The translations under genes were made by a program, and so were the position numbers. A stretch of DNA of 64,000 nucleotides, from contig CANPWB010000003.1 in assembly GCA_947581925.1 (NCBI GenBank), forward strand, positions 1-64,000, in the 5' to 3' direction. Shown piece after piece: positions 1-64,000 of the stretch (positions are counted from its first letter, which is position 1; every line of letters starts with the position of its first letter). The notes under the pieces are model-generated. The model did no database searches, was not told where the DNA came from, and saw only the letters and a program-made list of their open reading frames with translations. Source of the DNA: an uncultured Clostridia bacterium. Lineage in GTDB: Bacteria; Bacillota; Clostridia; Christensenellales; CAG-917.

Positions 1-73
1 AAGCGCTTGTGGGGGACTCGAACGGGCGGAATAGCAAGACATCCAGTGAATGTCTTGCCCGCCCCGGCGTGAT
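1..73. repeat. Direct repeat unit A, copy 1 (aagcgcttgtgggggactcgaacgggcggaatagcaagacatccagtgaatgtcttgcccgccccggc)
   Basis: Near-identical sequence recurs at about 221 and 521; contains hairpin GCAAGACATCCAGTGAATGTCTTGC. Confidence 0.9.
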
Positions 74-152
74 AGCGAAGGCAACGATAAGCAGTACGGG
101 TTATCCCGAAGGGACTCCCCTCGCTGTGCGAGTCGTTACGTTTAAGCCAAGC

Positions 153-220
153 GGAGCGAGTCCCGAAACAGGCTAACTTATTTTCTTATCGCCACATCTC
201 GTGGCGATATGTTTTTTTAA
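153..220. repeat. Direct repeat unit B, copy 1 (ggagcgagtcccgaaacaggctaacttattttcttatcgccacatctcgtggcgatatgttttttt)
   Basis: Identical block recurs at about 455-520; contains a TATCGCCACatctcGTGGCGATA hairpin. Confidence 0.9.
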
Positions 221-293
221 GCGCTTGTGGGGGACTCGAACGGGCGGAATAGCAAGACATCCAGTGAATGTCTTGCCCGCCCCGGCGTGATAG
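221..293. repeat. Direct repeat unit A, copy 2
   Basis: Same sequence as 1-73. Confidence 0.9.
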
Positions 294-454
294 CGCAGTA
301 AACGAATAGCTGTGCGTGACGCGTGTTATCCTCACGCATCATTATAAATACTACCGCTTGTCCGAGAGACATCGGGGCCCCCATAATAATGAGTGACAAT
401 GCGCCACTAAGTAAAAGTGCAAAACCCGTGGAACGAATTTTATGGGGCAAAAAA

Positions 455-520
455 GGAGCGAGTCCCGAAACAGGCTAACTTATTTTCTTATCGCCACATC
501 TCGTGGCGATATGTTTTTTT
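455..520. repeat. Direct repeat unit B, copy 2
   Basis: Same sequence as 153-220. Confidence 0.9.
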
Positions 521-589
521 AAGCGCTTGTGGGGGACTCGAACGGGCGGAATAGCAAGACATCCAGTGAATGTCTTGCCCGCCCCGGCA
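521..589. repeat. Direct repeat unit A, copy 3
   Basis: Same sequence as 1-73. Confidence 0.9.
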
Positions 590-847
590 TACGGGGTCCC
601 CAAAATATTTACGAAGTGATTTTTGGAGCAAAACCTTTCCCCCTTCCCCTTTTTCTTTTTTGTTTTGGAAGATAATATATGCGTTGACACGTCGGGAAAA
701 TGTGGTAGAATATCAGTATGTACAACCCTTGTGGGAAAAATTTTTAAAACACACCCCAAAGTGCTCTCTGATGATAAAAGCGTTTTTTTAAAAAGCACAA
801 AGCCTAAATATCGCTGCTCCCCGCAGGGCGAAAACATAGGAGTCAGT

Positions 848-1678
848 ATGAAAATTATTTTTAAAAAATCCAAGCTGCCTTTTCTGAAAAAGTTTGAAGA
901 CCACACCCAAAGTACGCGGGACAACTGGACGCTTGCCCGCTACATGCAGGATCAAGACGGATTTTGCGCGCAAGACGCCTCTATATTTATGCTCTTGCAG
1001 CAGGGCGCGATGAAGGGAGACCCGTATGCCATGTGCGAATTGGGTCGGCACCTCTATAATCGTGGCGGAGACGCATTTTTGCCTGTCGTGCTGTCGTGGT
1101 GGCACAAGGCGGCACGGCTGAAAGACAAAGGCGCCATATGGGACGTGACAAACAGACGCATTTTGGAGCGTATTTGCAAATATAACGTCTTGGGCGGCTA
1201 TGCCGACATCGAGATGCGCTGCGTTATGCTCACGGATCTCATTTTGCTTCGTTTGGGACTGGACGAGTGGAGCGAACTGTCGCCCTCGGAGCGTGAGTCG
1301 CGTATACGCACCCTCATCAACGTATGCTCTGAACAACTCTTTCTCCCGTGTGCGCCGCCGTTTCGCCTCGTAGCAAACTACCGCCTTAACGGCTCCGTCG
1401 TAGACGGCACCGCGCTGAATGGCGGGGATTTGGTGATACGCAGTGAGGTCGTCCCAAATTTCAACCGCCTCATTCAAGTGGTTTTTCATGAGCTCGGGCA
1501 TTATGTGTTGTATGCCGCCAAAAAGGATCCGTCACAGCGCGCCCGCTTCGGACTCAGCGATGACCGCGTCGCGAGTTGGGCGAGAGGAGATATGGGGATT
1601 GAAGTCCCAACGTCCGAGGAGGATCCCGACTCGCTTTCCTACGGAGTATACACCCACTACGTCGTTCTTTTTGAATAA
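848..1678 (+). CDS. Sel1/TPR-like protein with HEXXH (HELGH) zinc-metalloprotease motif
   Basis: Start at 848 preceded by AGGAG; AMKGDPYAMCELGRHLY resembles Sel1-like repeats; VVFHELGHYV is a gluzincin-type motif; TTGACA-N16-TAGAAT promoter-like sequence at 684-711. Confidence 0.65.
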   Translation: MKIIFKKSKLPFLKKFEDHTQSTRDNWTLARYMQDQDGFCAQDASIFMLLQQGAMKGDPYAMCELGRHLYNRGGDAFLPVVLSWWHKAARLKDKGAIWDVTNRRILERICKYNVLGGYADIEMRCVMLTDLILLRLGLDEWSELSPSERESRIRTLINVCSEQLFLPCAPPFRLVANYRLNGSVVDGTALNGGDLVIRSEVVPNFNRLIQVVFHELGHYVLYAAKKDPSQRARFGLSDDRVASWARGDMGIEVPTSEEDPDSLSYGVYTHYVVLFE

Positions 1679-1706
1679 CCCTTCATTTTTGTGGATAATC
1701 AACAAT

Positions 1707-2555
1707 TTAAATAAGAGCAAATAATACGTCGCATATATCCGCGTTTATGGCGATAGCCCGATCGGATATCTGTTTTGGACAAATTGCTTTGCCGCGGTTT
1801 ATGCAAACATATGTCGCGTTTTTATTTTGCGCGGTCATGCGCATGAATGGATATTTGATTATACCCGGCGTATTGTATCCAACGCCTAATTCCAGAAACA
1901 GCACTTTATCTTGCGATTTTGTGTTTATAAACCGTTCATAGCGTTCACATGCGGCATACCAGCCGTCGTCCTCAACAAATTTATCGTCAGAGCGCAAATT
2001 CATCGTCATCGGCTTGCCGCACACGGGACAGCGGGGAATAAGTTCGGACGGGACGCGCATATCTTTTTGTTCGCTCACCATGCGGCGGATGGCCTCTTCA
2101 TTGTCATACGTTTTGTTGTGACATGGCACAGAGCATTGGAATAGCCCATAATCGCCCTGCGTGTAAAAGAGGCTCTCCTTGTCAAAACCTGCCTTCTGAA
2201 AACAGTGATCGACGTTGGTGGTGATGACAAAATAGTCCTTCGTTTTCACAAGATCGAGGAGTTTTTGATAGACGTTTTTTGGAGGGTCCATATAGCGGTT
2301 GACAAAAATATATCTCGACCAATACGCCCAAAACTCCTCGGGTGTTTTGTATGGATAAAACCCGCCGGCATACATATCGTGAAAGCCGTATTTCTCCCCA
2401 AAATCGGAGAAATATTTTTCAAAGCGTTCGCCCGAATATTCAAAACCCGCCGCAGTAGACAGTCCCGCTCCCGCGCCTATGACGACCGCGTCCGCGTTTG
2501 TCAAAGCCTCTTTCAGCTTATATATTTGCGCCGAGATATCTTGCGTAAATCTCAT
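1707..2555 (-). CDS. Class-M-like sirtuin (SirTM-type, SIR2 fold)
   Basis: GAGAGLSTAAGF NAD-binding motif, ITTNVDHCFQKAGF, zinc-ribbon-like CSVPC and CPVCGKP; start overlaps the upstream macrodomain ORF by 38 nt. Confidence 0.8.
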   Translation of the reverse strand: MRFTQDISAQIYKLKEALTNADAVVIGAGAGLSTAAGFEYSGERFEKYFSDFGEKYGFHDMYAGGFYPYKTPEEFWAYWSRYIFVNRYMDPPKNVYQKLLDLVKTKDYFVITTNVDHCFQKAGFDKESLFYTQGDYGLFQCSVPCHNKTYDNEEAIRRMVSEQKDMRVPSELIPRCPVCGKPMTMNLRSDDKFVEDDGWYAACERYERFINTKSQDKVLFLELGVGYNTPGIIKYPFMRMTAQNKNATYVCINRGKAICPKQISDRAIAINADICDVLFALI

Positions 2556-3345
2556 AATCTTGCTCCTTGAATACGTTGAAAATGACTTTGATATTGCTTC
2601 CCGCCTGTTTTTTATATTCAAATACGGTATTTATCGCTATCTCGGCGGCGCGCTCGTTCGGAAAATGAAATTCGCCCGTAGAAATACAGCAAAACGCTAG
2701 GCTTTCTAGTTTGTTTTTGTCTGCAAGCGCCAGGCAGGAGCGGTAACAGCTTTCAAGCAGTCGCTCGTGTTCGGCGGTAAGTTTTCCATATACAATGGGA
2801 CCGACTGTGTGCAGCACGTATTTACACGGCAAGTTGTAGGCGTTTGTAATTTTCGCCCCGCCCGTAGGTTCGTCGTGCCCCTGCGCTTTCATAATTTCCG
2901 CGCACTCCTGCCTGAGCCGAACGCCAGCAAACGTGTGAATGGCGTTGTCGATACAGCCGTGGTTTGGGTAAAAACAGCCAAGCATTTGAGAATTTGCGGC
3001 GTTGACTATTCCGTCGCATTTGAGCGTCGTGATGTCGCCTTGCCAAAGATAAATATCGGGCCGAATGGGCGAAAGGTCGGCAATATCCGTTATTCCTTTT
3101 AGTCTTATTTCTTCTTTCAAATACTCGTCCTGCACACACAAAAACTCTTCGCTCGCGCCTTTTGGCATGCGCACGTTGAAAAGAGCGCGGAGGAGCGCTT
3201 TTTGCCCGTCGTCATCACACGGGATATACATATACTCGCCCCGCTCGGCAAGCATATATTTTATGAGATATTTTCGTTTTTCTTCCAGTGTCATTTTGGG
3301 AAATGCCAATGATAAAATTACGGCGGAAATGTTGACAATATACAC
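2518..3345 (-). CDS. Macrodomain protein-ADP-ribose hydrolase, zinc-macro type
   Basis: QGDITTLKCDGIVNAANSQMLGCFYPNHGCIDNAIHTFAG and GGAKITNAYNLPCKYVLHTVGP motifs. Confidence 0.85.
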   Translation of the reverse strand: MYIVNISAVILSLAFPKMTLEEKRKYLIKYMLAERGEYMYIPCDDDGQKALLRALFNVRMPKGASEEFLCVQDEYLKEEIRLKGITDIADLSPIRPDIYLWQGDITTLKCDGIVNAANSQMLGCFYPNHGCIDNAIHTFAGVRLRQECAEIMKAQGHDEPTGGAKITNAYNLPCKYVLHTVGPIVYGKLTAEHERLLESCYRSCLALADKNKLESLAFCCISTGEFHFPNERAAEIAINTVFEYKKQAGSNIKVIFNVFKEQDYEIYARYLGANI

Positions 3346-3368
3346 TTCCGCCGTGTCTTATTTATTTA

Positions 3369-3722
3369 TCACTCTATTGTCGCGTCGGCGGCGGTGTACT
3401 GCTCGAGAGAATTTGCCTTCACCTGTATGCAGATATATTTGATGCCGCTTGTCTCGGAGGCGGAGAATCTGCGCTTGGCGGCGGGGGCTACTCTGAGCCA
3501 ATCGCCCGCGGTGAGTTTTATAGTCTCGCCGTCTATATACGCGGTTCCCTCACCCTCCAGGACGCCGTATATCTCCTCATTTTGCTTGTGCGCATGCACG
3601 AAAGGAACGCTCGCGCCCTTTGGCAGTATGTTGACGCTGACCTCTGCGCCTGTGAGTCCGAGTGCGTCATGCAGCTCTGTGCGCGCCTCGTTTTGTATGC
3701 TGACCTTGCTGAAATTGCTCAT
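3369..3722 (-). CDS. Cupin domain protein
   Basis: HAHKQNEEIYGVLEGEGTAYIDGETIKLTAGDWLRVAP is cupin motif 1/2-like. Confidence 0.8.
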   Translation of the reverse strand: MSNFSKVSIQNEARTELHDALGLTGAEVSVNILPKGASVPFVHAHKQNEEIYGVLEGEGTAYIDGETIKLTAGDWLRVAPAAKRRFSASETSGIKYICIQVKANSLEQYTAADATIE

Positions 3723-3915
3723 AATACACCTCTTTTAAAAATTTTTGACCTTGACGATCTTGCTTTTATTATATCACTGAAAAAACAAATTGCACGATGG
3801 TTACAAATCTATTATCCGATAACAAAAAATATACTTTGTTTTAAAAATAAACTATTGACAATAGGGTGTGATTATGGCATAATTATCCAAACTTGCAAAA
3901 AGGTAGGATATTGTT

Positions 3916-4245
3916 ATGCTGACGAGAGAGGAATTGCCGGAATGCCCCGTTGCGACTACGGTACAGCTCATTGGAAACAAGTGGAAACTTTTGATAATTC
4001 GCAACTTGATTTATAATGGAACGCAGCGGTTTACGGATTTTTTAAAAACTATCCCGGCTATAAGCAAAAAAGTGCTGACGGACGACCTGCGCGCGCTCGA
4101 AGAGGACGGTCTTATTTTGAGAAAAGTGTACGCGGAAGTGCCGCCACGAGTCGAATATTCGCTGACTCCTCTCGGATCGTCTTTAAAAAGTATCCTCGAC
4201 GCTATGTCCGTGTGGGGTACGGAGTATAAAAACAAAATCGCATGA
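3916..4245 (+). CDS. HxlR-family winged-helix transcriptional regulator
   Basis: CPVATTVQLIGNKWKLLIIRNLIYNGTQRFTDFLKTIPAISKKVLTDDLRALEEDGLI is typical HxlR; divergent from the cupin gene. Confidence 0.9.
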   Translation: MLTREELPECPVATTVQLIGNKWKLLIIRNLIYNGTQRFTDFLKTIPAISKKVLTDDLRALEEDGLILRKVYAEVPPRVEYSLTPLGSSLKSILDAMSVWGTEYKNKIA

Positions 4246-4397
4246 AAAATTAAACTTTCGATAAGTAAACTTTTTTCTTTTATTTCTTTTCATTTTAGCT
4301 TTTTTTCTTTAAAATTGAGAGATTTTAAAATAAATAAGACTTGTTTGTCTTTATTTTGTTTGATTTTTTTTGTCGTTTGTATAATAATAAGCGCGAT

Positions 4398-5450
4398 ATG
4401 GCAGAAGTTTTTCTTGACGCGTTGATAGACAGTCTCAAGCTGCTTTTAGTGGTGGCTGTTTTCACATACGTCATCGCTCTTATCGAGCCTAAACTTTCAA
4501 ACAAGGTGCGCCTTAAAGGAAAATTTGCGCCGCTTATCGGCGTTTCAATATCCATGCTGCCTCAATGCGGATTTTCAGTCGTCGCGACAGACCTTTATCA
4601 TAAACGACATATAACACTAGGCACACTCATCGGCGTATACATTGCCACATCAGACGAGGCTTTGCCTGTATTTTTGTCCTATCCCAAAATGGCGCTGCAT
4701 ATACTGCCTATACTTGCGGCAAAATTCGCGCTGGGATTGACATTCGGCTATCTGATCGACTTTATTTATAAAAAAGGCGCTATATCAGTGCAACATCACC
4801 TCTCTCATTGTGAGGATGAATACAAGATAACTCTCATGGAGTACGAGGGGACGCAGCTTGTTGAAAAATGCTCGCACGGCGCGCAAAACAATTGTAATTG
4901 CGAGGAGTGTATTGAAAGCGACTGCCCTCATCTCCACTCACACTGCACGTCGGATCACTGTGAACATGACACTTTTGGCAAAGGCATACTCTTCAAACAA
5001 CATCAAAAAGCGTTGAAAATTGAGCAAAAACGCGCAAATATCAAACGTTTTTTGGTAAAGCCACTACTTCACTCACTTGAAATTTTTGTCTATGTTTTTA
5101 TTATAAATATAATTTTCGGCATTATTCTCTACTATATCGGCGAGCAAAGGCTTATAACTTTTCTGACCGCAAATAAATATATAGCTCCTCTCTTTGCCGT
5201 ATTAATAGGCTCTATCCCAAATTGCGTATCCTCTATAGTTTTAAGCGAACTTTATATTATGGGTGGTCTTGGATTCGGCGCTACTCTCGGAGGATTGTGT
5301 ATGAACGCCGGCGTCGCATTCGTTTATCTTTTTAAGGATGCAAAACGCACAAAACATAACATCTCTGTTTTCTTATTGATGTTTCTAATAAGCGTTTTTA
5401 TCTCATATATCTTCTCTCTTCCCTTCTCTTTCTCCTCTCTTCCGATCTAG
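4398..5450 (+). CDS. Putative heavy-metal exporter / manganese-transporter-like 10-TM permease (ArsP_2-like)
   Basis: Duplicated membrane halves with SMLPQCGFSVVATDLY and SIPNCVSSIVLSELY; His/Cys-rich central loop CSHGAQNNCNCEECIESDCPHLHSHCTSDHCEHD. Confidence 0.75.
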   Translation: MAEVFLDALIDSLKLLLVVAVFTYVIALIEPKLSNKVRLKGKFAPLIGVSISMLPQCGFSVVATDLYHKRHITLGTLIGVYIATSDEALPVFLSYPKMALHILPILAAKFALGLTFGYLIDFIYKKGAISVQHHLSHCEDEYKITLMEYEGTQLVEKCSHGAQNNCNCEECIESDCPHLHSHCTSDHCEHDTFGKGILFKQHQKALKIEQKRANIKRFLVKPLLHSLEIFVYVFIINIIFGIILYYIGEQRLITFLTANKYIAPLFAVLIGSIPNCVSSIVLSELYIMGGLGFGATLGGLCMNAGVAFVYLFKDAKRTKHNISVFLLMFLISVFISYIFSLPFSFSSLPI

Positions 5451-5508
5451 TGTTGATAAATTTTTATTATGTTTGTTTATTGTGAATAAGTTTAAGGTTT
5501 TGTCCACA
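5451..5508. promoter_or_regulatory. Cluster of three DnaA-box-like 9-mers upstream of dnaN
   Basis: TGTTGATAA (5451), TGTGAATAA (5481) and TTGTCCACA (5500), each one mismatch from TTATCCACA or its complement, in AT-rich DNA. Confidence 0.45.
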
Positions 5509-5664
5509 GTTTTATTTTTATTAAAAACACAATATCTTCTGATTTTTATTTTTTTTCACAACAAAGTATTGTTGTTTTGGTTTAAAAATCCACTTGTCAA
5601 CATCGTATATTTATGTTATCATTATCAAAGATAAAAAATAAATAGATATCAGGAAAGGTCGAAT

Positions 5665-6765
5665 ATGAAAGTTGTATGTCAAGGTAATGAATTGAGCGAC
5701 GCGCTCTCTAAAGTCGTAAAGGCTTTGCCTCAAAAAAGGACTAATCCCATACTCGAAGGCGTGAAGATAACAGCCGAGGGCGAGACCCTCACACTCTTCG
5801 CCACCGATCTCGAACTTGCTATCGAAAAGAAGATAAACGCAAAAGTTTTGATTGATGGTGAGATCGTCATTCCAGGCAAACTCTTTGCGGATTACGCAAA
5901 GAAGATAGAGGAGGAAGAAGTAGAGCTTGACGGCACTTCTTCATCAAAACTCGTCATAAAATATCTCGAGAGCGAATTGCAAATAAAGACTCTCCCCGTG
6001 GACGAGTATCCTATTTTCAAGGAAGTAAACACCGAAAATTCTTTCGTTATCCTCAAAAAGGAGCTCAAGACAATAATAAATAAGGTCATATTCAATGTGT
6101 CCGTGGATGAGGCGCGTCCAACTTTGCGCGGAGTCTGCCTCAATATCAAAGAAAACGAAGTAGAGGCTGTCGCTTCCGACGGATACCGACTCGCATTGAC
6201 AAGAGCGGTCATCAAAAACAACGGCATAGTAGACAAAATAGTAGTACCTTCCAAGAGTATGAACGAGCTTGCCCGTCTCATCGACGACGGCGAGGACGCG
6301 ATAACGGTCTATGTTGACAAAAACTACATCATGGTGGACCTCTTCCATACAAAGCTCGTGTCCCGCCTCATCAGCGAGGAGTATATAAACTATGAGAAGA
6401 TAATCCCCGTCTCGTTTACCACAGAGGTCACCGTTGATAAGAAAATATTTGAAAACTCCATCGACCGCGTTTCCCTCATAAACCGTCTCGACAAACGCTC
6501 CTATGTCAAAATGGACATCAAAGAGGAAAACCTCTCACTCAGCGCGCACAGCGAGGACGGAGAAATAAATGAGAAACTCTCCATAGGTCTTAAAGGAAAA
6601 GACCTCACAATAGGATTTAATGCAAAATATATAATCGACTGTATGCATGCCATAGACGAGCCGTTTATCACACTCAATTTCACTTCCTCCACCGCCCCCG
6701 GCATCATCAAAGGCGAATCCAACCTCTGGCTCTATCTGATCTTACCGTTGAGAGTTATTGGATAA
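5665..6765 (+). CDS. dnaN: DNA polymerase III beta subunit (sliding clamp)
   Basis: Full-length clamp-like protein with TNPILEGVKI, SDGYRLALTR and LYLILPLRV. Confidence 0.95.
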   Translation: MKVVCQGNELSDALSKVVKALPQKRTNPILEGVKITAEGETLTLFATDLELAIEKKINAKVLIDGEIVIPGKLFADYAKKIEEEEVELDGTSSSKLVIKYLESELQIKTLPVDEYPIFKEVNTENSFVILKKELKTIINKVIFNVSVDEARPTLRGVCLNIKENEVEAVASDGYRLALTRAVIKNNGIVDKIVVPSKSMNELARLIDDGEDAITVYVDKNYIMVDLFHTKLVSRLISEEYINYEKIIPVSFTTEVTVDKKIFENSIDRVSLINRLDKRSYVKMDIKEENLSLSAHSEDGEINEKLSIGLKGKDLTIGFNAKYIIDCMHAIDEPFITLNFTSSTAPGIIKGESNLWLYLILPLRVIG

Positions 6766-6769
6766 TATA

Positions 6770-7075
6770 AAGTGGGGCGTAGCCCCACACGCCCCTATGT
6801 GGGCTCCTCGCCCCGCACGTCCCAGGTGGGGCGCTGCCCCACACTCCGGCAAGGGACTTCGTCCCCTGCACCCCAAGCTAAAAAGCGCGAATGTGGCTTT
6901 TTCATCGCCGACATTCGCGCTTTTTTGATAGTGTGTATGGTACTAACTCCAGCGTGAGAGCTTGATATTGACGGACGCTTTGTCTGAGTGATTAACGCTA
7001 CCTCTGTCCGACCTTTCTCGGGGTCCCCACGAAATTACGCAGTGATTTAGTGGGGTGAAGGATAGGGGGGAGGCT
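6770..7075. repeat. Composite intergenic repeat (GC hairpins, terminator-like hairpin, GTCCGA and GGGGTCCCC modules)
   Basis: Modules shared with many other intergenic regions, e.g. cccc-aagctaaaaagcgcgaatgt...acattcgcgcttttttgat. Confidence 0.8.
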
Positions 7076-7225
7076 ACGCCGTATAGGCGGTGGTGGGGGA
7101 CCTGACATATACAAAAACCTTGTCCGAGCGTTCTTTTAATGTCATTTTGAGCGCAGTCGAGAAATCCCATAATTAGAAGATGAAAAGAATATTTTATAAA
7201 TTTATCAAATAATCAAATAATCAAA

Positions 7226-9646
7226 TCAATATCTTTTGCGGCGTTTTGTGATGAATAAGATTATAGGGATAAATATTAAGAAAGAGATGAGTAAGCACAC
7301 TAAAATTATGAAATTTATGCGGCTCTCGAAGTAGGCGTCGTCCCTAATCCATTTTGCGTAAAGGTTGATATCTTGCGTGACAGACAGGTCGTCGGCTCTA
7401 TTTGTGAATTGCGAGTCGAAATACCAGCCTTCAAGTATAAAACCGTCATGCTTTGCGTTTACCGTAGTATTGTCGGGAAGATGTACTGTTTCGCCGTAGT
7501 TTAATATCATTTTTGTTATGAGAGCTGAGCCATCGTCGGTTTGAGTGTACAAACATACCGTGTATTTTTTTATAGACGTGAGCGGAATGAATATTATATT
7601 TTGAGTTATAGTGGTATTTTTGAAATTAAAAAGAGAATCATCATCTTTTCCATACTCATGCCAACCGTAAAAATTATATTTAGCCTCATTGAGAGAGGTA
7701 TAATCATAAGGTATTATTTGGGATCCGTAAACATACTCTTCCGATGATAAAAGTTGACCTTCGATATCAAGAAATGTTGCCGTGCAATAGATATTATAAT
7801 CCACGTAAATCGTGAGATCTTCGGTTATAGATGAAAATATAGTTATATCAAAATCAGCGCCATCTTTATCCTTTTGCAGTTTGTTGAATTTGTAGGTAAA
7901 ATTTGGCGTTACAATATCTCTTTCGATTATATGTTTTATACTTTCATAATCCAAATAATTTTTTATTTTTGTAATATATTCATATTCAATAATAGAATCA
8001 TCTTCGGCGTTTACAAATGTGACTGTGTAGTATGCGTCGGGATAGATACCTGCGTTTGAGAGCGCGAGCGAGACGCTGGTAAGTATATCCTTTTTATAGC
8101 CGAGCTCAATCGCGGAATTTACAAACGCGTTTGCAAAATCAATAAAATTTGAAGTAGGCGCAAGTTTTAAAAGCGTAGTAAACCAAAGCGTGCCTATCCT
8201 CTCTTTTGTGAAAAATTGAGGCTCAAGCGAGCTCAACTCATATTGAATATGCGAAATGATAGTACTATTAATGTGTACTCCGTTATTATCGCAAGAATTG
8301 TCATGCCGTCCGAATTTTGTATGTGCGATGTCAGTGCAAGTGAATTTTTCGCTCATTTTGTATTTTTGCTTGTTTGTCCCGCCTTTTAAAGAGCGTATGG
8401 CGAGATTTGAGGCTCCAAAGGGATTGTGTACGCCGTTTTCGCCTATTGTCCAAAATGAGGAGTTAAGATCGGATGGGTCATTGCCTTCTATCAGAGAGCC
8501 GAATATATCAGAAAACGCCTCGTCGAGCGCGCCCGATTCTCCTGTATATTGCAAACCGGCTGTCTCGTTTGTGACGCCGTGTTGGTATTCGTGCGCTAGA
8601 ACGTCCATAGCCTTGCCTTGCTGATATAGCCCGCCCACTTCAGATTGAGTGCCGTTGCCTATGCATATGTAGCCGAATTTTGAGTTTACATAAGTGAAAA
8701 AGGCGTTGTTGTTTGCGTCCGAATAGGGATCGTTGCTTGCGAAATTCAAAAAAACATACAGCTTATAGTCGTCGTTTGGGTCGGCATTGTCGTTTGCGTC
8801 CGTTATACCAAAACGTGACGAGCCCGTATTTTTCTCATCGGTATAAAAATCATAAGTCTTTATGAGATTATCAAATACAGTGACGGCGAGCGGAGCAAAA
8901 TCTTCGCCCGTGCCTGAAGTGTAGATATTCTTTGAAAAAAGCGACTCAGGAAGTGTGTAATAATTTTTATAATCCTCTCCTTTTGCGTCGCTTATGTAAA
9001 TTTTTCTATCCTCGTCTTTGAGGAAAAATTTACCGTTTTCAGCAGCGACGTCTATATCAATATCTTTTCCAAACGCGTCCTCGTTTGTTTTGACAACAGA
9101 GGAAGATATTGATGAATAAACTATCTCGCCTGTATGTTTGCATACATAGTAGGTTTTTAAATTTAAAGTTGACAGCTTGTAAACGTCGAAAACGTTTGCA
9201 CCGTTGTAAAAATATACATCTTGGACAGACAAGATGTCGCAATTTTCTTTGCAGTGTACAATTTCTATAGCTTTATCCACTGTCACGGCAGGCGCTTTAA
9301 AGCGCGGGATATCTATATATCGGCCGTCCCATGATAAAACGTCGTCATTTGTATCTACAGTGACAGTTATCTGCGCCCCTTCGACAGCCTTGCCATTGTT
9401 TGTTTGCTGAAATCGCATAATTTTCCCGAATACGGTGTTCGTTGTGTTGATGCATATATAATTTTCACAAAGATCGGCGCCTACGGCCGCTTTGAGTATA
9501 TCATATTCTTTGCCGCCGCATTCACTTTGAGAGTAAACAAACGAGGTTGGTTTGTTAGCCGCGGCAATAAAACAGAAAATAAGCAAAAATAAACAAGAAG
9601 CAAGACAAAAAAAAGTCAGACCAATTTTGTTTGTCGCCTTTTTCAT
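7226..9646 (-). CDS. M4 (thermolysin-like) metallopeptidase with FTP/PepSY propeptide, InlB-type repeats and C-terminal TM anchor
   Basis: VLAHEYQHGVTNETAGLQYTGESGALDEAFSDIFGSLIEG active-site region; FILEGWYFDSQFTNRADDLSVTQDINLYAKW; terminal TM + KRRKRY. Confidence 0.9.
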   Translation of the reverse strand: MKKATNKIGLTFFCLASCLFLLIFCFIAAANKPTSFVYSQSECGGKEYDILKAAVGADLCENYICINTTNTVFGKIMRFQQTNNGKAVEGAQITVTVDTNDDVLSWDGRYIDIPRFKAPAVTVDKAIEIVHCKENCDILSVQDVYFYNGANVFDVYKLSTLNLKTYYVCKHTGEIVYSSISSSVVKTNEDAFGKDIDIDVAAENGKFFLKDEDRKIYISDAKGEDYKNYYTLPESLFSKNIYTSGTGEDFAPLAVTVFDNLIKTYDFYTDEKNTGSSRFGITDANDNADPNDDYKLYVFLNFASNDPYSDANNNAFFTYVNSKFGYICIGNGTQSEVGGLYQQGKAMDVLAHEYQHGVTNETAGLQYTGESGALDEAFSDIFGSLIEGNDPSDLNSSFWTIGENGVHNPFGASNLAIRSLKGGTNKQKYKMSEKFTCTDIAHTKFGRHDNSCDNNGVHINSTIISHIQYELSSLEPQFFTKERIGTLWFTTLLKLAPTSNFIDFANAFVNSAIELGYKKDILTSVSLALSNAGIYPDAYYTVTFVNAEDDSIIEYEYITKIKNYLDYESIKHIIERDIVTPNFTYKFNKLQKDKDGADFDITIFSSITEDLTIYVDYNIYCTATFLDIEGQLLSSEEYVYGSQIIPYDYTSLNEAKYNFYGWHEYGKDDDSLFNFKNTTITQNIIFIPLTSIKKYTVCLYTQTDDGSALITKMILNYGETVHLPDNTTVNAKHDGFILEGWYFDSQFTNRADDLSVTQDINLYAKWIRDDAYFESRINFIILVCLLISFLIFIPIILFITKRRKRY

Positions 9647-9779
9647 AATGCAACCTCTCTTCTTTAGTATGATATCATAACTAGTATAATTAAACAAATC
9701 AAAAATATTTTAGACGAATATTTTTATAAAACCGTCGCCCATAAGAAAAAAAATCAAAAATTTTCCTTACTATCACGAA

Positions 9780-10359
9780 TAAGAGCGCTCGGACAATACG
9801 TCCGTCCGCTAATAGGCACTCTCGGACAGAGGAGCCTTAAGCTCGGACAGGGGAATGTTTCGACTTCGCTCAAGATGACAGGAATATTAGATGTTATTCC
9901 GAGCGATACGGGGGCCCCTCAAAAATATGAAATGTTTTTGTGGGGTAAAGTGAGGAATCCCCCGGTTTTATAGTAAAACCCTCATACAAAGAGCACGCCA
10001 ATATTAAGCTCTCACGCAGGAGTTAATACCATACACACAATCAAAAACGCGCAAAATGTTTGTCCGAGCGACATCGGGGTCCCCATTCGGGCCCCAAAAA
10101 CTTGCAAAGCGAGTTTTTGGGTGAAATTATGAGCGTAGCGAATTTTATGGGGTATTTGATCGGGGTCCCCACGAAATTAAGCAGTGATTTTGTGGGGTAA
10201 GTAAGCGAAGTAACGCAACAGCTTGCAGTGGGCTTTTAGGAACCTTACTCCGTAATGGTGCCAAGCCCTGAGCAAATGCAAGCGGGTGTGGGCGCGTAGC
10301 CCCACCTGGGGCGTGTGAGGCAGCGCCCCACCTATAAACATAAAAAGGGAACCCCCGCG
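9780..10359. repeat. Composite intergenic repeat region
   Basis: Contains ctcggacagagg, cgacttcgctcaagatgaca, ggggtccccacgaaattaagcagtgattttgtggggt modules. Confidence 0.75.
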
Positions 10360-11733
10360 TCACCTATTAAGCAGCATATTTTTGAGGTCGGCGACGGCGA
10401 TCTTTATACGTGGATTTGTCGAAATCTCCTCGCTTATTTTGTCGCGGGCGTGGATTATGGTGGTGTGGTCCTTGCCGCCGAACATCTCCCCTATTTGCGC
10501 GAGTGGCATGGGAAGTAGCTCAGTAATGAGATAAATAGCGATCATTCTCGGCTCCACAATGTTTTTGGTGCGGCGAGAAGAGACTATCTCGGCGGGGGTG
10601 AGGTTGAAATATTTACAGACGGCGTTTACGATGTCGCTTGCGTCGATGGACTCCTTTTTGTCCTCTATAAAATCGCTTAGCGCCTCGTAGGCGAGCTCCT
10701 TTGTGTCGATGACCCTGTTTGCCAGGGAGCTGAAAAAGACTATTTTGTTGAGCAGCCCTTCCATTTCGCGTATATTTGTGGTGGAGCTTTCCGCGATAAA
10801 CTCCGCGACTTCATCCGAGAGCGCGAATTTTGCCTGCGCCGCCTTATCCTTTAAAATTGCGACCCTTGTCTCGGTGTCGGGGATCTGTATATCCACAGTC
10901 AAACCCCAACTGAAACGCGTACGCAGTCTCTCCTCGAGAGTTGTGAGGTCCTTGGGCGCGCGATCGGACGTGAGGATTATCTGTTTGCTCCTGTGGTAGA
11001 GGTCGTTGAAAACGTTGAAGAAGAGCTCCTGCGTCGCCTCTTTGTTGATGAGGGATTGTATATCGTCAACCATGAGAATGTCGCAACTGTTGTATTTTTC
11101 ACGCAGCTTTGTAGCGTCGTCGCGGGACTTTGGGTGCATTATGGACAAAAACTCCGTGATAAGAGTATCCGCGCTGACATAGAGCACCGTCTTTTCGGGG
11201 TTATTTTTGTAGACGTAATTGCCTATCGCGTGCAAAAGGTGGGTCTTGCCAAGCCCTACGCCCGAGTATATGAAGAGAGGATTGTATTGATTTCCCGGCT
11301 CCTCAGCGACTGTCTTTGCCGCGGCGAGCGCGTAGGCGTTGGACTTGCCCTCTATGAAAGTCTCGAAAGTGTATTTTGGGAGAAATGGGTTTTTCCGCCT
11401 TACCCTGTTCACATCTACGGAAGTGCCGATGAAACCCTCGTCCTCAATGAAAATGCTTTGGTTTTTCAAAAACTCGTCCTTTTTGTCGGGAGTGGTGATG
11501 ACTACGTCCGTAATGGACGAATTTATTGACGAGACGACCTCGCGTATCTTGTCAAGGTGACGCATATCTATGGTGCGTTTGGATGTTTCGGATATGGTGA
11601 GAAGGACCAGTGTTTTGCCGCCAACGACGCACACTGGTTCGAGCTTGTCGATCCACACCTCATAGCTTATCGCGTTCATGGATATGGAAAGTTGATCTTT
11701 GGCATCCGCCCAAAACAAGTTGAGGTCTAACAT
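10360..11733 (-). CDS. dnaA: Chromosomal replication initiator DnaA
   Basis: NPLFIYSGVGLGKTHLLHAIGNYV, DILMVDDIQSL, GGKDHTTIIHARDKI; start ATG at 11733. Confidence 0.97.
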   Translation of the reverse strand: MLDLNLFWADAKDQLSISMNAISYEVWIDKLEPVCVVGGKTLVLLTISETSKRTIDMRHLDKIREVVSSINSSITDVVITTPDKKDEFLKNQSIFIEDEGFIGTSVDVNRVRRKNPFLPKYTFETFIEGKSNAYALAAAKTVAEEPGNQYNPLFIYSGVGLGKTHLLHAIGNYVYKNNPEKTVLYVSADTLITEFLSIMHPKSRDDATKLREKYNSCDILMVDDIQSLINKEATQELFFNVFNDLYHRSKQIILTSDRAPKDLTTLEERLRTRFSWGLTVDIQIPDTETRVAILKDKAAQAKFALSDEVAEFIAESSTTNIREMEGLLNKIVFFSSLANRVIDTKELAYEALSDFIEDKKESIDASDIVNAVCKYFNLTPAEIVSSRRTKNIVEPRMIAIYLITELLPMPLAQIGEMFGGKDHTTIIHARDKISEEISTNPRIKIAVADLKNMLLNR

Positions 11734-11840
11734 GCTTTTGATTATATCAAAAACGGCAAAAATAGCAAGCAAAAAACAAAAAAAGAAATCTAAACACAAT
11801 ATGTTGAAAAAAAAACGGCGGCGGGTTATACTTGTTGTGT

Positions 11841-12932
11841 ATGAGGATATCTTCTTTGGAGCTTTCAAACTTCCGCAACTATGCGTCCGCGTCCGTCTCG
11901 TTTGAAGACGGATTGAATGTCTTGTACGGCAAAAACGCGAGCGGAAAGACAAATCTCCTCGAGAGCATATACCTCTGCTCCATCTTCAAAAGCCCTCGCA
12001 CGACGAAGGATAAGGAGCTTGTGAAGATAGGCGAAAAGAGCGCTACGGTCAAGCTTGTCGTGGAGCGAAAATTTGCAAGACATACCATATATCTGAACAT
12101 AGACGCGCAGGGGCACAAAAAGGTCGCCGTGGATGGCTTGCCCATAAACCGCGCGGGAGAACTTTTGGGCGTCTTGGGCGTCGTTTTCTTCTCTCCCGAC
12201 GAGATGAAACTCGTCAAGGAATCCCCCGCCGAGCGCCGCAGATTTTTGGACGTAGGACTCTCACAACAGCAGAAAAGCTACTTTATCGCACTGCAACGCT
12301 ATAATAAAACCCTGAAACAGAAAAATAACCTGCTCAAAGACTATCGCGGGAGCGCGAATATAGACGACATGCTTGACGTCTGGGACGCGGGGCTCGCGAG
12401 AGAGGGCGCGCTCATCATAAAGCGCCGAGTGGAGTACATCGCCACCCTAAACGACGCCGCGGGCAAATTTCACAGCGCGATAAGCGGGCAAAAAGAACAG
12501 CTCAAACTGTCCTATGAAAGCGGCATGAGCGACGCCGCGCAGGGCGAAGATATTGAAAAATTGCTACTTGGGGCTATAAAAGCGGCAAGGAGCAAAGATA
12601 AAGAACTGGGTTTCAGCACTGTCGGACCTCACCGCGACGATATCAAGATAGAGCTCGACGGCAAGGACAGCCGCAAGTTCGCCTCGCAGGGACAGCAGCG
12701 CACTATCGCCCTCGCAATGAAACTCGGCGAAGTGCTCATCTACCGCGACGGCATAGGCGAGTCTCCCGTGCTTTTGCTCGACGACGTACTGAGCGAGCTG
12801 GACGAAAACCGCCAAAACCTCCTCCTCAAAATGACTCGCGGATTTCAGACCTTCCTCACCTGTACCGAGTTCGATTTGCCCTATCCCGCCACAAAATTTC
12901 TCATCAACGACGGCAGCGCCAAAAAAATGTAG
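11841..12932 (+). CDS. recF: DNA replication/repair protein RecF
   Basis: LYGKNASGKTNLLESIYLCSI, FFSPDEMKLVKESPAERRRFLD, LLLDDVLSELDENRQNLLL. Confidence 0.96.
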   Translation: MRISSLELSNFRNYASASVSFEDGLNVLYGKNASGKTNLLESIYLCSIFKSPRTTKDKELVKIGEKSATVKLVVERKFARHTIYLNIDAQGHKKVAVDGLPINRAGELLGVLGVVFFSPDEMKLVKESPAERRRFLDVGLSQQQKSYFIALQRYNKTLKQKNNLLKDYRGSANIDDMLDVWDAGLAREGALIIKRRVEYIATLNDAAGKFHSAISGQKEQLKLSYESGMSDAAQGEDIEKLLLGAIKAARSKDKELGFSTVGPHRDDIKIELDGKDSRKFASQGQQRTIALAMKLGEVLIYRDGIGESPVLLLDDVLSELDENRQNLLLKMTRGFQTFLTCTEFDLPYPATKFLINDGSAKKM

Positions 12933-12944
12933 TTTTATGTCCCG

Positions 12945-13345
12945 CGCAGGTTTATTGTTTGCATGTGGGCTCCTCGCCCACGCCTCGGCAAGGGGTTTCA
13001 CCCCCTGCACTCCCCATGCGGGGCGCTGCCCCGCACCCCGGCAAAGGGCGCTTTGCCCTTTGCAATCCCAAGCTAAAAACGCGCGAACGTCGTGACTTTT
13101 GTCACTAGTTCGCGCGTTTTTGGATTGTGTGTAAGGTAAAACTCCTGCGTGGGAGCTTGATATAAATGTCTCGTATTGTCCGAGGTTTTTTACTTAAACC
13201 TGGGGATGTTTCGACTTCGCTCAACATGACAGAATATTTATAATGTCATTCCGAGCATACGGGGTCGCCAAAATAATTACGAAGTGATTTTTTGGGGTAA
13301 AGCGTCGAGGAATCCCCTTGTCCGAGCGAATAAACGCAACCTCTG
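12945..13345. repeat. Composite intergenic repeat region
   Basis: GC hairpin array followed by aaaaacgcgcgaacgtcgtgac...agttcgcgcgttttt and downstream modules. Confidence 0.75.
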
Positions 13346-13352
13346 TCCGAGC

Positions 13353-13823
13353 TTATCGCTCCGCAAAGTTGACAATGCTTTTATGCTTTTTGTGCGCATA
13401 CGCAAGAGCTTTGCAAGCGCCGCTGTTCTCGCGCTGTTCGGCGTAGAAAAGCACAACGTCGCTCATGTCTATCATAGCGCAGTTGCGATAGTACAACGAA
13501 GTATACCAATACTCAAAGCTCTTTGCGGGACAATCAAGCGCCTCGTATTCTTTTTTTTCGTACCAATGCGGCGGCTTATGCAGGTCGTGGTCGAGCGGAA
13601 AACAAAATACCCGCTTGATATTCAAATCGGGCTGCGCCTTTTTCTTCTCCGACACTATGTCGTACACCAGGTCGTCGAAATCGCTCAACCCGCCGAAGAG
13701 AAATGTACGCACTCCTTCATTTATCGCACTATCTATCGCCTCCGCGACATTAGCGCGCAACTTGTCTGTGATATCAACCTGTTTGTGCCCGAAACACGAG
13801 CAAATTTTGTCTTGTTCGATCAT
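13353..13823 (-). CDS. SLOG-family (YpsA/DUF1273-like) nucleotide-binding protein
   Basis: CSCFGHKQVDITDKLRANVAEAIDSAINEGVRTFLFGGLSDFDDLVYDIV; ATG 13823 lies directly after the U-tract of the RNA element. Confidence 0.7.
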   Translation of the reverse strand: MIEQDKICSCFGHKQVDITDKLRANVAEAIDSAINEGVRTFLFGGLSDFDDLVYDIVSEKKKAQPDLNIKRVFCFPLDHDLHKPPHWYEKKEYEALDCPAKSFEYWYTSLYYRNCAMIDMSDVVLFYAEQRENSGACKALAYAHKKHKSIVNFAER

Positions 13824-14027
13824 AAAAACGCCGCTCCTTTGGAACGGCGTTGTAGAATACCGTTCCATGGTTGCGACGCCAATAGACCTTGTTTTCTCCG
13901 AACCCAGGCTTAGAACAGGTATTACTACCTATATATTCGCCTGGGGACGAATATAGTATGCTGCTATATCCAAAAGAAAAATCGGATATCAAATAACAAG
14001 ATCTTATGCTATTGTCGTCGCAATGCT
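13824..14027 (-). ncRNA. Structured RNA element copy 1 (leader of SLOG gene; attenuator/riboswitch-like)
   Basis: Stem 14009-14021/13873-13885, further nested stems, GGAACGG:CCGUUCC alternative hairpin, and CGCCGUUCC-AAA-GGAGCGGCG + U5 at 13824-13849; paralogous to 14097-14289. Confidence 0.75.
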
Positions 14028-14056
14028 ATTGTATCACCTAAAAATCAAAATATCAA
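14028..14056 (-). promoter_or_regulatory. Sigma70/SigA-like promoter for RNA copy 1
   Basis: Minus strand TTGATA (14056-14051) - 17 nt - TACAAT (14033-14028). Confidence 0.8.
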
Positions 14057-14096
14057 TTGCAATTTGAAATATTAAAAACTTTCAACTACCAGTCAT

Positions 14097-14289
14097 AAAA
14101 AACGCCGCTCCTTTGGAACGGCGCCGTAGCATACCGTCCCATAGTCGCAACACTAACAAAACGTATCCTTCAAGTTCGGGAAAAACGTCGGAACTGGCAT
14201 CACTACCTATGATGTCCATTTTTCCCAAACAAAAAGTTCGTTATAACTCCTTGAAAGATAATTTTATGATTTATTAGTGTTGCAATGCT
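14097..14289 (-). ncRNA. Structured RNA element copy 2 (tandem paralog, no long downstream ORF)
   Basis: Stem GCAACACUAA (14274-14283)/UUAGUGUUGC (14147-14156), stems UAUCUUUCAAG/CUUGAAGGAUA and UUUGGGAAAAAUG/CGUUUUUCCCGAA, terminator-like hairpin 14103-14123 + U6. Confidence 0.75.
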
Positions 14290-14318
14290 ATTGTATCACC
14301 AAAATATCAGAATATCAA
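14290..14318 (-). promoter_or_regulatory. Sigma70/SigA-like promoter for RNA copy 2
   Basis: Minus strand TTGATA (14318-14313) - 17 nt - TACAAT (14295-14290). Confidence 0.8.
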
Positions 14319-14450
14319 TTGTAATTTGAAATTTACTACTCGGAATGACAAGTTATAATTCCTGTCATGTTGAGCAAAGTCGAGGAAACCCCTAGTCCGA
14401 GCGATTAACGCACCCTCTGCCCGAGCTTTCTTATACACGCCGTCTGCCTT

Positions 14451-14782
14451 GTCCGAGCAACTTCGCGGAGCAAGCGGTTTTACCCTAAGTACGCAGTGAG
14501 GGCGGAGCTCTGTTTTATTTCCGCCCGAACAAGTGGCATAATTGCAGACTTGTCTGCACGACGTATCTCGGTGAGCGAGCGCAGCCTCTTCCCGCCCTGC
14601 CGCGGCGTAATGCTTGGGCTGTGTTTGCGCTCGAGCGCAAACCGTTAGTGAGTACGGGGAGGGAGGGGAGTCCTGAGTGCAGTGTGGCGGAACGTTATGC
14701 TAATACTAATACCCAAACTCATCGCTGCACGTAACGAAGGGAGAGGTTGGGTCTTTCACTCCAATGTCTGAGATACTAACGC
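14451..14782. repeat. Left arm of interrupted inverted repeat flanking parBA
   Basis: Blocks 14451-14505, 14575-14631, 14719-14782 occur in reverse complement and reverse order at 17583-17529, 17256-17200, 16963-16900. Confidence 0.9.
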
Positions 14783-14894
14783 TTTTCGTGCTTGAACTCT
14801 AGTAACGCTTGTCCGGGCATTCTCATACACGGGCAGAAGCCTTCGTCCGAGCGTCCTCATATATGTTTTCCGCAATGTCCATATGAAAAGCGAC

Positions 14895-14938
14895 AGAAAA
14901 AACCGCCGATTTTGCATATTGTTTCAAAAGCGGCGGTT
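14895..14938 (-). terminator. Rho-independent terminator downstream of parB
   Basis: Minus strand AACCGCCG...CGGCGGTTTTTTC. Confidence 0.8.
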
Positions 14939-14981
14939 TATGACGTTAAAATTTAAAGTTTAACTTTGTTTTGTGCAAAAT

Positions 14982-15875
14982 TCAGCCTTTGAATTGTTTG
15001 AGCTGTTGCACAAGGGCGTAGATGCGGTTGAGATCGTCGGCGGTGAAGTAGTCAATGGTTATCCTGCCCTTTGACTCGTTGCCGCGAAGTTTGACTTTTG
15101 TCGCAAACACGCGTTTCATATCGTTGAGCATTTCGCGGATCTCGGGGCTTTGTATCCTCTCGCGCGGGCCGCCTACGTTGGATTTGCGGGTGAAGTAGAG
15201 GCGGACTTCCTGCTCGAGCTCGCGCACGGACATTTTGCGCTGTACCGCCTTTTTCGCCATGTCGATGAGCACTGCCTTGTCGTCTATGGAAATGAGGGAG
15301 CGCGCATGTCCCGGGGACAGCTCTCCCGAGCGGACGAGGTCGGTGACTTCCTTGGGGAGCTGTAAAAGGCGCAGAGTGTTTGTGACGTACGGGCGGGACT
15401 TGCCTATGCGCTGAGCGACGTCTTCTTGCGTGAGACCGTGGCTGTCCATAAGCTCGCGCATGCCCTCCGCCGCCTCTATCGCGTTGAGGTCCTCGCGGTG
15501 CAGGTTCTCGATGAGCGAGATCTCTTGTATCTGTTGAGGAGACAGGTCTCTGACGATAGCGGGGACTTTTTTGAGCCCCGCAAGCAGACTCGCGCGGAAA
15601 CGCCTCTCGCCCGCGATGATGAGATATCTTCCGCCCTCCGTCTTGACAAGGAGCAGAGGTTGAAGTACGCCGTACGTGGCTATGGAGTTTGCCATCTCGC
15701 GCAGACTGTCCTCATTGAAAGTCTTGCGCGGTTGAGAGGGATTGCGATCGATGAGAGTGATGTCTATCTCCTGCGTCGGGATGTCGTCGGGAGTGGGGAC
15801 TGCTACGTTCGTCTGATTGTCGTTGAACAGGCCGCTCAAGCCCTGTGCGCCGAGGCCGCCTTTTATCTTTGCCAT
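14982..15875 (-). CDS. parB: Chromosome partitioning protein ParB / Spo0J
   Basis: NPSQPRKTFNEDSLREMANSIATYGVLQPLLL, GERRFRASLLAGL, LSPGHARSLI. Confidence 0.97.
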   Translation of the reverse strand: MAKIKGGLGAQGLSGLFNDNQTNVAVPTPDDIPTQEIDITLIDRNPSQPRKTFNEDSLREMANSIATYGVLQPLLLVKTEGGRYLIIAGERRFRASLLAGLKKVPAIVRDLSPQQIQEISLIENLHREDLNAIEAAEGMRELMDSHGLTQEDVAQRIGKSRPYVTNTLRLLQLPKEVTDLVRSGELSPGHARSLISIDDKAVLIDMAKKAVQRKMSVRELEQEVRLYFTRKSNVGGPRERIQSPEIREMLNDMKRVFATKVKLRGNESKGRITIDYFTADDLNRIYALVQQLKQFKG

Positions 15876-15982
15876 AATATCCTCCGAAAATGTTTTCGTT
15901 TTTTATTGCGCCGCAGATGTGCGCTCGCATTTAAGCGTATTGCGTGATTTTTAAATAAATACGCATATGTGGTGCAAAAAGT

Positions 15983-16756
15983 TCACTCGCACGTCTCGCG
16001 GGAGAGGAACTCCGCCGCAAGAGCCCTGTATGCTACCGCGCCCGCGCAGCGATTGTCGTACTCCGTGATAGGCTTGCCATAGCTTGGCGCCTCGGCGAGG
16101 CGGATGTTGCGGGGTATCTTTGTCTCGAACACCTTGTCGCCGAAGAATTTTGTAATCTCCTCAAGCACGCCCTTTGAGAGCTTGGAGCGACCGTCGTACA
16201 TCGTCAGCACGACGCCCGTCACGTCCAGAGACGCGTTGAGGTGCTTTTTGACAAGTTTCACCGTGTTCATCATCTGGCTCAGCCCCTCGAGCGCAAAAAA
16301 TTCGCACTGTATGGGGATAAGCACGCCGTTCGACGCCGTAAGCGCGTTTACCGTGAGCAGCCCCAGCGACGGCGGACAGTCTATGAATACAAAATCGAAT
16401 TTGTCTTTAACGGGATCCAGCCTCTCGTCGAGGACGCGCTCCCGCCCTATCACTATTTGGCTGAGTTCGAGCTCCGCACCCGCAAGATCTATGGACGACG
16501 GGACAAGATACAGCCCGTCCGGCTTGCAGGGTATGATCGCGTCCTCGAAGGACAGCTCGTCGCAAAGTACGCCGTATACGGACGCCTTGAGTTTTTTATC
16601 GAATATGCCGAGCGCGCTTGTGGCGTTGCCCTGCGGATCGAAGTCCACAACAAGCACTTTCTTTCCGACCGCCGCGAGCGCCGCCGCAAGATCGACGCAT
16701 GTCGTGGTCTTACCTACGCCGCCCTTTTGATTTGAAAACGAAATAATTTTTGCCAT
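15983..16756 (-). CDS. parA: Chromosome partitioning ATPase ParA / Soj
   Basis: SNQKGGVGKTTTCVDLAAALA, VDFDPQGNATSALGI, FVFIDCPPSLGLLTVNAL. Confidence 0.97.
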   Translation of the reverse strand: MAKIISFSNQKGGVGKTTTCVDLAAALAAVGKKVLVVDFDPQGNATSALGIFDKKLKASVYGVLCDELSFEDAIIPCKPDGLYLVPSSIDLAGAELELSQIVIGRERVLDERLDPVKDKFDFVFIDCPPSLGLLTVNALTASNGVLIPIQCEFFALEGLSQMMNTVKLVKKHLNASLDVTGVVLTMYDGRSKLSKGVLEEITKFFGDKVFETKIPRNIRLAEAPSYGKPITEYDNRCAGAVAYRALAAEFLSRETCE

Positions 16757-16899
16757 ACATCAAGTGTAGCACAATCTCGGGACTAAGGCAACCGCGTTTC
16801 ACAAATTGTTTCACAAAGTGCGATAAGTGCTTTTCACCGCCCCATAACGCAGCGCCGGGAGGCACGGACAGAGGCGCATATATAACTCCTGCACGTCGT

Positions 16900-17583
16900 G
16901 CGTTAGTATCTCGGACATTGGAGTGAAAGACCCAACCTCTCCCTTCGTTACGTGCAGCGATGATAACGTTGGTCTGAGGGATAAATGGGGTCCCCACGAA
17001 ATTACGCAGTGATTTCGTGGGGTAAAGGCACACTGCACTCAGGACTCCCCAGCTATACCCCACAAAAAATACTTTTTGCGGGGACCCCGATCTAAAACCC
17101 CATAAAATTCGTTCCACTCACGTCACATTTCTCTACTGCGACTCATCGTCACTCATTATTATGGGGACCCCGATGTAGCCCAGACAAGCTTTACATTAGA
17201 GCGCAAACACAGCCCCTGCGTTACGCCGCGGCAGGGCGGGAAGGGGCTGCGCTCGCGCTTGCATTTGCTCAGAGCCCGCAACCATTGCGGAGCAAGGTCT
17301 TTAAGGGCTCACCGCAAAATGCTGCGCCACTCCGCGCGTGAAAATCGCTTGTCGCAGATTCCTCGCGTGAAAGAAAGTCAAGAGGTCATTCAAAGACGCT
17401 CGTCATGGCTCGGCGATTTTCACGCTTGGGATATGCGGGCTAAGCCCGCTTTTTCTTTTTACTAGCGTTTGAGTGAGAGATAGCGGGGTCCCCAAAATAA
17501 TTACGAAGTGATTTTTTGGGGTGCAGACCCGCCCTCACTGCGTACTTAGCGTGAAACCGCTCGCTCCGCGGCATCGCTCGGAC
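16900..17583. repeat. Right arm of interrupted inverted repeat flanking parBA
   Basis: See left arm; innermost blocks 14719-14782 and 16900-16963 are 64 bp with one visible mismatch. Confidence 0.9.
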
Positions 17584-17835
17584 AGGGCAAAGTCCGTATA
17601 TAGGGGCGCTCGGACGGAGGGTTCGTTAATTCGCTCGGATTATACGTCCGTCAATATCAAGCTCTCACGCAGAAGTTTGACGCTTGCATACAAATCAAAA
17701 ACGCGAGAGACGGCAAGAATTTGCCTAGCTCGCGTTTTTAGCTTGGGGTGCAGGGGTTGAAAACCCTTGCTGAGGTGTGGGGCAGCGCCCCACAGATAAG
17801 CATACAGGGAGTGGGGCGGAGCCCCACATGGAGCC

Positions 17836-18531
17836 TCACAGCGGGGATTTTTTGATGGAGCCGTAGCGGCGGGGATAGCCGTGGGGAGTGGGTGCGAGTT
17901 TTTCAAAGGTGAGGAGGGCGCGGGAGTTGCCGAATATGTCAAGGGACGTTGTCGAGACGTGGCGCATTTTGAGCGTGGCGAGCGCGTTTTGGGCGAGTGG
18001 GAGCTCGCTCGCGTCGGACTTGTAGGCTATGAATTTGCCGTCCGTCTTGAGCAGCGGTGAGGCGAGTTCCAAAAGTATATTCAGCGACGCGACGGCACGC
18101 GCGGTCGCGACGTCGAATTTGCAAAAGAGAGAGGATTGCTCCTCCGCGCGACCCGCGACGGTCGTTAGGTTTTTGACGCCGAGAGCGGAGGCGCTTGCCG
18201 AGAGGAAGGACATCTTTTTCGCGGTAGAGTCGAGGGCGGTGACGGATATGTCCTCGCGCAGTACGGCGAGCGGGAGGCCGGGAAAGCCCGCGCCCGCGCC
18301 TATGTCGATGAGCCGCGCGCCCTGCCCTATCAGCGGCGCGGCGGACGCGGAGTCGAGAATATGCTTTATGACAAAATCCCGCTCGTCCGATATGGCGGTG
18401 AGATTAAAGCGAGAGTTGGCGTCCGTGACGAGCTCGTAAAAGCCGACGAGGGCGTTCAGTTGCGCGTCGCTTGCGGGGATATCCCACGCGGCGAGAGCGT
18501 CGCGGAGCAGTTGTAAGTTTTGCTTTTCCAT
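17836..18531 (-). CDS. rsmG: 16S rRNA (guanine-N7) methyltransferase RsmG/GidB
   Basis: RFNLTAISDERDFVIKHILDSASAAPLI, RLIDIGAGAGFPGLPLAV. Confidence 0.95.
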   Translation of the reverse strand: MEKQNLQLLRDALAAWDIPASDAQLNALVGFYELVTDANSRFNLTAISDERDFVIKHILDSASAAPLIGQGARLIDIGAGAGFPGLPLAVLREDISVTALDSTAKKMSFLSASASALGVKNLTTVAGRAEEQSSLFCKFDVATARAVASLNILLELASPLLKTDGKFIAYKSDASELPLAQNALATLKMRHVSTTSLDIFGNSRALLTFEKLAPTPHGYPRRYGSIKKSPL

Positions 18532-18671
18532 ATCGTAAGTGTAACATTTTGCCGCCCTAAAGGCAATCTTTTTTTGAGGCGGAGAGGAAGAGGGAAAGGA
18601 ATGAAGCAAATTTCAAAAAATATTGAGCAAGGCGCGGGAAATGTGCTATTATATATGCGGAGGCAATGGAT

Positions 18672-19394
18672 ATGAGAATAGGCATTGTTACGGCTATGGC
18701 GGAGGAGACCCTCCCCATTTTGAACAGGCTTGGAAATATCGTCGCGCAAAGCGCCATATCGGGCGTGAGCGTGTGCAAAGCGCAGCTTGGCGCGCATACC
18801 GTCTATCTCGCTACAGGCGGCGTGGGCGAGATACGCGCGGCAATGACGATGCAGCTGTTGAAGGACCTCTTCGATATCGACGTAGCGCTCAACTTCGGAT
18901 TCGTAGGAGCGTTGGATCCCTCGCTAAAACAGGGGGATCTGCTGCTTGCAAGGCGAGTTTGCCACTATCAATTCGACAGTTCGGCGATAGACGGCACCGT
19001 ACCCGGGCAGTACGATGGCAGAGAGGAGAGATATTTCTATCTGGACGGCACGCTCATCGACAGAGTTCTCCTCGCGACGCGAAAGCCGATGAGACAGGTA
19101 ACTGTCGCAAGCGGGGACGTGTTTGTCGCAAACGCGGGGATGAAAAAACGCCTGAGAGAGGAGTTTGAGTGCGACATCTGCGAGATGGAGCTTGCCGCCC
19201 TCGCGCTTGTAAGCGAGCGCAACCGCATCCCCCTGCTCAGCTTAAAAGTGGTGTCTGACAGCGCGGACGAGAGTTCTCCCATGAGTTTTCCAGAGGTCGT
19301 AAAAAAAGCTATGACCAAATACGAGGAGCTGTTGCCCGACATCATCTCCGCGGTCACGGGCGAGGCGTCTCCCCTGCCCCCGATAAAGAAATAG
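18672..19394 (+). CDS. mtnN: 5'-methylthioadenosine/S-adenosylhomocysteine nucleosidase family protein
   Basis: MRIGIVTAMAEETLPIL, TGGVGEIRAAMTMQLL, NFGFVGALDP, CDICEMELAALALV. Confidence 0.8.
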   Translation: MRIGIVTAMAEETLPILNRLGNIVAQSAISGVSVCKAQLGAHTVYLATGGVGEIRAAMTMQLLKDLFDIDVALNFGFVGALDPSLKQGDLLLARRVCHYQFDSSAIDGTVPGQYDGREERYFYLDGTLIDRVLLATRKPMRQVTVASGDVFVANAGMKKRLREEFECDICEMELAALALVSERNRIPLLSLKVVSDSADESSPMSFPEVVKKAMTKYEELLPDIISAVTGEASPLPPIKK

Positions 19395-19415
19395 GCTCGA
19401 TTTATGCAAAAACAC

Positions 19416-19453
19416 ATTCGCCTCGGAAGCGCAAAACGGGGCGAATATTTTTA
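19416..19453 (+). terminator. Terminator after mtnN
   Basis: ATTCGCCTCG gaagcgcaaaa CGGGGCGAAT ATTTTT. Confidence 0.75.
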
Positions 19454-20484
19454 AAATAAAATTAGTTTATAATTAAACTAAATATAGATGATGAAAACTG
19501 CAAAACGCCCAATCATCGGTGTGCTATATCTAAAAAATTGAAAAGACCTTAGCGAGGCAAAATATAGAATAGTTTAAACGGCAAGTAAGATATTTTATAT
19601 GATTTTGCGGGAGTTGCTCTTGTGCGAGGTACGCATTGTCTTTTAAACAAAGTCGGGATAGGCACAAAACGAATCTATTGATTTGTCAAAAGTTAGGAAG
19701 CGTTGCGTCGAAAAAGCAATGTAGGAATTGCTGGGCAAATAAATAGCGGCAGTCTCGAGGGAAATTGCGGCGTGCAAAAACACGCAGGAGCGCCTCAGAC
19801 CGGCATTGTTGTGAAAAAAACAAACCTGTGGAGCTATAAGCGCAAAGTTGCAAGCTTTTTTACATAATAGCCGGAATTGAGATAAAAACGCAAAATCATA
19901 GAATTCGATCCTATAATACGAAGCATCTAAAGCGTGTTATCCTGCAAGTAAACAATTTGGATAAAGAGCGTTTAAAACAGTTTTTTAATAATAAGCATTT
20001 ATTATTTTGATCTAAGCGCTTTATATCTTTATTTATAACCAATTTGCATTATCTATACACATTTACACTAAAGCTAGCGCACGAGCAGCCAGAACTCGCC
20101 ACTTATCCACCGTTCCATATTGGTTTTGCATCGCAATACTTTGCGATGCGCACACAATGTGCAACTATATTTAAAAGCCATAAACATTGATAGATGGCAA
20201 GTCCAATGCTTACAACAGCTCATCCATGAGTTCGCTTGATCACGCAAGCAGATTCTGCCTTGTTTTGTATGTATTACTTAACATTCAGCTCAAGACTATG
20301 ATGTGGATATGTTTTTGCGGATATTTTTATTACTATTTTGTCCATGTGAGTTCACATATGCAACAAACAATAAAGCAGTTTTTAAACAAACAATAATTCT
20401 ATCGAGCGAATTTTATTGTAGTCGGAGCCTTGACCACCTTTTGTATATAGCCATTTATAGAAATTTTACAAATGTAAAAATGTG

Positions 20485-20500
20485 TGTTTCACGTGAAACA
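20485..20500. promoter_or_regulatory. parS site (TGTTTCACGTGAAACA)
   Basis: Exact match to the canonical Firmicutes parS palindrome. Confidence 0.95.
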
Positions 20501-20786
20501 ATACATTTTTACGAGTATAGTTTTTGCGGAGGGTTCTTACCTCTCTTTGTACATGAATATCACCCTCCAGACTCATTGTTCGTATGGTGTTGTGTTGTGA
20601 TAAAACAAGATGCACATAAAAACGGGCATAAACTGTCGCATAGAGGTTGCTTAGAAGCGGGGCGCTGTAGGGACGCACTGGAGGCACAAATGTATTGGAT
20701 TGTGCCAAAAACTCCGTCAAAATACGGGACGCGGCGCGCATGTTGTGATATCAATGAAAACGGTTTACTCGATTAAACAAATAATA

Positions 20787-20802
20787 TGTTTCACGTGAAA
20801 CA
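20787..20802. promoter_or_regulatory. parS site (TGTTTCACGTGAAACA)
   Basis: Exact match to canonical parS. Confidence 0.95.
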
Positions 20803-20818
20803 TCTTGACTTGTCGTCC

Positions 20819-20834
20819 TGTTTCACGTGGAACT
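20819..20834. promoter_or_regulatory. Degenerate parS-like site (TGTTTCACGTGGAACT)
   Basis: 14/16 match to parS, 16 bp after the previous site. Confidence 0.75.
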
Positions 20835-21683
20835 TTAAACCTCGGAATCCCTACTAAACAGTGGCTTTTTTAGCACCAAGAAATTGCTTTGCTTTCTTTG
20901 ACCTAAATTTTTTCAGAAGCTTTCACCCAAATTTTTCTTCGTCATAATTTCTGCAAAATGTTTCTCAAAATTTTAATATTTGCCGCTGTGTTTCACGGTT
21001 TATTTACATAGAATTTTATTGAGGCTTAATGCTGATATTCTTTTGCGAATGTTGCTTGCTACATTTTATAGTTGTTTTGAATACATTTTTGTGTAACTTT
21101 GCATCGTCTAATAATGCTGTTTTGCTTACATTTTTAATTGTGGGATATGGATTTGTGCGTTTGAGTGCGCATTTGCCTGCGGCGAACTCGTTATCAAGGC
21201 GCAAAATCTAGAAATGCACGTTGGATAAGCGCGCCCCCTGTTTGCTTATGTGCTTTTAAAGCGTATCTCTGCGGATGCGCGCAAAGAGGTTTGGTGTAGC
21301 TAATTTGCATGAGGGCATAAGGGGCGTATAAAGTATTAGTGTTGCTTAGGCTCTGAGTTAGCGTTGCCTTAGACGTTTAGAGTGTGCGGGTTGACGCATA
21401 TTCGACGTGTATGCCGATATGTTTTAAGCTATCCGATGAAGATTTGAGGCGCGTATGATTTGCGAATGTCGGTATGCGGAGCTGTATATCAGGCGCGCAG
21501 ACCGAGCGTGAATAAGCCACGTTCTTGGCGTAGGGCGATAGCGGAAATCGGGCGAAAAATGGCGAAACTGTACGTTTCACGGCGAACAAACTTTCCACTT
21601 ATGCACATGCCCTTCGGCGGGTCGAGGGCGCAACATGCGCAAATATTGTGATATTAGCTGAAATCCGTTTAAAAGTCAACTTG

Positions 21684-21692
21684 TTATCCACA
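21684..21692 (+). promoter_or_regulatory. DnaA box TTATCCACA
   Basis: Exact consensus 9-mer. Confidence 0.7.
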
Positions 21693-21834
21693 GTAAAATC
21701 GCAATGTTTTGCGGCGTATCGGTGCCGAAATGCACAGCCAATTCGAAAAACCGTTCAGAAGTAGACTATTTTTGAGTGTGGAGCGCAGAGATATCCCCAA
21801 AAAACACCCTGATATGCGGTCAAATTGTGCGTAA

Positions 21835-23856
<2,022 letters not shown>

Positions 23857-23866
23857 GAGGTGAATT

Positions 23867-26443
23867 ATGGCGAACATCAGAGATGACAAAAACAACGAAT
23901 ATATTAAGCATATCGCGGACTCGACCGTCAAGGATGTCGAGATAAACGGCGAGCTGAAGAAGTCCTTTATCGCATACGCTATGGCGGTCAACGTATCGCG
24001 CGCCATCCCCGACGTGCGCGACGGCTTAAAGCCCGTGCACAGGCGCATACTTTACGCTATGAGCGAGCTAGGCCTTACCCCCGACAAGCCGTACAGGAAG
24101 TGCGCTATGGTCGTAGGCGAGGTGCTGGGCAAGTATCACCCCCACGGCGACAGCTCCGTGTATGACGCGCTCGTCAGGCTGGCGCAGGACTTCTCGATAC
24201 GCTGCCCCCTCGTGGACGGGCACGGCAACTTCGGCAGTGTGGACGGCGACCCGGCGGCGGCATATCGTTATACGGAGTCGAGGCTTAGCAAGATAGCGCT
24301 GGAGATGATACGCGATATCGACAAAAAGACAGTCGATTTCTATCCCAACTTTGACGACACGCGCGAACAACCTACGGTGCTCCCCTCGCGCTTTCCCAAT
24401 CTGCTTGTAAACGGCTCTGACGGCATTGCGGTGGGCATGGCGACTTCTATCCCGCCCCACAACCTCGGCGAGGTCATAGACGCGACTGTGGCGCTTTTAA
24501 ACAACCCCGACATCACCATTGACGAGCTTATAGGCTATATCCCCGCGCCGGATTTTCCCACGGGCGCGCTCATCTTGGGCAGAAACGGCATAAAACAGGC
24601 GTACCGCACGGGGCGCGGCGCGGCTATACTGCGCGCCAGGGCGGAGATCGAGGAGATGCCAAACGGCAAGAGCCGTATCGTCGTCACCGAGATACCCTAT
24701 CAGGTCAACAAGGCGAAACTCATAGAAAACATTGCGGATCAAGTCAAGGATAAGCGTCTCGAGGGCATAAGCGACCTGCGCGAGGAGACGGACCGTCACG
24801 GAATGCGCATTGTTATCGAGCTGAAAAAAGACGTCAATCCGCAGGTGCTGCTCAATCAACTTTACAAGCAGACCGCCATGCAGACGAGTTTCAGCATGAT
24901 CATGCTCGCGCTCGTAGGCGGCGTGCCGCGCATACTCAACCTCAAGGAGATCTTGGAGTGCTACGTCGCGCACCAAAAGGACGTCATCGTACGCCGTACG
25001 CGTTTCGACCTTGAAAAAGCGCTCGAGAGACAGCACATCCTCATGGGCTTGCATATCGCGCTCGAAAACATCGACGCCATTGTCGAATTGCTCAAAAAAT
25101 CGCGCGACCGTCAAGACGCTATGAACAATTTGATGGAGGCTTACGCGCTTAGCGACAGACAGGCCGCCGCCATCCTCGACATGCGCTTGCAACGCCTCAC
25201 AGGGCTCGAGGTGGAGAAGATAGAGCAGGAGCTTAGCGACCTTGCGAAGCAGATAGAGTATTACAACCTCGTGCTTTCAAGCGATGAGGAAGTCAAGGCG
25301 ATAATCATACGCGAGATAACCGAGATCAAGGCGCAATATAACACGCCGCGTATGTCCACGCTGACCTACGACTACGGCGACATCGACATAGAGGACCTCA
25401 TCGAACAAGAGGACGTCGTCATTTCCATGACTCACAGCGGCTACATCAAGCGCATCCCCGTCAGCGAGTACAAGGTTCAACACCGCGGCGGAATGGGCGT
25501 CACGGGGCACAAGGCGAAGGATGAGGACTTTGTGGAGAACATCTTCACGTCCAATACTCACGAGCGGCTGATGTTCTTCACGACGCTCGGCAAGGTGTTC
25601 ACGCTCAAAGCGTACGAGATACCCGAGGCGACGCGCAATTCGCGCGGCAGGGCGGCGGTCAATCTGCTACAGCTCGAGCAGGGCGAGAAGATAAAGACCA
25701 TCATCCGCATGCCCGAGGAAAAGGACGGCAAATTCCTCGTGCTCGCCACAAAGAAAGGGCTCATCAAAAAGACGCCGCTCGAGGAGTACGACTCCATCAA
25801 GAAGAACGGCAAGATCGCGATAAAATTCAACGAGGACGACGAGCTGCTTGACGCAATGATAACAAACGGCGACAGCGAGATACTCATCGCCAGCAGCGAG
25901 GGCTATGCCATCCATTTCCACGAGAGCGCGATACGTCCCATGGGCAGGACGGCTATGGGCGTCAAGGCGATGAACCTCAAGGACGGCGCTATGCTCGTCG
26001 CTTGCACGGCTGTCCACGCGGGAGACAGCATACTCACAGTCACTTCAAACGGTTTCGGAAAGCGCAGCGATATCGACGAATATCCGCTCCAAGGCAGGGC
26101 GGGCAAGGGCGTCCGCGCGGGCGTATTCAACGATAAGACGGGCGCGCTCGTAGGCCTCGCCGTGATCCCCGAGGATACGGACGTTATGATGATTACCGAT
26201 ACGGGAGTCATAATCCGCGTCAACGGAGCGGAAATAAGCAAGATCGGCCGCAATACGCAGGGTGTGCGCATCATGAAACTCAAAGACGACAAGATGACCG
26301 TCAAGGCGATAGCGCTCACTCCGCACGAGGAAGAGACCGAGGAGAGCGAAATTCCCGAAGGCGAGACTCCTGCAACGCCCGAAGACGAAACTCCCGCAAC
26401 CGCGCCGACCGAAACTCCCGCCGACACCGACAACGAAGAGTAA
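23867..26443 (+). CDS. gyrA: DNA gyrase subunit A (acidic/TP-rich C-terminal tail)
   Basis: [52 protein letters not shown]-terminal beta-pinwheel repeats. Confidence 0.97.
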
Positions 26444-26452
26444 GTTGTAACA

Positions 26453-26790
26453 AGTGGGCTACGCGCCCACACGCCCCACGCAGGGCTGCGAGCCCCGCAC
26501 CCCGACAAAGGGCGATTTGCCCTTTGCGATCCCAAACTAAAAAAACGCGAATGTGGCTCTTTCATCGCCTACATTCGCGTTTTTGATTGTTTGCAAGATC
26601 AAAACTCCTGCGGGAGAGCTTGAAATTGACGGACGCAGTGGCCGAGTTGTTTTTGGCAAAACCGAGGGATTTCTCGACTTCGCTACGCTACGCTCGAAAA
26701 GACACCTTATATACACGCTGTCATGTTGAGCTTGTCGAAACATCCCCCTGTCCGAGCGAATTAACGCACTCTCTGTCCGAGCTTTCTTAT
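26453..26790. repeat. Composite intergenic repeat region after gyrA
   Basis: GC hairpins, aaaaaaacgcgaatgtggc...gcctacattcgcgtttttgat, cgacttcgct/gtccgagcg modules. Confidence 0.75.
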
Positions 26791-26941
26791 GCATTTAAAA
26801 ACGCTAAATACGTGTGCGCTTAGTTATTAACAAAAAACTTTTACAAAATAAATTGCGAATGGTCAAATCGCAAAAAGAGGGTTTTATATCGCTGTAATCG
26901 ACGGTTAAAATGCTTGTTTTGCAACTTATATGCGGACGCAA

Positions 26942-27094
26942 TCAGTCGAGTTCGATCAGGGAGAGCGCATACCTTTTGCCGTTTTCCAACTCTAAAACGA
27001 ACATCGTTTCGATCCCGTCAAGCGCCGTTATCTCTTTTATGCCGTCAATGTTGTTTACAACAAGCTCTCTGATATCAGTCAACAATTCTTTCAT
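26942..27094 (-). CDS. Small hypothetical protein, 50 aa (MKELLTDIRELVVNNIDGIKEITALDGIETMFVLELENGKRYALSLIELD)
   Basis: Intact ORF below the ORF-track size cutoff, GGAGAG upstream of ATG. Confidence 0.6.
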   Translation of the reverse strand: MKELLTDIRELVVNNIDGIKEITALDGIETMFVLELENGKRYALSLIELD

Positions 27095-27632
27095 TTTGTA
27101 CTCTCCTCAATTTGATATAGATATAGCTTATATCGGCAAAACTTGACTTGTCAACACGTTTTCGCTTTTTGGGGTATTTGTTGGCGCACTGTTTTTGTCG
27201 AAAATTGTCGAGCGCGGAGTTTAACAAGGAAAAATATAAGTCATGTGAGCGCGGGTGCGCACGTGCGAAAAACTATTTCGGGGACGGCAAGCGAGGCTTG
27301 GAGACGCTTAGGGGGCCTAGGATTCTTAGGGCTGAGGATGGCTCCGCGCCGCATAAAATAAGGACAAGCAGATGTGAGTAGCGAGGACTTTAAACCTTAA
27401 GAAAAATTTAGGTTCAAGACAGAACACGAGTGTTATAATGTGTTCGGATCGAGGACGGCAGGAATTGAAGTTAAAAGCGCTTGCACAGCAAATTTTCCAA
27501 AAGTATGTAACCGTACGCCTTCGATAAACGTGTATTAAGCGAGCAATGGGAAAGGGCTCCCGCCAAGAAAGGGGCGACCTTCCGCCTTAGGGGGGCGAAT
27601 TTCCTGCAAAATTCAAAAAGAGGTGTGAAAAA

Positions 27633-29513
27633 ATGAGAAGAACAAAAAATATTGCTATAATTGTCACGGCAGTCATTCTTGTTTTGGCATGCTGCGCCCT
27701 TGCGGCTTGCGACCCGAACACGCCCGCTGTCAAAGTCGGCAATACGGATGTCGTAAAGGCTTTCAACGCCGTAGTCCCAAGCGGAAACGTCGTCACGCAG
27801 ACGGCGGTGAAGTCGGGCGAAAAATACAATGTCACAGTCATCACGACGGAGCGGGCTGTAGAATATGTCGTCGACAAGGACTTCAAAGTGGAAAACCAAA
27901 CAAACATAGCGGGCGACGCACAAGATACAGCGGCGACGACGGCGGCAGAGCAGTCTCCGCTCGAGAGGGCGTATACAGAGGCGCTCAAGCAGTCGGGGCT
28001 GACCGCGGACAAGGTCACGGGGTTCGACTTCGACCGCGAGACGTATATGGGCAAAGCGGCGTACAAAGTCGAGATCGAGGAAGTGGGCGCAAAATACGAG
28101 TACGTTTTCGACGCCGCAGATTTCACTCTGCTCGACAGCGAGATAGAGTTTGAAAACGACCTGCCCACAGGCTCGTACATCGGCGAGCAGGCGGCATACG
28201 AACTTGCGCTCAAGGCGGCGGGAGTGTCCGTCAGCAACGTCTATAAAAATGTGGTAAGGAGCGAGTTTGACAACGGCAGAAAGCGCTACAAAGTCAGCTT
28301 TGATTTCGGCGCGTATCGCTATGATGTAAGCATCGACGCGGTCACGGGCGACGTGGTGAAGTTCTCCAAAAACGCCCTAGCGACGCAAGCTCCCTCATTC
28401 TCCGAGAATATTTCGGCGGAAGAGGCGCAAAATATCGCTCTGTCCTTCGTATTTCCAAACGGCGAGGCGCAGGAGAGATATACAGTCCGCAAAGTCAAGC
28501 TCGACAGAGAGGACGGACAATTTGTCTATGAAGTGGAGCTTAACGCCAAAGGCGCGGAGTATGAGTTTGAAATATCCGCAAAAGACGGCGCCATCCTCGA
28601 CGTCGAGATGGACAACGCGACGTCAAAGGCGCAGCCTCTCCCCGAGGACAGGCAGTTCATCACGCGCGAACAAGCTATCGCCGCGGTGAAGCAAGTCGCG
28701 GGAGGGGACATCTACATTCTCGAAGTCGAGATAGACAAGGAAGGCGGCAAGTACTATTACGAGATAGAGGCGAGGGTGAACGGCGTCAAGCGCGAATACA
28801 AAGTGGACGCGCTCACGGGCAAAGTGCCGGGCACATCTTCTCCTTTGGAGGCTGTACTGACCGAAGAGGACGCCGTACAGATCGCAATCAAGGCGTTCGG
28901 GCTTGAAAATACGGCTATAAACCACAAGAGCGTCAAGCTCGAGCACGAGGACGGCGCGCTGTGCTACACCGTAAAACTGTATGTCGGAAACACGGAATAC
29001 GAGGCGGAGATAGACTCTGCGACGGGCGCGGTGCTCAAAAAGGAGATAGACCGCGAGGACGACATCCCGCCCGAGACAGGCACCCCTGCCGTAACAAAAG
29101 AGCAAGCTATCGCCGCGCTAAAAACTTATCTCGGCTCTCAGACGAACGCTGTCATAGGCAAAGTCGAGCTCGAGACGGAATACGGCAGACAGTTTTATGA
29201 GATAGAAGTGCACATCGGCACGCAGGAAGTCGAATACTTCGTGGACGCGACTACGGGCGAAGTCGGCAAAAAGGCGGACCTCGTCAGCGGAGGCAAGTCC
29301 GTGATAAGCGAGGAGCAGGCGCTCTCCCTCGCGCTCAAAGCGTTTGCCCTCGAGGGCAGAGAAAACGAGATAAGCTTGCGCAAGATCAAGCTCGAACGCG
29401 AAAAAGGCATACTTTGCTACGAAGTCGAATTTTACCTCGGCAACCTCAAATACGAGGCGGAACTCAACGCCGAAACAGGCGCCCTCATCAACAAGGAAAC
29501 CTCCTATGACTGA
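27633..29513 (+). CDS. Lipoprotein with multiple PepSY-like repeats
   Basis: Signal/lipobox ILVLACCALAACD; recurrent pattern of EQA.AIAL..AF then KVKLE.E.G...YEVE...G..EYE..IDA.TGAVL. Confidence 0.85.
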   Translation: MRRTKNIAIIVTAVILVLACCALAACDPNTPAVKVGNTDVVKAFNAVVPSGNVVTQTAVKSGEKYNVTVITTERAVEYVVDKDFKVENQTNIAGDAQDTAATTAAEQSPLERAYTEALKQSGLTADKVTGFDFDRETYMGKAAYKVEIEEVGAKYEYVFDAADFTLLDSEIEFENDLPTGSYIGEQAAYELALKAAGVSVSNVYKNVVRSEFDNGRKRYKVSFDFGAYRYDVSIDAVTGDVVKFSKNALATQAPSFSENISAEEAQNIALSFVFPNGEAQERYTVRKVKLDREDGQFVYEVELNAKGAEYEFEISAKDGAILDVEMDNATSKAQPLPEDRQFITREQAIAAVKQVAGGDIYILEVEIDKEGGKYYYEIEARVNGVKREYKVDALTGKVPGTSSPLEAVLTEEDAVQIAIKAFGLENTAINHKSVKLEHEDGALCYTVKLYVGNTEYEAEIDSATGAVLKKEIDREDDIPPETGTPAVTKEQAIAALKTYLGSQTNAVIGKVELETEYGRQFYEIEVHIGTQEVEYFVDATTGEVGKKADLVSGGKSVISEEQALSLALKAFALEGRENEISLRKIKLEREKGILCYEVEFYLGNLKYEAELNAETGALINKETSYD

Positions 29514-29529
29514 GCAAATCACGCAAACG

Positions 29530-30110
29530 TAGTGAGTTTTAGGGAGTACGCGGGGCAACGCCCCGCGTACTCCCTCTTATATTTGACGCAGGGCTACTCG
29601 CCCACACCTCGGCAAGGGGTTTCACCCCCTGCACCCCAAGTTAAAAACGCGAGCTAGGCGAATTCTTGCCGTCGCTCGAGTTTTTGATTGTAATGCAAGC
29701 GTCAAAACTCCTGCGTAAGAGCTTGATATTGGCGGACGTTTTATCTGAGTGATTAACGTTACCTTTGTCTGAGCTATATTGGGGCCCCATAAAATTGCGT
29801 AGCGATTTTATGGGGTTTTAGATCGGGGTCTCCACGAAATTACGCAGTAATTTCGTGGAGTATTAAATCGGGGTCCCCATAGAAATGAGCGAAGCGAATT
29901 TTATGGGGTATAACCGGGGGATTCCTCGACTACGCTCGGAATGACAAGTTTATTATAGATGTCATGTTGAGCGGAGCGCAGCGAAGTCGAAACATCCCCT
30001 AGTCCGAGCGTTTAAACGTACCCTCTGTCCGCGCGCACCTATACCCGCTGTCATTTCGAGCTTGTCGAGAAATTCCCTAGTCCGAGCGAATAAACGCACA
30101 TTCCGTCCAA
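29530..30110. repeat. Composite intergenic repeat region
   Basis: GC hairpins, aaaaacgcgagctaggc hairpin, three GGGGTCCCC-type stem-loops, cgactacgctcggaatgac module. Confidence 0.75.
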
Positions 30111-30224
30111 GCATGCTTTTTTTGTATAAAAATCGGGAGGGGCGGAAGTTGCCTCTTGAAATATGATTGAATAAGCTGTATTATATTTATATATTATGCC
30201 ATAAATGGCGTTTGGGAGAGAATT

Positions 30225-31919
30225 ATGGAAGAGAGAAAATGGTTCAAAGAGATGTCGATGTATCAGATTTGGCCGCGGTCGTTCAAGGACGGCAACGGCG
30301 ACGGCATAGGCGATCTCAAGGGCGTGATGAGCAAGCTGGACTACATCAAGAGCCTCGGCGTGGACGCGATTTGGTTCTCGCCGCTGTACGTATCCCCGCA
30401 GGCGGACTACGGCTATGACATAGCGGACTACTGCGACATTAACCCCGAGTACGGCACCCTCGACGAGTTCAAAGAGGTGCTCAAAGCGGCACACGAGCGC
30501 GGAATGAAAGTGATAATGGACCTCGTCATCAATCACACGTCCGATCAGCACGAGTGGTTCAAAAAGAGCGTCAAGCGAGAAGAGCCGTTCACGGACTTTT
30601 ACATTTGGCGGGATGGCAAGGGCAAAAACGGCAAGAAACCGCCGAACAATTGGATGTCCACATTCCCGGGCTCGGCATGGGAGTACGTGCCCGAAAGAGG
30701 GCAGTACTATCTGCACCTGTACGCGAAGGAGCAACCCGACCTCAATCACGACAATCCCACAGTGCGCGAATACATCAAGAAAGTCATGCGTTTTTGGTTG
30801 GATATGGGCGTAGACGGATTCAGGGAGGACGTCATTACGCAGATAAGCAAGGCGGAGGGTTTGCCAAACGGTTTTCCGCTCATGCCCGCGTCCCGCGGAA
30901 TGGAGCACTACAACAACGGCCCGCACATTCACGAATATCTGAAAGAGTACAGGCAGGTCTTGAAGGATTATGACGCGTTCCAAGTGGGCGAGGCTCCGTT
31001 GCTCACGCCCGAGAAGGCGCTTACGTATGTAGAAGGCGACGATAAGGAGCTGGATATGTGCATAGGTTTCCAGCATATGGAGGCGGACTGCATTTTGATA
31101 GGTTGGGTAAAGACTCCGTTCTCGCTGAAAAAGCTCAAAAAAGTGTACGACAAGTGGCAGACTATGCTGTACCATAAGGGCTGGAATGCAAACTATCTAG
31201 AAAATCACGACCAGCCGCGCACGATATCCCGCTACGGCAGCGAGAAGTACAGGGTGGAGAGCGGCAAAGCGCTCGCGATAATGTACTCTTTCTTGAGTGG
31301 CACTCAATTTGTATATCAAGGGCAGGAGATTGGCATGACCTGTCCCTACTTCGACAAATATCCCGAGGGGACGGACCCGTGGGCGCAGTTTGAGGATGTG
31401 TCCACGTTCTGCGTGCGAGACCTCATGCGCAAATTCGGATTCAGTCAGAAACATATCCTCAAAGTAGCGCATACCGCCGCGCGCGATTGCGCACGTACCC
31501 CCGTACAGTGGACGGCGGGCGAGAACGCGGGGTTCAGCGAGGCAAAACCGTGGTATGCCGTCAATCCCAATTATACCGAGGTAAACGTCGAGGCGGCAGA
31601 GAAGGATGAGGGGAGCCTGCTGCACTTCTACCGCAAAGTCATCGCCCTGCGCAAGCAATATAAGGACGCCGCGGTGTACGGCAGGTTCGAGTTGCATTTG
31701 AAGAACGACCCGCACCTCTTCGTCTATGACAAGATAGCGGACGACGGCTCCAAACTCACGGTAGTTTTGAATGTCAGCGACAAAGCCGTCCCCTGCAAAA
31801 AGTTTGCAAAGTACATCCCCGAGGGGGCGCAGGAAATACTCTCCGTCTATGACAACGCGTCCTTTGCGGCGGTCACAAAGCCGTATGAAGGCAAGGTGTA
31901 CTACACCCCCACAAAGTGA
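30225..31919 (+). CDS. GH13 alpha-glucosidase (oligo-1,6-glucosidase-like)
   Basis: WFKEMSMYQIWPRSFKDGNGDGIGDLKGVMSKLDYIKSLGVDAIWFSPLY, GVDGFREDVI, NHDQPRTISRYG. Confidence 0.95.
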   Translation: MEERKWFKEMSMYQIWPRSFKDGNGDGIGDLKGVMSKLDYIKSLGVDAIWFSPLYVSPQADYGYDIADYCDINPEYGTLDEFKEVLKAAHERGMKVIMDLVINHTSDQHEWFKKSVKREEPFTDFYIWRDGKGKNGKKPPNNWMSTFPGSAWEYVPERGQYYLHLYAKEQPDLNHDNPTVREYIKKVMRFWLDMGVDGFREDVITQISKAEGLPNGFPLMPASRGMEHYNNGPHIHEYLKEYRQVLKDYDAFQVGEAPLLTPEKALTYVEGDDKELDMCIGFQHMEADCILIGWVKTPFSLKKLKKVYDKWQTMLYHKGWNANYLENHDQPRTISRYGSEKYRVESGKALAIMYSFLSGTQFVYQGQEIGMTCPYFDKYPEGTDPWAQFEDVSTFCVRDLMRKFGFSQKHILKVAHTAARDCARTPVQWTAGENAGFSEAKPWYAVNPNYTEVNVEAAEKDEGSLLHFYRKVIALRKQYKDAAVYGRFELHLKNDPHLFVYDKIADDGSKLTVVLNVSDKAVPCKKFAKYIPEGAQEILSVYDNASFAAVTKPYEGKVYYTPTK

Positions 31920-32040
31920 CGAGGCGAGGCAAAAGCGGCGACGCGCAAGTTTGGCGCCGCATATATGTCAAAAATGCGCAAACGTAAGCACTTTTGCGGT
32001 CGGTTTCAATGGTAAGGCGAGCGTGTGACGGCGATTTTGT

Positions 32041-32069
32041 TTGACACCGCGCGTCGATAATGGTATCAT
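32041..32069 (+). promoter_or_regulatory. Sigma70-like promoter upstream of permease
   Basis: TTGACA-N17-TATCAT followed by a ~95-nt hairpin-containing leader. Confidence 0.65.
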
Positions 32070-32169
32070 ATTTATTGCCTCGGCATTATAATGAAGTCGA
32101 GGCAATATCCCGCGCTTACGTGCGGGAGAAAAGCAAAGGAGCGCGCTTTTAAGCACGGCAAAAAATACT

Positions 32170-33486
32170 ATGTGGCTGTCCCTATCCATTTGTATCGTAA
32201 CATGTCTTGTCATGATTTTGAGCGTGCTGTTTTTCCCCAAGATAAAATTCGGCAAAAAGTTTTCCATAAACACCTATTGGGTCGTCACGTTGGCGGGAGC
32301 GCTGCTGCTTTTTGCCGTGGGCGAGGCAAACTTCAAGACGGTAGGCGAGGCGCTCATCGCGGACACGGCGATAAATCCTCTCAAGATACTCGCGCTCTTT
32401 TTGTCCATGACGATACTGTCCATATTTCTTGACGAGCTGGGCTTTTTCAGATACCTTGCGAGCGCGGTGCTCAAAAAGGCGAGGACGGGGCAAAAAAAGC
32501 TTTTCTTGTTTTTGTATCTCATCGTTTCCGTGCTGACGGTTTTCACCTCAAACGACATCATCATTCTCTCTTTTACGCCGTTCATCTGCTATTTTGCGAA
32601 GAATGCGAAGATAAATCCAACGCCTTATCTTGCGGCGGAATTCGTCGCGGCAAACACCTGGAGCATGGCGCTCATCATAGGCAATCCCACAAACATCTAT
32701 CTTGCTACGGCATTCGACGTTGACTTTTTCTCATATCTGAAGATAAGCATAGTGCCTACGCTTTTTGCGGGACTCGTCGCATTCGGCGCGCTGTATCTCA
32801 TGTTCAGAAAGCATCTTTCCGCGCCGATAGAGGGAGAGCCCGAGGATATAAAGATAGAGGACAAACTTTTGCTGTGGGTGGGCATCGCGCATCTCGCGGT
32901 ATGCACGGTGTTGCTTGCGATAAGCTCGTACATCGGCATAGAGATGTGGCTTGTGTCCATATGTTCGGTGGGGAGCCTTTTCCTGTTTGTGCTGGTCATT
33001 TCGCTTGTCAGAAAGCAAAAGCCCAAGGAGCTTTTGGGGTGCGTCAAACGCGCGCCCTATCAACTTATACCATTTGTGCTGTCAATGTTCATCATGATAG
33101 TGGTTCTGTCCGAAAAGGGCATAAGCGCTTCCATTGCAAATTTCTTTGGGAAGGACCTTGCCATTTTGAAATACGGCACGACGTCGTTTTTGATGGCAAA
33201 CGTCATCAACAACATTCCTATGAGCGTGTTTTACTCGTCGATAATAGGCGCGATGGGCGGCGGGACGGCGGCTTTGCAGGCTGTCTTTGCCACGATAATC
33301 GGCTCCAACATAGGCGCGTTTTTGACGCCTATCGGCGCGCTCGCGGGCATTATGTGGAGCTCCATACTCAATGAGCACGGCTTGAAATTCGGATATTTGG
33401 ACTTTTTGAAGATAGGCGTCTTTGTCGCCATTCCCACGCTGTTTGCGGCGCTCGGCGGACTGTTTGCGGTGAGCGGACTTATGTGA
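32170..33486 (+). CDS. ArsB/NhaD/SLC13-superfamily permease
   Basis: Polytopic membrane protein; VFTSNDIIILSFTPFICYFAKNA, NTWSMALIIGNPTNIYLA, NNIPMSVFYSSIIG. Confidence 0.8.
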   Translation: MWLSLSICIVTCLVMILSVLFFPKIKFGKKFSINTYWVVTLAGALLLFAVGEANFKTVGEALIADTAINPLKILALFLSMTILSIFLDELGFFRYLASAVLKKARTGQKKLFLFLYLIVSVLTVFTSNDIIILSFTPFICYFAKNAKINPTPYLAAEFVAANTWSMALIIGNPTNIYLATAFDVDFFSYLKISIVPTLFAGLVAFGALYLMFRKHLSAPIEGEPEDIKIEDKLLLWVGIAHLAVCTVLLAISSYIGIEMWLVSICSVGSLFLFVLVISLVRKQKPKELLGCVKRAPYQLIPFVLSMFIMIVVLSEKGISASIANFFGKDLAILKYGTTSFLMANVINNIPMSVFYSSIIGAMGGGTAALQAVFATIIGSNIGAFLTPIGALAGIMWSSILNEHGLKFGYLDFLKIGVFVAIPTLFAALGGLFAVSGLM

Positions 33487-33546
33487 CGCTTTGACGCATA
33501 TCATTTGAAATAAGGGCTTATGCCCGAGATATATGGGAGAAAAACT

Positions 33547-35148
33547 ATGGAAGAGAAAAAGAACAAAGTTTATGATGTAAACTATGAGAGGATGGATCTC
33601 ACGGCATACGAGGGCGAAGAGCCATATATTTTCGTGAGCTATTCGCACGCGGACACGGAGCAGGTCTACAAGATCCTCAAAATTCTCGACAGAGAAAAAT
33701 ACCGCTTTTGGTATGACGACTCTATGGAGATAGGCGAGGACTTCAGAGCGGAGCTCAGGTTGAGGATAGAGCAATGCAGCGCATTTTTGCTTTTCATATC
33801 CGACTCCGCGCTTGAGTCAAAATATTGCGGGATGGAGATCATCACGGCATTCAAAAACGACAAAAAGATATATCCCATATATTTGAAAGACAACGTGAAG
33901 ATCCCCGCGCCGCTCAAGATGATCCTCGAAAACCTGCAACACGTCAAGGGCGTAGATTCGGGCAATTACGAGAGACAGATAAACAAGCTCATCTCGGGTC
34001 TGCCCATCGAAACCATGCGCAGCCTCGAAGTTGAGGACGGCGTCCTTGTAAAATGCAAGGACGGCAGCGTCACTTTGAGCGTCCCCTCGGGCGTAAAAGT
34101 CATAGGACAGGGCGCTTTCAAAAATTGCGAACGCCTTGAAAAACTCATCATCGGCGACGAAGTCGAGCAATTGCGCGGAGAGGCTTGCCGCGGATGCAAA
34201 TCCATGAAGGAGCTCACCCTTCCCGCAAATGTGCGCAAAGTCGGAGAGAGCGCATTCCGCGATTGCATTTCGCTCACGTCTCTCGTCGCGGAAAACGACG
34301 ATCTCGAGCTTGGCGAGCGCGCTTTTGAAAACTGCGCGTCCCTCAAAGATGTCCGGCTGAAGGACGGCATGACGGAGATCTACGGCGGCGTTTTCAACTC
34401 CTGCAAAGCGCTTGAGGACATAAAACTCCCCAAAAAGTTGACGATACTCGGCGAAAGCTCATTTGCAAATTGTGTAACCCTCAAAAAAATAGATATCCCC
34501 GAAAACGTCACAAAACTTGACGATATGGTGTTCAACGGCTGTATCGAACTCTCCGAGGTAAAGTTGAAGAACAACATCACCAAAATAGGCAAAAACGTGT
34601 TCAAGGATTGCAAGTCGCTCAGCACATTCTTTATCCCCGCCTCCGTGTCAAGCATAGGTTCGGGACCGTTCAGAGGCTGCTGCAACCTTCAAAGCATCGT
34701 CGTGGACCTAAAAAACAAGTGGTTCAAATCTCTCGACGGCATACTTTTCAACAAAAACAAGTCGACCATCATTTGCTATCCGGCACAGCGCGAGGGCGAC
34801 GTCTACCAGATCCCCGACTCGGTCACCGTGATAAGCGACTGGGCGTTTTGCGAGTGCATATCCCTAAAAAAGATCGAGATCCCCGATTCCGTCAGCGAAA
34901 TAGGAGAGGGGGCGTTCTACAGTTGCTCTTCGCTTGAGGAGATTGTCTTGCCGGACTCCGTCGTCAAAATAGATGATACCGCGTTTAGAGGTTGCTCCTC
35001 GCTCAAGCGGATCGTCATTCCCGACTCCGTGCACGAGTTCGGCTGGGGATTGTTCAACGGTTGCGACGATGTCGAGGTCATATGCGGCATTCACTCCGAC
35101 GCCGCCAAGTACTGCGACATCAAGGGCATCAGACACACTAAAGGGTAA
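33547..35148 (+). CDS. TIR domain + BspA-like leucine-rich repeat (LRR_5) protein
   Basis: N-terminal EPYIFVSYSHADTEQVYKILKILDREKYRFWYDDSMEIGEDF; C-terminal repeats with AFRGCSSLKRIVIPDSV pattern. Confidence 0.88.
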   Translation: MEEKKNKVYDVNYERMDLTAYEGEEPYIFVSYSHADTEQVYKILKILDREKYRFWYDDSMEIGEDFRAELRLRIEQCSAFLLFISDSALESKYCGMEIITAFKNDKKIYPIYLKDNVKIPAPLKMILENLQHVKGVDSGNYERQINKLISGLPIETMRSLEVEDGVLVKCKDGSVTLSVPSGVKVIGQGAFKNCERLEKLIIGDEVEQLRGEACRGCKSMKELTLPANVRKVGESAFRDCISLTSLVAENDDLELGERAFENCASLKDVRLKDGMTEIYGGVFNSCKALEDIKLPKKLTILGESSFANCVTLKKIDIPENVTKLDDMVFNGCIELSEVKLKNNITKIGKNVFKDCKSLSTFFIPASVSSIGSGPFRGCCNLQSIVVDLKNKWFKSLDGILFNKNKSTIICYPAQREGDVYQIPDSVTVISDWAFCECISLKKIEIPDSVSEIGEGAFYSCSSLEEIVLPDSVVKIDDTAFRGCSSLKRIVIPDSVHEFGWGLFNGCDDVEVICGIHSDAAKYCDIKGIRHTKG

Positions 35149-35201
35149 TGCCTGCCGCGGGCTCTTGTGCACACGCCCCGTGCGCACCGCTCCCGACCCG
35201 C

Positions 35202-35330
35202 TACAAGAAGTTTGCAAAGTATATCCCCGAGGGCGCAAAGGAGATACTCTCCGTATGCGAGGGCCCCTTCGGCGCAAAGACAAAACCGTGCGAGGGCAAG
35301 GCGTACTACACCACCCGCGAAGTAAGGTAA
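35202..35330 (+). pseudogene. Duplicated 3'-terminal fragment of the GH13 glucosidase gene
   Basis: YKKFAKYIPEGAKEILSVCEGPFGAKTKPCEGKAYYT versus CKKFAKYIPEGAQEILSVYDNASFAAVTKPYEGKVYYT at the end of 30225-31919. Confidence 0.85.
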
Positions 35331-35387
35331 AACGGCATATAGATCGGCGAACCGCCCACAAACGGCGGGCGACTTTACGGCTTTAAG

Positions 35388-35420
35388 AAAAAACGGCTTG
35401 ACATTCAGTCAAGCCGTTTT
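35388..35420. terminator. Bidirectional terminator-like hairpin
   Basis: AAAAACGGCTTGAC attca GTCAAGCCGTTTT. Confidence 0.8.
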
Positions 35421-36067
35421 AATGCCGCTTAAAGGCTCACGCTTGTATAAAGGACTCTCCGACAAATTTTATTATCCGATTTGGGCAAATTTTTTCAATA
35501 ACTTATGATAAAGCGCCATCGGGGTCCCCATAAAATCGCGTGGCGATTTTATGGGGTAAAGAATTCCCACAGAATTAAGAGCGGATCATCCACACATTAA
35601 AAAATGCTTGGAGGATGCTATTCCTGTTCCCGAAGCATTGATTTAATGAATATAGTACGTAAGAAAATTGTAATGTTTTGTAAGAAAATATTAATGTTTA
35701 TGTCAAGCATATGAAAGAATTATGTGCAAAAATGGTATTGTAAAAACTTCCGCGTGACTTTTATGACAGAGTTGACAAGGCGTGAGCTTTTGCATGATGA
35801 AAAGAGCAAGTGGCGCGGACATGTCGAAAAACGACTGCATAAGGGACATGTCCGCAAAAATTTGTAGAAAAATGCATAAATAGCAGCAACAAAATATTGA
35901 CAAAAAAACCTAAAAAGGATAAACTGTTATAAACAAAAAAATATACGGGGGGGGGGATTATATTTTTGAGCAAAAATTCGCTGTTGCGCATTAGCGCAGT
36001 ATAGGTTTTTAAAAAAGCGGAAAAACTCGAAAAAGACGCTCCGAAACGGCGCGGCAAAGGAGGAAAA

Positions 36068-36238
36068 ATGTATATAGTCGAGGTTATATTTGCAATGATA
36101 AACATTATTGTCGTGGGTGTGGGCGCGGCGACAGCGTTGTCGGCGGGCTTGCTTGCGCTGTTTGATTTTATACTCAGACGTCGGAGCCTCTTGTCACGGT
36201 GCGGGCGAGATACCCGCGTCGGGCACAAAAACGCGTAA
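36068..36238 (+). CDS. Small single-TM protein, 56 aa (MYIVEVIFAMINIIVVGVGAATALSAGLLALFDFILRRR...)
   Basis: AAAGGAGG RBS, intact 57-codon ORF, strongly hydrophobic; starts a run of membrane/glycosyltransferase genes. Confidence 0.6.
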   Translation: MYIVEVIFAMINIIVVGVGAATALSAGLLALFDFILRRRSLLSRCGRDTRVGHKNA

Positions 36239-36343
36239 GAAATTTGTAAGACTTTTGTCAAGATTATGCAAGAAAGATATGCAATTATATCATTGAAAAA
36301 ATCTTTCGGGTTATCGGTCTGAAAAATTCGGGAGGAAACAAAT

Positions 36344-36994
36344 ATGCTGTACGGAATAGTGATATTTTTGACGCTCGCGATATGCGAAGGCGCCTCCATC
36401 GGGGTATATTATTGGGACAAAGCCGTGTCCTTGGCATACGCGATATGCGCGCCGCTTCTCTTGGCGGTATTTTGCGGTTTATTGCTTGGCGTATTGGACA
36501 TTCTGATAAGGCTTATGCCTCAAAACTTATGGCGTTATGACAAAAAGCCGTTTCTCGTATGCAAAAAAGAAGTTAAGTTTTATGAAAAACTCGGCATAAA
36601 AAAGTGGAAAGACAAAGCCGTCCCGGAGCTTGGCGCGTCGGCGGGGTTTTCAAAGAGATATCTCAAGGGGACGGCGATCGAGTATCTCGAGAGGTTTTTG
36701 ATCGAGACTTGCCAAGGCGAGACGTTGCACGCGAGCGGCGCGGTGCTGGCGTTTTTGTTTTTGGCGATATATCCCACGCGGGATTGGTATTTTGTCTTGC
36801 CCATATTGGCAGTGAATTTTTTAATAAATTTGTTGCCCTGCATGATACAGAGATACAACAGATATCGCCTTAGCGTCGTATACAAATTCAAAGCACGGCA
36901 CGCAAAGCTCAATATCGAGGCGACAAAGGGGGAGGACGTTTGCGCAAGCGACGAGTCCGCACAAGGACAACAAGAATACAAACAGGAGGGATGA
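36344..36994 (+). CDS. Membrane protein resembling the CrtO-type acyltransferase family
   Basis: KEVKFYEKLGIKKWKDKAVPELGA motif flanked by TM segments. Confidence 0.55.
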   Translation: MLYGIVIFLTLAICEGASIGVYYWDKAVSLAYAICAPLLLAVFCGLLLGVLDILIRLMPQNLWRYDKKPFLVCKKEVKFYEKLGIKKWKDKAVPELGASAGFSKRYLKGTAIEYLERFLIETCQGETLHASGAVLAFLFLAIYPTRDWYFVLPILAVNFLINLLPCMIQRYNRYRLSVVYKFKARHAKLNIEATKGEDVCASDESAQGQQEYKQEG

Positions 36995-36997
36995 CTT

Positions 36998-38149
36998 ATG
37001 CGGATAGCGATAATCAACGATCTTCTCGGTAGCGGCAGCAACGGGACTTTTGTCGTGACCTACAATTTGCTTGACCACCTCAAAGCGCAGGGGCACGAGG
37101 TGCGCGTCATATGTCCAGACCAAAGTAAGAAGGGCGATCCCGATTATTTTGTGGTGCCCGAGCGCAATTTAGGCGTGCCGCTCAACAGGTATGTGAAGAA
37201 GGTTGGCGTTTCCATAAGCAAATGCACGCGAAAGCTCATGGAAAAAGCGCTCGAAGGCGCGCAGTACATACACTGCATTACGCCGTTTCGGCTGGCAAGG
37301 TACGCGGCGGACATCGCAAGAGAGAAAAATATCCCGATATCGGCAGGTTTCCACATCATGGCGGAGAACATAACCGCATATTTGCATTTGGACAAATTGA
37401 CCGCCCTCAACACGCACATATACAAGCAGATGTATAAGACCCTATATCGCAAGGTGGACTGTATACACTATCCGACGGGCTTTATAAAAGCTCATTTCGA
37501 GTACAGGGTGAAAAAAAGCATGCCCGCGTATGTCATCTCAAACGGCGCGGACAGAAGATTCAAAAAGGAAGAGGTGGCGCGTCCCTCGAAGTTTGACGGC
37601 AAGTATATAATCACTTCTACGGGCAGATATTCGCGGGAAAAGTCGCAGGAAACGTTGCTCAAAGCGGTCGCGGACTCGAGATATAAGGACGATATACAGG
37701 TGGTGCTCGCGGGGCACGGCGCAAGGGAAAGGTATTATAAGCGACTTGGCAAAAACCTGCCCAATCCGCCCATAATGAGAGTGTTTTCACGCGATGAAAT
37801 GGTGAAAATTTTGAATTGCACGGACCTCTACGTCCATCCCGCATATATCGAGCTCGAGGGGATAGCATGTCTCGAAGCCATGAAGTGCGGTGTGCCGACT
37901 CTGGTTTCGGATTCGCCGTACAGCGCGACCTACGATTTCGCCGCGGACGACGAGTGCATATTCGAGGATCGCGATACGCGGCTACTTGCAAAGAAGATAG
38001 ACTCTTTGCTCGCCGACGCCGCAGAAAGGGAGCGCATAGGCAAGAAATCGCTTGCAAGCGAAGTCAAATATGTGGACGAATGTATGGCGCAGATGGACGC
38101 TATGATCGCGGCTGTCTTGAGGAAAAAGAGGGAACAAGCCGACGCCTAA
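36998..38149 (+). CDS. GT4-family glycosyltransferase
   Basis: Rossmann N-terminus NDLLGSGSNGTFVVTYNLLDHLKAQGHEVRVICPD; HPAYIELEGIACLEAMKCGVPTLVSDSPYSAT. Confidence 0.92.
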   Translation: MRIAIINDLLGSGSNGTFVVTYNLLDHLKAQGHEVRVICPDQSKKGDPDYFVVPERNLGVPLNRYVKKVGVSISKCTRKLMEKALEGAQYIHCITPFRLARYAADIAREKNIPISAGFHIMAENITAYLHLDKLTALNTHIYKQMYKTLYRKVDCIHYPTGFIKAHFEYRVKKSMPAYVISNGADRRFKKEEVARPSKFDGKYIITSTGRYSREKSQETLLKAVADSRYKDDIQVVLAGHGARERYYKRLGKNLPNPPIMRVFSRDEMVKILNCTDLYVHPAYIELEGIACLEAMKCGVPTLVSDSPYSATYDFAADDECIFEDRDTRLLAKKIDSLLADAAERERIGKKSLASEVKYVDECMAQMDAMIAAVLRKKREQADA

Positions 38150-38478
38150 CAAGCTTGCGCACGGTATTTTTTTGCCTACCGCGGCGGGTTGAGAAAAGCG
38201 GGTCATTGTATTAAATGATGCGTTTGCTTTCAAAAAGCTTGAATCCGTCTCAAAAATCATATATAGTAAGAATACTTGCCACAAAAGCGACAAGGACGAT
38301 ATGGACGGCAATGCGTCAAAGTCCCTGCGCGGTCGCGGCAAAGGCGTGAAAACGGCGGAATACGGCAGGCGCTCTTCTGCGGCAGTCGCTTTAAGAGGCG
38401 AATCACACAAAAGGCGTCGTTTGATACAGAAATTCTACGATCGAACGCGCCGCAAAATAAACAGAATGGAGCCGAATT

Positions 38479-39234
38479 ATGAAAATGTTTGAACCCGACA
38501 AAAAATTGCCGTCGTATCTCGAAAAGCACGGCAAGATACATGAGATCGTCATGATGTTGCTGTCGTTTATAATTGTGCCGATCGTATCCATAATCATCAT
38601 TACGCTGACAAGCCAAAGCGTGGGTCTCAGAGTAGTGCAGACTACGGTGTCGATGCTCGCCTGGTTCAACGGCAAACTCGCCGAAATTTACATATGGGGT
38701 ATAATAAACATAGCCTTGTACGCCTATTTGCTCGTGCTGAATCTGGACTTCGAGAAATACGCAAAGCCCGTGAAAATAGCGTTTTACGTGGCGTTCGGAC
38801 TGAGCGTCGTCATACTGCTTACGGGGCTGTCCATTCGCTTTACAGAGGAGCAAAGCCTGTCGCATACACTGCATAACGACTTTGCCATAATCGGTTTCGT
38901 CCTCGCCGTTGTGGTATTCATAGCGTTTGTCATCACGCAATTTTGGCGCAATCGTACGCAAGCGATCATTATGTCGGCGTTTTTGTGTTTCTTTGTGATA
39001 ACGGGAGTGTTTTCCATTCCGCAGGTCAACTCGCCCGACGCCGACGCCATCATCACCGCCGCGACTCAAATGTACGTTTTTGCAATGATCCACGTGCTTT
39101 TGGCGCTCAATTATTGCCTTGCGAAAATACTCCCCGCCACCCCAGCCACAACCAAGACGGAAATATCTAAAGACGCCAACGCCTCTCAAAACGAAAACGC
39201 CGTCCTCGACGAAGAAGAAAACGCGAGGCTTTGA
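38479..39234 (+). CDS. Hypothetical polytopic membrane protein
   Basis: Several hydrophobic TM segments, KTEISKDANASQNENAVLDEEENARL tail, in-frame with good start. Confidence 0.65.
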   Translation: MKMFEPDKKLPSYLEKHGKIHEIVMMLLSFIIVPIVSIIIITLTSQSVGLRVVQTTVSMLAWFNGKLAEIYIWGIINIALYAYLLVLNLDFEKYAKPVKIAFYVAFGLSVVILLTGLSIRFTEEQSLSHTLHNDFAIIGFVLAVVVFIAFVITQFWRNRTQAIIMSAFLCFFVITGVFSIPQVNSPDADAIITAATQMYVFAMIHVLLALNYCLAKILPATPATTKTEISKDANASQNENAVLDEEENARL

Positions 39235-39289
39235 TGAAAATAAAGTCGGATAAGGCGAAGTATGGGCATAAGGACGCTCGGACAGAGGT

Positions 39290-39735
39290 TGCGTTAAATG
39301 CTCAGGCAAGGGGAGGTTTCCTTTTACCCCACAAAAACATTTCATATTTTTGCTGGGACCCAGATATAAAACCCCATAGAAATGAGCGAAGCGAATTTTA
39401 TGGGGATCCCGATGTCGCTAGGACAGGGGGTTGCATTAATTGCTCGGACTAGGGGGCTCCTCGACGTTGTTCGGAGTGACACATTATATTACATGTCATT
39501 TCGAGCGTAGCGTAGCGAAGTCGAGAAATCCCCTGGTTTAAGTAAAAAGCGCTCTGACAATACTAACATCATTATCAAGCTCTCCCGCAGGAGTTTGTAC
39601 CATACACACAATCAAAAAACGCGCGAACTAGTGACAAAAGTCACGACGTTCGCGCGTTTTTAGCTTGGGGTGCAGGGGACGAAGTCCCTTGCCGGGGCAT
39701 GGGGCAGCGCCCCACATTGGGCGCGCAGTCCTACG
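39290..39735. repeat. Composite intergenic repeat region (inverted orientation, 3' of the phosphoesterase gene)
   Basis: aaaaaacgcgcgaactagtgacaaaagtcacgacgttcgcgcgtttttagcttggggtgcaggggacgaagtccc. Confidence 0.8.
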
Positions 39736-39741
39736 CAGTAC

Positions 39742-41208
39742 TCAGTCTTTCTCGTGGGCGACCTTGTAGTAGCTGTAGTAGTTTCTTGCCTCGCAGTCAA
39801 AGGTGCCGTCTTTGTCTATCAAGATGGCGGTGCAGCCGCGCTGGGCATGGTCCTTGACGCTCACGTAGGCGAGATAGTCTATGCTCATGCCGTATGTCAA
39901 GCGGATGCCCTTATATTCTATGGAGAAGTTGTTGTAGTGGTCGTGTCCGCAGAAGGTGCCCTTCAGACCGTGGTCGAGCCCCGCCTCGAAGAAGCGGTCC
40001 TCGTGATAGCCACAGAACACGCCGTAGTTGGCGACGCCGTTCTTTTTGCTCTGTTTTTCACCTCTGACGCCATAGTAGTAGGTGGCGTCCGCCTTCTCGC
40101 CAGTATATGTGCCGCCGTCGTCGTATTTCTCTTTGTATTCGTCAACGCTTACGGTGAGACCGGGCGTCAGCGCCGACTTTGTGTCGCTGCCGTTATTGTC
40201 GATGAATGCCTTCCATACGCGCCTGTATTCTCTGAGCGGGATGTGGAAGAACGCCATATTTTTGACATATTCGTCTCCAAAGCCGTTTTCCTTGTTTTTG
40301 GCTTTGAGCTTGTCCATCTCCTCTTTGTACCAATCCACCTGCGACTGATGGATGTTGTCGTATTTCCACACGAGGCCGAAATAGTCGCCGTCGATGTAGG
40401 AGTGGCTGTCGAGAATGACGATGGATTGAATGTATTCGCCCTTCGTATTCTTGACGTTGATGATGTGGTTGCCAAAGCCTCTGTCGATATGGTTGAAATC
40501 GTCGTCCTCGTCAGCGAACCCGCGTTTGTACAGGCAATATTTAAAATTGCTGTTCTCGTAATATTCGCTTATCTCCTTGCGGGAGTACATGCTGTACGCC
40601 TCGGTGTCGTGGTTGCCGTATGCAAACGTCCAATATACGCCGAGGGACTCCATCATATTGGAGAATACCTTTGTCGCGTTAAGGTTGTTGAAGGTGCCCG
40701 CCTGGAAAGGCACGGGGTAGGCGATGTCGCCCGTCACGACAACAAGGTCGGGTTGCTCCGCGCGTATCATAGTCTCAACGGCGTTCATAGCCCAGGCGTC
40801 TTGTTGATGTGAAAAACTGCCTGCGCCGATATGTACGTCCGTGAATTGCAACACCTTGAACTCTGTCCTGTCGTCGGGAAGCTCAAAATACGTCCACTCC
40901 TCATCAAATTGAGGTTTGAGCTGCTCGTGATCGTATTTGACAGGCTCCATGCTCTTTGCCTGCTTGATGAGTCCCTTTGCGCCCACCACGTTGCCGATGG
41001 CTACGCCCGACACGAATATCGCAAGCACAAGCACGATCGCGCCCGTGATGATGAGCGCCTTTATAGTGCGTTTCTTTTTCTGCTCGGGAGTAAGCTTTTT
41101 GCGCTCTTTCTTCTTCTTTTTCCCGTCCTTTGAACCCTCTTCGGGAGCGTCGGACACTTCTTGATCGTCGAACTCGACAAGCTCTTCTTTTTTGATCTCT
41201 TCGCTCAT
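39742..41208 (-). CDS. Membrane-anchored calcineurin-like metallophosphoesterase
   Basis: KVLQFTDVHIG, DLVVVTGDIAYP, FAYGNHDTEA, FCGHDHYNNF; N-terminal TM after a charged cytoplasmic segment. Confidence 0.93.
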   Translation of the reverse strand: MSEEIKKEELVEFDDQEVSDAPEEGSKDGKKKKKERKKLTPEQKKKRTIKALIITGAIVLVLAIFVSGVAIGNVVGAKGLIKQAKSMEPVKYDHEQLKPQFDEEWTYFELPDDRTEFKVLQFTDVHIGAGSFSHQQDAWAMNAVETMIRAEQPDLVVVTGDIAYPVPFQAGTFNNLNATKVFSNMMESLGVYWTFAYGNHDTEAYSMYSRKEISEYYENSNFKYCLYKRGFADEDDDFNHIDRGFGNHIINVKNTKGEYIQSIVILDSHSYIDGDYFGLVWKYDNIHQSQVDWYKEEMDKLKAKNKENGFGDEYVKNMAFFHIPLREYRRVWKAFIDNNGSDTKSALTPGLTVSVDEYKEKYDDGGTYTGEKADATYYYGVRGEKQSKKNGVANYGVFCGYHEDRFFEAGLDHGLKGTFCGHDHYNNFSIEYKGIRLTYGMSIDYLAYVSVKDHAQRGCTAILIDKDGTFDCEARNYYSYYKVAHEKD

Positions 41209-41496
41209 AATAAATCCCCTTACGAAGTTATATTATATTCATTATATACCGCCCGCGCGCACATTTCAAGTGCGGATTTTAGGATTGACTTAATTTGTAT
41301 GAGGCGGATATAATATGTGTGCATCAAAACATTCAAATGAAAGCAAAACGACATATGCCGCATATAATTTCAGATGTCAACTTCTTAAGCTCAAGGGCGA
41401 TATTTATGACATGAAACAAAAGCCGAATACTTGACAATAAGACCCGCCTAAAGCTAATATTTAAGCATATAGTGAGTTGTATCTAAGGAGAAACAT

Positions 41497-44052
41497 ATGA
41501 TAGACAAATATTTGCAAGGGTATGAGTGTGAAAATTGCGCGGCTCCGCTGGACTTGACAACGGCAAAAAACGGAGTCATACGATGTCCCGCTTGCAGACG
41601 GGAGATCCCCGTGCCGGACAGCGATTGCTCCAAGGAGCTTTTGGCGCAGCTGAGCATTGCGGACCACGAGCTTGCCAATTGTGAATTTGACAGAGCGTAC
41701 GAGGCGTACAAAAAGGCGACGGAGATGGACTCCGGCAACGCGCTCGCGTATTTTGGCAAGGCGCTTGCCAGGGCGCAGATACAATATCTTAAGGACGAGG
41801 CAAACGATCCGCCCGTTATGCGTCCCATATGCCATCGCATATCGCGCGAGATGTTCACGGAAAACGCGGATTATCTCCAGGCGGTCAAGCTGGCGGGGGA
41901 CGAGCAGAGCGCCGTCTTGCGCGCCCGCGGCAGAGAGATAGACCAAATACAAGAGACGTTTTATGATTTGCAAAAAAATGGCGTGGACTATGACGTTTTT
42001 ATATCCGCCAAGATAAGCAGACCGGATGGCTCATATACGGATGAAAGCCATGACGCAAGCAAATTGTATAGCGTCCTCAAGGACAAAGGGTTCAAACCAT
42101 TTTATTCCGAAAACGAGCTGTACAAATTTACAGGCAGCGATTATGAGGCGCACATCCTCTATGCGCTCACTGTATGCACAAGCATGGTGCTCATCTGCTA
42201 CAACGAGAGCTACCTTGAGACTCCGTGGGTGAAAAACGAGTATATGCGCTATTCGGAGATGATCCGGAGAGGGCAAAAGGCAAAGGATTCGCTTGTCGTA
42301 TGCTACAAGGGAGCGTGTATGGACAGACTGCCTCATTATGACGGCAAGGTCGAAGGCATAGATTACTCCGGCAGTCAAGGCATGATGCTTGTGCTTGACC
42401 ATGTCAAGCGCTGTAGCGACGCAGTCAAAGCAAAAAAGGCCAAGCAGGCGGAAATCGTCCAACAGACGGAAAAAGTACGGCAGCTCAACGAAGAAATACA
42501 ACTGCAGAGGGCGGCAAACGAGGCAGAGCGTCTTCGCATGAAACAGCAAAAGGAGAAGGAGAGGATAGATAAGAAGAAACAAAGGAAAGAAGAAAGGCGG
42601 CAACGCAAAGAGAACAAGCGACAGCGCAAAATTGAACTGGAAGAGTACGAAGTCCAGCGACAAAGAAAAGAGAGCATCACTGCAAGTGTGGTAGAAACGC
42701 TTTCTTTCGCGTCGATTATTTTGGGAGTGCTTGAACTTGCGGGACTCCTATTTATGATATCCTATCCGTTCAGCATACGCATAGTCAATCCCTCCCCAGA
42801 ATTTACGGCATACGTTGCCGTGGGAGGTGTGCTTGCTGGGCTTATCCTGCTTCATTGTGTTGTTTGTTTTGTATGCTACAAACAAAACAATGGACTGATT
42901 GCAATAGGCACAAGCGTGTTAGTAGAGGGCATATGGGCGTTCTTTTGCTTTATGATCGGCTGGTATACCCACAATATGCACGATTGGATATGGGTTTATT
43001 TTTCCATTGGCGCAGTCATAGGAGGCTTGATCGTTTTGAACTGGCAAAGCTCCATCTTCGAGAAACAGAGCAATGGAGATACAAGTAGAGAAGATGATGG
43101 AATGATAGGGTTCACCGTTTTTGTGGCAGTCGTGGCAGCATTCTGTCTGTTGGGCGGCTGGCTGTATACGAAGCAAGTCGGTCTCAACGACGGTTACAGC
43201 GACGGATTCTATTATGACATACTCGACGACGGGTCGCTGTCCGTATTTGTGCGCGATTATGACAGCGAAACGCTGGAGATCCCTGGCGAGATCGACGGCA
43301 GAGTGGTTGAAGTGTACAACGCTCCGATAAAGGGCGGCGGTGACAAATTGAAACATCTTATCATTGGCGAAGGGGTGCAAAAACTGGGGCAGGCAGCATT
43401 CAAGGATTGCGTCGGGCTTGAGGACGTCTATATGGCGGACAGCGTGCGAGAGTTTGACGGACAAATATTTGAAGGATGTTCCGAGCTTTCGACAATTTTG
43501 CTTTCGTCCAAGATGACCTATGTTGTCGAAGATATGTTCAAAAACTGCGTCTCTCTTGAGGACATACAGTTGCCCGATTCGATTTACGAAATCAGAGCGG
43601 GAGCGTTTGAAGGATGTTTCAAATTGGCGACGATCAATTTCCCGGGAGACCTGACAATCATTGGAGAAAGAGCGTTCAAGGGCTGTGTCGCCATCTCCGA
43701 AATAAGTTTGCCTAACTCGGTCGAGAGACTTGGCGATAATGCGTTTGAAAACTGCCTCGACCTTGAGAGAGTCACTTTGTCTCAGAAACTTACTTTCATC
43801 GGCGCAGGCTGTTTCAAAAACTGTTCGTCCATAAAATCTATGTTCTTCCCGGACAGCCTGAACGAAATCGGAAGTTCGGCTTTTGGCGGGTGCAACATGC
43901 TGAAAGAATGTTATTTTGGGGAAGGAAGCAAGTGGTATTATGAATATACGCCTTTTATCATAACGCGCGAAGAGGACGCATTTTCTTGGAACGACGACAT
44001 CAACATCATACTCTCGTTTTTGAGAGGAAACTATCACCTCTTCAAAAGATGA
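41497..44052 (+). CDS. Zinc-ribbon + TIR + coiled coil + multi-TM + LRR_5 protein
   Basis: CENCAAPLDLTTAKNGVIRCPAC; YDVFISAKISRPDGSYTDESHDASKLYSVLKDKGFKPFYSENEL; TM segments; LRR_5 repeats AFKGCVAISEISLPNSVERLG. Confidence 0.88.
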   Translation: MIDKYLQGYECENCAAPLDLTTAKNGVIRCPACRREIPVPDSDCSKELLAQLSIADHELANCEFDRAYEAYKKATEMDSGNALAYFGKALARAQIQYLKDEANDPPVMRPICHRISREMFTENADYLQAVKLAGDEQSAVLRARGREIDQIQETFYDLQKNGVDYDVFISAKISRPDGSYTDESHDASKLYSVLKDKGFKPFYSENELYKFTGSDYEAHILYALTVCTSMVLICYNESYLETPWVKNEYMRYSEMIRRGQKAKDSLVVCYKGACMDRLPHYDGKVEGIDYSGSQGMMLVLDHVKRCSDAVKAKKAKQAEIVQQTEKVRQLNEEIQLQRAANEAERLRMKQQKEKERIDKKKQRKEERRQRKENKRQRKIELEEYEVQRQRKESITASVVETLSFASIILGVLELAGLLFMISYPFSIRIVNPSPEFTAYVAVGGVLAGLILLHCVVCFVCYKQNNGLIAIGTSVLVEGIWAFFCFMIGWYTHNMHDWIWVYFSIGAVIGGLIVLNWQSSIFEKQSNGDTSREDDGMIGFTVFVAVVAAFCLLGGWLYTKQVGLNDGYSDGFYYDILDDGSLSVFVRDYDSETLEIPGEIDGRVVEVYNAPIKGGGDKLKHLIIGEGVQKLGQAAFKDCVGLEDVYMADSVREFDGQIFEGCSELSTILLSSKMTYVVEDMFKNCVSLEDIQLPDSIYEIRAGAFEGCFKLATINFPGDLTIIGERAFKGCVAISEISLPNSVERLGDNAFENCLDLERVTLSQKLTFIGAGCFKNCSSIKSMFFPDSLNEIGSSAFGGCNMLKECYFGEGSKWYYEYTPFIITREEDAFSWNDDINIILSFLRGNYHLFKR

Positions 44053-44130
44053 TATGCCGCGGCGGGCAGACGTGCGCGAACAGCGGGCTTGTTTTTGCCC
44101 CGTATATGTAAACAAAAAGGAAGAGGATAT

Positions 44131-45045
44131 ATGTTGTCTGCACACATTTACGATGTGATCATTGTCGGAGCGGGACCTGCGGGGCTGACGGCGGGGATAT
44201 ATGCTTGCAGAGGCGGGCTGAAAGTAGCCGTCGTAGAGGGCGGCGCGACAGGCGGGCTTGCCTCCACCGCGGCTAACGTGGAAAACTATCCCGGCGTGAA
44301 AAGCACGGACGGCTTTTCGCTCTGTTACGCTATGCTCGAGCAGTGCAAGGAGGCGGGCGCGGAGCTCGTATTCGACAGGGCGACGGAGTTCGACCTCGAG
44401 GGAGAGAGCAAGCGCATAGGGCTGGCGAGCAGAGAGGAGCTTTTTGCAAAGCGCGTGATACTCACTGTTGGAGCGTTCCCTCGCAAGCTCGGCCTGGAAG
44501 GCGAGGATAGGCTTGCGGGCAGGGGGATATCCTATTGCGCGACTTGCGACGGTGCGCTGTTCAAAGGCAAGACGGTCGCGGTAGTGGGCGGCGGAAATAC
44601 CGCGCTCGAGGACGCGTTTTATCTTGAGAAACTCGCGGCGAAAGTATATCTGATACACCGTCGCGACGCGCTGAGGGCGGACGCCGTGTACGCCGAGAGG
44701 CTGAAGGCAAGCGGCATAACCCCCGTTTGGGACAGTGTGGTCTCAAAGCTCGTCGGAGAGGAAAAGCTGACGCAAATCGAAGTTAAAAACGTCAAAACGA
44801 ACGCATTAAGTGAGCTTTTGGTCGATTGCGTGTTTGTAGCGATAGGGCAGACTCCAAACACTGCCGGACTTGAAAAGCTCGAGAAGGACAGTTACGGCTA
44901 TATCAAAACGGACGAGGAAATGCGCACGAATATAGACGGCGTGTATGCCGCGGGCGACGTAAGGAGCAAGTCCCTTCGTCAGATCGTCACCGCATGCGCC
45001 GACGGCGCCGTTGCCGCCTCCTCCTGCATAAAAAGTCTGATGTAA
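44131..45045 (+). CDS. trxB: Thioredoxin-disulfide reductase family flavoprotein
   Basis: VIIVGAGPAGLTAGIYACRGGL, ISYCATCDGALFKGKTVAVVGGGNTALEDAFYL, GVYAAGDVRSKSLRQIVTACADGAVAA. Confidence 0.92.
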   Translation: MLSAHIYDVIIVGAGPAGLTAGIYACRGGLKVAVVEGGATGGLASTAANVENYPGVKSTDGFSLCYAMLEQCKEAGAELVFDRATEFDLEGESKRIGLASREELFAKRVILTVGAFPRKLGLEGEDRLAGRGISYCATCDGALFKGKTVAVVGGGNTALEDAFYLEKLAAKVYLIHRRDALRADAVYAERLKASGITPVWDSVVSKLVGEEKLTQIEVKNVKTNALSELLVDCVFVAIGQTPNTAGLEKLEKDSYGYIKTDEEMRTNIDGVYAAGDVRSKSLRQIVTACADGAVAASSCIKSLM

Positions 45046-45083
45046 GGGCGGCACTCATTGTGAACAAAATCGAGAAAGGCAAA

Positions 45084-45110
45084 CGCGCGGGATATCCCGC
45101 GAGTTTTTTT
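45084..45110 (+). terminator. Terminator after trxB-like gene
   Basis: CGCGGGATATCCCGCG AG TTTTTTT. Confidence 0.85.
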
Positions 45111-45120
45111 GTGGCTTAAC

Positions 45121-45311
45121 CACCGGCTTAGCCGGTGAGGCAGGAAGATCTTTAGCGATGAAGAAAATAAAACCTCCGTGTAAGATGTAAGAGGTTTCGT
45201 CAGCCGCAAAATCAATTCATGGGGGGAACTCATATGAACAAGAAAAGTTTAACATATGATATTGCAAATAGTCAGCATAATAAAAAGGCAAGTAGAGAAA
45301 TGAATTTGTAA
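45121..45311 (+). mobile_element. Possible IS200/IS605-like left-end remnant
   Basis: Hairpin CACCGGC-tta-GCCGGTG, second hairpin AAACCTC...GAGGTTT, then GGGGGG RBS and a 25-codon ORF MNKKSLTYDIANSQHNKKASREMNL. Confidence 0.3.
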
Positions 45312-45452
45312 CAACAGTATACGATAAGCGATAGGATGAAATAAAACGCAGGAAATAAGCACAGACATGCGGCAAGGACGCTATGCGTCTATGCCGGGGA
45401 ACAGGCGGCAGGCCGCAATGCGGACGCGTAGCCCACAAAGAGAGACGTCAAA

Positions 45453-46100
45453 TCAAATTGCGGCTTTCAGCAATAGAGCCACCTCATTTGCCATTTTTTC
45501 CACATAAAGAGGCGAGACGGACATAAGTTGCATGAGAGCGTCGCCCTTGTTTTCGGCGACGACTCCCAATATGCCGACGTCTCCAAAGCGCTCGTTTTTG
45601 CCCTTGATAGCGGCGGGGCAGACTCCGTCGGAGCGAACGACTATTTTGCCGACGTTGTCCTTTGTGCCGAGGCTGGCGTCCACGGCGATGAAGAGCGCGC
45701 CCTCGTGCGCCGTTTTGATGAAATCGAGCCACTCCTTCATATTTTTGCCGTTGACGGAGCAGCTTTCCGTGCCGTAGACAAAGGCGGGGATGTTGTAGCG
45801 CGTGGCGAGCAGAGTGCCTACCATAGGTCCCAGAGAATCGCCGGATATGGACATAGTGCCGAAGCAGACAATGACGGTCTGCCGTTTTTGGGGAGGAAGA
45901 GACGGGGTGAAAAAGGGCGCGGCGGGCGCGGGACGGTGCTCCGCGGGAGTTTTTGCGGCGCGCTTGCTTTTTGCGGACGGGGTCTTTGCCGTACGATTTT
46001 GCGTTTTGGGTTTGGGAGCGTCCTTGGCGGCGTCGGGGAGAGGCGCAGTATCTTGCAATGCGGCTTTAAGCAAAGCCTGTTCGGGGTCTTTTTTTCTCAT
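45453..46100 (-). CDS. YyaC/DUF1256-family spore protease-related protein
   Basis: VIVCFGTMSISGDSLGPMVGTLLATRYNIPAFVYGTESCSVNGKNMKEWLDFI, VDASLGTKDNVGKIVV. Confidence 0.85.
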   Translation of the reverse strand: MRKKDPEQALLKAALQDTAPLPDAAKDAPKPKTQNRTAKTPSAKSKRAAKTPAEHRPAPAAPFFTPSLPPQKRQTVIVCFGTMSISGDSLGPMVGTLLATRYNIPAFVYGTESCSVNGKNMKEWLDFIKTAHEGALFIAVDASLGTKDNVGKIVVRSDGVCPAAIKGKNERFGDVGILGVVAENKGDALMQLMSVSPLYVEKMANEVALLLKAAI

Positions 46101-46382
46101 TTGGGTATTATTGCCAAATTTTCGGCGGATAATCAATCAGAACCCTTCTTGCCAAAGATGGACGGAGAGAAAGAGTTTTGCGCTTTCGGGCGCGGGTTGT
46201 CCACGCAAGCGATAGGAGGATGGGCGCAAAGTAAAAATTTTGCAAATCTCGAATATGTGCATTTTACTCTTGCATATATTTGCAAAACAGGGTATAATCA
46301 TTCTATATAAGATAAACTAAAAACCTGCGAGCGCAAGTGCGCGCATTGAAAAGCGAGCGCGAGCGTACGCGAAAGGATGAAT

Positions 46383-47183
46383 ATGTTTACAACATTGATC
46401 GGTGCAGTTCAAATTGCAGACATTATAGTGTTTGTTGTGCTGGGGCTCGGGCTTATCGGCGGGCTCATAGGTGGATTGGCGAAAGCATTCAAGGGTCTTT
46501 TTGCCTCATTGGCTATTATTCTGATCTCGCTGTTGATAGTGGGCGTGACGGTAGTGCCCATCAGCTCGACCTCGATAGGGCAGTCTTTGAGCGGTACGTT
46601 CGAGGGTAAGGCGGAAGGATGGGGCGACGCGTTTTCTTCGCCCGTTTACATAATGATGAGCGGCGACGGACAGCCCGTAAAAGACGGCTATTGCGTCGAT
46701 GTTGGCGGCGAACGCATACAGCTTGAAAACGCTGCGGGCAGCGGCGCGCTTGCAAAGATAAGAGGCAAGATGGCGCTTGAGCTTGCAAAGAAATATGTGA
46801 CTGAAGAAAACGAGGGCAAGGTGATACTTGCAAAATATGCGGCAAGTGAGCTTACAAAGATAATATTTGACGTCGTGCTGTTTGTTGTTTACTGTGTAGC
46901 GCTCGGCGTGGTATTTTTCCTGCTCAGGAAACTGTTTTCACATCTGTTTGGCAGGGACAGCGAGTTTGGCGACGATAGCATCGGGCTTAAAGTTTTGAAC
47001 AGGACGCTCGGCGCGGTCGTAGCTGCAGGGTTCGCGCTGCTTGCGTTGCTGCTTATATTTGCGATAATCAAGCTTGCGGCTCCCGACGGCTCGAAGGTGG
47101 CGCAATTCTTCGAGAACGCGAAAGTAGCGGGCGTGCTCTACACCAAAAACCCGATGTCGAAGATCTTTACAAAGCTCTTCTGA
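46383..47183 (+). CDS. CvpA-like membrane protein
   Basis: IADIIVFVVLGLGLIGGLIGGLAKAFKGLFASLAIILISLLI and C-terminal TM segments. Confidence 0.55.
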   Translation: MFTTLIGAVQIADIIVFVVLGLGLIGGLIGGLAKAFKGLFASLAIILISLLIVGVTVVPISSTSIGQSLSGTFEGKAEGWGDAFSSPVYIMMSGDGQPVKDGYCVDVGGERIQLENAAGSGALAKIRGKMALELAKKYVTEENEGKVILAKYAASELTKIIFDVVLFVVYCVALGVVFFLLRKLFSHLFGRDSEFGDDSIGLKVLNRTLGAVVAAGFALLALLLIFAIIKLAAPDGSKVAQFFENAKVAGVLYTKNPMSKIFTKLF

Positions 47184-47279
47184 GGGGCATATTCGGCGAA
47201 CGGGGTCGCGAGTAGTAAAATGCAAAAATTCGGACATATTGAATATTGATTTTACGAAAGCAAGAACAAGGAGTTTATT

Positions 47280-50200
47280 ATGAAGGTTTTGAAGGCGACA
47301 TTGGCATTTGTGATGGGACTCGTGCTCGGCATAATCCTGCTTGTGCTCGCGATAGGCGGCACGGTCGTCGCGCTCGGCACGACGAGGACGGTGGGAGAGC
47401 TCCAATCCGCCGTCACGGATACCGAGATAATCTCATCCGACAGCGAGCTTTTCGGTCAATCCGTGCTCGAGGCGGTGCAGAAGGCGCTCAACGATTATCA
47501 AAATTTCGACAATATCACGCTGAAACTGCTGTATGACCGCTATGGCATAAATCTTCTCAAGGGCATAAGCGGGCTGGATTTTTCAAAAAAGAGTTTTTAT
47601 GACACTCCTCTCACGGAGATCATAAACGACTTGTCCCTGCTGCTTGACGACATCTATCTTTCGGATATAGAGTCTATCGCGAAGATGGATTTTTCAAAAT
47701 ACAATCTGCCCATATTGGACGAGAATATGAACGTAGGCCTCACAAAGGCGATCGACAATATAATGGGGCTTGTCAACGACAACTTGTCCATTCGTACGCT
47801 CAAGGCGAAACTCGGTTTTGACATAGGCACGGAGGACAACGGCATTTTGAAGGCTATGCAGGACGTCCGCCTCAACGAGTTGGGCGGACTCATAGACGTA
47901 TTGCCCATAGGCGTATTGCTCACCGCGGACACGGACACCTATCTGCCGAAAGGCGAAATGCAGGTTTACGTAAACGTCGAAGGCACCGCCGAGGAGTGGG
48001 AGGAAGTCACTGCTGAGGAGCTGTCAAACCCCGACTACGCTGCTCCTTTGGGCGTAGAGACCTACATCTCGGGCGGCTTGAATGACGAACTCGTTGAAAA
48101 GGAGCTCAGATATTATAAAAAAGCTGACTCAGAGCCTTATGTGGACAACTCCTGCTACAATGAGGGCTGGACTTGTCCCGAGGGTGTGAAAGTATTGCGC
48201 CACAGGTTTTATAAACAATTTGACGGCGACGGGAGCGCAGACGGGAAGTATTATGTCGTCTCATACGCCAACCGCGTCAAGACTTTTGACAATGCCGCAA
48301 ATATTTACGCTTTGATAGTGAAAGATTTTGTGTCGCTCGACGATATATTTGTCAGCGAGACGGGCGCAAAGCTTGACAAGACGGGTGTCACGAGCGGCAA
48401 GCTCGATCTGAGCAATACGGACGTCTACTATTTTGAAAAGGCAAAGGAAGGCGAAGAGGGAGCGACGGACAAGTATGTCTTGAGCGACGATTATTCCATT
48501 CTCGAAAAAGAGATGAAGAAAAACGATATGCTCCGCGTCCCCGACGAGCCCGGCGAGGACGAAGAGGGCAACCCCGTGGAGCCCGCTCACCCCTACATCA
48601 ATGGGCGCGCGAAGTATGTGCGCATACATTTGGGCGAGGCGTCGTCGCTTTTGCAATATCTCAACTATTTGACGATCGGCTACATTCGCAACGACACGGA
48701 CAGCGTGCTTAAATCTTTGCGCATAGGCGACATTATAGACACCAACGATCCCGACGTCGCGGACATTCTCAAAGCCCTCAAGGACAGCACCCTCGACTCA
48801 ATAGGCGAGGACATCAACTCCATTCCTTTCGGCGACATGTTTGAACCCGGCGACAGCAAATTGCTCAACGCCATCAAGGATTTCACGCTTGAAAATATGG
48901 ATGAAAATATAGACTCCCTCAAGCTGGGCGATATCCTTTCGGAAGAGGACAAGCAGGACAACCAGCTCATCCAAGCGCTTGACGCAAGAGGCTGCACAAT
49001 AGGAAATATAGGCACCGCGCTGGATCAACTCACGGTCGGCGAGCTGCTGGACGTGAAGTATGACGTGTACGAAAAAGACGACGCGGGCAATTATATCAAG
49101 ATCCCCGTCTACGTCAAAATAAATCAAGACTTGCTCGATATGGAAAGCGATCCCGACAAGTCCGAAATGTTCGAGCAAGTGTTCGCAAACGTTTATCGAC
49201 CCGACAAAAACGGAGAAGACGGAGTTTTGCGCCGCGGCAATTATACTCCCGCCGACGAGGAGACAGGATCCCCCGAGGAATTTGTGGAAGCCGCCGACGG
49301 CGAATATATCGAGACGTATTACTATCTGTATCAAGATGAGTCATACTTTGATGAGCATGCCGAAGTCGAGCGTTTTAAACGGCAACCCGTGGCAGAGGGA
49401 GAGAGTCAAACCGCGCTCGCGGTTCAATCGCTTGCGCGCCGCGGCGTACCCGCGCTTGAAATGGGCGACTACATCAACGAACTGTCCATAGGCGAATTGA
49501 TGGAGGTGGACAGCGAGTCCTCGCAACTGTTTAAGACCCTCGCAAGAAGGGGCAGCACGATGGACAGCATATCCAAGGACATTGACGACCTCGAAGTCGC
49601 CGATATGATAGAGATAGGCGACGACTCCTCAAAGATCATGCGATCCCTCAAAGCGAGGCATTGCAAGATCGGCGATATGGCGACAATTACGGACGAGTTG
49701 ACCCTCGATGAGATACTCGACATCACGCACGATACGTATGTGCAAGCCGATGACGGCATATATGTGCATGTGACGGATCCCAACAGTTACGTGCTCTATG
49801 ACGAGACAAATCCCGACAACCCCGAATGGCGCACAAAATACGTGAAAGTTGAGAAATCCGAAGGCGAGGGAGAATATGAGTATGTGGAGTATGACCCCGA
49901 GGATCCGAAACATGAGGGCAAGACGCTCTACGTCCACTCCGCATATTATACGCTTTACAATCCCGCCGTACACACCTCTACCACATTGACAATTGGGAAA
50001 GGCGAAACGGCAAAGACGGTGCATATCCAACCTAAGGCAAATGACGAAGACGCTATCGCGCGGTTTAACAAAATAGAGTACGACGCGTCGCAAGATCCGA
50101 CGGGAGAAGAAGAGCCGTCATCCAAGATATTGCAGCGTTTTGCGGGCTCCACAATGGGCGACTTTTCGGGCGCCTTTGACGAGCTCATGCTCTCAGAAGT

Positions 50201-51920
50201 GCTTGACATAGACCCCGACATCTACGCCGAAGTGGGCAAAGACGATATCAAACCTGACAATGACGAAGGCGGGACAGGGGAATACTATTATGGCGAAACT
50301 TATGAGGAAAGGGAGCGCCTCTACAAGTATGACGACGTCAACAGCGTGTACAGCGTGGCGAGCCAAGCTGATCTGAAGGAAGCGGCGGCGGGCAAGCTGA
50401 CGCTCTATCGCGTGGAGAAGTCGGGCTCTTCGACGTCCATTCTCAAAAAGCTCGCCTATGTCAAAGTCAACGAGATGTCCGACGCCCTCGAGACCGTCAT
50501 GAAGGATATGATGCTCTCCGAGATCATCGACATAAACAAATATGACGCCATCGATTCGAGTGGACTTGAGAAATATACAAATCAATCTACGGAGGGGCTT
50601 GAAAATAGTCGTTTCTTCGTTCCGTGGGACGGAAGCTCAGAGATAGACGGCAAGCCTATCGTCTATGTGTACGAGAGTACGGGACAATATATTATGAGGG
50701 CTTACTATTATCACCCGATAGACGAAAAAAATGCCAAAGAAGTAGAAGAATATCTTGGAGAAAAACAAACAGGATTTTACAAATATGTGAAATATGAAGA
50801 CCCACAAGGAAATTCGGTAAAGGAAGCCGCAAACTTGAAAAAAGCTCTTATAGACGGCAACGTGTATTATTCTGAAAACGAGAAGGGGCCTTTTGATCAT
50901 AATATCGCTCTTGCAACTTATTTGATCCGCCAAAACAATTGGGACAATCTTTATTACAGGGAAACGAGCTCGGAAAAATTGGATGGAGAAAAATATTTCG
51001 AATATTTCTCTTATAAAAATATCCCCTCTGACTATAAAGAGAGGATTTATGTAGAAACTTTAGGCAAGAAGACCTTCCCAGATCCGTTGTCTAAAGAGCC
51101 CAAGAATATAGAGAGCTATTATAATCCTACTAATCCTGCGCATGCCGAATTGACAAAATATGTTAAGTTGGAGGACGGACAAAACCATATCGTGCCACTC
51201 AACGAGGACGGATATGATTATAAAGAAGGTATAGATGTGAGGATCGGCGCGCAATATGCCCAGGAGATAATGATCAAATATCCCGATTTGCCCGCCGCGC
51301 AATCAGCCCTCAAAGAGGAAAGCGAATACAGTGAGTACGAAAAACAAGTGGGTTGCGACAAAGTCTATGTGTATACGCCCGCCACAAACGAATATGTCTT
51401 ATACAGTGAGTCGGCAGATTATGGCGATGATGCGGAATACTACATCAAGAAGTTGGGCTATATCGCGCAAAAAGGGGAAGTTTTCTACAACGAGAATTCT
51501 GCCGATAAAACAGCGTTAAACTTCCAAATAATCCAAACGATGGAAAGAGAGCGCAGCTCCAAAGTGCTTGCGTTGCTTGCGGATAAGACCGTCAACGATA
51601 TGAACAGCACGATAGAAAATGCGACGATAGGCGACTTTATGGACGTCACTCCGGGCACTATCTTCGACGATAAGGATATCCGTGAGTCGCAACTGCATGA
51701 CCTCGGCAACACGCTTGCAAACAAACTGGCAACAATAACCATAGGCAAATTGATAGAGTGGGGCAGCATCACCACGATAGACCCCTCCGTCCTCAACATT
51801 TTGCACGAAGTCACGCTGACGGATTTCTTCTATGCGCTGACGTATGATGACAGCACAGGTATGATCGCATTCGATATGGCAAAGTTGTACGGCATCGAAT
51901 CTGAGTCAACTGCGCCATAA
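47280..51920 (+). CDS. Giant (1546 aa) membrane-anchored extracytoplasmic repeat protein of unknown family
   Basis: N-terminal TM; repeated ~30-residue motif like L..STLDSIGEDINSIPFGDMFEPGDSKLLNAIKD / FTLENMDENIDSLKLGDILSEEDKQDNQLIQALD. Confidence 0.85.
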   Translation: MKVLKATLAFVMGLVLGIILLVLAIGGTVVALGTTRTVGELQSAVTDTEIISSDSELFGQSVLEAVQKALNDYQNFDNITLKLLYDRYGINLLKGISGLDFSKKSFYDTPLTEIINDLSLLLDDIYLSDIESIAKMDFSKYNLPILDENMNVGLTKAIDNIMGLVNDNLSIRTLKAKLGFDIGTEDNGILKAMQDVRLNELGGLIDVLPIGVLLTADTDTYLPKGEMQVYVNVEGTAEEWEEVTAEELSNPDYAAPLGVETYISGGLNDELVEKELRYYKKADSEPYVDNSCYNEGWTCPEGVKVLRHRFYKQFDGDGSADGKYYVVSYANRVKTFDNAANIYALIVKDFVSLDDIFVSETGAKLDKTGVTSGKLDLSNTDVYYFEKAKEGEEGATDKYVLSDDYSILEKEMKKNDMLRVPDEPGEDEEGNPVEPAHPYINGRAKYVRIHLGEASSLLQYLNYLTIGYIRNDTDSVLKSLRIGDIIDTNDPDVADILKALKDSTLDSIGEDINSIPFGDMFEPGDSKLLNAIKDFTLENMDENIDSLKLGDILSEEDKQDNQLIQALDARGCTIGNIGTALDQLTVGELLDVKYDVYEKDDAGNYIKIPVYVKINQDLLDMESDPDKSEMFEQVFANVYRPDKNGEDGVLRRGNYTPADEETGSPEEFVEAADGEYIETYYYLYQDESYFDEHAEVERFKRQPVAEGESQTALAVQSLARRGVPALEMGDYINELSIGELMEVDSESSQLFKTLARRGSTMDSISKDIDDLEVADMIEIGDDSSKIMRSLKARHCKIGDMATITDELTLDEILDITHDTYVQADDGIYVHVTDPNSYVLYDETNPDNPEWRTKYVKVEKSEGEGEYEYVEYDPEDPKHEGKTLYVHSAYYTLYNPAVHTSTTLTIGKGETAKTVHIQPKANDEDAIARFNKIEYDASQDPTGEEEPSSKILQRFAGSTMGDFSGAFDELMLSEVLDIDPDIYAEVGKDDIKPDNDEGGTGEYYYGETYEERERLYKYDDVNSVYSVASQADLKEAAAGKLTLYRVEKSGSSTSILKKLAYVKVNEMSDALETVMKDMMLSEIIDINKYDAIDSSGLEKYTNQSTEGLENSRFFVPWDGSSEIDGKPIVYVYESTGQYIMRAYYYHPIDEKNAKEVEEYLGEKQTGFYKYVKYEDPQGNSVKEAANLKKALIDGNVYYSENEKGPFDHNIALATYLIRQNNWDNLYYRETSSEKLDGEKYFEYFSYKNIPSDYKERIYVETLGKKTFPDPLSKEPKNIESYYNPTNPAHAELTKYVKLEDGQNHIVPLNEDGYDYKEGIDVRIGAQYAQEIMIKYPDLPAAQSALKEESEYSEYEKQVGCDKVYVYTPATNEYVLYSESADYGDDAEYYIKKLGYIAQKGEVFYNENSADKTALNFQIIQTMERERSSKVLALLADKTVNDMNSTIENATIGDFMDVTPGTIFDDKDIRESQLHDLGNTLANKLATITIGKLIEWGSITTIDPSVLNILHEVTLTDFFYALTYDDSTGMIAFDMAKLYGIESESTAP

Positions 51921-52039
51921 AGCCAAAGTTTCAAAACCGTACAAATATAATGCAAGACGCAAATCGTTTCAAAAACTGTTGCGCCATAGCAAACATCTCG
52001 ACTTCCGCCCGCCGCTTGATCCACATCAAACGGCGGGCG

Positions 52040-52380
52040 TTTTATGTCTCCATGCAGGGCTACTCGCCCCGCACGCCCCAATGTTGGCTCCTCGCCCACA
52101 CCGCGGCAAGGGACTTCGTCCCCTGCACCCCAAGCTAAAAACGCGAGCTAGGCAAATACTTGCCGTCGCTCGCGTTTTTTGATTGTGTGTAAGGTACAAA
52201 CTCCAGCGTGAGAGCTTTGATAATTGCGTTTGTCTTGTCCAAGCGAATAAACGCAACCTCTGTCCGAGTGTGCCTGTACACGGACGGACGTATTGTCCGA
52301 GCGACCCCGCGGAGCGAGCGGTTTCACGCTAAGTACGCAGTGAGGGCGTGTCTGCACCCCGCGAAATCACTCCGTAATTT
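52040..52380. repeat. Composite intergenic repeat region
   Basis: GC hairpins + aaaaacgcgagctaggcaaatacttgccgtcgctcgcgttttttgattgtgtgtaaggtac + shared modules. Confidence 0.75.
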
Positions 52381-52517
52381 CCGAAAAACCATTTCTCAAA
52401 ACTGTCGCAGGCACATCTTCACGACGAAAGATGATCAAAATCAATGTGATTTTTATGTTTGTATAAAATAAATCACGGCGCACATACTAGCCATAGCACA
52501 AAAAAGGAGGTGCATTT

Positions 52518-52754
52518 ATGGACGAAAACAATATTGTGAGAAAGCTCGCTCAGCTTACAAACATGAATGTGATGGTGCTTTTCATACTGATTTCTTTCCT
52601 CGCTCTGTCGATCGGACTTGCATTCTATTTCCTTGTCCCGGGCAGCGTTGGCTACGGCGTCGGCATCACGATGTTTATAGTGGCGTCACTTCTGTTTGTG
52701 ATCGGAGAGATCAACTATTTTATGAAGTCGAAACGCATCGATTGGCAAAACTAA
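52518..52754 (+). CDS. Small hypothetical membrane protein (78 aa)
   Basis: AAAGGAGG RBS; two hydrophobic segments. Confidence 0.75.
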   Translation: MDENNIVRKLAQLTNMNVMVLFILISFLALSIGLAFYFLVPGSVGYGVGITMFIVASLLFVIGEINYFMKSKRIDWQN

Positions 52755-52839
52755 AGAGACAAGCAAAAAAATCGCGCGCCCGTACACATGTGCAGACGCC
52801 CGATTTTTTTGTTTTCCGCAATTTGATGGAGCCCCAAGT

Positions 52840-53240
52840 ATACCCCACAAAAACACTGCGTATTTTTGCGGGGACCCCGATCTAAAACCCCATAAAACCG
52901 CTGCGCAATTTTATGGGGACCCCGATCTAAAACCCCACGAAATCACTGCGTAATTTCGTGGGGGACCCCGATATAGCTCAGACAAAGGTAACGTAAATCA
53001 CTCAGACAAAACGTCCGTCAATATCAAATTCTCACGCAGGAGTTTTGACACTTGAAATCAATCAAAAAACGCGCAAATGTAGTGACTTTTGCCACTACAT
53101 TTGCGCGTTTTTAGCTTGGGATCGCAAAGGGCAAAGCGCCCTTTGCCGAGGTGTGGAGCAGAGCTCCATCTGGGGCGTGCAGGGCGAGTAGCCCTGCGTG
53201 GGGCGACGAAGTCCCTTGCCGAGGTGTGGAGCAGAGCTCC
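52840..53240. repeat. Composite intergenic repeat region with three GGGGTCCCC-type stem-loops and GC hairpins
   Basis: accccacaaaaacactgcgtatttttgcggggacc, accccataaaaccgctgcgcaattttatggggacc, accccacgaaatcactgcgtaatttcgtgggggacc. Confidence 0.8.
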
Positions 53241-53303
53241 ACGAATAGCATAAGGTCGTAAAATGCGCTTGCAATTTTGGGGGAGGGGGATTATGATAGA
53301 GGC

Positions 53304-54122
53304 ATGACAAAGAGAGTACTTGTGATCGCAGACATGTGCACGGTGGGACAATGCTCGCTGTCCGTTGCGCTGCCCATACTTTCCGCATGCGGGGCGGAGG
53401 CGTGTCCTTTGCCCATCGCGCTACTCTCAGCCCACTCTGTGGGATTTGAGGGATATTCGCGCAATTCGATGTTTAAAGAGGCGAATGAGGCACTTAAAAG
53501 CCTTGTTTTGTCAAATACGCGCTTTGACGCGGTGTTTTCCATGTATCTGGGCGGCGCGAAGGAGGTTATGCTCGCGGAGGACGCGGGAGAGCTGCTCAAA
53601 GACGGCGGAATGAGGATCGTTGACCCCGCTATGGCGGACTTTGGGACGTTGTATCCCGACCTTGACGGGACGCTTGTCGAGGAGACGGCTACGCTTATCG
53701 CGGGGGCGGACGTAGTCACGCCAAACCTCACGGAGGCGTGCTTGCTTGCGAAGGCGCAGTATCGCGAGAGCTATGACGAGGCGTTTGTGCTTGGGCTCGC
53801 GCGCACGATAAAGAATGAGCTCGGCGGGGAAAAAGTCGTCGTAACGGGGGTAACGCTAGAGGACGGCAGGATAGGCGCGTATGCCTACGACGGCAAGCGG
53901 GGCAAGTACTTCGCGCACAGGGCGGAGGCGCGCGTCTGCCATGGTGCGGGCGACGTATTTTCAAGCGCATTGACGGGCAAATTGCTTGCGGGAGTCCCCT
54001 TCTTCGACAGCGTGAAAGCGGCGGAAGAGTTCACTTATGCCGCCATTCTCGCTACGCTTGACGACCCCGAACATTTTTACGGCCTGCACTTTGAAAAATG
54101 CCTCTCCATGTTGATGAAATGA
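53304..54122 (+). CDS. Pyridoxamine/pyridoxal kinase family protein
   Basis: IADMCTVGQCSLSVALPILSACG, DVVTPNLTEACLL, CHGAGDVFSSALTGKLLAG. Confidence 0.85.
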   Translation: MTKRVLVIADMCTVGQCSLSVALPILSACGAEACPLPIALLSAHSVGFEGYSRNSMFKEANEALKSLVLSNTRFDAVFSMYLGGAKEVMLAEDAGELLKDGGMRIVDPAMADFGTLYPDLDGTLVEETATLIAGADVVTPNLTEACLLAKAQYRESYDEAFVLGLARTIKNELGGEKVVVTGVTLEDGRIGAYAYDGKRGKYFAHRAEARVCHGAGDVFSSALTGKLLAGVPFFDSVKAAEEFTYAAILATLDDPEHFYGLHFEKCLSMLMK

Positions 54123-54139
54123 GCATTAACGAATTGGCG

Positions 54140-54480
54140 TTTTAAAGACACGCACAATGTACCAGGGGATTCCTCGACTTCGCTACGCTCCGCTCGGAAT
54201 GACAATAGTTGTCATGCTGAGTTTGTCGAAACATCCCCCTGTTTTACCCCACAAAAACACCGTGTGTTTTTGTGGGATAAAAGGAAGCAATCCCTGGTCT
54301 TAGCAAATAACTCAGACTATATTTCCGTAAATATCAAATTCTCACGCAGGAGTTTTGGCACTTGCAATCAAATTCAAAATGCGCGAACTAGTGACAAAAG
54401 TCACGACATTCGCGCATTTTTAGCTTGGGGTGCAGGGGACGAAGTCCCTTGCCGGAGAGTGGGGCAGCGCCCCAAAAATA
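54140..54480. repeat. Composite intergenic repeat region
   Basis: cgacttcgctacgctccgctcggaatgaca; ccccacaaaaacaccgtgtgtttttgtggga; aaaatgcgcgaactagtgac hairpin. Confidence 0.75.
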
Positions 54481-54485
54481 GTTCG

Positions 54486-54983
54486 TCAGATGTTCAGAAT
54501 GTAGGTGAGGGTGGGCACAAACGCTCCCTTTGAGATGAGCGCGCGAATGTCGTCTTTTGTCAGCCATTTGACTTGCGCGACTTCGTCCGTCGTAGCGCGA
54601 GAAAGGTCGACTTCGCCGTCATAGCGAAAATTCCACGCCTCTAGGATATCCTTGAATTTTTTGCCGTTTTCGACGCCACGCACCTTTGTGAAAAGCAATT
54701 TTCCGCATTTTGGGTCAAGATCCACCCCGACTTCTTCCTTCGTCTCGCGTAAAGCGCCCTGAAGTCCGTCCTCACCCGCAAGTACGGAGCCGCCTTGGCA
54801 TTCCCACATGAGCGGGAAAGTGGGGCGGGAAGCCGCGCGTTGAGAAATGAGGTATTTTCCTTCGCCGTTTTGTATCCAGATGTGAACGACAAGGTGATAT
54901 GCCCCCTCGGGCAGATCCTCGCCGCGGACGATCGTGGCGCCGAGTTTGACTTTATTTTTGTCATAAAGATCCCAAACTTCCAT
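54486..54983 (-). CDS. NUDIX hydrolase
   Basis: GGSVLAGEDGLQGALRETKEEVGVDL Nudix box. Confidence 0.95.
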   Translation of the reverse strand: MEVWDLYDKNKVKLGATIVRGEDLPEGAYHLVVHIWIQNGEGKYLISQRAASRPTFPLMWECQGGSVLAGEDGLQGALRETKEEVGVDLDPKCGKLLFTKVRGVENGKKFKDILEAWNFRYDGEVDLSRATTDEVAQVKWLTKDDIRALISKGAFVPTLTYILNI

Positions 54984-55086
54984 ATGTTTATCCTCTCGTA
55001 AAGATTTTTTTTATCATATGCGCCCGCCGCATGCGAAAAGTTGCGCCGACGGCGAAGGGAGCAAGCGTTTCAACCGCAAGCAAGTC

Positions 55087-55530
55087 TTATTTCTCACCCG
55101 TGGAGCCGAAACCGCCCTCGCCGCGCGAAGTCTGTCCGAGGGAGTCCGTCTCATCAAATACGGCGGTGACATAGGGCGTAAAGACGATTTGCGCTATGCG
55201 CTCCCCGTCATCCACCGTCTGCGGCGTGAGGGAGTGATTGTGAAGGGAGACGATTATCTCACCGCGGTAGTCGCTGTCCACGACGCCCACCTTGTTTGCG
55301 GGGGCGAGGCCGCGTTTCGAGGCAAGCCCGCTGCGCGCGTACACGAGTCCTACAAGCCCGTCGGGTATTTCGAGCGACAGCCCCGTATGTACAAACACCG
55401 TCTCGCCCGGCGCGATGGTCAAGCTTTGCGCGTTGAGGCAAGCGTACAGGTCCGCGCCCGCGGCGCATGCCGTGCCGTAGGAGGGGAGTTTTGCGTCTTC
55501 TCTCAATTTTTTGACTTTTACTTTCGTCAT
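55087..55530 (-). CDS. dut: dUTP diphosphatase
   Basis: GTACAAGADLYAC, YARSGLASKRGL, GVVDSDYRGEI, GERIAQIVF, RGEGGFGSTG. Confidence 0.95.
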   Translation of the reverse strand: MTKVKVKKLREDAKLPSYGTACAAGADLYACLNAQSLTIAPGETVFVHTGLSLEIPDGLVGLVYARSGLASKRGLAPANKVGVVDSDYRGEIIVSLHNHSLTPQTVDDGERIAQIVFTPYVTAVFDETDSLGQTSRGEGGFGSTGEK

Positions 55531-55682
55531 AATTTCTCCGATATGTTGTGATGTTGATTTTGCGAAGCTCGCGTTTTGCTTTGCTTCGGCAAGCGCAGGG
55601 TAAGCGCAAAAAATATTCGCGTCATAGCCCGTTGCCTCAAAAAACGCGACATGTATCAAGTTTTTTGCGAGACAGGGCGCGC

Positions 55683-55943
55683 TTATTTGTTTTTCAACCG
55701 CGCAAACAGACCCTGCTTTTGATAGGGGCGCTCCTCTTTTTGTAGCACGGCATAGCCCTCCGCCTCTATCGCTTTCACGACGACGTCCGTATCGAGGTCG
55801 TCATCAAGCACGACATCAACTTTGCCGCTCGTATGCGACGCTTTTACGCTCTTGACGTTTGCCGCCTTGCGTACGGCGTCCGCGACATGCGCCTCGCACG
55901 CGCCGCACATCATGCCGTCCACTTTGAGCACAAGTTCTTTCAT
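55683..55943 (-). CDS. Heavy-metal-associated (HMA) domain protein, CopZ-like
   Basis: LKVDGMMCGACEAHVADAVRKAANVKSVKAS; ATGA overlap with copA stop. Confidence 0.9.
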   Translation of the reverse strand: MKELVLKVDGMMCGACEAHVADAVRKAANVKSVKASHTSGKVDVVLDDDLDTDVVVKAIEAEGYAVLQKEERPYQKQGLFARLKNK

Positions 55944-58630
55944 TCTTTCACCTCGTAGCCCGCGTCCTCTATTGCGATTTTTACGGCGTCGAGGCTTGCG
56001 CCCTCCTCAAGTACGAGCGTAGCTGTCCCTGCCGCGAGGTCAACGTCTGCGCTCTTCACGCCGTTTACGCCAAGGCACGCCTTTGTAACGTGCTTGACGC
56101 AGTGGTCACACATCATACCTTCAACTTTAAGCACTACAGTTTTCATTTTTGTACCATCCTCCGATATATTTTGCTTGGAGGCGTTCGCCTCCGGATCTTG
56201 ATCTTTTTGTTCCGTTTCGGGCGCTTCGCCGCGCGCATTCTCGTTTGCGGGAGAGTCTTCATCAAAAACTTGCGCTACTTCCGCGATTTTATCGTTCGTA
56301 TCTGCCGTAGAGGTTCTGTCGCTCGCGTTTTCAAAAGAGGGAAGAGACTTTTCGCCCTCGGCGGGGACGGAGCCTTGCTTGACCTTGAAGAAGTTTATCG
56401 TGAGCGCGTTGAGCACTACGGACACGCTGGATATGCTCATCGCAAGCGAACCTATCATGGGGTTTATCATGAGGTCGGAGCGGATGTACGAGAACGCGCC
56501 CGTGGCGAATATCACGCATACACAGTTGTAAAAGAATGCCCAGAAAAGCCCGAGTTTTATCGTATTCAGCGTGCGTTTGGAGAGCGCGATGACGTTGAGC
56601 ACGTCCATAAGGTCGTCGCGCAGCAGCACGATATCCGCGCTTTCCGTCGCAATGTCGCTCCCGCCGCCTATCGCTATGCCGAGGTCGGCGCTTGCGAGGG
56701 CAGGGGCGTCATTTACGCCGTCGCCCACCATGGCGACGAGGTGTTTATCGTCCGATTTGAGGCTGTTGACGACGGCTTGTTTATCTTCGGGGCGCACGTC
56801 CGATATGACCTCGTCCACGCCCACTTCCGCCGCTATGACTTCCGCCGTAGCGCGATTGTCGCCCGTCAGCATCACGACTTTTATGCCCTTAGCCTTTAGC
56901 AGGCGCACCGCCTCCGCGGACGTGGGTTTGACCTCGTCCTTGACGGACAGCGTAGCCACGGCATGCCCGTTCGCGGACAGTATGAGCGGAGTTTTGCCCT
57001 CCGTCGCCCACTTTTTGGCGAGGGACAGCTCTTCCTCGCTCACTCCCGCTTCAAGCGCGTAGTTTATGTTGCCGATGTGATAGGTCGCGCCGTTCACGGT
57101 CGCCGTCAGCCCTTTGCCGGGCAGGGCGGCATAGCTTGATATGTCGAGGAGCGTCGCGCCCTTTTCCTTTGCGTATTCGACGACTGCCAGCGCGAGCGGG
57201 TGCTCCGATCTGTTCTCCATGGAATAGATGATGTCAAGCGCGCCGTCCGTAGCGCTTTCAAAGTCCACGACTTTGGGCTTGCCGCGGGTAATTGTGCCCG
57301 TCTTGTCCAAAACTACGGTTTTGATGAGGTGTGCTTTTTCGAGTATCTCCGCGTTTTTGATGAGCAGCCCGTTTGCCGCGCCCTTGCCCGTACCCACCAT
57401 TATGGCGACGGGAGTCGCGAGACCGAGCGCGCAGGGGCAGGCTATGACTACGACGGTGATAGCGAAGTTGAGCGCCCTCTCGAAAGTCGCGCCCGCTATG
57501 AGGTTTGCGGCGAACGTGACTAAGGCGATAGCGAAAATTATGGGCACGAAAACGCCGGATATCTTGTCCGCGAGCTTGGATATGGGCGCCTTTGAATTGC
57601 TCGCCTCGTCCACAAGGCGTATGATGTTGGCTATCGACGTGTCCTCGCCGACTTTGCTCGCGCGCATTTTGAAATAGCCCGCCGCGAGCGTTGTGGAAGA
57701 GAATACTTCGTCCCCGACGCTCTTGAACACGGGGATGCTCTCGCCCGTTATGTTGGACTGGTCGAGGGAGCCGTTGCCCTCCGTTATCACGCCGTCAACG
57801 GGGACGCTCTCGCCCGCGCGTACAATAAGTATATCGCCGACTTTTACGTCCTCGGCGGCTATCTCGACTTCCTCGCCGCCGCTCAGCAGCGTCGCGCGCT
57901 TGGGGGCGAGGTCCATTATCTTCGTTATGGCGTCCGTCGTGCGTTTTTTTGAAAGTCCCTCAAGATATTTGCCGAGGCTTACGAGCGTGAGTATCATTCC
58001 GGCGGATTCAAAATACAGGCTGTCGTGATAGGTGTGCAGCACCCCCGTCCACTTCTCGGCGTCAACGCCGCCCGCTATGCGCGCCTCGGCATAGGACAGC
58101 ACAAAGAGCGCGAATACGCCGTACAGCACGGACGCGGACGCACCCACCGCGATGAGCGAGTCCATATTCGGCTTGCCTTTAAATAACTTTTTGAAACCCG
58201 AAACGAAATATCTGTTGTAAATGAGGAGTATGGGCGTCACAAGCACGAGCTGTATGAGCGCGAACCCCACGGGATTTTGCATATGGTCGAGAAAGGACGG
58301 CGCGGGAAAGCCCCACATCATGTTGCCCATACTGAAATACATCAGAACGAGCAGCAAAACTATGGAGACGACAAGTTTCAAAAGCGCGTAGTCCTTTTTG
58401 TCTTGGACGGGAGCCGCGCTCTCGCCCTCGGGGTACGTCTTATAGCCCGCCTCTTCTACGGCGGCGGAAATGACGGCAGGGGAAAGCGAGGCGTCGCACT
58501 CCACCACCATATTGTTTTTGAGCAGGTTGACGTTTACGCTCTTTACGCCCGCTACGCCTTCCACCGCTTTTTGCACATGCGACTGACACGCGGCACACGT
58601 CATACCTTCAACTGAAAATTTCCTTTTCAA
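55940..58630 (-). CDS. copA: Copper-translocating P-type ATPase with N- and C-terminal HMA domains
   Basis: GMTCAACQSHV, CPCALGLATPVAIMVGTG, DKTGTITRGKP, GDGVNDAPALASADLGIAIG; C-terminal KVEGMMCDHCVKHV. Confidence 0.95.
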   Translation of the reverse strand: MKRKFSVEGMTCAACQSHVQKAVEGVAGVKSVNVNLLKNNMVVECDASLSPAVISAAVEEAGYKTYPEGESAAPVQDKKDYALLKLVVSIVLLLVLMYFSMGNMMWGFPAPSFLDHMQNPVGFALIQLVLVTPILLIYNRYFVSGFKKLFKGKPNMDSLIAVGASASVLYGVFALFVLSYAEARIAGGVDAEKWTGVLHTYHDSLYFESAGMILTLVSLGKYLEGLSKKRTTDAITKIMDLAPKRATLLSGGEEVEIAAEDVKVGDILIVRAGESVPVDGVITEGNGSLDQSNITGESIPVFKSVGDEVFSSTTLAAGYFKMRASKVGEDTSIANIIRLVDEASNSKAPISKLADKISGVFVPIIFAIALVTFAANLIAGATFERALNFAITVVVIACPCALGLATPVAIMVGTGKGAANGLLIKNAEILEKAHLIKTVVLDKTGTITRGKPKVVDFESATDGALDIIYSMENRSEHPLALAVVEYAKEKGATLLDISSYAALPGKGLTATVNGATYHIGNINYALEAGVSEEELSLAKKWATEGKTPLILSANGHAVATLSVKDEVKPTSAEAVRLLKAKGIKVVMLTGDNRATAEVIAAEVGVDEVISDVRPEDKQAVVNSLKSDDKHLVAMVGDGVNDAPALASADLGIAIGGGSDIATESADIVLLRDDLMDVLNVIALSKRTLNTIKLGLFWAFFYNCVCVIFATGAFSYIRSDLMINPMIGSLAMSISSVSVVLNALTINFFKVKQGSVPAEGEKSLPSFENASDRTSTADTNDKIAEVAQVFDEDSPANENARGEAPETEQKDQDPEANASKQNISEDGTKMKTVVLKVEGMMCDHCVKHVTKACLGVNGVKSADVDLAAGTATLVLEEGASLDAVKIAIEDAGYEVKE

Positions 58631-58977
58631 TGCATAAACCTCTTGAACAGCATGAGCACCTCGTCAACGGAGCCATCCTCGCCCGCTTTGATGTCCCGCA
58701 CTACGCAGCCGCGCATATGCTGTTCCAAAATATATGTAGATATGCTCTTGACCGCGCTGTCGATGGCGCTGAGTTGCATGAGCACGTCCTCGCAATATCT
58801 GTCCTCGTCTATCATACGCTTTACGCCGCCGAGCTGTCCTATGACGCGGTTGAGTCTGCCGTCGATATAGTGCTTCTCTTTTTCGCTGCGCACGGTCTTG
58901 CGCACTTCGCCCTCTACTACGCAGCCGCAGGGCGCTGTCGTTTTCGTTGTCTCTTTCACATTGTTGCCTTTTTTCAT
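58627..58977 (-). CDS. csoR: CsoR/FrmR-family metal-sensing repressor
   Basis: DGRLNRVIGQLGGVKRMIDEDRYCEDVLMQLSAIDSAVKSISTYILEQHMRGCV. Confidence 0.92.
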   Translation of the reverse strand: MKKGNNVKETTKTTAPCGCVVEGEVRKTVRSEKEKHYIDGRLNRVIGQLGGVKRMIDEDRYCEDVLMQLSAIDSAVKSISTYILEQHMRGCVVRDIKAGEDGSVDEVLMLFKRFMH

Positions 58978-59016
58978 AATTTTTCTCCCTTGCTCTTTAT
59001 CGAGCATAGCAATTAT

Positions 59017-59033
59017 ATACCCGTCGCGGGTAT
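59017..59033. promoter_or_regulatory. Putative CsoR operator (ATACCCG-tcg-CGGGTAT)
   Basis: Perfect 7-bp inverted repeat about 40 bp upstream of csoR start, GGGTA half-sites. Confidence 0.7.
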
Positions 59034-59296
59034 GTGTCAACAGGAAATCGAAAAGTTTTCGGAAAATTTTGACCGAGTAAATATATATTTTATGCGGCTG
59101 AAAACAAAAAGTTGAAAAATTTTTAGGATTTTTGGGTATTTTCTGCGTATATATAAATAGTCGGAAAAAACAGAGCGGGCAAATCTCGGGCGCAGCGCCC
59201 AAAGTACTCCGCATGCAAAACGCATAGGTTTTTACCCGCGCACATACGGATAAGTCGGCAAAAGCGAGTATCGCCGCTAAAAACAGGAAGGAGAGT

Positions 59297-61093
59297 ATGA
59301 GTCAAGGCTTCACCCCGGAGTTTTTGGAAGAGCTCAAATACAAGTGCGACATCGTAGAGATAATTTCGCAGTACGTGCCTTTGCAGAAGAAGGGAGGGCG
59401 CTATTTCGGATGCTGTCCCTTCCACAACGAAAAGACGGGCTCGTTCTGCGTAAATCAGGCGGAAGGCTTTTATCATTGCTTCGGCTGCGGCGCAAGCGGG
59501 GACGTCATCAAGTTTATACAGGAGATAGAATCCGTCAGCTTTTTTGACGCGGTGAAATATCTTGCGGACAAGGTGGGTATGCCTCTGCCCGAATTCAAGA
59601 TAGACCCCGAGTACGGCAAGAAAAAGGAGAGGCGCGACACTTTGAAGTCGGTCATGCGCGACGCCGCGCTATATTATCGCAACAACCTTCTCGACCCCGA
59701 AAAGGGTAAGGCGGCAAGGGAGTATCTTTCGGCGCGCGGGCTGGGCGATGACGCGTCAAAGCGCTATGGGCTGGGGCTGTCTCTCGACTATGACGGCATG
59801 GTGAACTATCTGAGGTACAAAAACTATACGCTTGCGGACCTCTTCGATTGCGGGCTCATCTCGAGCAAGGAAAATCCCTTTGACGCGTTTGCAAACAGGA
59901 TAATCGTGCCGATAATCAATTCTATGGACGAAGTCGTGGCTTTTGGCGGGCGCATATATCATGGCGAGACGGACGTCGCAAAATACAAAAACTCCACAAA
60001 TACGCCGCTTTTCGACAAGGGGCACATAATATTCGGGCTCAACTACGTCAAGCGCGATCGCAAGCAGGGCGAAGTCTTGGAGCGGCTCATACTCGTCGAG
60101 GGATATATGGACGTCATCGCGCTCGGCGCGGCTGGGATATACGGCGCGGTCGCGGGCATGGGCACGGCGCTCACCGAGGGGCAGGCGAGGGATCTGAGAC
60201 GCCTCTCCGAGCGGATATACGTGTGCTATGACGGCGACGGCGCGGGACAGAAAGCGACGGGCAAAAACCTCGATACGCTCACGGCGGCGGGGCTGGACGT
60301 AAGAGTCGTCACGCTGCCCGACGGCAAGGACCCCGACGAGACAGTGCGCAGCGAGGGGAAAGAAGGCTTTTTGAAATATCTCGACGCGGCGCTCCCGGTC
60401 ATCGAATACAAGCTGAAACTTATAGAAAAAGCGAGCGAGCTCTCCTCTCTCGACGGCAGGGCGAAGTATGCGCGTGAGGCGGCAAAATTGCTCAAAACCA
60501 TAGATGACAGGACGCAAAGGGCAGTTTATGCATCGATTGTGTCAAAAAAGAGCGGACTTAGCGAGGAGCAGCTCGAGACGTCGATAACGGGCATAAGGTC
60601 GGGCGCGCAAAACCTCGATCCGCCTTCGAGGCGGCCTATGACGAGCGGAGGCGCGGTGGAAGTGAGACAGGCGGACGCGCGCGAGCTGAGGGCGGCGAGA
60701 GTAGTGCTCGCCTCGCTCGTGAGAAAGAGGGAGTACGCGGATATCTCGCTTGTGAAAAAGGCGTGGCTGCCCATGGCAGTGCACGTGATGATATTCGAGG
60801 CGCTATGCGAAAACAAAGATTTCTCGATAGGTAGCATTTATAGCTATGTGGAACCGGACGCGGAGGTGGACAAGATAGTAGGGCAGCAGCTCCCCGAGGA
60901 CGGGGCGACGGCAAAGAAACTGTATGACGACTGCCTCATCTGCATCGCGGACGGCTACATCTCGGCGCGGCTCAAAGCGCTCAACGCGAAATACGGTTCA
61001 TTGACCGATCCCGAAGAGAAGAATGCTACGGTTTTTGAGATAGCAAAGTTGCAAAAACAATTGGGCTCTCGGTCGATAACGGATAAACAATAA
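59297..61093 (+). CDS. dnaG: DNA primase
   Basis: CPFHNEKTGSFCVNQAEGFYHCFGCGASGDVIKFI zinc finger; Toprim LILVEGYMDVIAL, CYDGDGAGQKA. Confidence 0.97.
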   Translation: MSQGFTPEFLEELKYKCDIVEIISQYVPLQKKGGRYFGCCPFHNEKTGSFCVNQAEGFYHCFGCGASGDVIKFIQEIESVSFFDAVKYLADKVGMPLPEFKIDPEYGKKKERRDTLKSVMRDAALYYRNNLLDPEKGKAAREYLSARGLGDDASKRYGLGLSLDYDGMVNYLRYKNYTLADLFDCGLISSKENPFDAFANRIIVPIINSMDEVVAFGGRIYHGETDVAKYKNSTNTPLFDKGHIIFGLNYVKRDRKQGEVLERLILVEGYMDVIALGAAGIYGAVAGMGTALTEGQARDLRRLSERIYVCYDGDGAGQKATGKNLDTLTAAGLDVRVVTLPDGKDPDETVRSEGKEGFLKYLDAALPVIEYKLKLIEKASELSSLDGRAKYAREAAKLLKTIDDRTQRAVYASIVSKKSGLSEEQLETSITGIRSGAQNLDPPSRRPMTSGGAVEVRQADARELRAARVVLASLVRKREYADISLVKKAWLPMAVHVMIFEALCENKDFSIGSIYSYVEPDAEVDKIVGQQLPEDGATAKKLYDDCLICIADGYISARLKALNAKYGSLTDPEEKNATVFEIAKLQKQLGSRSITDKQ

Positions 61094-61111
61094 AGGAGGA
61101 AGATCAAGAAA

Positions 61112-62158
61112 ATGGAAAGAGAACAGCTTTTGAAACAGGAGATCGACAAACTCATCGAGGCGAACAAGGAAAAAGGGTCCGTCAGCGAAGAGGAGATAAT
61201 GAAAAAACTCGAGCATATCAACGCTACGGCGGAGGATATGGAAGTCGTATTCAAGGCTCTCGCGGACGCGGGAATAACCTTGATCGAGGCGCAGGAGGAG
61301 GACATCACCGACATTTCCTCCATGCCCGACGGGACGGTGGACGACTCCGTTAAGATTTACCTTAAAGAGATAGGCAAAGTGCCGCTGCTCACCGCGGAGC
61401 AGGAGATAGAGCTTGCAAAGCGCATGGAGGCGGGCGACGAGAAGGCGAAAGCTACTTTGAGCGAGGCGAACCTCAGGCTCGTCGTGTCCATCGCGAAGAG
61501 ATATGTCGGGCGCGGCATGCAATTCCTCGACCTCATACAAGAGGGCAATATGGGGCTCATGAAGGCGGTGGACAAATTCGACTACACCAAGGGCTTCAAA
61601 TTTTCCACATACGCGACGTGGTGGATAAGGCAGTCCATAACGCGCGCCATAGCGGATCAAGCGAGGACGATACGTATCCCCGTGCACATGGTGGAGACGA
61701 TAAACAAGCAGGTGCGCGCGACAAGACATCTCCTTCAACAGCTTGGGCGCGAACCCAGCCCCGAGGAGATCGCGGAGTATCTCGGCTGCCCCGTGGAGCG
61801 CGTGCGCGAGATACAGAAGATAGCGCAGGATCCCGTCTCCCTCGAGACCCCGATAGGCGAGGAGGAGGACAGCCACCTCGGCGACTTCATAGAGGACAAT
61901 ACCGCGCTTTCTCCAAGCGACGTCGCCGAGAGCAATATGCTCAAAGAACAGCTCATCCAAGTGCTCAACACCCTCACCCCGCGCGAGGAAAAGGTGCTAC
62001 GCTTGAGATACGGGCTTGACGACAGCCACCCCCGCACCCTCGAGGAAGTGGGCAAGGAATTCAACGTCACGCGCGAGCGCATACGCCAGATAGAGGCGAA
62101 GGCGCTTCGCAAGCTGCGTCACCCCAACCGCCTCAAAAAGCTCAAGGACTTTGACTGA
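61112..62158 (+). CDS. rpoD: RNA polymerase primary sigma factor
   Basis: [64 protein letters not shown]. Confidence 0.97.
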
Positions 62159-62826
62159 TGCCGATACGACTCGATGAAAGACTTTCCGCAGTCGCTTCCC
62201 TCGTCAAAGGGGGGAGCGTGGCGGACATAGGTTGCGACCACGGCAAACTCGCCTACTTTCTTGTCTCGACGGACAGGGCAAAAAAAGTCGTCGCGACGGA
62301 CATAAGCGAGCAGAGCCTTAAAAAGGCGAGGGACCTCGTGCTTGAAAACGGCGCGGACGAGCTTGTGGACATACGCCTCGGCGACGGGCTTGCGCCCATA
62401 AAGAGCGGCGAGGTGGATACCGTCGTCATAGCGGGGCTGGGCGGCGACGTCATATCCGAAATAATATCGCGCGCGCATGAGGACGGCAAGAGGTTTGAGG
62501 GATACATACTCTCGCCCAACACGCACCCCGAAAAGGTGCGCCGCACGCTTATGAGCGTGGGACAAAAGATATATTTCGACAGCGCGGTGGAATGCGCGGG
62601 CAAGCTGTACACCGTTATCGCCTCGAGCGAGGGCGAGGACAGTTTGAGCGAACTTCAACAGGCTTTCGGAGCGTTTTACAAAAGTGACGCTGACTTTGTC
62701 TGCAGGGCGGAAAAAGAATTGAATTATACGGAAGAATTGCTTGCATCGGGGGCTATATCCGACAAGCTGAAAAAGAGGACGGAAATGCTGAAAACCGCAC
62801 TTAATGACTGCAAAATAGAGAGATAA
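62158..62826 (+). CDS. trmK: tRNA (adenine22-N1)-methyltransferase
   Basis: VADIGCDHGKLAYFLVS, VVIAGLGGDVISEIIS, next to rpoD. Confidence 0.9.
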   Translation: MPIRLDERLSAVASLVKGGSVADIGCDHGKLAYFLVSTDRAKKVVATDISEQSLKKARDLVLENGADELVDIRLGDGLAPIKSGEVDTVVIAGLGGDVISEIISRAHEDGKRFEGYILSPNTHPEKVRRTLMSVGQKIYFDSAVECAGKLYTVIASSEGEDSLSELQQAFGAFYKSDADFVCRAEKELNYTEELLASGAISDKLKKRTEMLKTALNDCKIER

Positions 62827-62829
62827 AGT

Positions 62830-63582
62830 ATGAAAAACGGCGACATCATCAAAATTCTTGAAGAATTCGCGCCGCCCTCTCTTGCCGAGGAATGGGACAG
62901 GATAGGGCTTATGGTGGGGAGCTTGCAAGCCGAGAATACGGGCGTGCTTGTGGCTCTCGACGTTACGCCCGAAACAATAAAAGAGGCGTGGGAGAAGGGC
63001 GCGAACCTCATAGTGTCTCATCATCCCTTGATATGGGATCCCATCGCTCGTATAGACGAGGAGACTCCGCGCGGCGCGATGTATGCGGAGCTCATCAAAA
63101 AGGACATAACCGTGTATTCCATGCACACCAACCTCGACAAGACGGAGGGCGGCATAAACGACCGCCTTGCGGCCATTTTAGGTGGGAAGGATGTTCAAAA
63201 TGACGGACTGGGGCGCGTTTTTCCCCTTGAAGGCGTCACATTGAAACAGCTCGCCCGCCGCGTGTCCGAGAGGCTTAGCGACGACACCGTGTACGCCGTG
63301 GGCGACCCCGATAAGGTCATAAAAAAGGCATATGTCGTCGGCGGCTCTGGCGGGAGCGAATACGCGCGCGCAAAGGAAGTTGCGGACGTGCTCATCACGG
63401 GCGAAATAAAACATAATTTGCTTGTGGAGGCGAAGGCGGAAGGCTTTTGCCTTGTCGGATTTTCGCACTTCGCAAGCGAGATCTTGGCACAGGATATCTT
63501 GAGTGACGCGCTCGCGTCATATCCGATAAATATAATCAAAGCGGCAAAGATATGTCCGTTCTGGAGGTTGGATGAAGTATGA
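62830..63582 (+). CDS. Nif3-like dinuclear metal centre protein
   Basis: EEWDRIGLMVGSL, VSHHPLIWDPI, VYSMHTNLDKTEGGINDRLA. Confidence 0.92.
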   Translation: MKNGDIIKILEEFAPPSLAEEWDRIGLMVGSLQAENTGVLVALDVTPETIKEAWEKGANLIVSHHPLIWDPIARIDEETPRGAMYAELIKKDITVYSMHTNLDKTEGGINDRLAAILGGKDVQNDGLGRVFPLEGVTLKQLARRVSERLSDDTVYAVGDPDKVIKKAYVVGGSGGSEYARAKEVADVLITGEIKHNLLVEAKAEGFCLVGFSHFASEILAQDILSDALASYPINIIKAAKICPFWRLDEV

Positions 63583-64000
63583 ATTTCCAAAAATTGCTTG
63601 AGTATCAAAGTTACGACATGAAGTGCGACTCCCTCATGAGGGAACTCAAAAACAGCGAGGAAAATGAAAAGATCGTCGCGATAAACAAACAGCTTAACGA
63701 GGCTGTGGCAAAGATCTACAAGCTTAACGATGTCGCGGGAGCGCTCCTCAACGAGTTCAACTCCATCAAGCAGAGGCTTGACGAGAGCAGCAGGGAGCTT
63801 GACGATCTTGCGGACATATTCGAGGAGAACAAGGACCTCGACGAGGTGGACGCCACCGAAATGGAGCACTATCTCAAACAGGCGAAAAAGCTCAAGGACA
63901 AGATAGACTCTTTGGAATCGGGGCTCAAGACGGTGAGGACGAAAGCCGCCGCCGCGCTCAAGGAGTACGACGAAGTACGCGCGCGCGGGGCGAAGCTCAG
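63579..64000 (+). CDS. Coiled-coil protein, partial at window edge (position of the C4-type zinc-ribbon protein usually next to Nif3)
   Basis: MNFQKLLEYQSYDMKCDSLMRELKNSEENEKIVAINKQL..., start overlaps the Nif3 stop; open to end of window. Confidence 0.75.
   Translation, partial: MNFQKLLEYQSYDMKCDSLMRELKNSEENEKIVAINKQLNEAVAKIYKLNDVAGALLNEFNSIKQRLDESSRELDDLADIFEENKDLDEVDATEMEHYLKQAKKLKDKIDSLESGLKTVRTKAAAALKEYDEVRARGAKL

Follow-up and report, generated by a model that had tools for sequence, protein, structure and literature searches.

We propose, with moderate confidence, that the minus-strand sequence ahead of a SLOG protein gene in the window (the whole 64,000-nucleotide stretch of an uncultured Clostridia contig analyzed here) forms the expression-platform end of a leader RNA acting in cis, a three-partner transcription attenuator that represents a large new family. 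With about 160–200 nt, more than 100 representatives, and no entry in Rfam, this structured leader would count as a new class of regulatory RNA, and a single regulatory scheme would then connect two groups of proteins from uncultured gut Clostridia, the poorly understood SLOG/YpsA proteins and the BspA-type surface lipoproteins. The original prediction placed at 13824-13885 two mutually exclusive folds, one of which hides the ribosome-binding site of the SLOG gene and ends transcription. That observation is confirmed, as every letter it named (GGAACGG, CCGUUCC, the terminator hairpin, and the spacing of GGAG and AUG) is exact on the minus strand, while its interpretation is partly supported. 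The interval is the 3′ end of an element that reaches from the promoter to the ATG (14056-13821), and exclusivity of the two helices holds, but the switch has three partners, the pairing of a rod tip with a downstream strand, R, having been missed.

Copy 1 of the leader occupies 13824-14025 on the minus strand, with a 5′ end near 14023, as delimited by the covariance models R2 and R1. Its promoter lies at 14056-14028 (minus strand) and consists of TTGATA and TACAAT separated by 17 nt, with a TG before the −10 element. The base of helix P1, which covaries in relatives (22 two-sided changes in helix 1), is formed by the 5′ strand UUGCGACG (14016-14023) and the 3′ strand CGUCGCAA (13871-13878). 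The rod tip, or code loop (GGUAGUAAUACCUGUUCU, 13912-13929), is complementary to the R strand (GGAACGGUAUUCUAC, 13852-13866) over 15 bp with two bulged U's, GUAG-u-AAUACC-u-GUUCU (from 13928) facing GGAAC-GGUAUU-CUAC (13866-13852). R can pair either with the tip or, via GGAACGG (13866-13860), with the 5′ arm of the terminator; GGAACGG is the 5′ strand of anti-terminator helix c, and its 3′ partner CCGUUCC (13841-13847) is also a portion of the 5′ arm of terminator hairpin d (13850-13828). The arms of d are ACGCCGTTCC (13850-13841) and GGAGCGGCGT (13837-13828) around AAA, followed by T's and the ATG at 13823-13821; as RNA this reads ACGCCGUUCC-AAA-GGAGCGGCGU and then U's. The Shine-Dalgarno GGAG (13837-13834) sits within the 3′ arm, ten bases ahead of the ATG. 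With its GC-rich stem and U run, d has the makeup of an intrinsic (Rho-independent) terminator, and it is one of four terminator-like hairpins in 1.1 kb (1.1 ± 1.2 in shuffles), another being the corresponding hairpin of copy 2. At the sequence level, mutually exclusive conserved helices, one of them a terminator, stand between a promoter and a gene, the arrangement of a cis-regulatory attenuator. Translation-coupled attenuation by a leader peptide was rejected because the rod lacks a start codon: there is no ATG, and hence no short ORF with a start codon, from 14024 to 13870, and an in-frame ATG at 13868 is not conserved in relatives.

Directly upstream of the copy 1 unit is a second, complete leader in tandem (copy 2, 14096-14287, minus strand; 118 bits with R1), with its own promoter (14318-14290), tip (14207-14190), R (14140-14126), and terminator (14125-14101), all on the same strand. 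Copy 2 ends in AUG ACU GGU AGU UGA, where a start codon stands but no gene follows. Blastn located one further copy, the third, in this genome and more within the genus, and scanning a single genome per species for a sequence pattern returned 13 stretches from Clostridia and related MAGs, of which 12 are real leaders. A DNA-pattern match in Blautia (L034) was rejected, as it resembles coding sequence and reaches just 27.3 bits with R1.

Model R1, built on the 3′ half of the leader, matches copy 1 at 13963-13821. It finds relatives in 52 of the 396 genomes of the order, up to six per genome, with almost no matches in samples of the class and phylum; a conserved structured domain ahead of related genes in this many genomes is what would be expected of a riboswitch. 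The 118 matches were aligned and 115 analyzed, since two loci were present twice. For model R2 the training set was confined to leaders other than those of the GGAAC-type SLOG class and contained no window sequence; the model recovers both window copies at full length (14025-13822, E = 1.4e-6, and 14287-14096, E = 5.6e-6) along with most other SLOG leaders tested; the leader classes therefore form one homologous family. In a 300-genome sample of the phylum, R2 gave no match outside the window's own genome, and three weak phylum matches (L068-L070, about 31 bits with R1) are unsupported since R2 does not recover them. In all, the covariance models give more than 100 relatives, nearly all within one order of Clostridia, and a promoter of the form TTGay-N17..21-TAnnAT precedes 87 of the 115. 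None of the 4227 models of Rfam 15 matches the window at the gathering threshold, and searches of 20 related loci returned only one tmRNA and one tRNA, neither of which is the leader. Our literature searches on SLOG proteins with riboswitches, and on LRR/BspA proteins with structured RNA, turned up no description of such a leader. Judged by Rfam 15 and by the literature searched, the family appears to be new. A phage origin was rejected: strict leader patterns had no hits in phage and viral sequences, the scores of 10 viral contigs matched by a shorter pattern were weak and chance-like (18.9–22.4 bits at best), and blastn against phages gave nothing. The plasmid search yielded one distant SLOG protein and nothing more.

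In every leader the rod measures about 33 bp, often carries a side hairpin, and ends in a tip loop that usually starts with GGUAG; R follows directly 3′ of the rod and the terminator comes next. The rod tip, R, and the terminator 5′ arm are mutually exclusive partners in three helices, tip:R, c, and d. Both c and d can form in all 19 aligned close leaders, where GGAACGG:CCGUUCC is paired in 100% of cells and the terminator in 99%. In a swap test on 99 non-redundant leaders, which treats leaders regardless of relatedness, own partners were preferred to swapped ones for c (z = −6.3), d (z = −20.1), and tip:R (z = −14.6; mean −18.9 kcal/mol with own partners vs −14.1 when swapped), and control pairings gave z from −2.0 to +0.6. 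Among 25 leaders of other classes, the P1 base, tip:R, and d together reach 98.5% paired cells with 39 two-sided changes; shuffles give 11.3 such changes and slid versions no more than 8. Tip:R covaries mostly between one code class and another. The SLOG-type class is weak by itself (z = −2.0), and in its close alignment the changes in tip:R and c are one-sided only; this class adds little covariation because its sequences vary too little. Helix c in its main register is kept in 83% of cells across the whole set, less well than d. Of 109 leaders, 104 have at least five U's among the 8 nt that follow d. We also considered matched P1 and P3 lengths as proof of a fold-back rod, a test that was dropped when the lengths turned out to be anticorrelated. 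Taken together, this comparative evidence supports the predicted cis-acting leader switch, in which an anti-terminator fold competes with a terminator fold that hides the ribosome-binding site ahead of a SLOG protein.

In the switch that we propose, the rod (helix P1 and its continuation P3) would display the tip loop. In the OFF state the tip would hold R, the terminator hairpin d would form, and transcription would stop; before SLOG genes the Shine-Dalgarno would be masked too, so that translation would be gated as well. Were a signal to occupy or remodel the tip, R would be released and, in the ON state, would take the terminator 5′ arm as anti-terminator c, so that RNA polymerase could read on and the SLOG ribosome-binding site would be freed. 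Sequence comparison shows the helices and their mutual exclusivity, the promoter, the terminator, the homology to leaders of other genes, and the discrete tip/R codes; we infer the cis pairing of tip and R during transcription and the release of R by a signal in trans. OFF is likewise the presumed default, because c is less stable than d in 105 of 109 leaders and less stable than tip:R in every one (mean −18.9, −17.6, and −9.2 kcal/mol for tip:R, d, and c). The pair of folds first envisaged is thus not evenly balanced, another element must hold the balance, and this element is probably the pairing of the rod tip with R. Because c is so much less stable than d, read-through may be rare. The tip lies about 33 bp from the rod base, and tip:R is a pseudoknot across P1; pairing in cis therefore needs a bent rod, and it is possible that tip and R pair between molecules instead. 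The signal read by the leader is a question approachable in vitro, with a simple readout, terminated versus read-through RNA.

The genes behind the leaders bear on what that signal could be. Among the 115 leaders, 41 precede SLOG genes of several subfamilies, 24 precede LRR_5 (BspA-type) repeat proteins, the majority of which have lipoprotein signals, and 7 precede zinc-ribbon membrane proteins; the remainder stand before other genes, no ORF, or a contig end. As the same RNA precedes LRR_5 lipoproteins and zinc-ribbon membrane proteins, the leader is not the SLOG-specific nucleotide or NAD sensor that had been suggested. The claim of ribosome-binding-site hiding fared better and is conserved for SLOG genes: the AUG is within 8 nt of the hairpin in 27 of 32 SLOG leaders and a separate Shine-Dalgarno occurs in 1 of 32, compared with a median hairpin-to-gene gap of 35 nt and an own Shine-Dalgarno in 33 of 41 for the other genes. 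From this spacing, masking would be restricted to SLOG genes, and the leaders of surface lipoproteins would only terminate. Two loci, L005 (about 1430-1500) and L022 (about 1270-1330), carry an inserted repeat (CCCCACAAAATCACTACGCAATTTTGCGGGG...) between the terminator and the ATG; the insertion has apparently duplicated the flank AAAGGAGCGGCG and left the SLOG gene with a second Shine-Dalgarno that lies outside the hairpin. Other genes behind leaders include one for a DUF559-type nuclease-like protein of about 424 aa (L067, 1650-2920), a LicD gene (L144), and genes for uncharacterized proteins of about 250 aa (L032, L099, and L100) that, from a shared motif (..IKDFT / VKDFT..), are apparently related to one another; the L099 protein, the one tested, has no Pfam family.

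A classical small-molecule riboswitch, with the rod as the aptamer, is quite possible, although we lean against it. A ligand would then stabilize the tip:R pseudoknot and turn the gene OFF, opposite in sign to a releasing signal. The layout resembles that of riboswitches in which a ligand-stabilized pseudoknot feeds a terminator/anti-terminator choice: such RNAs likewise act in cis from their own promoter, set an anti-terminator against an intrinsic terminator, use long-range pairing of an aptamer loop with the strand that controls the terminator, and may serve several genes or occur in tandem, as this leader does, with one class ahead of several genes and two tandem units before one gene. Most aptamers have a large fixed pocket, whereas few bases here are invariant across codes: GGUAG at the tip, the P1 base, and the AAC that follows it account for most of them. 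The leader, known from sequence alone, also differs from known riboswitches in a switching helix with interchangeable private codes, and the SLOG, LRR_5, zinc-ribbon, and LicD genes have no common pathway. T-box leaders have a long rod stem, a terminator/anti-terminator platform, modular specificity within one architecture, and occasional tandems, all shared with the present leader. However, RF00230 has no match in the window at the gathering score and none around the element at E ≤ 5, and the controlled genes are not aminoacyl-tRNA or amino-acid genes.

The R sequences fall into discrete classes, of 39 leaders (26 before SLOG genes), 15 (7 before SLOG genes), and a further 15 and 10 before LRR or zinc-ribbon genes. 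Same-code arrays precede SLOG genes in the window (two units), L022 (two), L006 (two), L096 (three), and L044 (four). Different-code pairs precede LRR or zinc-ribbon genes at six loci (L111, L153, L114, L101, L125, and L087), and at every one of these the best partner of a tip is the R of the same leader; the order of code 3 upstream and code 4 downstream recurs at four loci in two genomes. These patterns suggest to us, tentatively and with considerable doubt, a set of lineage-restricted, address-coded RNA switches, in which interchangeable tip:R codes let different signals or same-code leader RNAs address different gene sets (SLOG vs surface lipoproteins) and two tandem codes act as a two-input gate.

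The tip and R of one leader are complementary and share a private code, and arrays consist of two to four complete promoter-leader-terminator units, often with no intact gene between them. Terminated leaders of about 200 nt could act in trans, a released R binding the nascent tip of a same-code leader, freeing the nascent R, and causing antitermination, so that arrays set a copy-number or feedback response. R-like sequence is confined to the four code-1 leaders of the window's assembly (84% complete), hence that assembly has no separate antisense RNA carrying R, which agrees with such a model. We nevertheless find it unlikely, as intramolecular pairing would normally be expected to win and the arrays could be relics of duplication: a truncated SLOG gene follows copy 1 in L096, and L044 has AUG-UAA junctions. 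In L044 (2360-3390), four tandem promoter-leader-terminator units precede one SLOG gene, and the first three end in AUG-UAA.

The repetition of structured RNA units, with a terminator, ahead of a single protein gene also recalls RCd22/AbiF of C. difficile, in which a structured RNA ahead of a protein gene lowers its expression (PMC12373285). That the leader serves the SLOG protein as an RNA antitoxin or RNP partner, in the style of type III toxin-antitoxin systems or AbiF-RCd22, with a terminator that merely separates the RNA gene from the protein gene, is very unlikely in our estimation. Such an RNA would be dedicated to one toxin family, but this one is followed by unrelated lipoproteins and zinc-ribbon proteins besides SLOG, LicD, and others, and its terminator contains the ribosome-binding site; the phage collection gave no hit, and three code patterns had only chance-like matches in viral contigs. 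Least probable, and disfavored, is the view that the hairpin is just the intrinsic terminator of some dispersed repeat and that GGAACGG:CCGUUCC arises as a by-product, a view that would fit copies repeated in the genome and contigs that break nearby but not two alternative helices kept in 19 of 19 close leaders, an R that covaries with its partners, leaders that sit directly at start codons, or the same architecture found by R2 before other gene families.

The proposed three-partner attenuator of the window precedes a gene (13353-13823, minus strand) for a protein of 156 aa with a predicted YpsA-like fold, in line with the earlier assignment to SLOG. The AlphaFold model (pLDDT 87.4) has B. subtilis YpsA (2nx2) as its best PDB match in Foldseek (E = 1.6e-6), followed by Moco carrier and LOG proteins, which points to a Rossmann-like fold of the SLOG superfamily, YpsA (DUF1273) branch. 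Unlike YpsA, the protein stays below the gathering score of Pfam PF06908 (17.7 vs 27.7 bits, E = 0.0037) and carries FGGLSDFDD in place of the usual motif; the protein behind the leader in L041 is clearly over the YpsA cutoff (99 bits). Three of the four SLOG genes in the window's genome follow a leader, the one on contig 33 being without. The SLOG coding sequences of the window (13353-13823, contig 3) and of L002 (contig 11 of the same genome) are virtually identical and their leader rods strongly different, which suggests gene conversion or a recent transfer of the coding part. The locus lies between dnaA/recF and parB/parA (10360-16756), and a replication origin is likely nearby. Dispersed repeats typical of this genome (TGTCATTCCGAGC... 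and GGCAAAGGGCGC...) flank it at 12970-13340 and 14340-14880, and the contigs of relatives frequently stop just past their leaders.
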